Shown here piece by piece: positions 1-44,203 of a stretch of DNA of 44,203 nt; within the stretch, counting starts at the first letter, position 1; every line of letters begins with the position of its first letter. The stretch is from Candidatus Planktophila sp. (GTDB lineage: Bacteria; Actinomycetota; Actinomycetes; Nanopelagicales; Nanopelagicaceae). The notes beneath the pieces are model-generated. The model ran no database searches. It was not told where the DNA came from and saw only the letters and a program-made list of their open reading frames with translations. The stretch covers positions 1 to 44,203 of the forward strand of contig JABMMN010000002.1 of assembly GCA_013205535.1 (NCBI GenBank). Direction: 5' to 3'. The translations under genes and the position numbers were made by a program.

Positions 1-54
1 GGGGCCCAGTGCGGGGCTCAGTGTGATCTGAGCAATCGATGCCATTATGCAGGG

Positions 55-801
55 GTGTACGTCATAGAAGCACTTCTTGCCGGAGCGGCCATCGGGGCGG
101 TCTTGGGATTTGTAGGTGCAGGCGGTGCCATGCTGGCCGTTCCACTTCTTATCTATATCTTCGGCTTTAGCGCCAATGCCGCTACAACGGCTGCTCTTGC
201 CGTTGTCATGAGCGCTGCAACTGCCGGGTTAATTCCCAAGCTAAAAAGCAAAGATGTGCTCATCCGTGAGGCCCTGATCATCAGTTCAATTGGCTTCACT
301 ACCAATGTGGGCTTGTCTCTTGTTGCCTATCGAATCCCTGATGAGAACATTAAGACGGGCTTTGTCTTTGTGCTTGTTCTTGCTGCAACTTCGATGCTCA
401 TCAAACCAATCACAGGTGTTGAGAAACGAATTCCGATTCTCTGGCTCATTGTGATCTCACTCATCATCGGAGCCATGACCGGGCTCTTTGGCGTTGGTGG
501 CGGTTTTCTTGCGATACCGATCTTAGTTCTCTTCTTTAAAAATCCACAGGCTAAGGCCGCTGGGACTTCACTACTTATCATCGCTCTGAATTCACTCATT
601 GCATTTTTCGCACACTATAAGTCGTGGGGGGATGTCAACTGGAAGATTCCACTCATCATGGCGCTCTCAGCCATACTCATCTCACGAATCGCATCAATGC
701 GAGGTTCAAAAGTGGATCCTAAGCTTTTGCGGACGGCATTTGCTTATCTACTGTATTCCATCGCAACGTATACTTTAATCCAGACCTGGTTTATCTCTTG
801 A
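55..801 (+). CDS. TSUP (TauE/SafE) family membrane permease
   Basis: Predicted inner-membrane permease of the TauE/SafE (TSUP) family, whose members export or import sulfite, sulfonates or other small organic anions; the substrate here cannot be told. The 248 residues are almost entirely hydrophobic and show the internal duplication typical of the family: a glycine-rich half-motif GAVLGFVGAGGAMLAVP at residues 14-30 and a matching GAMTGLFGVGGGFLAIP near residue 140. The start is uncertain. The first plausible start is GTG at 55, but the frame is open back to base 1 with no ATG and no clear ribosome site, so the gene may begin upstream of the window. Its 3' end overlaps the convergent MFS gene by 11 bp. 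Confidence 0.8.
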   Translation: MYVIEALLAGAAIGAVLGFVGAGGAMLAVPLLIYIFGFSANAATTAALAVVMSAATAGLIPKLKSKDVLIREALIISSIGFTTNVGLSLVAYRIPDENIKTGFVFVLVLAATSMLIKPITGVEKRIPILWLIVISLIIGAMTGLFGVGGGFLAIPILVLFFKNPQAKAAGTSLLIIALNSLIAFFAHYKSWGDVNWKIPLIMALSAILISRIASMRGSKVDPKLLRTAFAYLLYSIATYTLIQTWFIS

Positions 802-1987
802 TAGTATGTGATTGATAGCCTGCAAGAAGCAACATCAATATTGGATAAATCATCGCTATTGGAAGTGATGTCACTTGAGCAATGGCACCAGTAATTGATG
901 GTCCAATGAAATAACCTGCGATTCCGATGACACCCACTCGGGCGATTGCAACGGAGGAGGCAATTCCTGGTATCTGTGATGCGGCGATAATATAGGCTGG
1001 AAACATTGGGCCAATTCCCAGTCCTGCACATGCAAATCCCAGGTTGATAATGATGAGTGCAAGGATTGGATGTGTGTCAGAGATTGGAACGCTGATCGCA
1101 ATGCTGGCTCCTAAACCTAATCCCCCGACATATCCACCGATGAGAACCGTCTTTCTAGGACCAAAGTAGTCCAGCGCTCTATCTCCAAGAAAGCGCGCAG
1201 TAATCATTGCGAGTGAAAAACTTGCAAATGCAGATGCGTTCACGCCTTTTCCAAAACCCATGTCATCGCGCAACAAGATTGCGCCCCAATCACTTGCCGC
1301 CCCCTCTGCAATCAGACCCCCTAACAAGCCGATTCCCATCCCCCATAACGGCATCACACCCTTACCAAAAAATGGAATCTTGGCCGATGTCTCTTCCTCT
1401 CCCCCACTGTGATCATCAAGCTCAGGTGGTAGCAACGGCATAAGCGATGGTATGAAGAGAAAAAAGCAGGCAATTCCGACTCCCACCAGATTAGTTCGGG
1501 GTGAGACATAGGCGGCGATAACTCCACCAAGAACCGTCGTTGCAAATGCGCCACAACTCCACAGGGCGTGAAAGGAGGACATCATCCGTCTTTGTAGAAG
1601 TTTTTCAATTGCAACGGCCTGCGTGTTACATGAGATATCCATAGTCGAATACCCCAGGCCCATAATAAAAAGACCGAAGATCAAGGTGATTGGGGTTCTC
1701 GATAGGCCCATGAGAATCAAGCCGATAGGCATGACGAATATAGAGAGTGCGATCAATGGTTTTGTTCCGAAAGTGTGAATCAGTCTGCCCGATAACTGTG
1801 CGCCAGAGACAGCTCCGACTGTGCTTGAGAGAAGTATCAGCCCAAGCTGTCCATTATTGAGTCCATTAGCATCACGAATCTCAGGTATGCGCGCTACCCA
1901 GGCCATTGAGACAACACCCATAAAGAAAAACACCGCCCATAGGCCAATACGTGCGGCCGCCGCCCTTATTGCTAACTCTGTGTGCAC
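791..1987 (-). CDS. MFS transporter, YbjJ-like
   Basis: Major facilitator superfamily permease with about 12 hydrophobic segments. The N-terminal stretch FFFMGVVSMAWVARIPEIR and the loop around NTQAVAIEKLLQRRMMSSFH resemble the YbjJ-like branch; the substrate is unknown. The frame stays open to a TTG at 2062, but I prefer GTG at 1987 (about 398 aa). That start is exactly 6 nt downstream of a TATTGT -10 hexamer, the spacing seen at many leaderless starts in this window, and the protein then begins shortly before the first membrane segment. It is divergent from the alcohol dehydrogenase gene and convergent with the TSUP gene. Confidence 0.8.
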   Translation of the reverse strand: MHTELAIRAAAARIGLWAVFFFMGVVSMAWVARIPEIRDANGLNNGQLGLILLSSTVGAVSGAQLSGRLIHTFGTKPLIALSIFVMPIGLILMGLSRTPITLIFGLFIMGLGYSTMDISCNTQAVAIEKLLQRRMMSSFHALWSCGAFATTVLGGVIAAYVSPRTNLVGVGIACFFLFIPSLMPLLPPELDDHSGGEEETSAKIPFFGKGVMPLWGMGIGLLGGLIAEGAASDWGAILLRDDMGFGKGVNASAFASFSLAMITARFLGDRALDYFGPRKTVLIGGYVGGLGLGASIAISVPISDTHPILALIIINLGFACAGLGIGPMFPAYIIAASQIPGIASSVAIARVGVIGIAGYFIGPSITGAIAQVTSLPIAMIYPILMLLLAGYQSHTIKR

Positions 1988-1993
1988 GGGCTC

Positions 1994-1999
1994 ACAATA
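1994..1999 (-). promoter_or_regulatory. -10 element for YbjJ-like MFS gene (leaderless)
   Basis: On the minus strand TATTGT is followed by six bases (GAGCCC) and GTG. The spacing puts the transcription start at the start codon. No convincing -35 box is seen. Confidence 0.45.
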
Positions 2000-2072
2000 G
2001 CCTTCAAACTGGGGCGAAAGTTGGGGCTCATATAGAATCTGACCATCGTTTACATGTACCAAGGAGTCTTAT

Positions 2073-3251
2073 ATGGAAAAAATCACCGCTTTTAACAATC
2101 ATCTCCCAGTTAAGGTCCGCTTTGGTGAGGGTGTAGCCAAAACTCTTCCGGCGGTAGTGAGCGAAATTGGTGCAAGTAATGTTTTTTTGATGGTGGATAA
2201 GGATATTGAAAAGTTTAATCCGGCAGCGGCAGAGATTATCGATTTGATGAAGTCAAACTCAGGAATTTCAGTGACAGTTTTTGAAAAACCAGCTGGTGAG
2301 CCAACGATTGCAATGGTCAATGATGCAATTGCATCGTTGAAGGCTGCAGGCTCGGATGCAGTCGTAGCCCTTGGCGGCGGATCAGTGATCGATACAGCCA
2401 AAGCGGCACGTTTGTGTGCACAACTTGACTGCACATTTGGAGAGTTTCAATCCAAGCCAGCGATTTATCCAGCACCAACGATCGCTCTTATCGCTCTTCC
2501 AACATCTGCGGGAACAGGCTCTGAAGTCTCCGGCGGCTCTGTGATCTCAGATCCAGAGGCCGGGCGCAAAGCAGGGATTGCACATGCACATTTACGGGCC
2601 CAAGTCGCTTTAGTTGACCCCGTCCTTACGTATTCAATGCCACCCTCGATGACTGCAAACACAGGTATAGATGCTCTTGCACAGGCCATTGCTGGAATCA
2701 TTGCAAAGTGCAGCACTCCGATTGGAGATGCGATTGGATATGAAGCGGTGCGCATCATGACTCCTGCGTTGGTGGCTGCATTCAAAGATGGAAGTGACAC
2801 AGTAGCCCGGGCTGGAATGGCCTCGGGCAGCATGATGGCCGGTCTGACAATGAACATCTCTGACTGCACCGCTGAGCACTCATTAGGTCAAGCGATCGGT
2901 GGACTCAAGCATGTTCCACACGGTCTGACAATCGGCCTGGTGCTCGTTGAGACCCTTACGCGTGAGGCGAAGATCGTTCCAGAGAAGATGGAGCGTGTGG
3001 CAGATGCAATGGGTGTACCTGCAGATGGCACCAATGACGGCTCTCGCTGCGTCAACGCAGTGCGAAAGATCTTGGCCCAGTTGCAATTCCCGGTTCTTTC
3101 ATCCCTTGGCTTTGTTGAGTCTGATATCGAAGAGCTAGCAGAGATCGCCTTGAAAGACTACTTCATCACACAGGCACCTGCGCCATGGAGTAAGCGTGAG
3201 GTTGTGGATGCATTCATGTCAGCACTCAAGCTAGAAAACCGTGTTGCCTAA
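2073..3251 (+). CDS. Iron-type alcohol dehydrogenase family protein with altered metal site
   Basis: Group III (iron-containing) alcohol dehydrogenase-like oxidoreductase, 392 aa, normal family length. The NAD-binding GGGSVIDTAKA lies at residues 101-111 and PTSAGTGSEVS at 143-153. The family normally binds Fe or Zn with one Asp and three His. Here D200 and H283 (in VPHG) are kept, but the His of the usual DALTHA is Q204 (DALAQA), and the second His of the usual HAMAHxLGG is Q273 (HSLGQAIGG). Metal binding, and so ordinary alcohol dehydrogenase activity, is in doubt. ATG 2073 has a good ribosome site, AAGGAG at 2061-2066. It opens a same-strand run into the deacylase and carotenoid genes with only 3 bp to the next gene. 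The substrate is unknown. Confidence 0.85.
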   Translation: MEKITAFNNHLPVKVRFGEGVAKTLPAVVSEIGASNVFLMVDKDIEKFNPAAAEIIDLMKSNSGISVTVFEKPAGEPTIAMVNDAIASLKAAGSDAVVALGGGSVIDTAKAARLCAQLDCTFGEFQSKPAIYPAPTIALIALPTSAGTGSEVSGGSVISDPEAGRKAGIAHAHLRAQVALVDPVLTYSMPPSMTANTGIDALAQAIAGIIAKCSTPIGDAIGYEAVRIMTPALVAAFKDGSDTVARAGMASGSMMAGLTMNISDCTAEHSLGQAIGGLKHVPHGLTIGLVLVETLTREAKIVPEKMERVADAMGVPADGTNDGSRCVNAVRKILAQLQFPVLSSLGFVESDIEELAEIALKDYFITQAPAPWSKREVVDAFMSALKLENRVA

Positions 3252-3254
3252 CAA

Positions 3255-3743
3255 GTGGAGGAAGTTCTTACAAACTCTTCAGTTGTTCGGGTGAGTGCGC
3301 TTCTCAAAAAACTCAACTGTTCAGGCCAAGTCAGAATTCTCTCTGAATCAGCACGTACCGCCCTTGATGCCGCTGATAGCTTAGGAATTGAAGTAGGACA
3401 GGTCGCATCATCCATCGTCTTTCGACTCCCCAGTGGTAATCCGCTTTTAGTAATCACTAGTGGACGTCACCGTGTTGATACGAGTTTAGTGGCAGAGAAT
3501 TTAGGGGTTGAAAAACTTCACCGTGCCGATGCTGAATTCATAAAAGAGAGTTCAGGTTTTTCCATTGGAGGAGTAGCACCAATCGGCTGGCTATGCGCTC
3601 CAGAGATCACTGTGATAGACCGGGCACTTGATGAATATGAAATCGTTTGGGCGGCATCAGGACATCCCCACGCGGTGTATCCAACAACCTATGCAGAGCT
3701 CATTCGCTGCTCCGGTGCAACACCTATGGTTGTAGGCGCATAG
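3255..3743 (+). CDS. YbaK/EbsC-type aminoacyl-tRNA deacylase domain protein
   Basis: Single-domain protein of the YbaK/ProX/INS family, which hydrolyses mischarged aminoacyl-tRNAs in trans. The 162 residues match the family in length and pattern: an N-terminal TALDAADSLGIEVGQVASSI followed by VFRLPSGNPLLVITSGRHRVD, and a later GFSIGGVAPIGW that corresponds to the conserved GGV.P.G loop. The aminoacyl specificity cannot be read. The start is GTG at 3255, three bases after the dehydrogenase stop, with no clear ribosome site; GTG at 3291 would give a shorter version starting at SALLKKLN. The stop codon directly abuts the ATG of the CrtA-like gene, so co-transcription and translational coupling are likely. 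Confidence 0.85.
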   Translation: MEEVLTNSSVVRVSALLKKLNCSGQVRILSESARTALDAADSLGIEVGQVASSIVFRLPSGNPLLVITSGRHRVDTSLVAENLGVEKLHRADAEFIKESSGFSIGGVAPIGWLCAPEITVIDRALDEYEIVWAASGHPHAVYPTTYAELIRCSGATPMVVGA

Positions 3744-4400
3744 ATGATCGTTGCCTATTTCTGGAGAATCAAAGCTAGTGCGATTCCATTTGCACTCTGT
3801 GCAATGGCCCTTGATCGAGTTTTCTTGGGTAATTCAAACAACGTTAGATTCTTTAAATCCCTTGGTACCGGCAAAGGCGAGACATTTACCCCCAAAGATG
3901 CAAATCCACTCCAATGGGGATTAATTGCCGACGTTAATGACGCTGCTGTATTTGATGAATCATTTGTCATCAGACAGTGGCGTAAGAACTGCACCCATGA
4001 GTTTCGAGCGATCATCGAACCGATCTCTGCCCACGGCAAATGGTCCAAACAAGAGCCATTTGTGGCATCAGTTAAGGACTGGGATGGACAAGTAATCGCA
4101 ATCACTCGTGCCCGAATCGCATGGTTACACAACTTAAGGTTCTGGCGAGCAGTCCCTCCGGTTACTGCATCGCTCAAATCTGCACCAGGTCTCATTTGCG
4201 CGATCGGAATCGGAGAGGCTCCGATCGGTCTTCAGGGGACATTTTCTATCTGGGAGTCTGGAGCGGCATTGCGTGATTTTGCCTATCGCGGGGCGGCGCA
4301 TCAGGCCGCAATCGCCGCCACCGAAAAGTACAACTGGTATGCAGAGGAGCTCTTTTCAAGATTTGCTGTGCGAGAAATACGTGGCTCAATTAATAATTAA
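3744..4400 (+). CDS. crtA: Spheroidene monooxygenase-like protein (CrtA family)
   Basis: CrtA-type monooxygenase. In purple bacteria CrtA adds a keto group at C-2 of acyclic carotenoids such as spheroidene. The 218 residues carry family blocks in order: FFKSLGTGKGETFTPKD (about residues 33-49), a central TRARIAWLHNLRFWRAVPPV, then GIGEAPIGLQGTFSIW, FAYRGAAH and WYAEELFSRFAV near the C-terminus. ATG 3744 directly follows the stop codon of the deacylase gene. A CruF-like hydratase, a CruG-like glycosyltransferase and a CrtD-like desaturase follow on the same strand, supporting a role in tailoring an acyclic carotenoid end group. Whether it forms a 2-keto or a 2-hydroxy product cannot be told from sequence. 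Confidence 0.82.
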   Translation: MIVAYFWRIKASAIPFALCAMALDRVFLGNSNNVRFFKSLGTGKGETFTPKDANPLQWGLIADVNDAAVFDESFVIRQWRKNCTHEFRAIIEPISAHGKWSKQEPFVASVKDWDGQVIAITRARIAWLHNLRFWRAVPPVTASLKSAPGLICAIGIGEAPIGLQGTFSIWESGAALRDFAYRGAAHQAAIAATEKYNWYAEELFSRFAVREIRGSINN

Positions 4401-4427
4401 GCTCATACATAGGGCAGACTTATAACC

Positions 4428-5231
4428 ATGTCTATCCGTCACTACTCACCACGTAGAAATCGCCGTAGAGCGATCTCTCGAAGGATGAGCGGGATACTGA
4501 TTGCCGTCCTCGCAGTTGCAATCTCTCTTCAGATAATCTATCCATTAATCGATGGTGAGACTTTACGCTTGGTCACTATTGCAGTGGTCTATTGGGGTGC
4601 TGGTGCGATGCTCCTACATGCTCTGCTTGCTTACGGGCAGCGCTATGCCTTTACTTATTTAGGTATCACATTCTCTTTCGCATTAGCTATCGAGCACATT
4701 GGTGTGAAAACGACCTGGCCCTTTGGTGAGTACACATACTCTCCCGATCTAGGCCTTCAAATATTCTCTGTCCCCCTGGTAGTTCCCTTTGCCTGGATAA
4801 TGATCGCTCATCCAGCTTTGGTCATCTCTCGGCGCGTTGCGGGCCACTGGGTCTTTCTCTATGGCGGAATTGTGATGGCGGCATGGGATTTATTTCTTGA
4901 TCCATTGATGGTCTCCTCAGGTCGTTGGACTTGGGTGGTAAGTGGTCCCCATGTTCCATTCCAACCTGAAATTCCACTCTCAAATACCTTCGGCTGGCTG
5001 CTATCTGGCATGGTCTTGATCGCAATCCTGCACTTTGCACTCACTCGAGAGAGAAGAAAAATCGGTGCATCCTTTGTGGCCGTTGATATCTTTTTGGCCT
5101 GGACTTTATTTTCAGGAGTTGTAGGTAATCTCTTCTTTTTCAGCCGTCCTGGTATCGCACTCTTTGCAGGAGCAATCTTTGCCGCGGTCCTAGCCCCATA
5201 TCTTTTCACTCGCTGGTTAGGGCGCCCATAA
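4428..5231 (+). CDS. cruF: CruF-like carotenoid 1,2-hydratase (DUF422 family membrane protein)
   Basis: Polytopic membrane protein of the carotenoid-biosynthesis DUF422 family, which includes CruF and the bacterioruberin-pathway hydratase CruF of haloarchaea; these add water across the terminal 1,2 double bond of acyclic carotenoid ends. The 267 residues have an arginine-rich start (residues 1-20) and then about seven hydrophobic segments. Family hallmarks are the EHIGVKTTWPFGEYTYSPDL region, VPLVVPFAWIM, and WDLFLDPLMVSSGRWTW. It lies 27 bp after the CrtA-like gene and 5 bp before the glycosyltransferase, so it is probably in the same transcript. ATG 4428 was chosen; ATG 4485, just before the first membrane helix, is an alternative. 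Confidence 0.85.
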   Translation: MSIRHYSPRRNRRRAISRRMSGILIAVLAVAISLQIIYPLIDGETLRLVTIAVVYWGAGAMLLHALLAYGQRYAFTYLGITFSFALAIEHIGVKTTWPFGEYTYSPDLGLQIFSVPLVVPFAWIMIAHPALVISRRVAGHWVFLYGGIVMAAWDLFLDPLMVSSGRWTWVVSGPHVPFQPEIPLSNTFGWLLSGMVLIAILHFALTRERRKIGASFVAVDIFLAWTLFSGVVGNLFFFSRPGIALFAGAIFAAVLAPYLFTRWLGRP

Positions 5232-5236
5232 ATCCT

Positions 5237-6307
5237 ATGCTTTGGTTTACTGCATTCCCCATATTTTTGCTTCTAATATCAATCACTAACTTTTTTAGTA
5301 TCAGAAGGCCCGATAAAGATAGTGAGATAACTGAGACAGTTAGCGTGATTATTACCCTACGCAATGAGGCCGAGAACGTTGTAGATCTTGTCCAATCACT
5401 TCTTGCCCAAAAATCCTTGAACAGCGTGGAGTTCATTTTTTTAGATGATGATTCGCAGGATCAAACTCTTGAACTGCTGAGATCCTCTACCGCTAGCTCG
5501 GCTCATGCTCGAGTGATACAAGGTGCTGCGTTACCACCTGGTTGGATCGGCAAGGTTTGGGCTCTACATCAGCTCATGAAGTGCACAACTGGCGAGATCA
5601 TCGTCTCAATTGATGCCGATGTTCGGATAGCCCCTGATGCGATTAGCAGGTCAATTACTCTCATGAAATCAGCCTCCCTGCAGTTTATCTCCCCTTATCC
5701 CCGACAGGTAGCCCTCTCTCTTGGCGAGCGTCTTGTGCAACCTCTCTTGCAGTGGTCTTGGATGACAACTCTTCCTCTTCGCTTTGCAGAGCGGGCAGCA
5801 TTTTCATCGATGGCAGTTGCAAATGGCCAGTTTTTTATTGTGCACAGAGCCGCACTCGTTGCATCTGGTGGATATGAATCGGTCAAAGCTGCCGTATTAG
5901 ATGACGTGTTCCTAGCTCGAGCACTCACACAGACTGGCTCGCATGGCACAGTGATAAACGGTGCCAATATCGCGCAGTGCAGAATGTATTCATCGTGGAG
6001 TCAGATTCAATCTGGTTACGGTAAATCCCTGCGTCATGCATTCGGATCTCCCTTTGGCTCAATTTTTGCGATAGCTTTTCTCTTAATGACAGGGGTATTG
6101 CCACTTGTCTTTGCCCTTTTGGGTTCGCCCTGGGGGGTCATAGCATTTACTGTCATCATGTGTACCCGCATCATCAGTGCCTTACGTTTTCATGGCCGGA
6201 TTCTTGATTCACTCTTTCATCCAATCTCAAGTATCGTGCTGATCTATCTCATCATCTACTCCTATCTCAAGCGTGGAGAGATAACTTGGAAGGGCCGGGC
6301 ACTATGA
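5237..6307 (+). CDS. cruG: CruG-like carotenoid glycosyltransferase (GT2, membrane-anchored)
   Basis: Family 2 glycosyltransferase of 356 aa with an N-terminal hydrophobic anchor (residues 1-20) and hydrophobic segments in the last 90 residues. GT-A signatures are SVIITLRNEAENV, the nucleotide-sugar loop FLDDDSQDQT, the DxD motif IDADVRI, the acceptor/base region LDDVFLARAL, and QIQSGYGKSLRH in place of the QxxRW box. This arrangement matches the CruG/HpnB-like group; cyanobacterial CruG glycosylates the 2'-hydroxyl of myxol. Placement between cruF-like and crtD-like genes strongly suggests a carotenoid acceptor. Its stop overlaps the next start as ATGA. The sugar donor cannot be read. Confidence 0.83.
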   Translation: MLWFTAFPIFLLLISITNFFSIRRPDKDSEITETVSVIITLRNEAENVVDLVQSLLAQKSLNSVEFIFLDDDSQDQTLELLRSSTASSAHARVIQGAALPPGWIGKVWALHQLMKCTTGEIIVSIDADVRIAPDAISRSITLMKSASLQFISPYPRQVALSLGERLVQPLLQWSWMTTLPLRFAERAAFSSMAVANGQFFIVHRAALVASGGYESVKAAVLDDVFLARALTQTGSHGTVINGANIAQCRMYSSWSQIQSGYGKSLRHAFGSPFGSIFAIAFLLMTGVLPLVFALLGSPWGVIAFTVIMCTRIISALRFHGRILDSLFHPISSIVLIYLIIYSYLKRGEITWKGRAL

Positions 6308-7800
6308 AGATCGTTGTTATTGGTGCTGGGATGGGTGGCATGACGGCGGCAGGGCGATTAGCACGCGCCGGGCACTCAGTGAGCGTTTATGAAGCCTGCG
6401 ATACTTTTGGTGGAAAACTACGCACTGAGTGGATTGGAAAGTTTGCCTTCGATACTGGGCCCTCACTCTTGACCCTGCCAGCGGTCTACAAAGATTTCTT
6501 CATCCGAACCGGTAAACCACTTGGTCTTATGTGTGAAATCGTGCCCGTCGACCCATCCTTTGACTATCGGTTCACTGATGGCACACATGTGAGCTTTTCA
6601 AACCTTTCGCGCTTTCACACCCTCAATGCGATCCGAGCTGAGTATGGAGATGAAGCCGCCCAGCAGTGGGATCAGATGATGCGTCGGGCCTCAAAGATGT
6701 GGGACGTCTCGCGCGAACCATTTGTCGAATCAGAGCTGCGCTCCCCACTTACTCTGTTCAAGCGTAGGAATTTGATTCGTGACATATTCATAATCTCGCC
6801 TTGGACATCACTGCGCAAATTTGCTGACAAATATCTACCTGACAGACGTCTTCGATATATTCTCGATCGCTATGCAACATATAGTGGCTCCGATCCTCGC
6901 AAAGCCCCCGCTGTCCTGGCAACTATCGCCTATGTGGAAGAGGCTTTTGGCGCTTGGCATATAAAGGGCGGTCTTGGAACCCTTGCAACATTGGTGCATC
7001 AGCGCTGTATCGATGTTGGGGTTACATTTCACTTCAATTCTCGAGTCGCACAAATCACGGTAGAAAAGGGAGTGGCCTCTGGTGTTCGATTGCAGGATGG
7101 AACAGTTATCTCCACTGATGCAGTCATAGCAAATGCCGATGCAGCTCTGATTTACAATCAATTGATTGAAGGAGAGGATCGAAAGCTTCGCAAAGTGCGC
7201 CGCAACCTAATGAAAGCCGATGCTTCACTCGCCGGTTTCACACTTTTGCTGGGTCTGAGAAAAGATGGGAGTAATCCCCTTAAACACCATACGGTTTTAT
7301 TTCCCAAGGATTATGACGCTGAATTTGATTCGATATTTACCGCTAAGACCCCGGCCCTAGAGCCAACGATCTACATCTGTGCCCCCCAGGATGAGCAGAT
7401 GGTCAAAGACTCCTCTCTTGAGAGTTGGTCTGTGCTGGTCAATGCTCCACATCATGGAGATGGTGGATTTGATTGGAGTGATGAGAACTTCTCTCGCAAC
7501 TACGCCAATCTCATTATCGATCAGATCGAGGCAAGGGGTATCCCGGTGCGCGCCCGATTGGAGTCACTGACAATTAGAACACCCGCAGATTTAGAGCGCA
7601 GCGTTTTAGCACCTGGAGGTTCAATCTATGGCACATCTAGTAACGGTGCTCGGGCCGCTTTTATGCGAGCAAAAAATCGTTCACCAATAAAGAACCTTTA
7701 CTGTGTGGGAGGCTCCTCCCATCCTGGTGGAGGTTTACCCCTTGTTGGCTTAAGCGGGGAGATTGTTGCTAACGCAGTTGAGAGCGGGCAAAGCGCATGA
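6304..7800 (+). CDS. crtD: CrtD/CrtI-type carotenoid desaturase
   Basis: FAD-dependent carotenoid desaturase of the CrtI/CrtD family, about 498 aa. The N-terminal dinucleotide-binding fold is clear: VVIGAGMGGMTAAGRLARAG, then VYEA and the substrate-side FDTGPSLLTLP. The family C-terminal signature is GGSSHPGGGLPLVGLSGE. It is a paralogue of the crtI gene at 10333. Because it sits with CruF-like and CruG-like genes, I call it CrtD-like, a 3,4-desaturase acting on 1-hydroxylated carotenoids; this rests on context rather than a diagnostic residue. The frame extends to 6286, but ATG 6304 is preferred because it overlaps the cruG stop as ATGA. Its 3' end overlaps the opposite-strand phosphatidyltransferase by 32 bp. 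Confidence 0.83.
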   Translation: MKIVVIGAGMGGMTAAGRLARAGHSVSVYEACDTFGGKLRTEWIGKFAFDTGPSLLTLPAVYKDFFIRTGKPLGLMCEIVPVDPSFDYRFTDGTHVSFSNLSRFHTLNAIRAEYGDEAAQQWDQMMRRASKMWDVSREPFVESELRSPLTLFKRRNLIRDIFIISPWTSLRKFADKYLPDRRLRYILDRYATYSGSDPRKAPAVLATIAYVEEAFGAWHIKGGLGTLATLVHQRCIDVGVTFHFNSRVAQITVEKGVASGVRLQDGTVISTDAVIANADAALIYNQLIEGEDRKLRKVRRNLMKADASLAGFTLLLGLRKDGSNPLKHHTVLFPKDYDAEFDSIFTAKTPALEPTIYICAPQDEQMVKDSSLESWSVLVNAPHHGDGGFDWSDENFSRNYANLIIDQIEARGIPVRARLESLTIRTPADLERSVLAPGGSIYGTSSNGARAAFMRAKNRSPIKNLYCVGGSSHPGGGLPLVGLSGEIVANAVESGQSA

Positions 7801-8389
7801 CCTGCGTGAAACTGACTACTTGCAGTGCTAAAAACCCATAGGCAAGAATCTCAATACCCGGAATTGAAAATTGATACATGAGTAGAGTGATAAAGAGGAA
7901 GCTCGCACGCACTGGTCGCTCGGTTGCAGTAACAACTCCGATCTCATGAACTCCTAGTGAGGTTAACTTTGCTCGTGCATACTCTTGAATGGCGGCAACG
8001 CTCCATAATGCGATTGCAAGCCATGCTGGAATACCGATGACATAGAGAGCGTATAACCAGAAGGCCTCACTGATTCGATCAACAACTGAGTCCAGGGTCG
8101 CACCCCATGCACTCTCTCGCTTTTGAAAGATTGCAACGCTGCCATCGACTCCATCACAAAAAAGTGAGAATACAAGAAAGAAAATCGCCCACCATGAGGT
8201 GGCGTTCAAAGCCGTCAGCACTGCGCTGGCAAGTCCAAGAAGAGTCAGCGAATTAGGAGAGATTCGGAGCAACGTTGCGATTAAACCAAAGCGATAAGAG
8301 ATCTTCAGCCAAGCCGCCACAATTCCTTTAACTGGTGCATCATTATGCAAGGAACTCCATCTAGCAGTAAATTCCTCTTTAGTGAGCAT
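7769..8389 (-). CDS. CDP-alcohol phosphatidyltransferase family protein
   Basis: Integral membrane enzyme of the CDP-alcohol phosphotransferase family, which makes phospholipids or phosphopolyols from a CDP-activated alcohol. The 206 residues have about six hydrophobic segments. The signature is visible as DGVDGSVAIFQKRESAWG followed by ATLDSVVD, giving the expected Asp ladder (DG...G-x3-D-x3-D). The arginine of the usual DGxxAR is isoleucine (DGSVAI). The alcohol substrate is unknown. It starts inside the end of metF (11-bp overlap), so the two are probably cotranscribed, and it ends inside the convergent crtD-like gene. Confidence 0.8.
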   Translation of the reverse strand: MLTKEEFTARWSSLHNDAPVKGIVAAWLKISYRFGLIATLLRISPNSLTLLGLASAVLTALNATSWWAIFFLVFSLFCDGVDGSVAIFQKRESAWGATLDSVVDRISEAFWLYALYVIGIPAWLAIALWSVAAIQEYARAKLTSLGVHEIGVVTATERPVRASFLFITLLMYQFSIPGIEILAYGFLALQVVSFTQVMRFARSQLR

Positions 8390-9233
8390 TATTTAAATTC
8401 CTATAAATTGCGGTAGTAGCAGTTGCACTATTCATAGTATAGAAGTGCAGACTCGGTGCGCCAGCGTGCAACAGATCTTCACACAACTGGCTTGCGAGTT
8501 CGATACCTAGATTTTGGACAGCATCCACATCACCCTCTATTGCCGTGAAGGCCGCTGAAATTGCGGGGGGGATCGGTGTGCCTCCAAGTTCAGCCATACG
8601 TTGTAACTGTTTGACGTTGGTAATCGGCAGGATTCCTGGAATTACGGGTAATTCGGAGCCACGAGCTTGCAATGCATATACAAGTTGCTCCCATTTTGAA
8701 ACTTCGAAGAAAAACTGTGTGGTTGCAAAAGTTGCACCTAGCCGTTCTTTGCGAAGTAAAACGTCAATATCTTTTTTTGTATCACCCGCTGATGAAGGAT
8801 GACCATCCGGGAAAGCAGCAACACCAATATCAAAACCTCCAAACTCACGAATTAGTTGTACGAGTTGGTCAGCGTGAGTAAAACCATCGGATACAGGTGT
8901 CCAGGGAGCGCGGGGTCCGCCTACTGGGTCCCCTCGCAGCGCTAAAACACCGCGAATTCCAGCGTCACGATAAAGATGCAGAATTGAGATCAATTCTGGG
9001 CGGCTTGAACCAACACATGTCAAATGTGCCACCGTTGGAACCTTAGTCCGATGCGTAACCTCTTGAGTGACGCCAATTGTTCTATTTCGTGTTGACCCAC
9101 CTGCGCCATAGGTCACAGATACAAACTTTGGTGCCATAGGCGCGAGTGCCTCAAGGGCCTCCCACAATCGAATCTCACCCTCACTGTCTTTAGGAGGGAA
9201 AAATTCTAATGAATACGAAGTGCGCGTTATCAC
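8379..9233 (-). CDS. metF: Methylenetetrahydrofolate reductase
   Basis: 5,10-methylenetetrahydrofolate reductase, which forms 5-methyl-THF for methionine synthesis. The 284 residues give a full-length single-domain MetF: SLEFFPPKD at the N-terminus, FVSVTYGAGGSTRNRT, the FAD-site ALRGDPVGG, GVAAFPDGHPSS, ATFATTQFFF and PGILPITN near the C-terminal third. The start is GTG at 9233, 6 nt after a TACCCT hexamer on the minus strand, so the transcript is probably leaderless. It is divergent from crtE with only 22 bp between them, and followed by the overlapping phosphatidyltransferase gene. Confidence 0.93.
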   Translation of the reverse strand: MITRTSYSLEFFPPKDSEGEIRLWEALEALAPMAPKFVSVTYGAGGSTRNRTIGVTQEVTHRTKVPTVAHLTCVGSSRPELISILHLYRDAGIRGVLALRGDPVGGPRAPWTPVSDGFTHADQLVQLIREFGGFDIGVAAFPDGHPSSAGDTKKDIDVLLRKERLGATFATTQFFFEVSKWEQLVYALQARGSELPVIPGILPITNVKQLQRMAELGGTPIPPAISAAFTAIEGDVDAVQNLGIELASQLCEDLLHAGAPSLHFYTMNSATATTAIYRNLNNAH

Positions 9234-9239
9234 ACTCTG

Positions 9240-9245
9240 AGGGTA
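9240..9245 (-). promoter_or_regulatory. -10 element for metF (leaderless), overlapping the crtE -10
   Basis: TACCCT on the minus strand, six bases before the GTG of metF. It shares the TA dinucleotide at 9244-9245 with the crtE -10 on the other strand. Confidence 0.55.
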
Positions 9246-9249
9246 CCTT
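9244..9249 (+). promoter_or_regulatory. -10 element for crtE (leaderless)
   Basis: TACCTT followed by six bases (TAAGGA) and the GTG of crtE. The AAGGAG just before GTG overlaps the start codon, so it is too close to act as a ribosome site. Confidence 0.55.
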
Positions 9250-9255
9250 TAAGGA

Positions 9256-10332
9256 GTGAGTTTAGAGGCCAAGGCAGCTTTGCAAGAGTTTCGTGATGCC
9301 GTTGAGATCGAATTATCGAAGTTTGTCGCCGAGCAATCCACTTTTCTAAACTCAATTTCAAGTGATCTGGCTCCAGTTGCACATGCCCTCTCAACTTTCC
9401 TGCTTGATAGTGGCAAACGCCTACGGCCTCTCTTTGCATACAGTGGATTTGTAAGTACAGATGCCGAATTAGACGTCTCAGTCACGCGGGCGATTGCAAG
9501 TCTTGAACTATTGCAGGCTTGTGCGCTCATCCATGATGATCTTATGGATGGCTCAGATACGCGTCGGGGTAGGCCCTCAATTCATCGTCACTTCGAATCC
9601 ATCCATGTCCAAGAGCAACTTGAGGGTTTTGCACCTGCATATGGTCTTGCCGCCGCTGTGTTACTGGGCGATTTAGCTTTGGTCTGGTCGAATCAGATGC
9701 TCAACGAGGCCAGACTCACATCTGAACGGTTGAGCAATGTATCCCCGATTTATGACGAGATGCGCACTGAGTTAATGGCCGGGCAATTTTTAGATATTCA
9801 TGAGCAGGCCCGCAAGAGTACTGACCTGGAGCGCTCTGTAAAAATCGCACGATATAAATCTGGAAAATATACGGTCGAGAGACCGTTGCACATAGGTGCA
9901 GTCCTGTCGCAAAGCCATTCCCCTGCTCTCCTAGATGCACTCTCTTCATATGGTCTGCCCCTTGGAGAGGCATTCCAATATCGAGATGATCTTTTAGGAG
10001 TCTTCGGGGATCCATCGGTCACGGGCAAGCCAGTGGGTGATGACCTTCGCGAAGGCAAAAGGACGGTGCTCATTGCCCTCACAGATGCTGCATGTACTGA
10101 GTCGATGCGAAGTGAGAGCAAAAAGTTCTTTGGAATGCCAGAGTTGGATGCAGGTGGCATATCTATTTTGCAGGAGATAATCACGGTAACTGGAGCAAAG
10201 CAAAAGCTTGAGGCAATGATTGAGAGGCTCACGCAAGAGGCATTGCAGGCTGCAGAGTCTGAGGTAATTGGAGAGCGGGCGCATCCCCTGCTTTTGGAGT
10301 TAGTAAAAATCACAACTAAGAGGAGCACCTAG
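9256..10332 (+). CDS. crtE: Polyprenyl diphosphate synthase (geranylgeranyl diphosphate synthase type)
   Basis: Class I trans-prenyltransferase of 358 aa that builds C20 (possibly longer) isoprenyl diphosphate. It has both Asp-rich motifs: HDDLMDGSDTRRG for the allylic substrate and YRDDLLGVFGDPSVTGKP for IPP, as well as the GKRLRP region near residue 55. Being directly followed by crtI and crtB, it is best read as the GGPP synthase feeding phytoene synthesis. The start is GTG 9256, supported by a TACCTT hexamer at leaderless spacing. It is divergent from metF. The last codons carry AGGAG, which serves as the ribosome site for crtI. Confidence 0.9.
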   Translation: MSLEAKAALQEFRDAVEIELSKFVAEQSTFLNSISSDLAPVAHALSTFLLDSGKRLRPLFAYSGFVSTDAELDVSVTRAIASLELLQACALIHDDLMDGSDTRRGRPSIHRHFESIHVQEQLEGFAPAYGLAAAVLLGDLALVWSNQMLNEARLTSERLSNVSPIYDEMRTELMAGQFLDIHEQARKSTDLERSVKIARYKSGKYTVERPLHIGAVLSQSHSPALLDALSSYGLPLGEAFQYRDDLLGVFGDPSVTGKPVGDDLREGKRTVLIALTDAACTESMRSESKKFFGMPELDAGGISILQEIITVTGAKQKLEAMIERLTQEALQAAESEVIGERAHPLLLELVKITTKRST

Positions 10333-11817
10333 ATGGCTGCACGTGTCAAAGGCCCGACCGATCATGTCGTTGTTGTAGGGGCGGGTCTTGCTGGACTCAG
10401 TGCTGCGCTTCGTTTAGCTGGTGCCGGTCGTAAAGTCACCGTTATCGAGCGAGAGTCGGTTCCTGGTGGAAGAAATGGTCTGCTCCAAAAACAGGGATAC
10501 TCATTCGATACGGGCCCATCTGTATTGACTATGCCCTCATTGATTCAAGATGCCTTCAACTGTGTGGGTGAGGATATGAAGGACTGGCTTGAACTCACCC
10601 CATTGACTCCTTTGTACCGGGCCTTTTATGCCGATGGAACCTCCTTGGATGTCCATGCAAATACACAGGAGATGGAGGCAGAGATTGAAAAAAACATCAG
10701 TGCCACCGAGGCCGCTGGCTACCGTCGCTATGTAGAGTTTGTGACCAAGTTATATAAGTATGAGATGAATGATTTTATCGATCGTAATATCGATAGCCCC
10801 TTTAATTTATTGACACCAAATCTGGCACGACTCATTGCGCTAGGTGGTTTTCGTAAACTCTCACCGAAGGTCAACCAATTTCTTAAAGACCCACGTCTTC
10901 AAAAGGTTTACTCCTTTCAGGCGATGTATGCAGGCGTGAGTCCCCAGCAGGCGCTGGCGATCTATGCGGTCATCGCATATATGGACTCTGTTAACGGTGT
11001 ATTTTTTCCAAAGGGAGGGATGCATGCGATCCCACGTGGACTCGCAGCGGCTGCCCAAAAACACGGTGTTGAGTTCAAATACAATACGACTGTCTCCAAG
11101 GTTGAGATCTCTCATGGCCGGGCCAAAGCGGTCTTAACCCAGGATGGCCAGCGCATTGAGTGTGATGCCGTCATCCTCAATCCTGATCTTCCAGTGGCCT
11201 GGCGAGAGTTATTAGGTAAGACACCACTATCTGTTAAGAGGCTGAAATACTCGCCCTCATGTACCACCTTGCTCGTTGGCTCCTCAAAGAAATACTCCCA
11301 CACCGCCCATCACAACATTCATTTCGGGCAATCGTGGGACGGGGTATTTGATGAGCTTATTAAGAAGAAGGTTTTGATGAGTGATCCCAGTATCTTGGTC
11401 ACAGTTCCGACACATGATGATCCAGATTTGGCACCACCTAACAAAAATATTTATTACATCCTCTTTCCCACTCCAAACCTGAGCGCCGATATTGACTGGG
11501 TCAAGCAGGCAGGGCCATATCGAGATGAGATGGTGCGGGCTCTTGAGAGCCGGGGCTATGAGGGTTTCGGGGATTCAATAGAGACCGAGACTCTAACGAC
11601 CCCCTTAGATTGGAAAAATCAGGGGATGGAACAGGGTGCACCATTTGCAAGCGCGCACACATTCTTTCAAACTGGACCATTTAGGCCACGCAACATCGCC
11701 GCAGGGATTGAAAACGTTGTCTTTGCCGGCTCAGGGACACAGCCTGGTGTTGGTATGCCCATGGTGTTGATCTCAGGACGACTTGCAGCAGAGCGAATTG
11801 TGGGACCAGTCAAGTAG
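10333..11817 (+). CDS. crtI: Phytoene desaturase
   Basis: CrtI-type phytoene desaturase, 494 aa, an FAD flavoprotein that introduces the conjugated double bonds leading from phytoene to neurosporene or lycopene. Key features are the nucleotide-binding VVVGAGLAGLSAALRLAGAG, the ERESVPGGRNG loop, FDTGPSVLTMP, and the C-terminal FAGSGTQPGVGMPMVLISGR. ATG 10333 has AGGAG at 10321-10325, seven bases upstream, inside the end of crtE. It lies between crtE and crtB with no gaps, so the three form one operon. The number of desaturation steps cannot be predicted. Confidence 0.93.
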   Translation: MAARVKGPTDHVVVVGAGLAGLSAALRLAGAGRKVTVIERESVPGGRNGLLQKQGYSFDTGPSVLTMPSLIQDAFNCVGEDMKDWLELTPLTPLYRAFYADGTSLDVHANTQEMEAEIEKNISATEAAGYRRYVEFVTKLYKYEMNDFIDRNIDSPFNLLTPNLARLIALGGFRKLSPKVNQFLKDPRLQKVYSFQAMYAGVSPQQALAIYAVIAYMDSVNGVFFPKGGMHAIPRGLAAAAQKHGVEFKYNTTVSKVEISHGRAKAVLTQDGQRIECDAVILNPDLPVAWRELLGKTPLSVKRLKYSPSCTTLLVGSSKKYSHTAHHNIHFGQSWDGVFDELIKKKVLMSDPSILVTVPTHDDPDLAPPNKNIYYILFPTPNLSADIDWVKQAGPYRDEMVRALESRGYEGFGDSIETETLTTPLDWKNQGMEQGAPFASAHTFFQTGPFRPRNIAAGIENVVFAGSGTQPGVGMPMVLISGRLAAERIVGPVK

Positions 11818-12690
11818 ATGGATGAGCTTGCAGAATCCTACGCGGAGTGCAAGAGATTAAATGCTCTGCATGGTAAAACGTATTACTTAGCGACTTTGCT
11901 ACTCCCCAAATCCAAACGCCCCTATGTCCATGCGCTCTATGGCTTTGCTCGATATGCCGATGAGATTGTCGATGATATGGCCTCTACGCTCACAGTTGAG
12001 GAGAAGGCACAAGCCCTAGGTGTATGGGGAGAGAAAATCCTAAGCGATTTAAAGAGTGGAGAGAGTGATGATGCGATAGGTCGTGCCTTGATCGATACTG
12101 TGAATCGCTTTGATATTCCGCATGCACACTTTGAAGCCTTTCTTCACTCAATGACTATGGACCTGACGGTGCAGGAGTACCAGACATATGAGGATTTGAT
12201 GGAGTATGTCTATGGCTCTGCCGCAGTGATTGGCCTTGAGATGGTCCCAGTCTTAGGCGCACTCGATGATGGTGCTTATGAGTGCGCAAAAAACCTAGGT
12301 ATCGCCTTTCAATTGGCGAATTTCATTCGAGATGTCGGTGAGGATCTAGATCGTGGCCGTATCTATCTTCCGATTACAGAGTTGGCTCAATATGGTGTCA
12401 CACGCCAGATGCTCGAAGAGAGAGTACTGACCCCTCAAATTGTTGAGGCCCTCAAGTTTCAGATCGCCCGCGTGCGCACCCTTCAGGCCCAGGCCGCTCC
12501 TGGAATTTTAATGTTGGAGGCAAAAAGTCGGCCATGTATCGAAGCGGCGAGCACGCTCTACTGTGGAATCGTCGATGAGGTAGAAAAGATTGGTTATGAC
12601 ATCTTCAATAAACGCGCCACAACATCTTCACCGCGCAGAGCACGGGTTGCAGGTGCAGCTCTCCTCAAGCGTTTAGTTTCATCTCGCTGA
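11818..12690 (+). CDS. crtB: Phytoene synthase
   Basis: Squalene/phytoene synthase family enzyme, 290 aa, joining two GGPP molecules to phytoene, the first committed carotenoid step. Both Asp-rich motifs are present: the first as ARYADEIVDDM, the second as NFIRDVGEDLDRGRIYLP. The context YFATLLL-like YYLATLLLPKSKRPYVHALY at the N-terminus is also typical. ATG 11818 directly follows the crtI stop. It is the last gene of the crtE-crtI-crtB operon; the TPP riboswitch follows. Confidence 0.94.
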   Translation: MDELAESYAECKRLNALHGKTYYLATLLLPKSKRPYVHALYGFARYADEIVDDMASTLTVEEKAQALGVWGEKILSDLKSGESDDAIGRALIDTVNRFDIPHAHFEAFLHSMTMDLTVQEYQTYEDLMEYVYGSAAVIGLEMVPVLGALDDGAYECAKNLGIAFQLANFIRDVGEDLDRGRIYLPITELAQYGVTRQMLEERVLTPQIVEALKFQIARVRTLQAQAAPGILMLEAKSRPCIEAASTLYCGIVDEVEKIGYDIFNKRATTSSPRRARVAGAALLKRLVSSR

Positions 12691-12735
12691 GGCTTAGAAA
12701 GTGCCAGCCACTGCAGATTGGAGGGTTTTGCCATA

Positions 12736-12826
12736 GGGTGAAGGTACGGGAGCCCTTAAAGGCTGAGAGGGTCTGAATTTCAGATCGACCGTTAGACCGA
12801 TCCGGTAATGCGGATGCGGAAAGGAA
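12736..12826 (+). promoter_or_regulatory. TPP riboswitch (THI element)
   Basis: Thiamine pyrophosphate-binding leader. Conserved blocks appear in order: ACGGGAGCCC (12746-12755), GGCTGAGAGGG (12761-12771), then GACCGATCCGGTAATGCGGA (12796-12815) and GCGGAAAGGA. These match the THI-box core (GGGxGCCC, GGCTGAGA, CTGATCxGGxTAATGCxxGCGxAGGGA). The AAGGA at 12821-12825, seven bases before the ATG of the next gene, falls at the 3' edge, so TPP probably blocks ribosome binding. Outer boundaries are approximate. Confidence 0.88.
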
Positions 12827-12832
12827 AATATC

Positions 12833-13408
12833 ATGTCAACAACTCTCTTTACTGCCTGGGGCTATGACGTATCAATCCTTGAATCAGTTGCAGCACTCGT
12901 CTCCATCATAGGTGTCTGGCTGGGAACAACTGGTAGACGAATCACATGGCCATGGTGGGCTGCAAGTAGCGCACTCTATATGGTCTTTTTTTACCAGGCC
13001 GATCTCTTTGCAAGTGCTGCTTTGCAGATTGTCTTCATTGTGGCAGCAGTGTGGGGCTGGTTTGGTTGGGCACCAACTGGAGCGGAGCCTGGTGCCTTAT
13101 CAAATCGTAATAGGGTCATTTGGGCGATGGCAACGATCGTCTCAGTCTCAATTCTCACACCAATTCTCTCGAACCTTGGCGCGGCGGCAACATGGTCTGA
13201 TGCATTCCTTCTCGTTGCAAGTTTGATTGCACAGATTCTTATGGTCTACGAGAAGATAGAGACTTGGATCCTATGGATCATCGTTGATGTAGTTGGAACT
13301 ATTCAATATGCAGTGCTGGGCTATTGGTTCACAGCCGTTTTGTATTTTGCCTTCACGCTTGTTGCTTTTGTTGGCTGGAAGCGTTGGAATGTCTCTTATA
13401 GCCATTGA
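12833..13408 (+). CDS. pnuT: PnuC-family transporter, probably PnuT (thiamine uptake)
   Basis: Small membrane transporter of the PnuC family, 191 aa with about seven hydrophobic segments. Family features include RRITWPWWAASSALYMVFFY, the tryptophan-rich AAVWGWFGWAP, and a C-terminal pair AQILMVYEKIETWILWIIVDV. PnuC proteins carry nicotinamide riboside, while the PnuT subgroup carries thiamine. The TPP riboswitch directly upstream makes thiamine the likely substrate. PnuC-type carriers rely on intracellular phosphorylation to trap their substrate, so the kinase gene overlapping its 3' end by 20 bp is of interest. ATG 12833 has AAGGA seven bases upstream. Confidence 0.88.
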   Translation: MSTTLFTAWGYDVSILESVAALVSIIGVWLGTTGRRITWPWWAASSALYMVFFYQADLFASAALQIVFIVAAVWGWFGWAPTGAEPGALSNRNRVIWAMATIVSVSILTPILSNLGAAATWSDAFLLVASLIAQILMVYEKIETWILWIIVDVVGTIQYAVLGYWFTAVLYFAFTLVAFVGWKRWNVSYSH

Positions 13409-13886
13409 CGGTCGCGCCGGTGCTGGCAAAACCACCTTAGCAAGAGAACTCTATGAGAGGCTCTCTCAAGACAAGTCTGTGAGCGTTATTCATATGGATG
13501 ATTTGTACAATGGTTGGCACAACGCACTCAATATTGATCTAACCTCAAAGTTAGAGACTATAATTGATGCATTCGTGACACGAGTAGAGATCTTGATTCC
13601 TATTTTCAATTGGACAACTATGTCCTTTGATTCATCTCAACTGCTTGTTCCAAGTGACGTCCTGATTATTGAGGGTGTCGGTGCCGGTCAAAAAGTAGTG
13701 CGTGATGCTGGAGCGATCCTGCATTGGCTCGATATCGAGTCCGAAGAGGGCTTGGCCCGCGTTTTAGCACGAGATGGCATGGCGATAGAGATCCATATGC
13801 GCCAATGGCAGGTAGATCAGGAGGAGCATTTTCAACGTGATGCAACGCGCAAACATGCACATCACCTTCTTACTTCACAACCTTAA
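13389..13886 (+). CDS. P-loop kinase of the uridine-kinase-like fold, substrate unknown
   Basis: Small P-loop NTPase of about 165 aa. The Walker A motif GRAGAGKTTLA lies near the N-terminus, followed by VIHMDDLYNGW, which resembles the acceptor-binding Asp loop of uridine kinases, and LIIEGVGAGQ as the Walker B strand. The C-terminal VDQEEHFQRDATRKHAH is shared with actinobacterial proteins annotated loosely as uridine kinase. ATG 13389 is chosen because it lies inside the end of the pnuT-like gene and starts directly with the Walker A strand. Coupling to a TPP-controlled transporter raises the possibility of thiamine or thiamine-precursor phosphorylation; this is inference only. Confidence 0.72.
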   Translation: MSLIAIDGRAGAGKTTLARELYERLSQDKSVSVIHMDDLYNGWHNALNIDLTSKLETIIDAFVTRVEILIPIFNWTTMSFDSSQLLVPSDVLIIEGVGAGQKVVRDAGAILHWLDIESEEGLARVLARDGMAIEIHMRQWQVDQEEHFQRDATRKHAHHLLTSQP

Positions 13887-13923
13887 TGGGCGCGCCCCGC
13901 GCGCTTCTCTCACGCGTAATCCA

Positions 13924-13929
13924 TAAAAT
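13924..13929 (+). promoter_or_regulatory. -10 element for pknB-like kinase (leaderless)
   Basis: TAAAAT followed by six bases (TCACAC) and ATG at 13936. The preceding 13888-13897 holds the palindrome GGGCGCGCCC, of unknown role. Confidence 0.55.
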
Positions 13930-13935
13930 TCACAC

Positions 13936-15831
13936 ATGTCGGACCTATCGGGTGAGCTCATTGATAGCCGCTACCAGCTGATTCAACAGGTCGCTAATGG
14001 TGGGATGGCCTCGATCTATGAGGCGATTGATACTCGTCTAGACCGTAAAGTCGCAGTCAAAATCATGCATCCGCATCTGGCCCAAGATGAGGCCTTCGTT
14101 AATCGCTTCATACGTGAGGCAAAGGCCGCTGCCGCTCTCAATCACCCCAACATTGTCGCGGTGCAGGATCAAGGCTGGAATCAAAGTGGCATACCCGCAG
14201 TCTTTTTAGTGATGGAGTTTATCGAGGGGAGCACTCTGCGTGAGTATCTCAATGAGCGGGGACGATTCGAATTTAATGATGCAGTCAACTATCTGACCCC
14301 GATTTTAAGCGCTCTTGCAGCGGCTCATGCAATTGGGATTGTTCATCGAGATATTAAGCCTGAGAATATTTTGATTTCAAAGGAGGGACGGATTAAGCTC
14401 GCGGATTTTGGTCTGGCTCGTGGAGAGATTATTGGATCTACGATGACGGCAGAGTCAAGTGTAATCCTTGGCTCAGTTTCATATCTATCCCCCGAGCAAG
14501 TACAACGGGGCGTTTGCGATGCACGAAGTGATGTTTATGCCCTAGCCATAGTCGCATTCGAGATGCTGACTGGTGAAAAGCCATTTCTCGGTGAGACCCC
14601 CATCCAAATCGCCTATATGCATGTCAATGAAGATATTCCATCACTTCGCTCCAAACGCAAAGATCTACCTCAAGCACTCGATGAGTTGATAAGTCGGGCA
14701 GCGAATAGGGACCCTGATTTACGCCCACGCAATGCGGGTGAGTTTCTTGCACAACTGCTAAGGATTGCGGCAGAGATAGATCCGAAGAAGAATCAGATGA
14801 GATTGGATCTAGATCTACCAGTTGATCCGATTCGAGAGAAACCGCGCTCTAAACCAAAGCGAGAGATTCTTACTCAAGCCATCACGGAGTTAAAAGAGAG
14901 TACACAAGAGGTTCGTCGAAGCGCCGATAAAAAGCAGCGAGCCAGTAGGCGTGTGCGACGCAACCGTAAAGTTGCTCTTCTCCTTGCCATCACCCTAGGC
15001 ATCGGTGGCTGGTACACACTAGTGGGACCTGGATCTCGGATAGTTGTTCCATCAACAATCGGAGGCTCATACGATCAAGCGCTCTCACTTCTGACACCTT
15101 TGGGAATAACCAACGTGATTACTGAAAAACGATTTGATGAAGAGGTTTCAGCAGGCACCATTATCGAATCAGATCCGCAGGCTGGTGGACGAATAGATTC
15201 TGGTGGATCGGTGACATTAATCGTTTCAAAAGGAGCTGAGCGTTTTACCATTGCATCTCTAGTCGGCTTGACACCAGAGGCAGCGAGCGCTTTAATCACA
15301 AAGAGCCCTTTGATTCTCGGAACGACTAAGGAGATATTTAGTAACAAGATACCAAAAGGCTTTGTCATCTCCTCAGATCCACAAGCAGGTGCCCAAGTAA
15401 AACGAGGCTCTGCAGTCAATCTCATACTGAGCAAAGGTGTTGAGTTAGTCTCTCTTGCATCGTATGTAGGTAAAAGTGGGGAGCAGGGCCTCAATGAGCT
15501 CACAGAGGCGGGATTTGAGGTCGAAAGTTCATATGCATTTGATGAGAAAATCCTCGCCGGTGCAGTCGTTTCACAGATTCCTAGCGGAAATATTGAGGTC
15601 CCAAAGAGTTCAAAGGTCAGACTGATTGTCTCAAAAGGCTCTCAATACGTATACATTCCGAATGTCCTCTCACTTGAAGAGAGTAAGGCGGTTGCCGCTC
15701 TCAAAGACCTTGATCTAAAGGTCATCGTCAAGAAATTGGGAGTCAAAAAAATTAAAAAGACCACAAATATCTCCCCCAAGGTCGGTAGTAAAGTCAAACG
15801 TGGCAGTGTGGTCACGATTACCGTAGGGTGA
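13936..15831 (+). CDS. pknB: PASTA-domain serine/threonine protein kinase (PknB type)
   Basis: Transmembrane eukaryotic-like Ser/Thr kinase of 631 aa. The cytoplasmic kinase domain (about 12-275) has GxGxxA-type loop NGGMASIYEA, catalytic Lys K42 in VAVKI, HRDIKPEN with D139, and DFG at 157-159, followed by a Ser/Thr-rich activation loop and SYLSPEQ. A basic juxtamembrane region (300-345) leads to one membrane helix (345-363). The exterior is four PASTA repeats (about 368-433, 436-502, 503-567 and 571-631), which in this family sense peptidoglycan fragments and regulate cell-wall growth and division. It is complete and appears active. Transcription is probably leaderless. Confidence 0.93.
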   Translation: MSDLSGELIDSRYQLIQQVANGGMASIYEAIDTRLDRKVAVKIMHPHLAQDEAFVNRFIREAKAAAALNHPNIVAVQDQGWNQSGIPAVFLVMEFIEGSTLREYLNERGRFEFNDAVNYLTPILSALAAAHAIGIVHRDIKPENILISKEGRIKLADFGLARGEIIGSTMTAESSVILGSVSYLSPEQVQRGVCDARSDVYALAIVAFEMLTGEKPFLGETPIQIAYMHVNEDIPSLRSKRKDLPQALDELISRAANRDPDLRPRNAGEFLAQLLRIAAEIDPKKNQMRLDLDLPVDPIREKPRSKPKREILTQAITELKESTQEVRRSADKKQRASRRVRRNRKVALLLAITLGIGGWYTLVGPGSRIVVPSTIGGSYDQALSLLTPLGITNVITEKRFDEEVSAGTIIESDPQAGGRIDSGGSVTLIVSKGAERFTIASLVGLTPEAASALITKSPLILGTTKEIFSNKIPKGFVISSDPQAGAQVKRGSAVNLILSKGVELVSLASYVGKSGEQGLNELTEAGFEVESSYAFDEKILAGAVVSQIPSGNIEVPKSSKVRLIVSKGSQYVYIPNVLSLEESKAVAALKDLDLKVIVKKLGVKKIKKTTNISPKVGSKVKRGSVVTITVG

Positions 15832-15835
15832 ATGG

Positions 15836-16699
15836 ATGTCTAAGGCGCGTTCACGTATCGGTGCTCATACTCCAACAACTGGAGGGATGGCCAAACGTTC
15901 GATTGAGTATGCAAAGACAACTGGAGCAGAGGTAATCCAAGTCTTTGCATCTAGTCCACGTATGTGGGCAATGCCGGCGTCGAAGCCGGATTTGGACGAG
16001 GCATTCAAGCTCAAGGCTGGGGCGCTCGACATCCAGACTTACGTACATGCCCCCTTCCTGATCAACTTAGGCTCTCCTACGCCGGCAACATATGAGAACT
16101 CATTGGCCTCAACTGCCTACTCGTTACAGCGAGCCAGTGATATCGGCGCTTTGGGTGTTGTTATTCACACTGGCTCTGCAGTTGATGTGAACTATGTCGA
16201 GACCGCTTGGAGGCAGATACATGAGGGCATGATGCCGATCCTTAACGCTCTTCAAGAGGACTCACCTTTTCTCTTACTTGAGCCAACTGCAGGACAGGGG
16301 CAGTCATTAGTAAAGAAGTTAGATGATCTCGAAAACTATCTCAAGGCACTTGAGTACCATCCAAAGGTCGGGATCTGCCTCGATACCTGCCATGTCTTTG
16401 CCGCGGGCCATGACATAGCCGTCAAGGGCGGTATGACCAAGGTTCTAGATCTTCTTGTAGAGGTCGCAGGTAAGGAGCGTTTTAAATTGGTGCATGCCAA
16501 TGATTCGATGGATGTCTGTGGAGCTCTCAAGGACCGCCACCAAAATATTGGAGATGGCCATATAGGGGTTGCACCCTTTGCCGAATTACTCGCTCATCCA
16601 GCAACGGCTGGCGTGCCGTTGGTATTAGAGACTCCTGGCATGGAGGACAAACACACGAGTGAAGTAGCCTTATTAAAGTCTCTGCGAGATGAGAGGTGA
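15836..16699 (+). CDS. nfo: Endonuclease IV (AP endonuclease)
   Basis: Apurinic/apyrimidinic endonuclease of the Nfo family, a TIM-barrel enzyme with three zinc ions that cuts DNA at abasic sites in base-excision repair. The 287 residues show the metal-binding blocks in order: GAHTPTTGG, YVHAPFLINLGSP, HTGS, LLEPTAGQG (metal Glu), GICLDTCHVFAAGHD, VHANDSMD, and RHQNIGDGHIG, ending with LETPGMEDKH. ATG 15836 lies 4 bp after the kinase stop, so it is probably cotranscribed. Its stop overlaps the next start as GTGA. Confidence 0.94.
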   Translation: MSKARSRIGAHTPTTGGMAKRSIEYAKTTGAEVIQVFASSPRMWAMPASKPDLDEAFKLKAGALDIQTYVHAPFLINLGSPTPATYENSLASTAYSLQRASDIGALGVVIHTGSAVDVNYVETAWRQIHEGMMPILNALQEDSPFLLLEPTAGQGQSLVKKLDDLENYLKALEYHPKVGICLDTCHVFAAGHDIAVKGGMTKVLDLLVEVAGKERFKLVHANDSMDVCGALKDRHQNIGDGHIGVAPFAELLAHPATAGVPLVLETPGMEDKHTSEVALLKSLRDER

Positions 16700-17562
16700 G
16701 CAACTCTCAACATCAACTCAAAATTAGGTTGGCTCCTTGGGCACTGCTCTCTGTTTCAATGGCATGGGGTTGGGCATTTGTAATCATGAAGGATGCAATT
16801 CAAAGGCAGAGTGTCAACAACTTTCTCTTTACCCGCTTTGGTCTTGCCGTCATCGTGATGATTCTGATCCGACCAAAGGTCATCAAATTAATTGACCAGG
16901 ACTTACTCCTGCGTGCAGGGGCTGCTGGAGTACTCCTTGGAAGTGGATATATCTTTCAAACTCTTGGTCTAGCGCGAACGGGTGCTGCAATCACCGGCTT
17001 TGTTACAGGTCTCTACATCGTATTGACCCCCCTTTTCGCCTCTCTCATTCTTGGCCAACGTGTCAGTCGTTTTACTTGGAGCTGTATCGCACTGGGCACT
17101 GCAGGACTTGGGCTCTTATCAATTCGTGGTTGGTCAGTTGGTCTAGGAGAGCTCTTGACCTTCATCAGCGCAATCCTGTTTGCACTTCATATTATCGCTC
17201 TGAGCAAATGGAGTCCGGGTCGTGACGCCTATGCAATGACAGTTGTACAGCTTGCGATGTGTGCGATTTTGGCAGGCATTGCATCTATTCCTGGTGGTTA
17301 TGCACCACCCCCAGATACTGATGTCTGGGGTGTTGTGATCTTTACAGCAGTCTTTGCTACTGCAATCGCATTTATTATTCAGACCTGGTCACAGGCCCAT
17401 ATGAGTCCGATCAAGGTAGCCGTGATTTTAACGATGGAGGTCGTATTCGCGGCAATCTTTGCAATCCTCTTCGGAGGCGAAATTCTGAGTTTGCAGAGCT
17501 CGATAGGCGGAGTCTTGGTTATTTGTGCCATGTATTTGATTGTCATACGAGAAGAGAAGTAG
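16696..17562 (+). CDS. EamA/DMT superfamily transporter
   Basis: Drug/metabolite transporter superfamily permease, 288 aa with about ten hydrophobic segments in two EamA repeats. The first carries [16 protein letters not shown] and the long stretch [20 protein letters not shown], the second [20 protein letters not shown] and FILQT-like [14 protein letters not shown]. The substrate is unknown; relatives export amino acids or other metabolites. It starts at GTG 16696 overlapping the nfo stop (GTGA), and threonine aldolase follows, which would fit amino-acid export but does not prove it. Confidence 0.85.
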
Positions 17563-17565
17563 GCT
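17560..17565 (+). promoter_or_regulatory. -10 element for threonine aldolase gene (leaderless)
   Basis: TAGGCT overlapping the stop codon of the transporter gene, seven bases before ATG 17573. It would allow separate transcription of the aldolase gene. Confidence 0.4.
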
Positions 17566-17572
17566 CACATTT

Positions 17573-18607
17573 ATGGCCATAGATCTTCGCTCCGACACTG
17601 TGACGCAGCCATCACCTGGAATGCGAGATGCAATCGCACATGCCCCTGTTGGTGATGATGTTTACGGTGATGATCCGACAGTCAACTCACTCGAGGAGCG
17701 CCTCGCGCAGATGTTTGGGAAAGAGGCGGGACTCTTTTCTCCCACCGGCTCTCTAGCCAATCAGTTGGCGATTCGATTATTAGTGGCTCCGGGTGAAGAG
17801 CTGATTGCCGAGACTAACTCTCACATCGTTCGAGCCGAGTTAGGTGCGGCCGCAACCTTTAGTGGAGTGACAACGCGTACTTGGCCAGCCAAGCACGGAC
17901 TGCTGAAGGCATCCGATGCCCTTGAAATTGCCCGCCCAGATTCTGGTCCATATCTCGTCTCCACGACCGCTATCGCCGTTGAGAACACACATAACTTTGG
18001 TGGCGGAACAGTCCAACCTCTAGTTGAAATGCGTGAGCTGCGCAAAGGTGCAGATGAGATGGGCCTCTCTCTTCATTTAGATGGCGCACGAATCTGGAAT
18101 GCCCATATTGCAAGTGGTGTCTCCTTTTTAGATTATGGAAAGTATTTCGACACAATCAGCGTCTGTTTATCAAAGGGCTTGGGTGCTCCAGTTGGATCGC
18201 TCATGCTCTCCACGAAAGAGCGAGTGGCTAAGGCGCGAGTGTGGCGCAAGCGCTATGGAGCGGGCATGCGCCAAATCGGCCTTTTGGCCGCGGCCGGCCA
18301 TTACGCCCTCGATCATAATATTGCGCGTCTAGCCGATGATCACCGCCGAGCAAGAGAATTGGCTAGCGCAATCGCAGCGATAGATTCATCACTTATCGAG
18401 GTCTCAGGTGTGCAGACAAATATCGTTGGTTTAGATTTAACCTCGCTACCGATTTCGGCCTCTGAATTATCTGTGCGCTGTCGTGAAAATGGTCTATGGA
18501 TTAGCGCTTTAGGGCCAAAGTATGCGCGTTTGGTGACCCATATGGATTTCGATGATTCACAGCTAGCGCAAGCGAAAGAGATTTTAAAGAAAGCCCTCGT
18601 GGCTTAG
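17573..18607 (+). CDS. ltaE: Low-specificity L-threonine aldolase
   Basis: PLP-dependent aldolase (fold type I, beta-eliminating lyase family), about 344 aa, splitting L-threonine or allo-threonine to glycine and acetaldehyde. The protein begins with [18 protein letters not shown], then [16 protein letters not shown], the cofactor region [33 protein letters not shown], and the Schiff-base lysine in [14 protein letters not shown]. The frame is open back to 17540, but ATG 17573 matches family N-termini and has a TAGGCT hexamer at leaderless spacing. The 3' end overlaps the convergent ogt gene by 24 bp. Confidence 0.92.
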
Positions 18608-19057
18608 GAGCCACTCTTTCTTATCCACGCCATAGGCGTAATTGCCCAGCGCTCCCCCTGTTTTCACAATTCGGTGACATGGTACGACTAACATGATTGC
18701 ATTTGTGGCACAGGCCGTCCCAGCTGCACGCACCGCTGCAGGTGATCCCGCCTTATCTGCCAACTCTGCGTAAGACAGTGCCCTCCCAGCAGTGATCTTA
18801 CGCATTGCCCTCCAAGCTGCCTGAGAAAAGGTCGCACCCTTTTGGCGAACCTTTATCGCATTGATCGCAGCTAAATCTCCATCGAAATAATCATTGATCA
18901 GATCACAGATCACAGGTATTGATTTGACGCTCTTGACCTCTCTCCCAGCTTTGAGGGCAGAGATTGTTGAGAGATTTGAAGCGATGAGGATTTGATCATC
19001 GGCTAAGAGATTTAAGGTGCCAATTGGGGTCTTGAGAGATGAGACAAGCAAAGTCAC
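18584..19057 (-). CDS. ogt: Methylated-DNA--protein-cysteine methyltransferase
   Basis: O6-alkylguanine-DNA alkyltransferase, 157 aa, the standard short Ogt length. It removes alkyl groups from O6-guanine onto its own cysteine. The active-site block PCHRIV is present, with the helix-turn-helix region FSQAAWRAMRKI, the SYAELADKAG arginine-finger region and RAAGTACATNAI ahead of it, and [21 protein letters not shown] behind. The start is GTG 19057, six bases after TAATTT on the minus strand. It follows the class II DAHP synthase gene by 9 bp. Confidence 0.93.
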   Translation of the reverse strand: MTLLVSSLKTPIGTLNLLADDQILIASNLSTISALKAGREVKSVKSIPVICDLINDYFDGDLAAINAIKVRQKGATFSQAAWRAMRKITAGRALSYAELADKAGSPAAVRAAGTACATNAIMLVVPCHRIVKTGGALGNYAYGVDKKEWLLSHEGFL

Positions 19058-19063
19058 TGTCTC

Positions 19064-19069
19064 AAATTA
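19064..19069 (-). promoter_or_regulatory. -10 element for ogt (leaderless)
   Basis: TAATTT on the minus strand, six bases (GAGACA) before GTG 19057. It overlaps the end of the upstream DAHP synthase gene. Confidence 0.45.
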
Positions 19070-20413
19070 GCGCTCACGCAACATCTCTGCAACTAAAAAT
19101 GCCAGTTCAAGTGCTTGTGCATGGTTCAGACGTGGATCACATGCACTTTCATATCTAGTTGCCAGATCCTCATGCGAGATTTTCTCCCCACCCCCAACGC
19201 ACTCAGTCACGTCATCGCCAGTGAGCTCGATATGTATCCCTCCTGGGTGAGTACCAAGGGACTTGTGAACCTCAAAGAAGCCTTTGACCTCATCCAAAAC
19301 ATCATCAAAGCTACGTGTCTTATACCCACTTGGGGCCTCGTATGTGTTGCCATGCATTGGATCGCAGACCCAAAGAACTTTTGCGCCAGATTTCGTAACT
19401 CCATCGATTAATGAAGGTAGAACTTCACGTATCTTGCCGGCACCCATACGCGTGATGAAAGTAAGACGCCCTGGTTCACGATCTGGATCTAACTTTTCGA
19501 TCAACGCTAATGCATCAGCGACAGTTGATTTGGGGCCAAGTTTTACCCCAATTGGATTACGTACTTTAGAGGCGAAATCTATATGAGCGCCATCCAAGGC
19601 ACGAGTACGCTCTCCAATCCAGACGAAGTGACCTGAAACATCATATGGATTTCCCGTGCGTGAGTCGATACGAGTCAGCGCTTTTTCATACTCCAAAATA
19701 AGGGCCTCATGGCTGGCAAAAAAGTCTACTGATTTAAATGACTCTGGATTGACTCCTGCTGAGTTCATAAATGCTAGGGCTCGACCAATCTCATTTGCCA
19801 TTTGTTCGTATCTGACACCGACCGATGAGTCACGGATGAAGCCTTTGTTCCACTCATGGACTTGGCGAAGATCGGCAAATCCACCTTGAGTGAATGCACG
19901 TACAAGGTTTAAGGTCGCAGCCGATGTGTTGTACACACGAACTAGGCGGTTGGGATCAGGAGTCCTAGCACTTTGCGTGAATTCAAGATCGTTTACGGCA
20001 TCACCTCGGTAGGCTGGCAGAGTTACATCTCCACGCGTCTCAGTATCATTTGAGCGAGGCTTTGCAAACTGCCCTGCCATACGTCCCACTTTGATGACGG
20101 GAAGACTTGAGTGATACTGCAGGACCGCTGCCATCTGTAATATCGTCTTGATACGATTTCGAATCGAATCGGCCGTTGCAGCTACGAATGTCTCGGCACA
20201 GTCTCCACCTTGAAGCCAGAAGGCCTTTCCATCGGCCGCTAGAGCGATTCGGGCTTTAAGATCATCACACTCTCCGGCAAAGACAAGTGGTGGAAAAGAT
20301 TTCAACTCTGCAACGGCCGCCTTAATCTGTGCACCATCTGGACCGCCTGGCCACTTAGGCTGTTGGGCGGCGATTAAGCCGGGTGTAAAGAGAGAGTCAA
20401 GTGATGTGCTCAT
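19067..20413 (-). CDS. aroG: 3-deoxy-7-phosphoheptulonate synthase, class II
   Basis: Class II (plant/actinobacterial type) DAHP synthase, 448 aa, condensing PEP and erythrose-4-phosphate in the first shikimate step. Family markers are WPGGPDGAQI near the N-terminus, FAGECDDL, FWLQGGDCAETF (metal Cys), VGRMAGQFAKPRS, LPAYRGDAVN, KVRNPIGVKLGP, TRMGAGKIREVLP, VLWVCDPMHGNT and GGIHIELTGDDVTECVGG. ATG 20413 lies six bases after TACTCT, so it probably has a leaderless transcript of its own even though pfk is just upstream on the same strand. Confidence 0.95.
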   Translation of the reverse strand: MSTSLDSLFTPGLIAAQQPKWPGGPDGAQIKAAVAELKSFPPLVFAGECDDLKARIALAADGKAFWLQGGDCAETFVAATADSIRNRIKTILQMAAVLQYHSSLPVIKVGRMAGQFAKPRSNDTETRGDVTLPAYRGDAVNDLEFTQSARTPDPNRLVRVYNTSAATLNLVRAFTQGGFADLRQVHEWNKGFIRDSSVGVRYEQMANEIGRALAFMNSAGVNPESFKSVDFFASHEALILEYEKALTRIDSRTGNPYDVSGHFVWIGERTRALDGAHIDFASKVRNPIGVKLGPKSTVADALALIEKLDPDREPGRLTFITRMGAGKIREVLPSLIDGVTKSGAKVLWVCDPMHGNTYEAPSGYKTRSFDDVLDEVKGFFEVHKSLGTHPGGIHIELTGDDVTECVGGGEKISHEDLATRYESACDPRLNHAQALELAFLVAEMLRER

Positions 20414-20419
20414 GGGATA

Positions 20420-20425
20420 AGAGTA
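20420..20425 (-). promoter_or_regulatory. -10 element for DAHP synthase gene (leaderless)
   Basis: TACTCT on the minus strand, six bases (TATCCC) before ATG 20413, in the 41-bp gap after the phosphofructokinase gene. Confidence 0.5.
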
Positions 20426-20454
20426 GAGAGTCAGATACCAAGCGCGAGATGCGA

Positions 20455-21480
20455 TTAGCCGAAGAAGATCTCAGCCTCCTTGTAGCGTTCCAGTGGAACT
20501 AATTTGAGTTTTTCAGTCGCAGTTGCCAAAGGGACACGCACGATATCTGTGCCGTGAAGTGCAACCATTGTGCCCCAGTCACCCTCATGAGCGGCTGTTA
20601 TTGCATGTAAGCCAAAGCGGGTTGCTAGAACTCGGTCAAAGGCCGTTGGAGAACCACCACGTTGAATATGACCCAGAACAGATGTGCGTGCCTCTGTGCC
20701 TGTCTTTGCCTCGATCTGTTGCGCAAGCCAATCACCGATCCCAGCGAGTTTGACGTGACCAAAGGAGTCCAAACTCTGATCCTTCACCGCCATGTCACCA
20801 TCTTGTGGGATCGCTCCCTCTGCTACGACGATGATTGGGGCGTAGTGGGATTTAAAACGAGACTCCACCCATTCGCAGACCTTGTCCACTGAGAACTTAT
20901 GCTCAGGAATCAGAATACAAGTCGCTCCTCCTGCAAGGCCTGCATGTAGTGCAATCCAACCAGCATGACGTCCCATGACTTCGACAATCAAGGCACGATG
21001 ATGCGACTCTGCAGTTGTGTGCAAACGGTCGATGGCCTCGACGGCAATATTGACTGCAGTATCAAAGCCAAATGTGTAATCAGTGTTATTTAAGTCATTA
21101 TCAATCGTCTTTGGAACACCGATCACTTTCACACCGAGTGAGTCAAGTTTTGTCGCAACACCGAGTGTGTCTTCGCCGCCTATGGCGATTAAAGCATCGA
21201 TTCCAGCCTTTGCTAAATTATCTTTAATCTTTTCAACGCCACCCTCTATCTTGAATGGGTTTGTGCGCGATGATCCCAGGATCGTTCCACCTCTTGGCAA
21301 GATGCCACGAGTTGTCTCAATGGACAATGGCATTGTGAGTCCCTCGAGTGGACCCTTCCAGCCATCACGGAAGCCAAGAAACTCGTGTCCATACTCCTTG
21401 ACGCCTTTGCGGACAGCGGCCCGAATTACAGCATTAAGACCAGGGCAATCTCCTCCACCAGTTAATACACCGATACGCAT
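20455..21480 (-). CDS. pfp: 6-phosphofructokinase, pyrophosphate-dependent type
   Basis: Phosphofructokinase of the PfkA superfamily, 341 aa, phosphorylating fructose-6-phosphate. The N-terminal VLTGGGDCPGLNAVIRA and active-site PKTIDNDLNNTDYTFGFDTA are clear. The two residues that decide the phosphoryl donor are both of the PPi type: D104 in GGEDT (Gly in ATP enzymes) and K124 in PKTIDND (Gly in ATP enzymes). The reaction should therefore use pyrophosphate and be reversible, as in actinomycete PPi-PFKs. The frame reaches ATG 21492, but ATG 21480 is preferred because GGAG lies seven bases before it and it begins MRIGVLTGGGD. Confidence 0.9.
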   Translation of the reverse strand: MRIGVLTGGGDCPGLNAVIRAAVRKGVKEYGHEFLGFRDGWKGPLEGLTMPLSIETTRGILPRGGTILGSSRTNPFKIEGGVEKIKDNLAKAGIDALIAIGGEDTLGVATKLDSLGVKVIGVPKTIDNDLNNTDYTFGFDTAVNIAVEAIDRLHTTAESHHRALIVEVMGRHAGWIALHAGLAGGATCILIPEHKFSVDKVCEWVESRFKSHYAPIIVVAEGAIPQDGDMAVKDQSLDSFGHVKLAGIGDWLAQQIEAKTGTEARTSVLGHIQRGGSPTAFDRVLATRFGLHAITAAHEGDWGTMVALHGTDIVRVPLATATEKLKLVPLERYKEAEIFFG

Positions 21481-21523
21481 TAAAGACTCCATAAGAAAGA
21501 TTTCATTGATGTAGGGCTTCGTA

Positions 21524-21529
21524 ATTGTA
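21524..21529 (-). promoter_or_regulatory. Candidate -10 element for phosphofructokinase gene
   Basis: TACAAT on the minus strand, about 43 bases before ATG 21480. It would give a short leader carrying the GGAG ribosome site. No strong -35 box is seen. Confidence 0.35.
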
Positions 21530-21567
21530 TTTCGCCCTGCTTGTCGTCACCATTGACGAGAACAGTC

Positions 21568-21573
21568 TAGCCT
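21568..21573 (+). promoter_or_regulatory. -10 element in front of a 14-codon remnant ORF
   Basis: TAGCCT followed by six bases (TACGAC) and ATG at 21580, the same layout as the leaderless genes of this window. Confidence 0.35.
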
Positions 21574-21579
21574 TACGAC

Positions 21580-21624
21580 ATGGCTAATCGACAAATCATC
21601 GCTGGCGTGGATTCACTGTGGTGA
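21580..21624 (+). pseudogene. Possible 5' remnant of an FGGY (xylulokinase-like) sugar kinase gene
   Basis: A 14-codon ORF reading MANRQIIAGVDSLW and then TGA, placed behind a leaderless-type -10. The stretch IIAGVDS resembles the first strand of FGGY carbohydrate kinases, which commonly begin with a VAGVDSSTQS-like phosphate-binding motif. After GVDS the similarity stops, and no other frame continues the kinase. The 80 bases up to the next gene contain nothing recognisable. It may be what is left after a deletion, or a chance short ORF. The resemblance covers only a few residues, so confidence is low. Confidence 0.25.
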
Positions 21625-21709
21625 TGGCAGACTACGGGTGATAATTCACATCGGCTGGGGAAAAATGGCGAGAGCAAGAGATGATTTGGGTCGAGGGGTA
21701 ATTACATAG

Positions 21710-22591
21710 ATGTCCCGTAAATCCTGGATTCAGTTCTCGATCGTAGGTTTTCTCTGGGGTATCCCTTACCTACTTATGAAGGTTGCAGTGGCTGATATTC
21801 CTCCGCCACTCATCGTGGCTGGGCGAACTTTGATTGGTGCAGCAATTTTGATTCCGATTGCTCTTCATAAAAGAAGCTTCATGGACGCTGTTCGGGGGAT
21901 CAAATATGTACTGCCTTACGCCTTTCTTGAGATGGTGGGGCCCTGGATCCTTATCACCAACGCCGAGAAAGAGATCTCATCTGGCCTTGCCGGATTGCTG
22001 GTTGCAACTGTTCCTATCTTTGCGACAATCCTCACCTCTCTGCGTGGTGATCACTCTGTTTGGGCGCCAAAACGCATCTTCGGTATCGCAATCGGATTTG
22101 TCGGGATGATTGCTCTCATCGGAATCGAATCTATAACTGGAAACAGCAATCCGAAGGCCATCGCAATGGTCTTGTTGGCCTCACTCCTTTATGCCTATGC
22201 CGTCCTGATGGTCATCTCCAATCTGCCAGGTGTTGATGGAATTGCAATCAACGGCCTGGCTATGGCGATTACTTGTATCTTCTATCTACCGATCTCAATT
22301 CTGACTTGGCCCAGTAATCCAGTCTCTCTCAACGCTATCACCGCACTCATAATACTTGGCATTTTTTCAACAGCGATCGCATTCATGATCTTCTTCATCG
22401 TCATTGCCGAAATCGGTCCGGCACGAGGCTCACTTACCACTTATGTCAATACTGCCGTCGCCGTTGTACTCGGAATCATCATATTAAATGAGCCAATTAC
22501 TCTTGGAATAATAGTTGGCCTACCTCTTGTGCTTTTCGGCTCTTATTTAGCAAGTCGTAAATCAAAGTCAGTGGTTATCGCCGAAGCCTAA
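21710..22591 (+). CDS. EamA/DMT superfamily transporter
   Basis: Drug/metabolite transporter of 293 aa with about ten hydrophobic segments in two EamA repeats. Recognisable pieces are SIVGFLWGIPYLLMKVAVAD at the start, ILITNAEKEISSGLAGLLVA, GFVGMIALIG, and the C-terminal STAIAFMIFFIVIAEIGPARG with NTAVAVVLGIIILNEPIT. It is distinct from the DMT gene at 16696. The substrate is unknown. ATG 21710 is supported by hydrophobic N-terminal positioning, but no good ribosome site is seen. Its 3' end overlaps era by 24 bp, tail to tail. Confidence 0.85.
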   Translation: MSRKSWIQFSIVGFLWGIPYLLMKVAVADIPPPLIVAGRTLIGAAILIPIALHKRSFMDAVRGIKYVLPYAFLEMVGPWILITNAEKEISSGLAGLLVATVPIFATILTSLRGDHSVWAPKRIFGIAIGFVGMIALIGIESITGNSNPKAIAMVLLASLLYAYAVLMVISNLPGVDGIAINGLAMAITCIFYLPISILTWPSNPVSLNAITALIILGIFSTAIAFMIFFIVIAEIGPARGSLTTYVNTAVAVVLGIIILNEPITLGIIVGLPLVLFGSYLASRKSKSVVIAEA

Positions 22592-23488
22592 ACGCTCGAG
22601 AAGTTTTGGATCCCGCTGCCACTCCTTCGAAACTTTGATGTGTAATCCAAGGAAGATCTTTGCAGTCAAAGAGCGCTCGATATCGGCCCGTGCACGGATA
22701 CCGATCTCTTTAAGGCGTGTACCTTGATGGCCCAGCAGAATCGCCCGCTGTGAATCTCGCTCCACGTGAATTGTCGCATGGACATCGAAGAATGGTCGTG
22801 ACCCCTTTTCTGGCCGCTCACCGAACTCCTCAATCGTAACCATGATGGAGTGTGGAAGCTCTTCTCGGACATCGTGCAGAGCCGCCTCGCGGATAAATTC
22901 ACAGATCAACTGTTCGATCGCTTGATCACTGGTAGTGCCCTCTGGATAGTATGCGGGCCCAGTAGGTAGTTGAGCTCCGATGAGTTCGTTGAGCAAATCA
23001 ATCTGATCATGTATCGCCGCCGACACTGGAATGATCTCATCCCACACAAAGCCTCGGGCTAGGGCCATGATGCCCGCCAAGCGAAGAGCTAACTTCTCCT
23101 TGGAGATTAAATCCGTCTTGGTGATGACGGCAAATTTTTTTGCCCGTGGATGCTTGGCAATCTCAGCGGCAATAAATAGATCGCCAGCTCCAGAGCTCTC
23201 ATCGGCAGGTATGCACATGATCACGATATCGACTGAATCAAGGCTTTGATCAACCACTGCGTTGAGGCGCTGGCCCAAAAGCGTCTTGGGCTTATGCAGC
23301 CCAGGTGTATCTACAAGAACGGCTTGGAAATCTGCGCCATGGACGATGCCTCTAATTGCAGTCCGTGTCGTATTTGGATGGTGCGATGTGATTGCGATCT
23401 TGCTACCTACTAAAGCGTTAACGAGAGTTGATTTACCAACGTTTGGGCGGCCAACTATGGCAACAAAGCCAGAACGGTGCTCACTCAT
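22568..23488 (-). CDS. era: GTPase Era
   Basis: Era GTPase, 306 aa, which binds the 3' end of 16S rRNA and helps mature the 30S subunit. G1 is GRPNVGKST, the switch I region is SHHPNTTRTAIRGI, G3 is DTPGLHKPK, G4 is TKTD, and G5 is VSA. The C-terminal KH domain starts near LICEFIREAALHDVREELPHS and includes ILLGHQGTRLKEIGIRARADI. ATG 23488 has a weak AGGG just upstream. It is the last gene of a minus-strand run beginning near rplS, 12 bp after dprA. Confidence 0.94.
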   Translation of the reverse strand: MSEHRSGFVAIVGRPNVGKSTLVNALVGSKIAITSHHPNTTRTAIRGIVHGADFQAVLVDTPGLHKPKTLLGQRLNAVVDQSLDSVDIVIMCIPADESSGAGDLFIAAEIAKHPRAKKFAVITKTDLISKEKLALRLAGIMALARGFVWDEIIPVSAAIHDQIDLLNELIGAQLPTGPAYYPEGTTSDQAIEQLICEFIREAALHDVREELPHSIMVTIEEFGERPEKGSRPFFDVHATIHVERDSQRAILLGHQGTRLKEIGIRARADIERSLTAKIFLGLHIKVSKEWQRDPKLLERLGFGDNH

Positions 23489-23500
23489 ATCCCTAGTCTC

Positions 23501-24361
23501 TCATCTATTGGCACCAACAAACTCCACTGCATCTGCAACCGATGTCACAATCTCTGCAGCACGCTCGCCTATCAATCGATGACAGCCCTCACTCGTCGGT
23601 GAGTTGATGGGACCTGGAATCGCCATGACAGGTCGTAATAGCTCTGCAGCATCGCGTGCAGTGCGCAGTGAGCCACTTCGAAATGCAGCTTCGATGACGA
23701 GTGTGGCGCCAGAGATTGCGGCGATTAATCGATTGCGTGTGAGAAAGCGCGCTGGTAGCGCTGGATGCCCAGGCATCACCTCAGTAATAATCGCCCCCGC
23801 CTCACAAATCTCTGCAAACAATCGAGTATTGCCGGCTGGATAGTTAACATCGATTCCAGATGCGATGACGGCGATTGTCACACCTTCGGCGATGAGAGCT
23901 CCTCGGTGTGCAGATGAATCGATCCCATACGCACCTCCACTGACTATCCCCCATTCACGATCAACGAATCCAGCTGCAAAATCTCCAGCGATTCGCACAC
24001 CATAGTTTGTCGGATTACGTGTCCCCACTATCGCCAGTGATTGCATTGTCAGGACCTCTGGATTTCCCTTCACAATTAGGGCGATTGGTGGTGCCATGAG
24101 ATCTTCAACGCCTACAGGCCAGAGTGCATCACCTGGAACCAAGAGTTGGGCCTGCGCACGATCAACTGCACTCAAGACCTGATCCGCAGTTGTTGTAGCA
24201 AGTGTGGAGATCAACTTATGAAACTTAATATCGTCATAGCCGCCTCCTTGAAGTCTCTCGATAGTTGCAAGCGCACCATGTGAAGAGATCTCAGATGACC
24301 AGAATGGATGCCCACCCTCAATCGCACTAAAAAGGAGTGCCCGGGCCTGCCGCTCATTCAT
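23501..24361 (-). CDS. dprA: DNA processing protein DprA
   Basis: DprA/Smf protein of 286 aa, which loads RecA on incoming single-stranded DNA during natural transformation. The Rossmann-like core is visible: LAIVGTRNPTNYGVRIAGDF, then IVSGGAYGIDSSAHRGAL, VIASGIDVNYPAGNTRLF and the later FLTRNRLIAAISGATLVIEA and ELLRPVMAIPGPINSPTSEG. The length is typical of a core DprA without a long C-terminal winged-helix domain. The start overlaps the comM stop as ATGA, so the two are translationally coupled. In many bacteria without competence the gene is retained, so presence alone does not prove transformability. Confidence 0.93.
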   Translation of the reverse strand: MNERQARALLFSAIEGGHPFWSSEISSHGALATIERLQGGGYDDIKFHKLISTLATTTADQVLSAVDRAQAQLLVPGDALWPVGVEDLMAPPIALIVKGNPEVLTMQSLAIVGTRNPTNYGVRIAGDFAAGFVDREWGIVSGGAYGIDSSAHRGALIAEGVTIAVIASGIDVNYPAGNTRLFAEICEAGAIITEVMPGHPALPARFLTRNRLIAAISGATLVIEAAFRSGSLRTARDAAELLRPVMAIPGPINSPTSEGCHRLIGERAAEIVTSVADAVEFVGANR

Positions 24362-25878
24362 AGTTCAACCCCTGCACGCATTAAATGTGCCTGGGTTACA
24401 TCGGCCAATGTTGGTATCTCGTGAGCGTGTAAATCTGCCAATGTCCATGCAACTCGCACAATCTTGTGCAGACCCCGCGCCGTAATATGTTCTCGCTCAA
24501 GTTCATCATGCAAGAAACTCATGGCGCAGCGCTCGGGGGCAAATATTGTTCGCAGTAATCGTGCAGGAATCGCAGAGTTCAGGCTAAATCCAAGTCCGGC
24601 AAAGCGATTTTGAGCGATGCGGCGTGCAGCTATTACCCGCGCGCGGATATCGATACTTGTCTCACCAAGTTCGCTACGTGCCATATCGATACGCCCGACT
24701 GGATTCACCTGCACACGTAGGTCGATACGATCCAGCAAAGGCCCTGAGAGTCTTCCCAAATAGCGGCGTACCTGCATAGAAGTACAGGTGCAGTTGCGTC
24801 CACGTCCACTGAACTTTCCACATGGACAGGGATTCGCAGCCAGAACAAGCAAGAACTGCGCAGGAAAAATCACATTTCCGATACTGCGCCCAATGGTAAT
24901 CGTGCCAGCCTCGAGTGGCTGTCGCAGAGAATCCAATACACCCGATAAGCACTCTGGTGCCTCATCGATAAAGAGAACGCCATGATGAGCCAATGAACAC
25001 GCTCCAGGTTTGATCGCATGTGCGCCTCCACCTACCATCGCAACTCTCGTTGTTGTGTGATGAGGACTGATAATTGGTGCAATCAAAGATGTTGGAGATC
25101 TTGTTGTAAATCCCCCCGCAAGTGAGTGCACGGCGGTGACCTCTAAGGCCTGCGAAATAGTGAGTTGAGGCATGATCGTTGGAATTCGTTCAGCAATCAT
25201 CGTCTTTCCAGCACCTGGGGGACCAATAAGCAGTATGTGGTGACCTCCAGTTGCAGCGATCTCTGCCGCCAAGCGCGCATCGGGCTGTCCAGCTACATCT
25301 GAAAAATCTAACCGTTCATCAAGCTCACTCCATTGGTAATCAATCTCATCGGCGACTTCACGCTCCCCAGTGCGCAGCCAGCGCAGCACACTCTTTAGAT
25401 GCCCCATCGCAACTATCTCCACACCCTGCATCAACTGTGCCTCCGCAGCATTAGCAGTTGGAACGATGGCCATTGTTGCTCCAGCTTTGTAGGCAGCCAT
25501 GAGCGCAGGTAAAACACCACGCACCGAGCGGATCTGCCCATCAAGTGATAACTCACCAAGGAAAACGAGAGTACTGATGCGATCAGATGGGATAGTTCCA
25601 TGAGCAGAGAGCAGTGCGATGGCGATCGCTAAATCAAAGCCAGAGCCACTCTTGGGAAGCCAAGCTGGCGAGAGTGAGACGGTTGTCTTTCTGTTGGGCC
25701 ACAGCTCTTGGCAGTTAACAATCGCAGCCCGCACACGCTCACGGGATTCAGTGAGTGCAGCATCTGGCAGACCAAGAAGTGTGTAAGCAGGAAGGCCATC
25801 GGCGATATTGACCTCAACGGTAACTAGATGACCCTCTAAGCCAATGAGTGCGATCGAAGTTGTTTGGGCCAAACTCAT
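24358..25878 (-). CDS. comM: ComM/YifB family Mg-chelatase-like AAA ATPase
   Basis: ComM-type hexameric helicase, 506 aa, promoting branch migration during integration of transforming DNA. The N-terminal Lon-S5-like domain holds VNIADGLPAYTLLGLPDAAL and LGELSLDGQIRSVRGVLPAL. Walker A is LIGPPGAGKTMIAERIPTIM and Walker B is VLFIDEAPECL. The zinc-like cysteine cluster NPCPCGKFSGRGRNCTC follows, with RYLGRLSGPLLDRIDLRVQV and the C-terminal Mg-chelatase domain around ARGLHKIVRVAWTLADLH. It overlaps yraN by 4 bp upstream and dprA by 4 bp downstream. Confidence 0.94.
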   Translation of the reverse strand: MSLAQTTSIALIGLEGHLVTVEVNIADGLPAYTLLGLPDAALTESRERVRAAIVNCQELWPNRKTTVSLSPAWLPKSGSGFDLAIAIALLSAHGTIPSDRISTLVFLGELSLDGQIRSVRGVLPALMAAYKAGATMAIVPTANAAEAQLMQGVEIVAMGHLKSVLRWLRTGEREVADEIDYQWSELDERLDFSDVAGQPDARLAAEIAATGGHHILLIGPPGAGKTMIAERIPTIMPQLTISQALEVTAVHSLAGGFTTRSPTSLIAPIISPHHTTTRVAMVGGGAHAIKPGACSLAHHGVLFIDEAPECLSGVLDSLRQPLEAGTITIGRSIGNVIFPAQFLLVLAANPCPCGKFSGRGRNCTCTSMQVRRYLGRLSGPLLDRIDLRVQVNPVGRIDMARSELGETSIDIRARVIAARRIAQNRFAGLGFSLNSAIPARLLRTIFAPERCAMSFLHDELEREHITARGLHKIVRVAWTLADLHAHEIPTLADVTQAHLMRAGVEL

Positions 25879-26240
25879 AATAAATCAGCTCTATATTCAA
25901 TTGAGTGAGAGCCATCAGGTGAGATCAAAACCGCGGCGACATCGATTTGGTAGTCGCAGCCCAGTGCGCCATGCGTTGCCAGCCAACCAAGGGCCAAGCG
26001 CTGCATACGATGGGCCTTATCTGTAGTTATAGCCTCGAAGGGGTGGCCAAATGCCAGGGATGAGCGCGTCTTGACCTCGATGAAGGTAAATACCCCATTA
26101 GGTTGGAGCGCAATGATGTCGATCTCACCCTCGCGTATACGCCAATTACGCGCGATGATCTCGAATTTACGAGTGATTACGTACTGTGAAACTACCTCTT
26201 CACCAAAGGCGCCCATGCGTTGATTACTCTTAGTTTGCAT
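25875..26240 (-). CDS. yraN: YraN/UPF0102 family putative endonuclease-fold protein
   Basis: UPF0102 protein of 121 aa with a restriction-endonuclease-like fold. It begins RMGAFGEEVVSQYVITRKFE, then has the catalytic-type block IREGEIDIIALQPNGVFTFIEVKTRSS (Asp, then Glu-x-Lys), which resembles a PD-(D/E)XK site, and a C-terminal domain region ALGWLATHG. The biological role is not established. It sits between rnhB and comM, the standard actinobacterial order. ATG 26240 is used; ATG 26216 would remove eight residues and still keep the core. Confidence 0.9.
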   Translation of the reverse strand: MQTKSNQRMGAFGEEVVSQYVITRKFEIIARNWRIREGEIDIIALQPNGVFTFIEVKTRSSLAFGHPFEAITTDKAHRMQRLALGWLATHGALGCDYQIDVAAVLISPDGSHSIEYRADLL

Positions 26241-26288
26241 AGGAGGTGACGATAAATAAACCTTCTGACAAGAGCGGGTGCTTGAAAG

Positions 26289-26897
26289 TTACTTGTGGAT
26301 GAGCGCTGCGATATTTGCGAATGAGCGGCGATGTTCCATGCACACTCCATGAGTATTGAGGGCTTTCGTGTGTGCAGCGGTGATATATCCCTTGTGTCCA
26401 GCAAAGCCATAGCCCGGAAATTGCAACTCCATCTTTCGCATGATGCGATCTCTGGTCACCTTTGCAACAATCGATGCAGCACTTATCGATACGACAACCT
26501 GATCACCTTTCCACACTGCTAAGTTGGGAAGGCCTAATCCTTCGATGGCATAACCATCGGTCAAGACATATGCAGGTATCTGTTCAAGTCCATGCACGGC
26601 CCGACGCATCCCATCGAGATTTGCCGCATGCACACCACGTGTATCAATATCTTTTGCCGAGACCACTACAACGCTGATTGAAGCGGCCACTGATTGAATG
26701 AGTTCGTAAATCTCTTCACGCTTTTGCTCAGGAATCTCTTTTGAGTCACGCACGAGAGAGAGCTGTGGAGCAAAAGGATCATGCAAGATCACTGCCGCGA
26801 TTACCAGTGGGCCAGCACACGCCCCACGACCTGCCTCATCAACACCTGCAATCGGAGTGATACCTGCATTGATGAGCAGTTGCTCAATCACCTTCAT
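26289..26897 (-). CDS. rnhB: Ribonuclease HII
   Basis: RNase HII, 202 aa, cutting RNA in RNA-DNA hybrids and at single ribonucleotides in DNA. The catalytic acidic residues are in GVDEAGRGACAGPLVIAAV (DEAGRG), later VLTDGYAI (Asp) and SAASIVAKVTRDRIM, with YGFAGHKGYITAAH near the end. ATG 26897 sits 6 bp after the lepB stop, so translation is probably coupled to it. A 48-bp gap separates it from yraN downstream. Confidence 0.94.
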   Translation of the reverse strand: MKVIEQLLINAGITPIAGVDEAGRGACAGPLVIAAVILHDPFAPQLSLVRDSKEIPEQKREEIYELIQSVAASISVVVVSAKDIDTRGVHAANLDGMRRAVHGLEQIPAYVLTDGYAIEGLGLPNLAVWKGDQVVVSISAASIVAKVTRDRIMRKMELQFPGYGFAGHKGYITAAHTKALNTHGVCMEHRRSFANIAALIHK

Positions 26898-26903
26898 TTG
26901 AAA

Positions 26904-27557
26904 CTACTTAGTAACGTCAATCGGAGGGACATATGAGATATTTTTAAGAGGCCAAATAACTGTGAAGACCCGGCCCGTGACACGTGACACTGGGACCATC
27001 CCCTTGTTTATGTCATCCTGGTGATATCGAGAATCAGCACTTGCACCACGATGATCGCCCATGACCCAAATCTTATTTTTGGGAACAGTGACATCAAACT
27101 CCATCTCACTAGGTTTGTCTCCAGCAAATATATATGGCTCGTTGATAGCTTTATCGTTGAGAGTCAACTTTCCATCCTTTGTGCAACACACGATGCGATC
27201 ACCGGCCACACCTATAGTGCGCTTGACCAAGTACTGCTTGGCCGGATTAGGAATAACTCCGACTGCAACGAGACCAGATTTCAAAAGTGCGATAAATCTA
27301 TTGGCCGAGAAGTCCGATGCCTCTGGAAGCCAGTTATCAGGATCCCTAAAGACAACCACATCACCACGTGAGATTGTGCGAGAGAGAACTGGCACCTTAT
27401 TTACTGCAACCCGATCTTGAATCTGAAGGGTATTTTCCATAGAGCCTGAGGGAATATAAAAGAACTGCACAAGAAAGGTTTTGATAACTAGAGAGACCAC
27501 TAGCGCTATAACAACAAGAATCGGGAGCTCTTTGAGGAGAGATCCTCTACGGCGCAT
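26904..27557 (-). CDS. lepB: Signal peptidase I
   Basis: Type I signal peptidase, 217 aa, releasing secreted proteins from the membrane. One N-terminal membrane helix (about residues 11-33) is followed by the catalytic serine in YIPSGSMENTLQIQDRVAVNK, the catalytic lysine in YLVKRTIGVAGDRI, and the conserved WVMGDHRGASADSRYH block. ATG 27557 follows the rplS stop by 8 bp, matching the usual rplS-lepB-rnhB order. Confidence 0.94.
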   Translation of the reverse strand: MRRRGSLLKELPILVVIALVVSLVIKTFLVQFFYIPSGSMENTLQIQDRVAVNKVPVLSRTISRGDVVVFRDPDNWLPEASDFSANRFIALLKSGLVAVGVIPNPAKQYLVKRTIGVAGDRIVCCTKDGKLTLNDKAINEPYIFAGDKPSEMEFDVTVPKNKIWVMGDHRGASADSRYHQDDINKGMVPVSRVTGRVFTVIWPLKNISYVPPIDVTK

Positions 27558-27565
27558 TGAAAGAA

Positions 27566-28135
27566 TTATTCAGCTTTTGGATCTTGCGTTTCAGAGACAA
27601 CCTCTGTTGTCACATCTTCGACTGATACCTCTGCGACTGCAACCTCTTCGACTGCGACCTCTGTGACTGCGACCTCTGCGACTGCGACCTCTGTGACTGC
27701 AACCACTTCACTTACTGGTTCGGAGACAACAACCTGCGCTACTGGCTCAGAGACCGGTGTCGAGAGAATTCCATCACCGTAGCCCTCAACCCCATCACGC
27801 TTCTCGCGGATTTTGGCAGCCTTGCCTCGAAGATCGCGTAGGTAGTAAAGCTTGGCGCGACGTACATCGCCCTTCTTCACTAACTCAATCTTCTCAATGA
27901 CAGGTGTATGCACCGGGAAGGTGCGCTCTACTCCAACACCGTAAGAGACCTTGCGGACAGTGAAAGTCTCACGAACACCATCGCCTTGGCGACGCATCAC
28001 GATTCCTTGGAATATCTGAAGACGGCTCTTGCTACCCTCGATAACGCGGACGTGGACCTTGAGCTCATCGCCTGCACGAAATTGCGGGATGTCATGGCGC
28101 AGAGACTGCGCATCTAAGGCGTCAAGGATGTTCAT
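27566..28135 (-). CDS. rplS: Ribosomal protein L19 (bL19) with long acidic repeat tail
   Basis: bL19 of the large subunit, at the 30S-50S interface. Residues 1-115 are an ordinary complete L19: [55 protein letters not shown], and [19 protein letters not shown] at the end. Normal bacterial L19 is about 115 aa. Here 74 residues follow, consisting of VSEP units and then repeated Glu-Val-Ala-Val pentads, ending TQDPKAE. The tail is acidic, with no lysine until its last residues, unlike the basic core. No frameshift is needed; it reads through in frame. It is followed 8 bp later by lepB. trmD, often found beside rplS, is absent here. Confidence 0.93.
27620..27709 (-). repeat. Six 15-bp tandem repeats coding the L19 tail
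   Basis: Six imperfect 15-bp units, on the plus strand of the form GACTGCGACCTCTGT, start at 27620, 27635, 27650, 27665, 27680 and 27695. In the rplS frame each gives a pentad such as [10 protein letters not shown] or EEVAV. Units differ at only a few positions, which suggests recent expansion by slippage. Confidence 0.85.
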
Positions 28136-28219
28136 CGTTCCTACCTAATTTCTTGTTATCGATTAAAAGCACTCGCAGTGGCGGTGCAGAGACCGTATCT
28201 TGCCATAGATGGGGCCCTG

Positions 28220-28244
28220 AGCCTAAATCGGCCTTGATTAGGCT
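28220..28244 (-). terminator. Hairpin at the end of the inositol-monophosphatase-like gene
   Basis: AGCCTAATC and GATTTAGGCT on the minus strand can pair around a short loop, with one bulged base. The first arm overlaps the stop codon at 28238-28240. No T-run follows, so a terminator function is doubtful. Confidence 0.25.
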
Positions 28245-29002
28245 GGAATCTCACGGCTCAATCGCTCATGTAGGACTGGGCCGGCACAGATCGTTAACTC
28301 CAAACCTCGCCACATCTGTGTGGTGACGATGGCTCCGGCCTCACGTGCAATGAGCTCGCCAGCGGCAAGATCCCACTCCTTTAACCCAGTCTCGATATAT
28401 CCATCGACCATACCTGTGGCAACACAACAGAGATCGGTGGCGGCCGCACCTATCCGCCTGATATCGCGAATCATGGGAATCAAATGATCAACTATCTCGA
28501 TCTGATGAGCCCTATCTTTGATTTCATAAGCAAAGCCTGTTGCAATCAAGGCTTGATTTAACAAGACAGGATTATTACATTCAAGCCTGATTTCATTGAG
28601 GTAAGCGCCCTCTCCTCGCACTGCATGCCAAGTGCTCGTAATGGAGGGTGCATGCACTACTCCCACTAAGACCCCTGTCTCATCTTTGACTGCGATGCTG
28701 ATATTCCAACCCGGTAGGCCATAGAAATAATTTACGGTGCCATCAATGGGATCAATAATCCAAGTCAGACCACTTGTCCCCTCGCGGCTAGCTCCCTCTT
28801 CACCGATAATTCCATCGTGGGGACGAGCGGCCAAGATCGCATCAACAATGAGTTTTTCACTTGCAGTATCCATCTGTGTAGCAAAATCGATAGCCGTCGA
28901 TTTTTCAGTTAGGTTCCATGATGCAGGACGATCCATCAAAAGTTTGCCTGCCTGATGGGCGATTCCTAGGGCTAACTCGAGAATCACTTTCGCATCAGAC
29001 AT
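28238..29002 (-). CDS. Inositol monophosphatase family protein
   Basis: Metal-dependent sugar phosphatase of the inositol monophosphatase family, 254 aa. Signatures are GEEGASREG (metal Glu), WIIDPIDGTVNYFYGLP (DPIDGT metal motif) and the second signature WDLAAGELIAREAGA. Relatives hydrolyse inositol-1-phosphate or histidinol phosphate; the substrate cannot be assigned here. ATG 29002 lies six bases after TAGACT on the minus strand, so the transcript is probably leaderless. It is divergent from the MFS gene at 29035 with 32 bp between them. Confidence 0.9.
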   Translation of the reverse strand: MSDAKVILELALGIAHQAGKLLMDRPASWNLTEKSTAIDFATQMDTASEKLIVDAILAARPHDGIIGEEGASREGTSGLTWIIDPIDGTVNYFYGLPGWNISIAVKDETGVLVGVVHAPSITSTWHAVRGEGAYLNEIRLECNNPVLLNQALIATGFAYEIKDRAHQIEIVDHLIPMIRDIRRIGAAATDLCCVATGMVDGYIETGLKEWDLAAGELIAREAGAIVTTQMWRGLELTICAGPVLHERLSREIPA

Positions 29003-29008
29003 GCGTGC

Positions 29009-29014
29009 AGTCTA
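29009..29014 (-). promoter_or_regulatory. -10 element for inositol-monophosphatase-like gene (leaderless)
   Basis: TAGACT on the minus strand, six bases (GCACGC) before ATG 29002. Confidence 0.55.
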
Positions 29015-29022
29015 GCCTGACA

Positions 29023-29028
29023 TAGACT
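29023..29028 (+). promoter_or_regulatory. -10 element for MFS gene (leaderless)
   Basis: TAGACT followed by six bases (CACTCC) and ATG 29035. The same hexamer serves the divergent gene; the two -10 boxes are 8 bp apart. Confidence 0.55.
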
Positions 29029-29034
29029 CACTCC

Positions 29035-30276
29035 ATGTTTTCGGCATACATGACCCTGTTTCGAACCCCAGGTGCAATTAAGTTCTCTCTTCCAGGAATC
29101 ATCGGCCGAATGCCAGTTTCGATGGATTCTCTCGCATTGATCTTTATTGTTGTAGCAGCAAATGGTTCATATGCAATTGCAGGGGCATTAGGTGCCACAG
29201 CATCCATTGTTGTAGCCATCTCTATGCCATTGTGGGCTCGCATCTCAGACCGCATTGGTCAGCGAGCGATTCTGATCCGCGTAGTCCCTCTTAAGCTCTT
29301 TGGATTGAGCCTCTTTCTACTCTTAGTGCTCAATGATGCGCCCGTCTGGACATGGTTTCTCTCAATTATCTTTGCCGAAGCTGTCTCGATAAATCTTGGC
29401 GGCATGGTGCGCCGTCGCTGGCTATATATTTTGAGCCCTGTTGAGACCACAAAATCTGGAGATAAGAATGATCGACACCTCATCAACACCGCATACTCCT
29501 TAGAGGCCCTCAATGATGAGTTTGTCTTTATTACTGGACCAATTATCGCAACGGCATGTGCAACATCGATTACTCCTACAGCTGGCCTCATCGTAGGAAT
29601 GTTGTTCCTGGCAATCGGAGCTCCTTTATTTGCAATCCAAAGAGCGACCGAGCCGCCTGCCTCTCCTAAGCGAGAGGTAGATCCACACCCTGCCGTCATT
29701 AAGAATAGGAAACTCCAAGCGGTTGTGGCCCCAACCATATTTGTCGGAGGATTTTTTGGCGCGATTGCGATCGCTACCGTGGCATTTACCGATCTCTACG
29801 GGTCGCAATCACAATCCGGGTTACTTCTTGCTATCTGGGCCGGTGGAAGTGCGATCGCAGCAATTATCAATGGAGTTATCAAGTGGAGGGCCTCTCACGC
29901 AGTGCGCTTTCTATTTTTTTTGATCTCTCTGACGCTGCTGAGCATTCCATTTCTCTTTGTGCGATCGATTCCAGCCCTTGCAATCGCCCTCTTTCTCAAT
30001 GGCTTTGCGATAGCTCCACTCATCGTCAACGCCTATGGCGTGGCCGAGTCGGCCGTCCCACCTGAACAGATCACCGAGACTCTGAGCTGGGTCGTGGCAG
30101 GTATGCCATTGGGTGGCGCTCTCTCCAGCGCTATCGCAGGGTGGGTTATCGATAGTTACGGGGCGCAAACTGCATTTTGGGTTCCACTTGGCTTCATGAT
30201 TTGTGCGCTCGCAGCCACACTGCCCTACTTCAAGACTTATAAGGCGCTCATCAGATATTCTTCCAAACATGTCTGA
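29035..30276 (+). CDS. MFS transporter
   Basis: Major facilitator superfamily permease, 413 aa with about 12 hydrophobic segments. The loop-2/3 signature reads MPLWARISDRIGQRAILIR, followed by paired helices on either side of a central charged loop (ATEPPASPKREVDPHPAVIK). The C-terminal half carries GMPLGGALSSAIAGWVIDSYG, the usual MFS helix-11 pattern. The substrate is unknown; efflux of small molecules would fit the subfamily but is not shown. It starts at ATG 29035 without a ribosome site. The end overlaps the sepH start by 8 bp. Confidence 0.85.
   Translation: MFSAYMTLFRTPGAIKFSLPGIIGRMPVSMDSLALIFIVVAANGSYAIAGALGATASIVVAISMPLWARISDRIGQRAILIRVVPLKLFGLSLFLLLVLNDAPVWTWFLSIIFAEAVSINLGGMVRRRWLYILSPVETTKSGDKNDRHLINTAYSLEALNDEFVFITGPIIATACATSITPTAGLIVGMLFLAIGAPLFAIQRATEPPASPKREVDPHPAVIKNRKLQAVVAPTIFVGGFFGAIAIATVAFTDLYGSQSQSGLLLAIWAGGSAIAAIINGVIKWRASHAVRFLFFLISLTLLSIPFLFVRSIPALAIALFLNGFAIAPLIVNAYGVAESAVPPEQITETLSWVVAGMPLGGALSSAIAGWVIDSYGAQTAFWVPLGFMICALAATLPYFKTYKALIRYSSKHV
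30256..30261 (+). promoter_or_regulatory. -10 element for sepH (leaderless)
   Basis: TATTCT, seven bases before ATG 30269 and inside the end of the upstream MFS gene. Confidence 0.4.
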
Positions 30277-31051
30277 ACTTCGCTTTAGTGCAAAGAATGA
30301 TGAGGGAACCCATCTTCTTCTTCACGATAGTCAAGGGGCCGAGTTCTCGCTTCGAATTAGCGATACTTTGCGGGCGATAGTCAACCAACCTCGGCTTGCA
30401 TCTGTGCCAGAACAAGAAAGTGAAACAATCTCAGTAAAGGAGATTCAGCGCCGCTTGCGTGCTGGTGAACTGCCTGATCAACTCGCCCGTGAAAATAATA
30501 TTTCACTTGAGAAGATAGAGCGCTTCTCTGGACCAATTGTGCAGGAGCGTATTTATATTATTGATCAAGCCCAACAGATTCCGGTTCGCAAAGAGGGTGC
30601 ACGCGAGGCGGTCACTCTCCTAGGGGTTGTTGTCTCTCGTCTTGCACCACGCAATATTGATTCAGCTGATCTCTCATGGACAACATGGCGCCATGAGGAT
30701 GGCACATGGACACTAGAGCTTCACTATCCCAACAGCACTGGCCATGGAGTCGCCCAATGGAGCTTTGATCCAACACGGCGCCTTCTCTTCTCTCTCGATG
30801 AGAATGCGCGATGGATGATGGGAGATGAGCCTGCATCTCGCCCGACACCACTTCCAACGCCCGGCCTTGTCTACTCCGAGTTAAATCACCCCTCTCTTCG
30901 CGAGCAACTCAGTGACGAGCCAGAGGTTCCGCGACTCGCCGTCATCCGCGAACTTCCAGATGATGAGGCCAAGCGCGATGGCATCGTTGCGCGGGCAAAG
31001 GTTCCAAGTTGGGATGAGATCATGTTTGGCATCAAACCCTCCGAAGATTAA
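30269..31051 (+). CDS. sepH: Septation protein SepH (DUF3071)
   Basis: SepH, an actinobacterial cell-division protein that binds FtsZ and promotes Z-ring assembly; about 260 aa. The N-terminal DUF3071 domain is recognisable: LRFSAKNDEGTHLLLHDSQG and FSLRISDTLRAIV, then the helix-turn-helix-like EIQRRLRAGELPDQLARENN followed by ISLEKIERFSGPIVQERIYI. The C-terminal part holds TWTLELHYPNSTGHGVAQWSF and a short acidic and proline-containing linker rather than the long disordered tail seen in Streptomyces. The frame is open to 30203 but ATG 30269 begins MSELRF, as in the family, and overlaps the MFS stop. Confidence 0.9.
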   Translation: MSELRFSAKNDEGTHLLLHDSQGAEFSLRISDTLRAIVNQPRLASVPEQESETISVKEIQRRLRAGELPDQLARENNISLEKIERFSGPIVQERIYIIDQAQQIPVRKEGAREAVTLLGVVVSRLAPRNIDSADLSWTTWRHEDGTWTLELHYPNSTGHGVAQWSFDPTRRLLFSLDENARWMMGDEPASRPTPLPTPGLVYSELNHPSLREQLSDEPEVPRLAVIRELPDDEAKRDGIVARAKVPSWDEIMFGIKPSED

Positions 31052-31059
31052 GAATCGCT

Positions 31060-32166
31060 CTAACTCAGCGTTGTTGTGAGCAGGGGTACCTCGCACTCGA
31101 TATCACTATCTGAGCCGTGATGTCCGACCATCGCACTTTCTTTCTCTTCACGGCTTGAGTCGATCAATACCATTGCATCTTTAGTAATTGCGATGACATC
31201 ACCCATACGATCACAGGCATCGACGCTGACAACATCCCCAAAGAGATTATTCGTGATCGCTTGCTCACGGGTAAGAATTTCTGCACGATTGCCTAAAAAC
31301 TCCTGCCAAACCCCTGCGACTTGACTTCGTGCAGAGGGGCTATCGTGATCAGGGTTCAGATACAAATGTCGAGCTCTGGGCTCTCCCCCAATCACTGCAA
31401 TATTGTTCTGCAAGGGATTGTCTTTACCTATTACTACTTTTTCTCCGACGTTGACCATCCCATGGTCAGAAGTGAGCCAGATACGAGTACCTTGTGGGAC
31501 TTCTTTCATGAGGGTGGCCAGCATTTGATCAATCATCCCCAAGGCCAACAACCATTTTTCACTACCAACACCATCGCTATGGCCAGCTGAATCGAGATCA
31601 TTGACGTAGAGATAGACAAAGGCTGGCCTCCTTCGCAACGCATCTTTAGTCTGCGCAATCAGATCACTCACTAGATTTGCACCCTTGTAATCAGCTCCGC
31701 GAAAGACTGCGCGGGTAAAACCAGTATTTTCATAACGCTTTGCAGCGACATGAGAGACTTGAATTCCTTCAACAATCGCACGCTCAAATAACGTTGGCAC
31801 CGGTTGCCAATTCAATGGATCGACACGTTCATCCCACTTGAGAGCATTCAATATCCGTCCACCCGAACGCGGGACCTGAACGGTGTATCCCAACATTCCA
31901 TGTACCCCAGGTAGAACACCAGTCATTAATGTCGCAAGGTTCGTTGCCGTAGTCGATGGAAATGAGGTCTTGACTATTCCGTGGCGTGTGAGCCTTGCGA
32001 TTGTTGGGATATGGCTGGCATAGATGTCTAACACGTCCGCGCCAAAACCATCGATGAGAAAAAGTATCTCTCGCCCCATGGGGCTGGGTCCAATATTGAT
32101 CTGATCAACGGCAGTGCTTAGTCCAAGGGCAGAAAAAATCGATGGGGTCACTTGCGATAAATGCAC
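31060..32166 (-). CDS. Alkaline phosphatase superfamily nucleotide pyrophosphatase/phosphodiesterase
   Basis: AlkP-superfamily type I phosphodiesterase-like protein of 368 aa. The first metal Asp is in LFLIDGFGADVL, the nucleophile Thr in SFPSTTATNLATLMTGVLPG, then GMLGYTVQVPR. Later metal ligands are in VYLYVNDLDSAGHSDG and WLTSDHGMVNVG (SDHG), and the last His in MVGHHGSDSD. The substrate is unknown. No signal peptide is visible, so it is probably cytoplasmic. The start is GTG 32166; GTG 32151 is an alternative. It is convergent with sepH and divergent from psuG. Confidence 0.85.
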   Translation of the reverse strand: MHLSQVTPSIFSALGLSTAVDQINIGPSPMGREILFLIDGFGADVLDIYASHIPTIARLTRHGIVKTSFPSTTATNLATLMTGVLPGVHGMLGYTVQVPRSGGRILNALKWDERVDPLNWQPVPTLFERAIVEGIQVSHVAAKRYENTGFTRAVFRGADYKGANLVSDLIAQTKDALRRRPAFVYLYVNDLDSAGHSDGVGSEKWLLALGMIDQMLATLMKEVPQGTRIWLTSDHGMVNVGEKVVIGKDNPLQNNIAVIGGEPRARHLYLNPDHDSPSARSQVAGVWQEFLGNRAEILTREQAITNNLFGDVVSVDACDRMGDVIAITKDAMVLIDSSREEKESAMVGHHGSDSDIECEVPLLTTTLS

Positions 32167-32191
32167 GTGCGTATCTTCTCATTACATCCAT

Positions 32192-32197
32192 TAAGGT
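32192..32197 (+). promoter_or_regulatory. -10 element for psuG (leaderless)
   Basis: TAAGGT, seven bases before ATG 32205. Confidence 0.4.
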
Positions 32198-32204
32198 TGT
32201 ACAC

Positions 32205-33107
32205 ATGAAACAGGCGATCAAATACTCAGCCGAAGTTTCGGCTGCACTCGCCACTAAAAAACCCATCGTTGCCCTGGAATCGACGATTATTAGCCATGGT
32301 CTACCGCGGCCAAATAACTTGAGCGTTGCCATGGAGTGCGAGCAGATAATCCGCGACCAAGGAGTGATACCTGCCACAATTGCAGTACTCGATGGGGTGA
32401 TCTGTGTTGGGGTAGAGGCACATGAACTTGAAGCTATCGCCAATCGCGATGACATCTCCAAGGCATCAATCAGAGATTTAGCCGTTGTTGTTGCTGCAGG
32501 AAAAAGTGCAGCAACCACGGTTGCTGCGACCTCACATATCGCTGCGATAGCTGGAATAAAGATCTTTGCGACTGGAGGTCTGGGTGGGGTTCATCGCGGT
32601 GCTAACGAGTCATTTGATGAGTCGGCCGATCTCACTGCACTCTCCCAACTAGACATGACAGTCATCTGTGCTGGCGTTAAGTCGATTTTAGATGTCCATG
32701 CGACCCTTGAGCGCCTGGAGACGCTATCAATTGCACTTGTGGGATATCGAACTCATCGATTCCCCGGCTTCTATCTCACTGATTCAGGTTTTGACATCGA
32801 GCACCAAGTGGATAGCGCCGATGAGATCGCTGCAATTATGAGGGCACGCACTCTGATCGGTACTCAATTCAAAGCGTTGATAGTCGCAAATCCAGTTCAA
32901 AAAGAGATGGAAAAAACCCGCCATGATCAAATACTGGCAACTGGGCTTGCAAAGGCTGCCCATGATGGAATCATCGGAAAAGAAGTTACTCCATATCTCC
33001 TTGAGCATTTTCACAAGGCATCTGATGGGGAATCTCTGGCAATCAATACCGAGATTATTAAAGCTAACTGCGCACTAGCTGCTGCGATAGCGTTAGCCTT
33101 GAAATGA
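32205..33107 (+). CDS. psuG: Pseudouridine-5'-phosphate glycosidase
   Basis: PsuG (IndA-type) glycosidase, 300 aa, splitting pseudouridine 5'-phosphate into uracil and ribose-5-phosphate. Family blocks are PIVALESTIISHGLPRPNN, the substrate region GVIPATIAVLDGVICVG, KASIRDLAVVVAAGKSAATT, IFATGGLGGVHRG and VICAGVKSILDV, with NPVQKEME and TPYLLEHFHKASDG near the end. The ORF extends to 32142, but ATG 32205 matches the family start. Its stop overlaps the kinase start as ATGA, which gives a psuG-psuK unit. Confidence 0.94.
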   Translation: MKQAIKYSAEVSAALATKKPIVALESTIISHGLPRPNNLSVAMECEQIIRDQGVIPATIAVLDGVICVGVEAHELEAIANRDDISKASIRDLAVVVAAGKSAATTVAATSHIAAIAGIKIFATGGLGGVHRGANESFDESADLTALSQLDMTVICAGVKSILDVHATLERLETLSIALVGYRTHRFPGFYLTDSGFDIEHQVDSADEIAAIMRARTLIGTQFKALIVANPVQKEMEKTRHDQILATGLAKAAHDGIIGKEVTPYLLEHFHKASDGESLAINTEIIKANCALAAAIALALK

Positions 33108-33985
33108 AGAAAATCCTCTGTATCGGTGACTTAGCCCTAGATGTTATTGCTCAGTTGAAAGAGAGCATCAACTATGGAAACGACACATCGAGTCGAATCT
33201 CCACTCATCCAGGTGGGCAGGCAGCAAATGTTTCGACTTGGATTACTCGCACAAATGCGAAGGCTCAGTTAGTAGCCCGCGTAGGTAATGATCCCGTTGG
33301 TTTTGCATTGATATCAGATTTGGATAAATATGGTGTGGATCATATGAATCTTATGCGCTCAGGGCGTCCTACCGGTGTCGTCGTTATCTTGGTCGATGCC
33401 AATGGTGAGCGCACCATGTTCCCTGATAATGGCGCCAACGCCGACCTTGAGGTAAGTGATCTTCCCCCGCTCGATGGCTTTGATGGTGTGTATCTGAGTG
33501 GCTATGCACTTCTAGATTTTCGCAGTCGCGATGTAGTCCTTGCCATGGTAAAAAAGATCAAAGCCGCAGGCATCCCGATCTTCTTCGATCCCACCACCAC
33601 TGGGGCAATGAAGATCGTCTCTCGTGAAGAGGTTTTGTCGTGGGTATCTCTCATGGATGGGATCTTGCTCAATGCTGAAGAGGCGATCTATCTCGGTGGC
33701 GATTCGCAGATCGAGCTCGCAGAAGAAAACCTGAAGGCTTACACACCACTTGTTGTAATCAAACTTGGTTCACGAGGTGCAATGGCCATCTTCAAGGATG
33801 AATCAGTCAGAGTCGCGGCGGTGACAACTAATGTCGTCGATACAACGGGGGCCGGAGATTCATTTGCAGCAGGTTTTATTCCTATGTGGTTACAAACACA
33901 TGACCTTGATCAGGCCTTAACGGCTGGAACATCACTGGCGGCAAAGTGTGTTGCCACAGTTGGGGCGCGCCCTCCCCTGAATTAA
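33104..33985 (+). CDS. psuK: PfkB-family kinase, probably pseudouridine kinase
   Basis: Ribokinase/PfkB-family sugar kinase, 293 aa. The N-terminal GDLALDVIAQL and first signature HPGGQAANVSTWITR are followed by ARVGNDPVGF and FFDPTTTG, and the ATP-site DTTGAGDSFAAGF (catalytic Asp). Coupling to psuG by an ATGA overlap makes pseudouridine the likely substrate, giving a complete two-step salvage of pseudouridine from degraded RNA. Ribokinase-like specificity for another nucleoside cannot be excluded from sequence alone. It ends 25 bp before the topoisomerase gene. Confidence 0.87.
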   Translation: MKKILCIGDLALDVIAQLKESINYGNDTSSRISTHPGGQAANVSTWITRTNAKAQLVARVGNDPVGFALISDLDKYGVDHMNLMRSGRPTGVVVILVDANGERTMFPDNGANADLEVSDLPPLDGFDGVYLSGYALLDFRSRDVVLAMVKKIKAAGIPIFFDPTTTGAMKIVSREEVLSWVSLMDGILLNAEEAIYLGGDSQIELAEENLKAYTPLVVIKLGSRGAMAIFKDESVRVAAVTTNVVDTTGAGDSFAAGFIPMWLQTHDLDQALTAGTSLAAKCVATVGARPPLN

Positions 33986-33998
33986 CCCCTGCAGTTGG

Positions 33999-34004
33999 CA
34001 CAAT
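33999..34004 (+). promoter_or_regulatory. Candidate -10 element for topoisomerase A subunit gene
   Basis: CACAAT, six bases (TCCCTC) before ATG 34011. It departs from the TANNNT pattern in its first base. Confidence 0.3.
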
Positions 34005-34010
34005 TCCCTC

Positions 34011-35531
34011 ATGGCAACGACACCAACGAAGAGCAAGGTTAAGAAGGCAACTGGTCCAAAACCCGGTGAATATCCCGGCAAGATCGTTGATATCGATGTC
34101 TCCAAAGAAGTCTCCGAATCATTTCTGGAGTATGCCTACTCTGTTATCTACTCGCGCGCACTCCCCGATGCACGCGATGGTCTCAAGCCTGTTCATCGCC
34201 GCATCCTTCATCAGATGGCAGATATGGGTCTGCGACCTGAGCGAGGACATGTAAAGAGTGCACGTGTTGTTGGAGAGGTTATGGGTAAGTTGCACCCACA
34301 CGGTGATGGTGCAATCTATGACGCACTCGTGCGAATGGCGCAATCCTTTTCAATGCGCTTACCGCTCATAGATGGTCATGGAAACTTCGGATCACTCGAT
34401 GCGGGCCCAGCCGCGATGCGCTACACCGAGGCACGTCTTGCAATGGCGGCGATGGCAATGGTTGCTGAGGCCGATGAGGATACGGTCGATTTTGGTCCCA
34501 ACTACGATGGTCAACTCTCAGAGCCATTAGTCCTACCCGCTGCATATCCCAATCTGCTCGTTAACGGTGGCTCTGGAATCGCCGTGGGCATGGCCACAAA
34601 TATGGCCCCGCATAATCTAGGAGAAGTAATCGCGGCAACTAAGTTTTTGATAGAAAATCCATCTGCGACTCTTAAACAGCTGATGAAATATATTCCAGGC
34701 CCAGATTTTCCAACGGGTGGTGAGCTCGTAGGTCTAGAAGGAGTGCGTGAGGCATATGCCACGGGTAAGGGGACGTTTAAAGTCCGTGCCAGTGTCGAGG
34801 TCGAAAAGGTCTCCTCACGCAAAATGGGAATCGTCATCAAAGAGCTGCCATTTACAATCGGGCCTGAAAAAGTCGTCGAGCGAATCGCAGCCCTGGTAAA
34901 GTCAAAGAAGATTCAAGGCATTAGCGACATTATTGATCTCACCGACGGACAAACTGGCACCAACGTGGTCATCGAACTCAAAAATGGCTTTGAGGCCGTC
35001 AAGGTCCTTGAACAGCTCTACGCATTGACCCCGATGGAGGATGGCTTCTCTATCAATGCCGTTGCACTGGTGAAAGGTCGTCCTCAGACACTGGGTTTGA
35101 AAGAGTTGCTCAAAGTCTTTATCGAGCACCGTATAGAGGTCGTGCGCCGACGTAGCGAATTCCGAAAAGGCAAGGCGCAGTCACGCTTGACTTTAGTCGA
35201 TGGACTTTTGAAGGCGATTATCGATATTGATAAGGTCATCAAGATCATTCGATCAAGCGATGATGCAGCAACTGCGAAGGAAAAACTCATCAAGGAGTTC
35301 AAGTTAAATGATGAACAGGTCACATACATCTTAGATATGCCCCTTCGTCGATTAACCAAGATGAGCAAATTAGAGCTTGAAACTGAGCAGAAAGAACTCA
35401 AATCTCTGATCGCTGAACTCACAAAACTACTCAAGAGTGAAGATGCGATTAAACTCCAAGTCTCTGATGAGTTAAGTGCAGTAGCTAAGTCTTTCGCTAC
35501 GCCTCGTAAGACGAGAATTGGTGCGCCTTAA
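34011..35531 (+). CDS. parC: Type IIA topoisomerase A subunit (ParC/GyrA) lacking the C-terminal domain
   Basis: Breakage-reunion subunit of a type IIA topoisomerase, 506 aa. The whole N-terminal core is intact: YAYSVIYSRALPDARDGLKP, PVHRRILHQM, KLHPHGDGAIYDALVRMAQS, and the catalytic R137-Y138 in AAMRYTEARLA, then the tower and coiled coil to DMPLRRLTKMSKLE. The usual subunits run to about 800 aa with a beta-pinwheel; this one stops cleanly at TRKTRIGAP, just past the coiled coil. No frameshifted remnant follows, as the ABC-F gene starts 18 bp later. The residue matching GyrA Ser83 is glycine (G100). The partner is probably the parE-like gene at 37156, since the subunits normally form A2B2. 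Confidence 0.9.
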   Translation: MATTPTKSKVKKATGPKPGEYPGKIVDIDVSKEVSESFLEYAYSVIYSRALPDARDGLKPVHRRILHQMADMGLRPERGHVKSARVVGEVMGKLHPHGDGAIYDALVRMAQSFSMRLPLIDGHGNFGSLDAGPAAMRYTEARLAMAAMAMVAEADEDTVDFGPNYDGQLSEPLVLPAAYPNLLVNGGSGIAVGMATNMAPHNLGEVIAATKFLIENPSATLKQLMKYIPGPDFPTGGELVGLEGVREAYATGKGTFKVRASVEVEKVSSRKMGIVIKELPFTIGPEKVVERIAALVKSKKIQGISDIIDLTDGQTGTNVVIELKNGFEAVKVLEQLYALTPMEDGFSINAVALVKGRPQTLGLKELLKVFIEHRIEVVRRRSEFRKGKAQSRLTLVDGLLKAIIDIDKVIKIIRSSDDAATAKEKLIKEFKLNDEQVTYILDMPLRRLTKMSKLELETEQKELKSLIAELTKLLKSEDAIKLQVSDELSAVAKSFATPRKTRIGAP

Positions 35532-35538
35532 TCTCGGC

Positions 35539-35544
35539 TAGAAT
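35539..35544 (+). promoter_or_regulatory. -10 element for ABC-F gene (leaderless)
   Basis: TAGAAT, five bases before the GTG at 35550. Confidence 0.45.
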
Positions 35545-35549
35545 ACGGT

Positions 35550-37148
35550 GTGATTTCAACTCAGGCCCTAGAACTTCGTGCCGGTGCTCGCCTGCTGATT
35601 AAAGGTGTGACCGTTCGTATCAATAGTGGTGACCGCATCGGTTTTGTGGGTCGAAATGGTGCAGGTAAATCAACCCTGGCCAAAGTACTGGCCGGTGAGA
35701 CTATGCCTGCTGGAGGCGCAGTGAACCGCACGGGCAAGATCGGTTACTTACCCCAAGATCCACGCACGGGCGATGAGCCGGGCTCGGTAATCGAGCGCAT
35801 ATTATCGGCCCGTAACTTAGATCAAATCTCTCATCGGATGCGCCAGGTGGAGGAGGAGATGTCGAGCACCGAGGGTGATGCACTTGAAAAGGCGATGGAG
35901 CGATACACCCGGGTTGAGCATGAGTTCAGCACCGCAGGTGGATATGCAGCAACTGCCGAGGCCGAGGCGATAGCGACATCGTTAGGCGTTACCGAGGCCG
36001 TCTTTGCCCACGAACTTTCAACCCTATCTGGTGGCCAGCGAAGGCGCATCGAACTTGCACGGATCCTATTTAGTGGGGCAGAGACGCTCTTACTCGATGA
36101 GCCGACTAACCACTTAGATGCCGATTCAATTATCTGGCTACGCGAGTTCCTCTCTAAATACTCGGGCGGCCTCGTGATTATCTCTCACGATGTGCACTTG
36201 ATTGAGACCGTCGTAAACAAGGTCTTTTATCTCGATGCTAATCGCAACGTCATCGATGTTTATAACTTGGGTTGGAAGGCCTACCTACTACAGCGCGAAC
36301 AGGATGAGCATCGCCGAAAGAAAGAGCGGGCCAACGCTGAGAAACGGGCAGAGATTTTACAGAAGCAGGGCGAAAAGATGCGTGCCAAGGCATCAAAGGC
36401 GACTGCCGCTCAAGGGATGTTACGTCGCGCCGAGAAACTTCGCTCTAATTTGGAGGATGTACGCGTGAGTGACAAGGTGGCACGTCTTCGCTTTCCAACC
36501 CCTGCTCCATGTGGCAAGACGCCTCTATCTGGTGAAGAGCTTTCAAAGTCTTATGGCTCTCTAGAAATCTTTACCGATGTCTCCTGTGTCATTGATAAGG
36601 GATCGCGCGTTGTGATCCTGGGTCTTAACGGTGCTGGCAAGACAACTCTGCTGCGTATCTTGGCCGGTGAGCTCGAATCCGATACCGGAACCGTCGAACA
36701 TGGCCATGGACTCAAGATTGGTTACTACGCCCAGGAGCATGAATCCTTGGATTTTGATCGCACGGTGCTCGAAAACATGATGTCGGCAACTCCCGATCTA
36801 CGCGAGCCCGAGGCACGTAATACTTTGGGCTCATTTTTATTTATTGGCGATGATGTGCACAAACCTGTGAAGGTTTTATCAGGTGGAGAGCGCACTCGCT
36901 TAGCCCTTGCCGTCCTAGTCGTCTCAGCGGCCAATGTCTTATTACTCGATGAACCTACAAATAACTTAGATCCCGCATCAAGGGCAGAGATCCTGGGAGC
37001 CTTGAGTGAGTATCAAGGCGCAGTCATCATGGTCAGCCACGATGAAGGCGCAGTCCAATCCCTAAAACCTGAGCGCGTTATCTTGCTACCCGATGGTGAT
37101 GAGGATCTCTGGAAAGAGGAGTACTTCGACTTAGTCGCTATCGACTAG
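35550..37148 (+). CDS. ABC-F family ATPase
   Basis: Soluble ABC-F protein of 532 aa with two ATPase domains and no membrane segments. Members act on ribosomes in translation control or antibiotic protection. The first domain has GFVGRNGAGKSTLAKVLAG, LSGGQRRRIELARILF and LLLDEPTNHLD; the second has VILGLNGAGKTTLLRILAG, LSGGERTRLALAVLV and LLLDEPTNNLD. The linker (about 235-305) is lysine- and arginine-rich, the P-site tRNA interaction motif region of the family. The start is GTG 35550, behind a TAGAAT hexamer. It is convergent with the parE-like gene, with 7 bp between stops. Confidence 0.92.
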   Translation: MISTQALELRAGARLLIKGVTVRINSGDRIGFVGRNGAGKSTLAKVLAGETMPAGGAVNRTGKIGYLPQDPRTGDEPGSVIERILSARNLDQISHRMRQVEEEMSSTEGDALEKAMERYTRVEHEFSTAGGYAATAEAEAIATSLGVTEAVFAHELSTLSGGQRRRIELARILFSGAETLLLDEPTNHLDADSIIWLREFLSKYSGGLVIISHDVHLIETVVNKVFYLDANRNVIDVYNLGWKAYLLQREQDEHRRKKERANAEKRAEILQKQGEKMRAKASKATAAQGMLRRAEKLRSNLEDVRVSDKVARLRFPTPAPCGKTPLSGEELSKSYGSLEIFTDVSCVIDKGSRVVILGLNGAGKTTLLRILAGELESDTGTVEHGHGLKIGYYAQEHESLDFDRTVLENMMSATPDLREPEARNTLGSFLFIGDDVHKPVKVLSGGERTRLALAVLVVSAANVLLLDEPTNNLDPASRAEILGALSEYQGAVIMVSHDEGAVQSLKPERVILLPDGDEDLWKEEYFDLVAID

Positions 37149-37155
37149 TGATTAC

Positions 37156-39207
37156 TCAAGCATCGATATGTTCGCGATCAATCTCGGCGTTGGCAATGAA
37201 CTCTTTGCGTGGTGCTACATCACTTCCCATGAGGAGCTCGAACATGGCCTCGGCCGCCGTGGCATCTGAGACGGTAATTCGGCGCAGGGTGCGGGCATCT
37301 GGCTCCATTGTCGTCTCGCGCAGTTGGTCGGCATCCATCTCCCCAAGACCTTTATAACGCTGAATCGGCTCTTTCCATCTCTTGCCGCTCTTCTTTAACT
37401 CGGCAGTGATCTTTTTCATCTCATCATCGCTATAGGTGTAGATGTATTCGCCCTTTTTTCCCGCCCCACCCATGACTTCAATGCGGTGCAGAGGTGGGAT
37501 TGCGGCAAATACTCGACCCGAGTCTATGAGTGGGCGCATATAGCGATACATCAGAGTCAGCAGTAGACAACGGATATGCGCACCATCGACGTCGGCATCA
37601 GACATGAGTATCACTCGACCATAACGCGCCTCATCTAGCTCAAAAGATTTTCCAGAGCCGGCGCCAATCACCTGGATGATCGAGCCACACTCTTTATCTT
37701 CGAGCATCTGTGACAGCGATGCTTTCTGTACATTCAGGATCTTTCCACGAATCGGCAAGATCGCTTGGAACTCACTATTGCGGGCCGCCTTAGTCGTCCC
37801 AAGGGCAGAATCGCCTTCGACGATAAATAACTCAGTGCGCGTGACATCTTCTGAGCGACAGTCTGAGAGTTTTGTCGGGAGCGATGATGACTCGAGGGCG
37901 TTCTTGCGCCGCTGGAGATCTTTATGGGCGCGTGCAGAGATACGTGTGCGAGATGCAGCCGCGATCTTCTCAAGGACCAAACGCCCATTTGCCTTATCGA
38001 TGCGCTTAGTTGTGTTGAAATACTCTTTCATCCTCTCTGCAACAACTGCTGCAACTATTCGCGTTGCAGCTGCCGTCCCTAGAACCTCCTTAGTCTGACC
38101 TTCAAACTGTGGCTCCGACATTCGTACCGTGATTACGGCCGTCATCCCCTCAAGAATGTCATCTTTGATGACATCGCCCTCTTTGTTGGCCAACGTCTTA
38201 CTTGAGCGCAGGGCCTCATTGACGACCTTGAGCAGTGAGCGCTCAAAGCCCAACACATGCGTACCACCCTTGGGTGTTGCGATGATGTTGACGAAGGAGC
38301 GGGCAGTGCTCTCAAAGCCATTACCCCACTTCATGGCGATATCAACCTCCATATCGCGCTCAACATCGGTTGAGACCATATGACCCTTGTCATCTAAGAC
38401 AGGCACCGTCTCCTGGTAATGACCGGTGCCATAAATGCGAATGACATCACCGATTCCCTCATCGGGCTGCAAGAAATTACAGTATTCAGTGATTCCACTC
38501 TTATGAAAAAAACTCTCACTCGTCTTTACCTTGGTGCGATTATCGTTGACTATGAGCATCAAACCAGGAACTAAGTACGATGTTTGGCGGGCGCGGGCGT
38601 AAATCTCCTCTAACTCATGCTCTGCCTCTTTAAGGAAAATCTGGCGATCACTCCACCATTTGATTCGTGTGCCGGTCACTTTGCTCGAGATTTTTCCGAT
38701 GATGCGCAGGCCCGACTTTGCCTCGAATGGCGCCTTCGGTCCATCTCCATCGAAGATTCCTGCGATGCCACGTTGAAAAGACATCCAGTAGATCTTGCCA
38801 TCACGATCGACTTCGGCATCAAGACGTGATGCAAGAGCATTCACGACCGATGCACCAACACCGTGCAGACCACCAGATGCTGCATACGATCCACCACCGA
38901 ACTTTCCACCAGCATGGAGTTTTGTTAAGACAACTTCAACACCGGTCAAACCAGTCTTTGGCTCCTTATCAACTGGGATACCTCGGCCATCATCATGGAC
39001 TTCAACCGAGCCATCGGATTCGAGATTAATCTCAATTTTTTTACAGTGTCCGGCTAAGGATTCATCGACAGAGTTATCGATGATTTCCCACAAGCAGTGC
39101 ATAAGGCCACGTGAATCGGTAGAGCCGATATACATTCCGGGGCGTTTGCGTACGGCATCTAGGCCTTCAAGAACCGCTAAATCCTTGGCCGTATAACTAT
39201 CCTGCAC
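37156..39207 (-). CDS. parE: Type IIA topoisomerase B subunit (ParE/GyrB)
   Basis: ATPase subunit of a type IIA topoisomerase, about 683 aa. The GHKL ATP site shows LEGLDAVRKRPGMYIGSTD, EIIDNSVDESLAGHC, VHDDGRGIPVD and GGLHGVGASVVNALA. The Toprim domain has EGDSALG, LPIRGKILNVQKAS and MSDADVDGAHIR. The C-terminal YKGLGEMDADQLRETTMEP is complete. I pair it with the short A subunit at 34011; actinobacteria carry gyrAB near the origin, so these are likely topoisomerase IV type. GTG 39207 is preferred because a TAGCGT hexamer precedes it by 5 nt; TTG 39264 would add 19 residues. Confidence 0.92.
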   Translation of the reverse strand: MQDSYTAKDLAVLEGLDAVRKRPGMYIGSTDSRGLMHCLWEIIDNSVDESLAGHCKKIEINLESDGSVEVHDDGRGIPVDKEPKTGLTGVEVVLTKLHAGGKFGGGSYAASGGLHGVGASVVNALASRLDAEVDRDGKIYWMSFQRGIAGIFDGDGPKAPFEAKSGLRIIGKISSKVTGTRIKWWSDRQIFLKEAEHELEEIYARARQTSYLVPGLMLIVNDNRTKVKTSESFFHKSGITEYCNFLQPDEGIGDVIRIYGTGHYQETVPVLDDKGHMVSTDVERDMEVDIAMKWGNGFESTARSFVNIIATPKGGTHVLGFERSLLKVVNEALRSSKTLANKEGDVIKDDILEGMTAVITVRMSEPQFEGQTKEVLGTAAATRIVAAVVAERMKEYFNTTKRIDKANGRLVLEKIAAASRTRISARAHKDLQRRKNALESSSLPTKLSDCRSEDVTRTELFIVEGDSALGTTKAARNSEFQAILPIRGKILNVQKASLSQMLEDKECGSIIQVIGAGSGKSFELDEARYGRVILMSDADVDGAHIRCLLLTLMYRYMRPLIDSGRVFAAIPPLHRIEVMGGAGKKGEYIYTYSDDEMKKITAELKKSGKRWKEPIQRYKGLGEMDADQLRETTMEPDARTLRRITVSDATAAEAMFELLMGSDVAPRKEFIANAEIDREHIDA

Positions 39208-39423
39208 ATTTGACGCTACATCTTTACCGGCCACGGGGCGAAAGGCTATCCCTGGGTGTGCCAAATCACCTGCAAGCGCGCCGACCCCTCCTGCAGATAG
39301 CCGGAAATGGAGCTTAATTCCGAAATTCTCAGTAAATTACTGTGAAATAAACGAGCGGGGAATAAAAAAATGTGGTTTCCTGTTCCATAGAAAGTAAGCA
39401 TCTAAGGAGAGGGATAGAAGTCC

Positions 39424-39639
39424 ATGTCAGATCAAGTGATGTTCGATTCGGTACCTCTTAACGCCCTTGACCGCTGTGATCGCTGTGGGGCGCAGGCTTA
39501 TGTGCGTGCAGTACTTCTCAACGGCGGCGAGCTTATGTTCTGTGCCCACCATGGCAAGGAGTATGCCGAGAAGTTAAAGACAGTGGCTGCAAAGATTATC
39601 GATGAGAGCGAAAAGCTCGTCGAATCACCTGTTCTTTAG
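39424..39639 (+). CDS. Small DUF7455-type zinc-binding protein
   Basis: Small protein of 71 aa conserved in actinobacteria, usually next to the principal sigma-factor and topoisomerase B genes, as here. It contains CDRCGAQAYVRAVL and LMFCAHHGKEYAEKL, so CxxC plus CxxH forms a likely zinc site. The last 20 residues are a charged amphipathic helix. Its function is unknown. The upstream 160-200 bp holds an AAGGAGAGGGA stretch 9-20 bases before ATG 39424, a possible but slightly distant ribosome site, and no clear -10. It is divergent from parE and convergent with sigA. Confidence 0.85.
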   Translation: MSDQVMFDSVPLNALDRCDRCGAQAYVRAVLLNGGELMFCAHHGKEYAEKLKTVAAKIIDESEKLVESPVL

Positions 39640-39679
39640 CCTACTTCTCTTCCTTATTTCTTTTTCGCTATTTGTTGGC

Positions 39680-41569
39680 TTAATCCAAATAATCGCGCAA
39701 AACCTGACTTCGTGATGGGTGGCGAAGTTTGGACATCGTCTTTGACTCGATCTGGCGAATACGCTCACGTGTAACGCCATAGACCTTGCCGATTTCATCA
39801 AGAGTCTTTGGTTGGCCATCGGTGAGACCAAAGCGCATCGCAACTACTCCGGCTTCGCGCTCAGATAATGTATCCAACACCGAGTGCAACTGTTCTTGTA
39901 GCAAAGTGAATGAGACTGCATCGGCAGGTACAACGGCCTCTGAGTCTTCAATGAGATCTCCAAACTCTGAGTCTCCCTCTTCACCCAATGGTGTGTGAAG
40001 TGAGATCGGTTCGCGACCGTACTTCTGCACTTCGACAACTTTTTCAGGTGTCATATCAAGCTCTTTGGCTAGCTCTTCAGGGGTGGGTTCGCGGCCCAGA
40101 TCTTGAAGCATCTGGCGCTGTACACGTGCCAACTTATTAATGACTTCGACCATATGGACTGGGATACGAATCGTACGAGCCTGATCGGCCATCGCGCGAG
40201 TGATTGCCTGACGAATCCACCATGTGGCATATGTTGAGAACTTGTAACCCTTTGTGTAATCAAACTTCTCAACGGCGCGGATCAGACCTAAATTTCCCTC
40301 CTGAATGAGATCAAGGAAGAGCATTCCTCGGCCTGTGTAACGCTTGGCAAGAGAGACGACCAGACGCAAGTTGGCCTCGAGTAGGTGATTCTTGGCTCGC
40401 TTTCCATCTTCAACGAGCCAGTCCAGTTCGCGCTTGAACTTCTTCTCTAACTTCTTTTCATGCTTGAGCTTTGATTCGGCAAATAGTCCAACCTCAACAC
40501 GAGTTGCGAGCTCCACTTCAAGCTCGGCGTTGAGCAGAGGTACACGACCGATCTGCTTCAAATAATCCTTGACTGGATCTGCTGTGGCACCTGCAGTCAT
40601 GACCGTCTGCTCAGGTGGAAGATATTTGATCTCACGTTGGACGATCTTCATCTTCTCGATGAAGTAGTTCATGAGATCCTCAAGATTTTTCAACGAGCCC
40701 AGAGAGACTGCCTCTGCCGCGGTTTTGGCCGACTTTTCATTGAAGGTCTTCATCTCGAACTGTTGCTGAATCTGCTTGTAAGTAAGTGCACGTGATTCAG
40801 CCTCGGCGATGCCGTAACGGGTGGGCGCCGCTGCATTGTTGATCTTTGAGTTGACTGCCTCAATAACGATGTTGACGTTTCGTAGATCCTTCTTTAATTT
40901 CTCACGCTCGTTCTTATCCTCTTCCTCATCTTCGGAATCAAAATCTGCCAATGTGAAGGAGCCTTCGGCCTTGCTGGATTCATCAGAGAGTGTGACGACA
41001 CGGACCTTATCTTCAGCATCGACTAGTTCGACCGCCTCGGCGATAAGGGTCTCAACATCCTCGAGCTCAACCTCCTCGAGCTCAACTTCCTCACCATCAA
41101 TGGTGACTACCGCTGCCTTACCAGTCTTGATCTTCTCTACTGCTACCTTCGTCTCAATCAAGGCGTACTCGGCTTTTTTCAATATGCGCGAAGGCTTTCC
41201 AAGTCCAGCTTTACGAAGTTTCTCAGTAAGCAATGGGATCTCAAGGGCTAGTGCGCGAGCCTCATCTACTAACTCTTTATCAATCTTTTTTGGGATGCGA
41301 TTGATTGATGTGACCCCACGTCGCTCGAGTTCGAGCACAATCTCATTGTTACGAGATACTGCCTGTTTGGCATCGACGATCGCCTGCACATCTTTTGCAC
41401 TCAGAACTACTTTCAGCTCTATCTTGGCCGGCTTCTTTGCCGCTACCGCTTTTTTCACAACGGCTTTTTTTGCTGCCGGTTTCTTTAGCGCTGACTTCTT
41501 GGTAGGAACGGATTTTTTCTTATCGTTCTTATTCTTTGCCTTGTTTTTGAGCGCACTAAATACAGCCAC
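39680..41569 (-). CDS. sigA: Principal RNA polymerase sigma factor (SigA/RpoD)
   Basis: Housekeeping sigma-70 factor, 629 aa. Residues 1-50 are an Ala/Lys-rich tail ([18 protein letters not shown]) and a long acidic region follows, both common in actinobacterial principal sigma factors. Region 1.2 has [16 protein letters not shown], region 2 has [20 protein letters not shown] and [19 protein letters not shown], region 3 [13 protein letters not shown], and region 4 ends with [20 protein letters not shown] and LRHPSRS. The start is GTG 41569 with AAAGGAA about six bases upstream. A TATAAT lies about 45 bp upstream. The protein is full-length. Confidence 0.95.
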
Positions 41570-41614
41570 AATGTTCCTTTGGTTTTATCAGCGAGGCGCT
41601 GAAGCGATGGGTAT

Positions 41615-41620
41615 ATTATA
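41615..41620 (-). promoter_or_regulatory. -10 element for sigA
   Basis: Perfect TATAAT on the minus strand, about 45 bases before the GTG of sigA. It implies a leader of roughly 35-40 nt with the AAAGGA ribosome site, unlike the leaderless genes nearby. No clear -35 is seen at 17-18 bp. Confidence 0.5.
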
Positions 41621-41668
41621 ATTTATCCACAGGCCAAATTGCACATCGAACACCCCGTTTTTAGAGGT

Positions 41669-42754
41669 TCAGGCCATCGCGAGCGCGGATCTGATCACAT
41701 CTCCCACTAACTCAACCTCAACGAGGAAGCCATCGTGGCCAAAAGGTGATGAGATCGTGATTAATGGTGCGGCAAATGGGGCCAACTCGGCAATCTCAGC
41801 CTGCAGGCGCACAGGAAATAATCGATCACTATCGATAGCCACGGCAACAACGGGGATCTGTATGCCCGCAAGAGCCGCTGCGACTCCCCCACGCCCGCGC
41901 CCAAGATCGTGGCTGCTCATCGCCTCGCTCAGGGCGATATAGGTATTGGCATCAAAGCGATGTGAGAGTTTGTGCGCCTGATGATCCAAGTACGACTCGA
42001 TGGCATAGCGACCTGTCTCATCCCCCTGAAGCTCGCGGCCAAAGCGCACATCCATCTCGGCCTCGGTGCGATACGTCAGATGAGCGATGCGTCTGGCGAT
42101 ACCCATACCCTCGGTCGGACCCAATGGCTTGTCGTAATAATCTCCGCCATGAAAGTAGGGATCTGCCTTGATGGCACGGATTTGAATCGAACTCGTGCCT
42201 ATCTGATCTCCCGTTGCAACTGCCGTTGAGCCAATGGTGCAGATCGCACCGACTCGATCCGGAAGCTGCACGGCCCACTCCAAAGAGCGCATCCCGCCCA
42301 GAGATGGACCTACTGCAAGTCGATATTTTTTTATTCCCAGCAGATCACTAAAGGCGACCTCGGCTGCGACCATATCCCTGATAGTTAGAGATGGAAAACG
42401 CGAGCCATAGCGCACTCCATCGGGAGCAAGGGATGCCGGGCCCGTAGAGCCCTGACATCCGCCGATCACATTTGGACAGAGAACGAAGTACTTATCGCTA
42501 TCAAAGGGCAGACCCGGTCCCACCATCGATGGCCACCATCCATTGATATCGGCCCAACCCGTTAATGCATGGTTGACCAAGATGGCGTTATCGCCCTTAT
42601 CATTTAACGATCCCCAGCTTTGATAGGCGATCGTTATGTTCTTTAGGCTCTCGCCGCTTTCTAGGGCTAAGTCACCAATATTTACGAAGAGGCGATCACC
42701 AGGTGCATGGGTTTCTAGCCATGCACCAGTGACCAACTCCTGTGTCGCAATCAT
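41669..42754 (-). CDS. metX: Homoserine O-acetyltransferase
   Basis: MetX, an alpha/beta-hydrolase-fold enzyme of 361 aa that acetylates homoserine from acetyl-CoA for methionine synthesis. Family blocks are LESGESLKNITIAYQSWGSL, NAILVNHALTGWADINGWWP, CPNVIGGCQGSTGPASL, and the nucleophile elbow VGPSLGGMRSLEWAV (Ser). The acid is in VAIDSDRLFP and the His in SPFGHDGFLVE. Its ATG overlaps the metY stop as TAATG, so the two are tightly coupled. MetX proteins of this family can be acetyl- or succinyl-transferases; the following metY favours acetyl. Confidence 0.93.
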   Translation of the reverse strand: MIATQELVTGAWLETHAPGDRLFVNIGDLALESGESLKNITIAYQSWGSLNDKGDNAILVNHALTGWADINGWWPSMVGPGLPFDSDKYFVLCPNVIGGCQGSTGPASLAPDGVRYGSRFPSLTIRDMVAAEVAFSDLLGIKKYRLAVGPSLGGMRSLEWAVQLPDRVGAICTIGSTAVATGDQIGTSSIQIRAIKADPYFHGGDYYDKPLGPTEGMGIARRIAHLTYRTEAEMDVRFGRELQGDETGRYAIESYLDHQAHKLSHRFDANTYIALSEAMSSHDLGRGRGGVAAALAGIQIPVVAVAIDSDRLFPVRLQAEIAELAPFAAPLITISSPFGHDGFLVEVELVGDVIRSALAMA

Positions 42755-44076
42755 TACTTGGCTGCTGCAAACCCATCCGCAAGATCGGCCTTGATGTCCT
42801 CGATATCCTCAAGGCCAACAGATAGCCGGATCAATCCAGGTGTGATGCCTGTATTTAATAGCTCATCTGGCGATAACTGTGAGTGTGTTGTGGAGGCTGG
42901 ATGAATCACTAGAGATCGCACGTCACCGATATTTGCAACATGTGAGTGCAAAGTCAGAGCCTCAACAAACTTACGGCCAGCCTCGATGCCACCCTTGATT
43001 TCAAAGGAGAAGACGGCACTTGCGCCCTTCGGAGTATATTTTTGCGCCAAGCTGTTGTAGGGCGAGCTTGGCAGGGATGAGTAATGCACCTTTTCAACCT
43101 GCGGATGTGCCTCAAGCCATGTTGCTATGACCTTGGCATTCTCCACATGCGCCCTCATACGAAGGGTCAACGTCTCAAGACCTTGGGCAAGTAGCCATGC
43201 ATTAAATGGTGAAACACATGCACCAATATCACGAAGCAGAGTCAGGCGAATCTTGAAGATGTAAGCCAAGTTAGCTCCGAAGGCGCTACCGACTCCGAGG
43301 GCTTGGGCATAGACCAGGCCATGATAGGAGGGGTCGGGAGTATTAAAGCTAGTGAACTTCTCTGGATATCGGGCGTAATCAAAGTTGCCCGAATCTATGA
43401 TCGCTCCGACTACGGCATTGCCATGTCCTGAGAGAAACTTAGTCGCCGAATGCACGACAACATCTGCGCCGAACTCAATTGGCTTGATCAGATATGGCGT
43501 AGCAACAGTGTTATCTACGATGAGTGGTACATGGTTCTCGTGTGCAACCTTGGCAACAGCTGCAATATCCAAGATATCGTTATTGGGATTTGAAATCGTC
43601 TCACCAAAGAATGCTTTAGTGTTAGGACGCACGGCCTTGGCCCACTCCGCTGGATCATTCGGGTTCTCGACGAATGTGACCTCAACACCAAATGAAGGCA
43701 AGGTGTAGTGAAAGAGGTTATAAGTACCACCGTAGAGATACTTGGAAGAGACGATGTGATCGCCTGCGGTTGCAACGGCCAAGACTGCAAATGTCGTCGC
43801 CGCCGATCCTGATGAGAGTAGGAGCGCGGCAACGCCACCTTCAAGAGATGCTATTCGCTTCTCAACAACGTCCTGAGTTGGATTCATGATACGTGTGTAG
43901 ATATTGCCAAGCTCTGCTAACCCAAATAGATCTGCAGCATGCTTTGTGTCACGGAATTGATAGGCAGTGGTTTGATAGAGCGGTAGTGCACACGCCCCAG
44001 TCGTTGGATCTGCAATCTGCCCAGTGTGAATCTGACGGGTTTCGAATCCCGCTTCCTCGAGTGAAAATGATGACAT
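42754..44076 (-). CDS. metY: O-acetylhomoserine sulfhydrylase (MetY)
   Basis: PLP-dependent Cys/Met metabolism enzyme, 440 aa, making homocysteine from O-acetylhomoserine and sulfide by direct sulfhydrylation. It begins FETRQIHTGQIADPTTGACA, then LPLYQTTAYQFRDTKHA, IYTRIMNPTQDVVEKRIASLEGG, and PLIVDNTVATPYLIKPIEFG. The PLP lysine is in VVHSATKFLSGHGNAVVG. Near the end come HVANIGDVRSLVIHPASTTH and GLIRLSVGLEDIEDI. ATG 44076 has GGAAGGA about 11 bases upstream. The SAM-IV-like riboswitch upstream should control metY and the coupled metX. Confidence 0.95.
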   Translation of the reverse strand: MSSFSLEEAGFETRQIHTGQIADPTTGACALPLYQTTAYQFRDTKHAADLFGLAELGNIYTRIMNPTQDVVEKRIASLEGGVAALLLSSGSAATTFAVLAVATAGDHIVSSKYLYGGTYNLFHYTLPSFGVEVTFVENPNDPAEWAKAVRPNTKAFFGETISNPNNDILDIAAVAKVAHENHVPLIVDNTVATPYLIKPIEFGADVVVHSATKFLSGHGNAVVGAIIDSGNFDYARYPEKFTSFNTPDPSYHGLVYAQALGVGSAFGANLAYIFKIRLTLLRDIGACVSPFNAWLLAQGLETLTLRMRAHVENAKVIATWLEAHPQVEKVHYSSLPSSPYNSLAQKYTPKGASAVFSFEIKGGIEAGRKFVEALTLHSHVANIGDVRSLVIHPASTTHSQLSPDELLNTGITPGLIRLSVGLEDIEDIKADLADGFAAAK

Positions 44077-44144
44077 GTGCTGTGTATTCCTTCCCAGTTA
44101 TGGGAGCACTCAAAAATGTATGCCGAAGCACCATGGATGTGAGT

Positions 44145-44203
44145 GATCCACGCTTATCGATGGCAGTGTTGCTATCGACCTGGTCTTCACCCGGAGCACC
44201 CCA
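44145..44203 (-). promoter_or_regulatory. SAM-IV-type riboswitch, 3' part (cut by window edge)
   Basis: On the minus strand the segment reads GGGGTGCTCCGGGTGAAGAC near the window edge, then CAGGTCGATAGC, a short hairpin, and AAGCGTGGATC. This matches the 3' half of SAM-IV riboswitches of actinobacteria (GGGGTGCCCCGGGTGATGACCAGGTxGA ... GCAAGCGCGGATC). The 5' half lies beyond base 44203. Downstream, TCCCA-TAAC-TGGGA (about 44092-44105) can fold into a hairpin touching the AAGGA ribosome site and may be the expression platform. Confidence 0.72.

Follow-up and report, generated by a model that had tools for sequence, protein, structure and literature searches.

We analyzed a window of 44,203 nucleotides from Candidatus Planktophila sp. 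(the window being the whole stretch of DNA presented above), which belongs to a genome of 1.17 Mb that is 86.6% complete. On the forward strand, a divergent TPP riboswitch aptamer (12736 to 12838) is followed by pnuT, which encodes a PnuC-family transporter of 191 amino acids (12833 to 13408), and then by a gene for a P-loop kinase of 165 amino acids (13389 to 13886). The frames of the two genes overlap by exactly 20 bases (13389 to 13408, forward strand), and the motif AAAGGA at 12820 to 12825, read from the sequence on the same strand 7 nucleotides before the ATG of pnuT, is its probable Shine-Dalgarno sequence. The preliminary description had placed a riboswitch directly upstream of a PnuC-family gene and had noted a 20-bp overlap between this transporter gene and that of a small uridine-kinase-like protein; all of these statements were borne out. 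The operon occupies a conserved chromosomal slot whose left border is a phytoene-synthase-like gene (11818 to 12690, forward strand) and whose right border is a Ser/Thr protein kinase gene (13936 to 15831, forward strand), both assigned by eye and both recovered by tblastn as neighbors in relatives. Among named genomes, the nearest matches to the locus were actinobacterial MAGs and one Candidatus Nanopelagicales MAG, and the genes present are consistent with acI actinobacteria as portrayed by Kang et al. Adjoining the operon, positions 4428 to 12690 hold a carotenoid/retinal-type cluster with two desaturase-like genes, a prenyl transferase, and a phytoene synthase (by eye). At the end of the window, a truncated SAM-IV riboswitch (44145 to 44203, reverse strand, 40.8 bits) lies upstream of metY/metZ-like and metX-like genes (by eye).

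The sole Rfam match within positions 12500 to 13100 was to the TPP family (RF00059, 32.5 bits, E value = 1.5 × 10−4), and the same aptamer was the one TPP match in the whole genome. Its alignment to RF00059 was full length (model positions 1 to 105), and a default Rfam scan gave no match because the score lies below the gathering threshold of 54.3. The aptamer was found by Rfam upstream of pnuT in 20 of 20 loci of relatives and in 11 of 13 further loci, the other two (L030 and L031) being cut by contig ends; this recurrence argues against a chance match. Across 31 aligned aptamers, 43 positions were invariant, and 9 of the 22 predicted pairs were altered on both sides with pairing kept. Furthermore, a clade-specific covariance model made from these aptamers (R1) also detected aptamers preceding thiC, thiO, and thiB-type genes in related genomes, which is an independent sign of the TPP class. 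The closing P1 helix was absent from the RNAalifold consensus, which may account for the low Rfam score, and 4 of the 5 outer pairs were nonstandard in the alignment to RF00059. These comparisons confirm, at the level of sequence, that the RNA is a divergent TPP-class aptamer, with TPP as its predicted ligand. The AAAGGA motif comes immediately after the final helix of the aptamer, so that control of pnuT is likely to be translational.

Membership of the transporter in the PnuC family was clear from PF04973 (E value = 5.3 × 10−37) and from TIGR01528 (72.8 bits against a cutoff of 42.45, E value = 3.2 × 10−20). Given its position behind a TPP aptamer, in its own locus and in those of relatives, the pnuT product is likely a thiamine importer, predicted to be under putative TPP-riboswitch control. 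A second PnuC-like family occurs in relatives (L058 to L077), with approximately 20 to 29% identity to the PnuT of the window in the 18 of 20 loci that gave a tblastn match. No TPP aptamer was found at the loci of this second family, which is perhaps the riboflavin-type PnuX described by Kang et al.

The kinase gene starts with an ATG at 13389 and encodes a Walker A motif near the N terminus. A longer, TTG-started frame (13293 to 13886) is also possible by open reading frame calling; in the closest relatives, the kinase start coincides with 13389 and is mostly an ATG. Pfam assigned the protein to PF00485 (PRK/uridine kinase, E value = 1 × 10−7), and the best curated match was PRK06547 (NF005115), a hypothetical protein family without an assigned function, yet the score of 88.3 bits did not reach the 173 bits required. 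All of the 36 aligned kinases matched PRK06547 with E values below 10−5. The curated scores for udk were likewise not reached (39.8 against 220.3 bits and 41.9 against 180 bits). Neither TPK_catalytic (PF04263) nor APH (PF01636) was among the best 25 of 35 Pfam matches for the kinase, TIGR02721 (ThiK type) was not among the matches listed for it, and a PF01636 search of its own genome gave nothing at 13389 to 13886.

An AlphaFold model of the kinase had a pLDDT of 96.5. Its best structural match was uridine-cytidine kinase (1uej_B, Z score = 18.7, root mean square deviation = 2.4 over 163 residues), followed by weaker matches to phosphoribulokinase, to pantothenate kinase, and, lower, to NRK1 (Z score = 12.1); no TPK- or APH-fold chain was among the structural matches listed, which excludes neither fold. 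The likeness to uridine-cytidine kinases (1uej and 3asz) extends over 161 to 163 of the 165 residues (Z scores of 18.3 to 18.7), but the identity is only 20 to 21% and, as noted above, the udk scores are far below the cutoffs. The Walker A glycines and lysine, E95-G96, R128, and W140 were invariant in both kinase alignments, and D37 was invariant in one and conserved at more than 90% in the other. When the protein was aligned to the uridine kinase of Thermus thermophilus, D37 fell on the aspartate that acts as the general base in the uridine kinase family, and the base-contacting stretch differed. As modeled, the fold is kinase competent, with Walker A, D37, and E95 conserved, and is UCK-like and unlike that of TPK.

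We assessed how the kinase and pnuT are distributed in 37 genomes of the genus, 23 class outgroups, and 251 genomes of the order, 108 of them good; completeness varied among these samples. The kinase was found in 34 of the 37 genus genomes, in 6 of the 23 class outgroups, and order-wide, 237 of the 251 genomes carried it (105 of the 108 good ones). Within the genus, pnuT adjoined the kinase in 28 of 29 loci and in 4 of 4 more, the single exception (L031) being a contig end. In other genera of the order, pnuT stood beside the kinase in 19 of 26 loci, all 19 with the aptamer; three of the remaining seven (L164, L185, and L187) lie at contig ends, and the other four belong to genomes G065, G143, G159, and G180. 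Six of the 23 clear kinase relatives in named genomes adjoined pnuT, again all with the aptamer, and the other 17 loci stand apart from pnuT and aptamers. The aptamer thus preceded every intact pnuT-kinase pair scanned, and a possible kinase start fell between approximately 35 bases before and 11 bases after the pnuT stop in nearly all of 58 loci (a count that includes the window's own locus twice). None of the 6 class-level kinase loci was beside pnuT or a TPP aptamer. In one of these class relatives (G038), the kinase domain is continuous with a PabB-like (aminodeoxychorismate synthase) domain, assigned by eye, in a frame of 702 amino acids (L048, 2551 to 4659, reverse strand); this possible fusion may hint at another role or else be an annotation trap.

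The thiamine pathway was searched in the same genomes. ThiE gave no single match over the cutoff in the 37 genus genomes, where there were weak partial matches only (in G021, the pieces sum to 28.8 bits). TPK_catalytic had no match in the window's own genome or in the genus, nor in any of the 251 genomes of the order; a control search gave matches in 8 of 14 known genomes. The TPK matches in 12 of the 23 class genomes span just approximately 35 of the 113 profile positions, and we take these proteins to be SteA-like. ThiL exceeded the cutoff in 30 of the 37 genus genomes, including the window's own (184.8 bits as an excised frame against a cutoff of 184.15; 186.6 bits in the genome search), with partial pieces in 5 and no ThiL found in G010 and G011. 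Since ThiL is kept without ThiE, there must be another source of TMP, and since no TPK was detected either, some enzyme must turn thiamine into TMP, for which the kinase is the best candidate. ThiK-type APH proteins were patchy across the genus, and two nearly complete genomes (G002, 97%; G036, 95%) held only APH matches of approximately 30 to 60 amino acids inside longer frames, none of them full length. The one full-length APH protein of the window's own genome was considered as a ThiK and rejected (28.3 bits against the 299.45 required); its neighbor is acyl-CoA-dehydrogenase-like (by eye).

These results bear on several expectations in the preliminary description. A need for external thiamine had been proposed, and the state of the pathway in the window's own genome (ThiE absent, ThiL present) supports it. 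Co-occurrence of the kinase with pnuT in relatives had been suggested as a check and was seen in the loci counted above. Finally, a TPK elsewhere combined with frequent separation of the kinase from TPP-regulated genes had been named as the outcome that would refute the interpretation, and within the order, neither of the two was found.

We therefore favor the reading that the operon is a TPP-controlled system of thiamine uptake and trapping in a thiamine auxotroph and that its kinase is a nonorthologous candidate for the enzyme converting thiamine to TMP; we put the probability of this reading at roughly 0.7. At low TPP, the aptamer would leave the ribosome site of pnuT open, and PnuT, by analogy with PnuC and PnuT proteins a facilitator, would admit free thiamine. 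The kinase would be translated together with pnuT through the frame overlap, a likely case of translational coupling, and would use ATP to convert thiamine to TMP, trapping the imported vitamin. ThiL, encoded elsewhere, would then convert TMP to TPP, which would close the riboswitch. In E. coli, thiamine is salvaged in two steps (thiamine to TMP to TPP) by ThiK, an APH-fold kinase, and ThiL; the route proposed here is the same, but the kinase of the window lacks an APH assignment among its best Pfam matches. It would thus do the job of TPK in B. subtilis, of Tnr3 in Bacteroidetes (presumably a TPK-fold enzyme), or of ThiK in E. coli, with an unrelated fold.

The slot itself offers two natural experiments, both in agreement with this reading. 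In G065, G143, and G180, the slot has no pnuT and the kinase is kept between the same neighbors; in these three genomes, a TPP aptamer precedes the gene of a ThiB-type thiamine ABC binding protein (TIGR01254 over the cutoff). In G159, the kinase is alone in the slot. Retention of the kinase with a ThiB-type transporter indicates that it goes with the import of thiamine and not specifically with PnuT. In all four of these genomes, a search of the kinase locus gave no aptamer, so the kinase is not always TPP controlled. ThiE was found in 6 of 43 genomes of the order that were tested, namely, four of genus g31, G185 (g38), and G065. All five ThiE genomes of g31 and g38 lack the kinase, and they include the only three kinase-less genomes among the 108 good ones; G065 is an exception in having both. 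Where we read the slot in such genomes (G092 and G185), it held an aptamer with thiO-thiG and a divergent thiE on the other strand (L128, 3973 to 7259, where thiS was identified, in G092; L129, 2683 to 6037), at the place where most relatives have aptamer-pnuT-kinase. A second TPP aptamer in G092 precedes a CytX-like permease (205.3 against 309.85 bits), which suggests import of HMP rather than of thiamine. The other 9 kinase-less genomes of the order are all less than 90% complete; six of these were searched for pnuT, which was cut by a contig end in G183, G253, and G257, and no PnuC-family match was found in G190, G212, and G217. In a tree of the neighboring protein kinase (63 rows), absence of the kinase amounted to one change and absence of pnuT to at least five, a count that depends on the labels, since L030, L031, L164, L185, and L187 (contig ends before or inside pnuT) were labeled as having pnuT by default. 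Loss of the kinase together with presence of ThiE is one event on the tree and was therefore given no statistical weight.

The same loci bear on a second explanation, in which the kinase is an older neighbor acting on another substrate, a nucleoside or some other metabolite, before which pnuT and the aptamer were inserted or from which they were lost; in that case, sharing an operon would reveal little about what the kinase does. The slots that hold the kinase without pnuT are what it would predict, as are a predicted fold of the uridine-cytidine kinase type and the fact that relatives elsewhere in Actinomycetota are mostly away from pnuT and TPP aptamers. However, three of the four pnuT-less genomes (G065, G143, and G180) have the TPP-controlled gene for a thiamine ABC transporter instead, and the clade in which ThiE supplies TMP lacks the kinase. 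Moreover, a second aptamer-pnuT-kinase set, present in the Candidatus Nanopelagicales MAG (L138) at a different place on the chromosome next to a 2-oxoglutarate-dehydrogenase-like gene (assigned by eye), argues for a functional bond between the two genes. At the same site in a related genome (L137, 3926 to 4483), the kinase stands without pnuT, beside an SDR gene and a 2-oxoglutarate-dehydrogenase-like gene (a TPP enzyme, by eye). The udk scores far under the cutoffs (39.8 against 220.3 bits) also count against this explanation, and without the kinase, there is no enzyme in sight for the step from thiamine to TMP. We consider it unlikely, although it is the strongest of the alternatives.

It is less probable still that the kinase is a one-step pyrophosphokinase that makes TPP directly from thiamine, like TPK or Tnr3. 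UCK-type folds belong to monophosphoryl-transfer kinases, which counts against this activity, and ThiL, kept in most of the genus despite the loss of ThiE, would have no purpose if the kinase itself yielded TPP. The operon logic of pnuT-tnr3 in Bacteroidetes, as given in the available text of the source, speaks for it (PMC5613172). Uptake and trapping of nicotinamide riboside (NR) by a PnuC carrier and a nicotinamide riboside kinase would fit the name of the PnuC family and the presence of NRK1 among the structural matches, but we reject it as very improbable because the riboswitch is of the TPP class, not of the NAD or pnuC-motif class; in addition, thiO-thiS-thiG lies behind the aptamer in the slot of relatives, and the NRK1 structural score is far below that of UCK. 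Equally remote is HMP or another thiamine precursor as the main substrate, which a gene in a thiamine-controlled operon could have, since the genus, like 37 of the 43 order genomes tested, has no ThiE to join precursors and hence no use for HMP. Where the preliminary description had left open a thiamine or a precursor kinase, thiamine is therefore the better reading, and the precursor is improbable.

The reading of the operon as a system of thiamine uptake and trapping can be set beside two described systems. In the available text of Kang et al. 2017 (PMC5301498), a THI element with pnuC/PnuT is reported in four genomes of acI actinobacteria, which the paper ranks first in abundance among the bacteria of most freshwater lakes, and the four strains are presented as thiamine auxotrophs that lack almost all enzymes of de novo synthesis and of salvage. 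The aptamer and the transporter are the same as here, and the lineage appears to be the same, so this part of the operon was already known; the kinase that follows pnuT is unmentioned in those parts of the paper. The second system is the TPP-controlled pnuT-tnr3 operon of Bacteroidetes (BT2396-BT2397 in B. thetaiotaomicron), which, in the portions of the source available, likewise consists of a TPP riboswitch, a PnuC-family thiamine importer, and a thiamine-phosphorylating enzyme, the last of these predicted in our case (PMC5613172). The enzyme there is Tnr3, whereas here it is a P-loop kinase in an order in which no TPK domain was detected; the operon follows the same logic with a nonhomologous kinase, whose role in thiamine metabolism we infer. 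We found no earlier report of the kinase in the literature searched, which excluded subscription-only papers.

A broader generalization is possible but tentative, and we would sooner bet against it than for it: that PRK06547-like P-loop kinases are thiamine kinases with a further unrelated fold, that they serve import in Nanopelagicales and in many TPK-less actinobacteria with any transporter, and that the TPP-controlled slot of the order has switched between thiO-thiS-thiG and import plus kinase. The case for actinobacteria at large is weaker than that for the order because relatives outside the order had no nearby pnuT or TPP aptamer in the loci read. For acI actinobacteria, the operon names a candidate gene for the step that turns imported thiamine into TPP. 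If this assignment is true, genome-based vitamin predictions that seek only TPK or ThiK would get the thiamine use of many actinobacteria wrong, and a function would be gained for a family now annotated as hypothetical.
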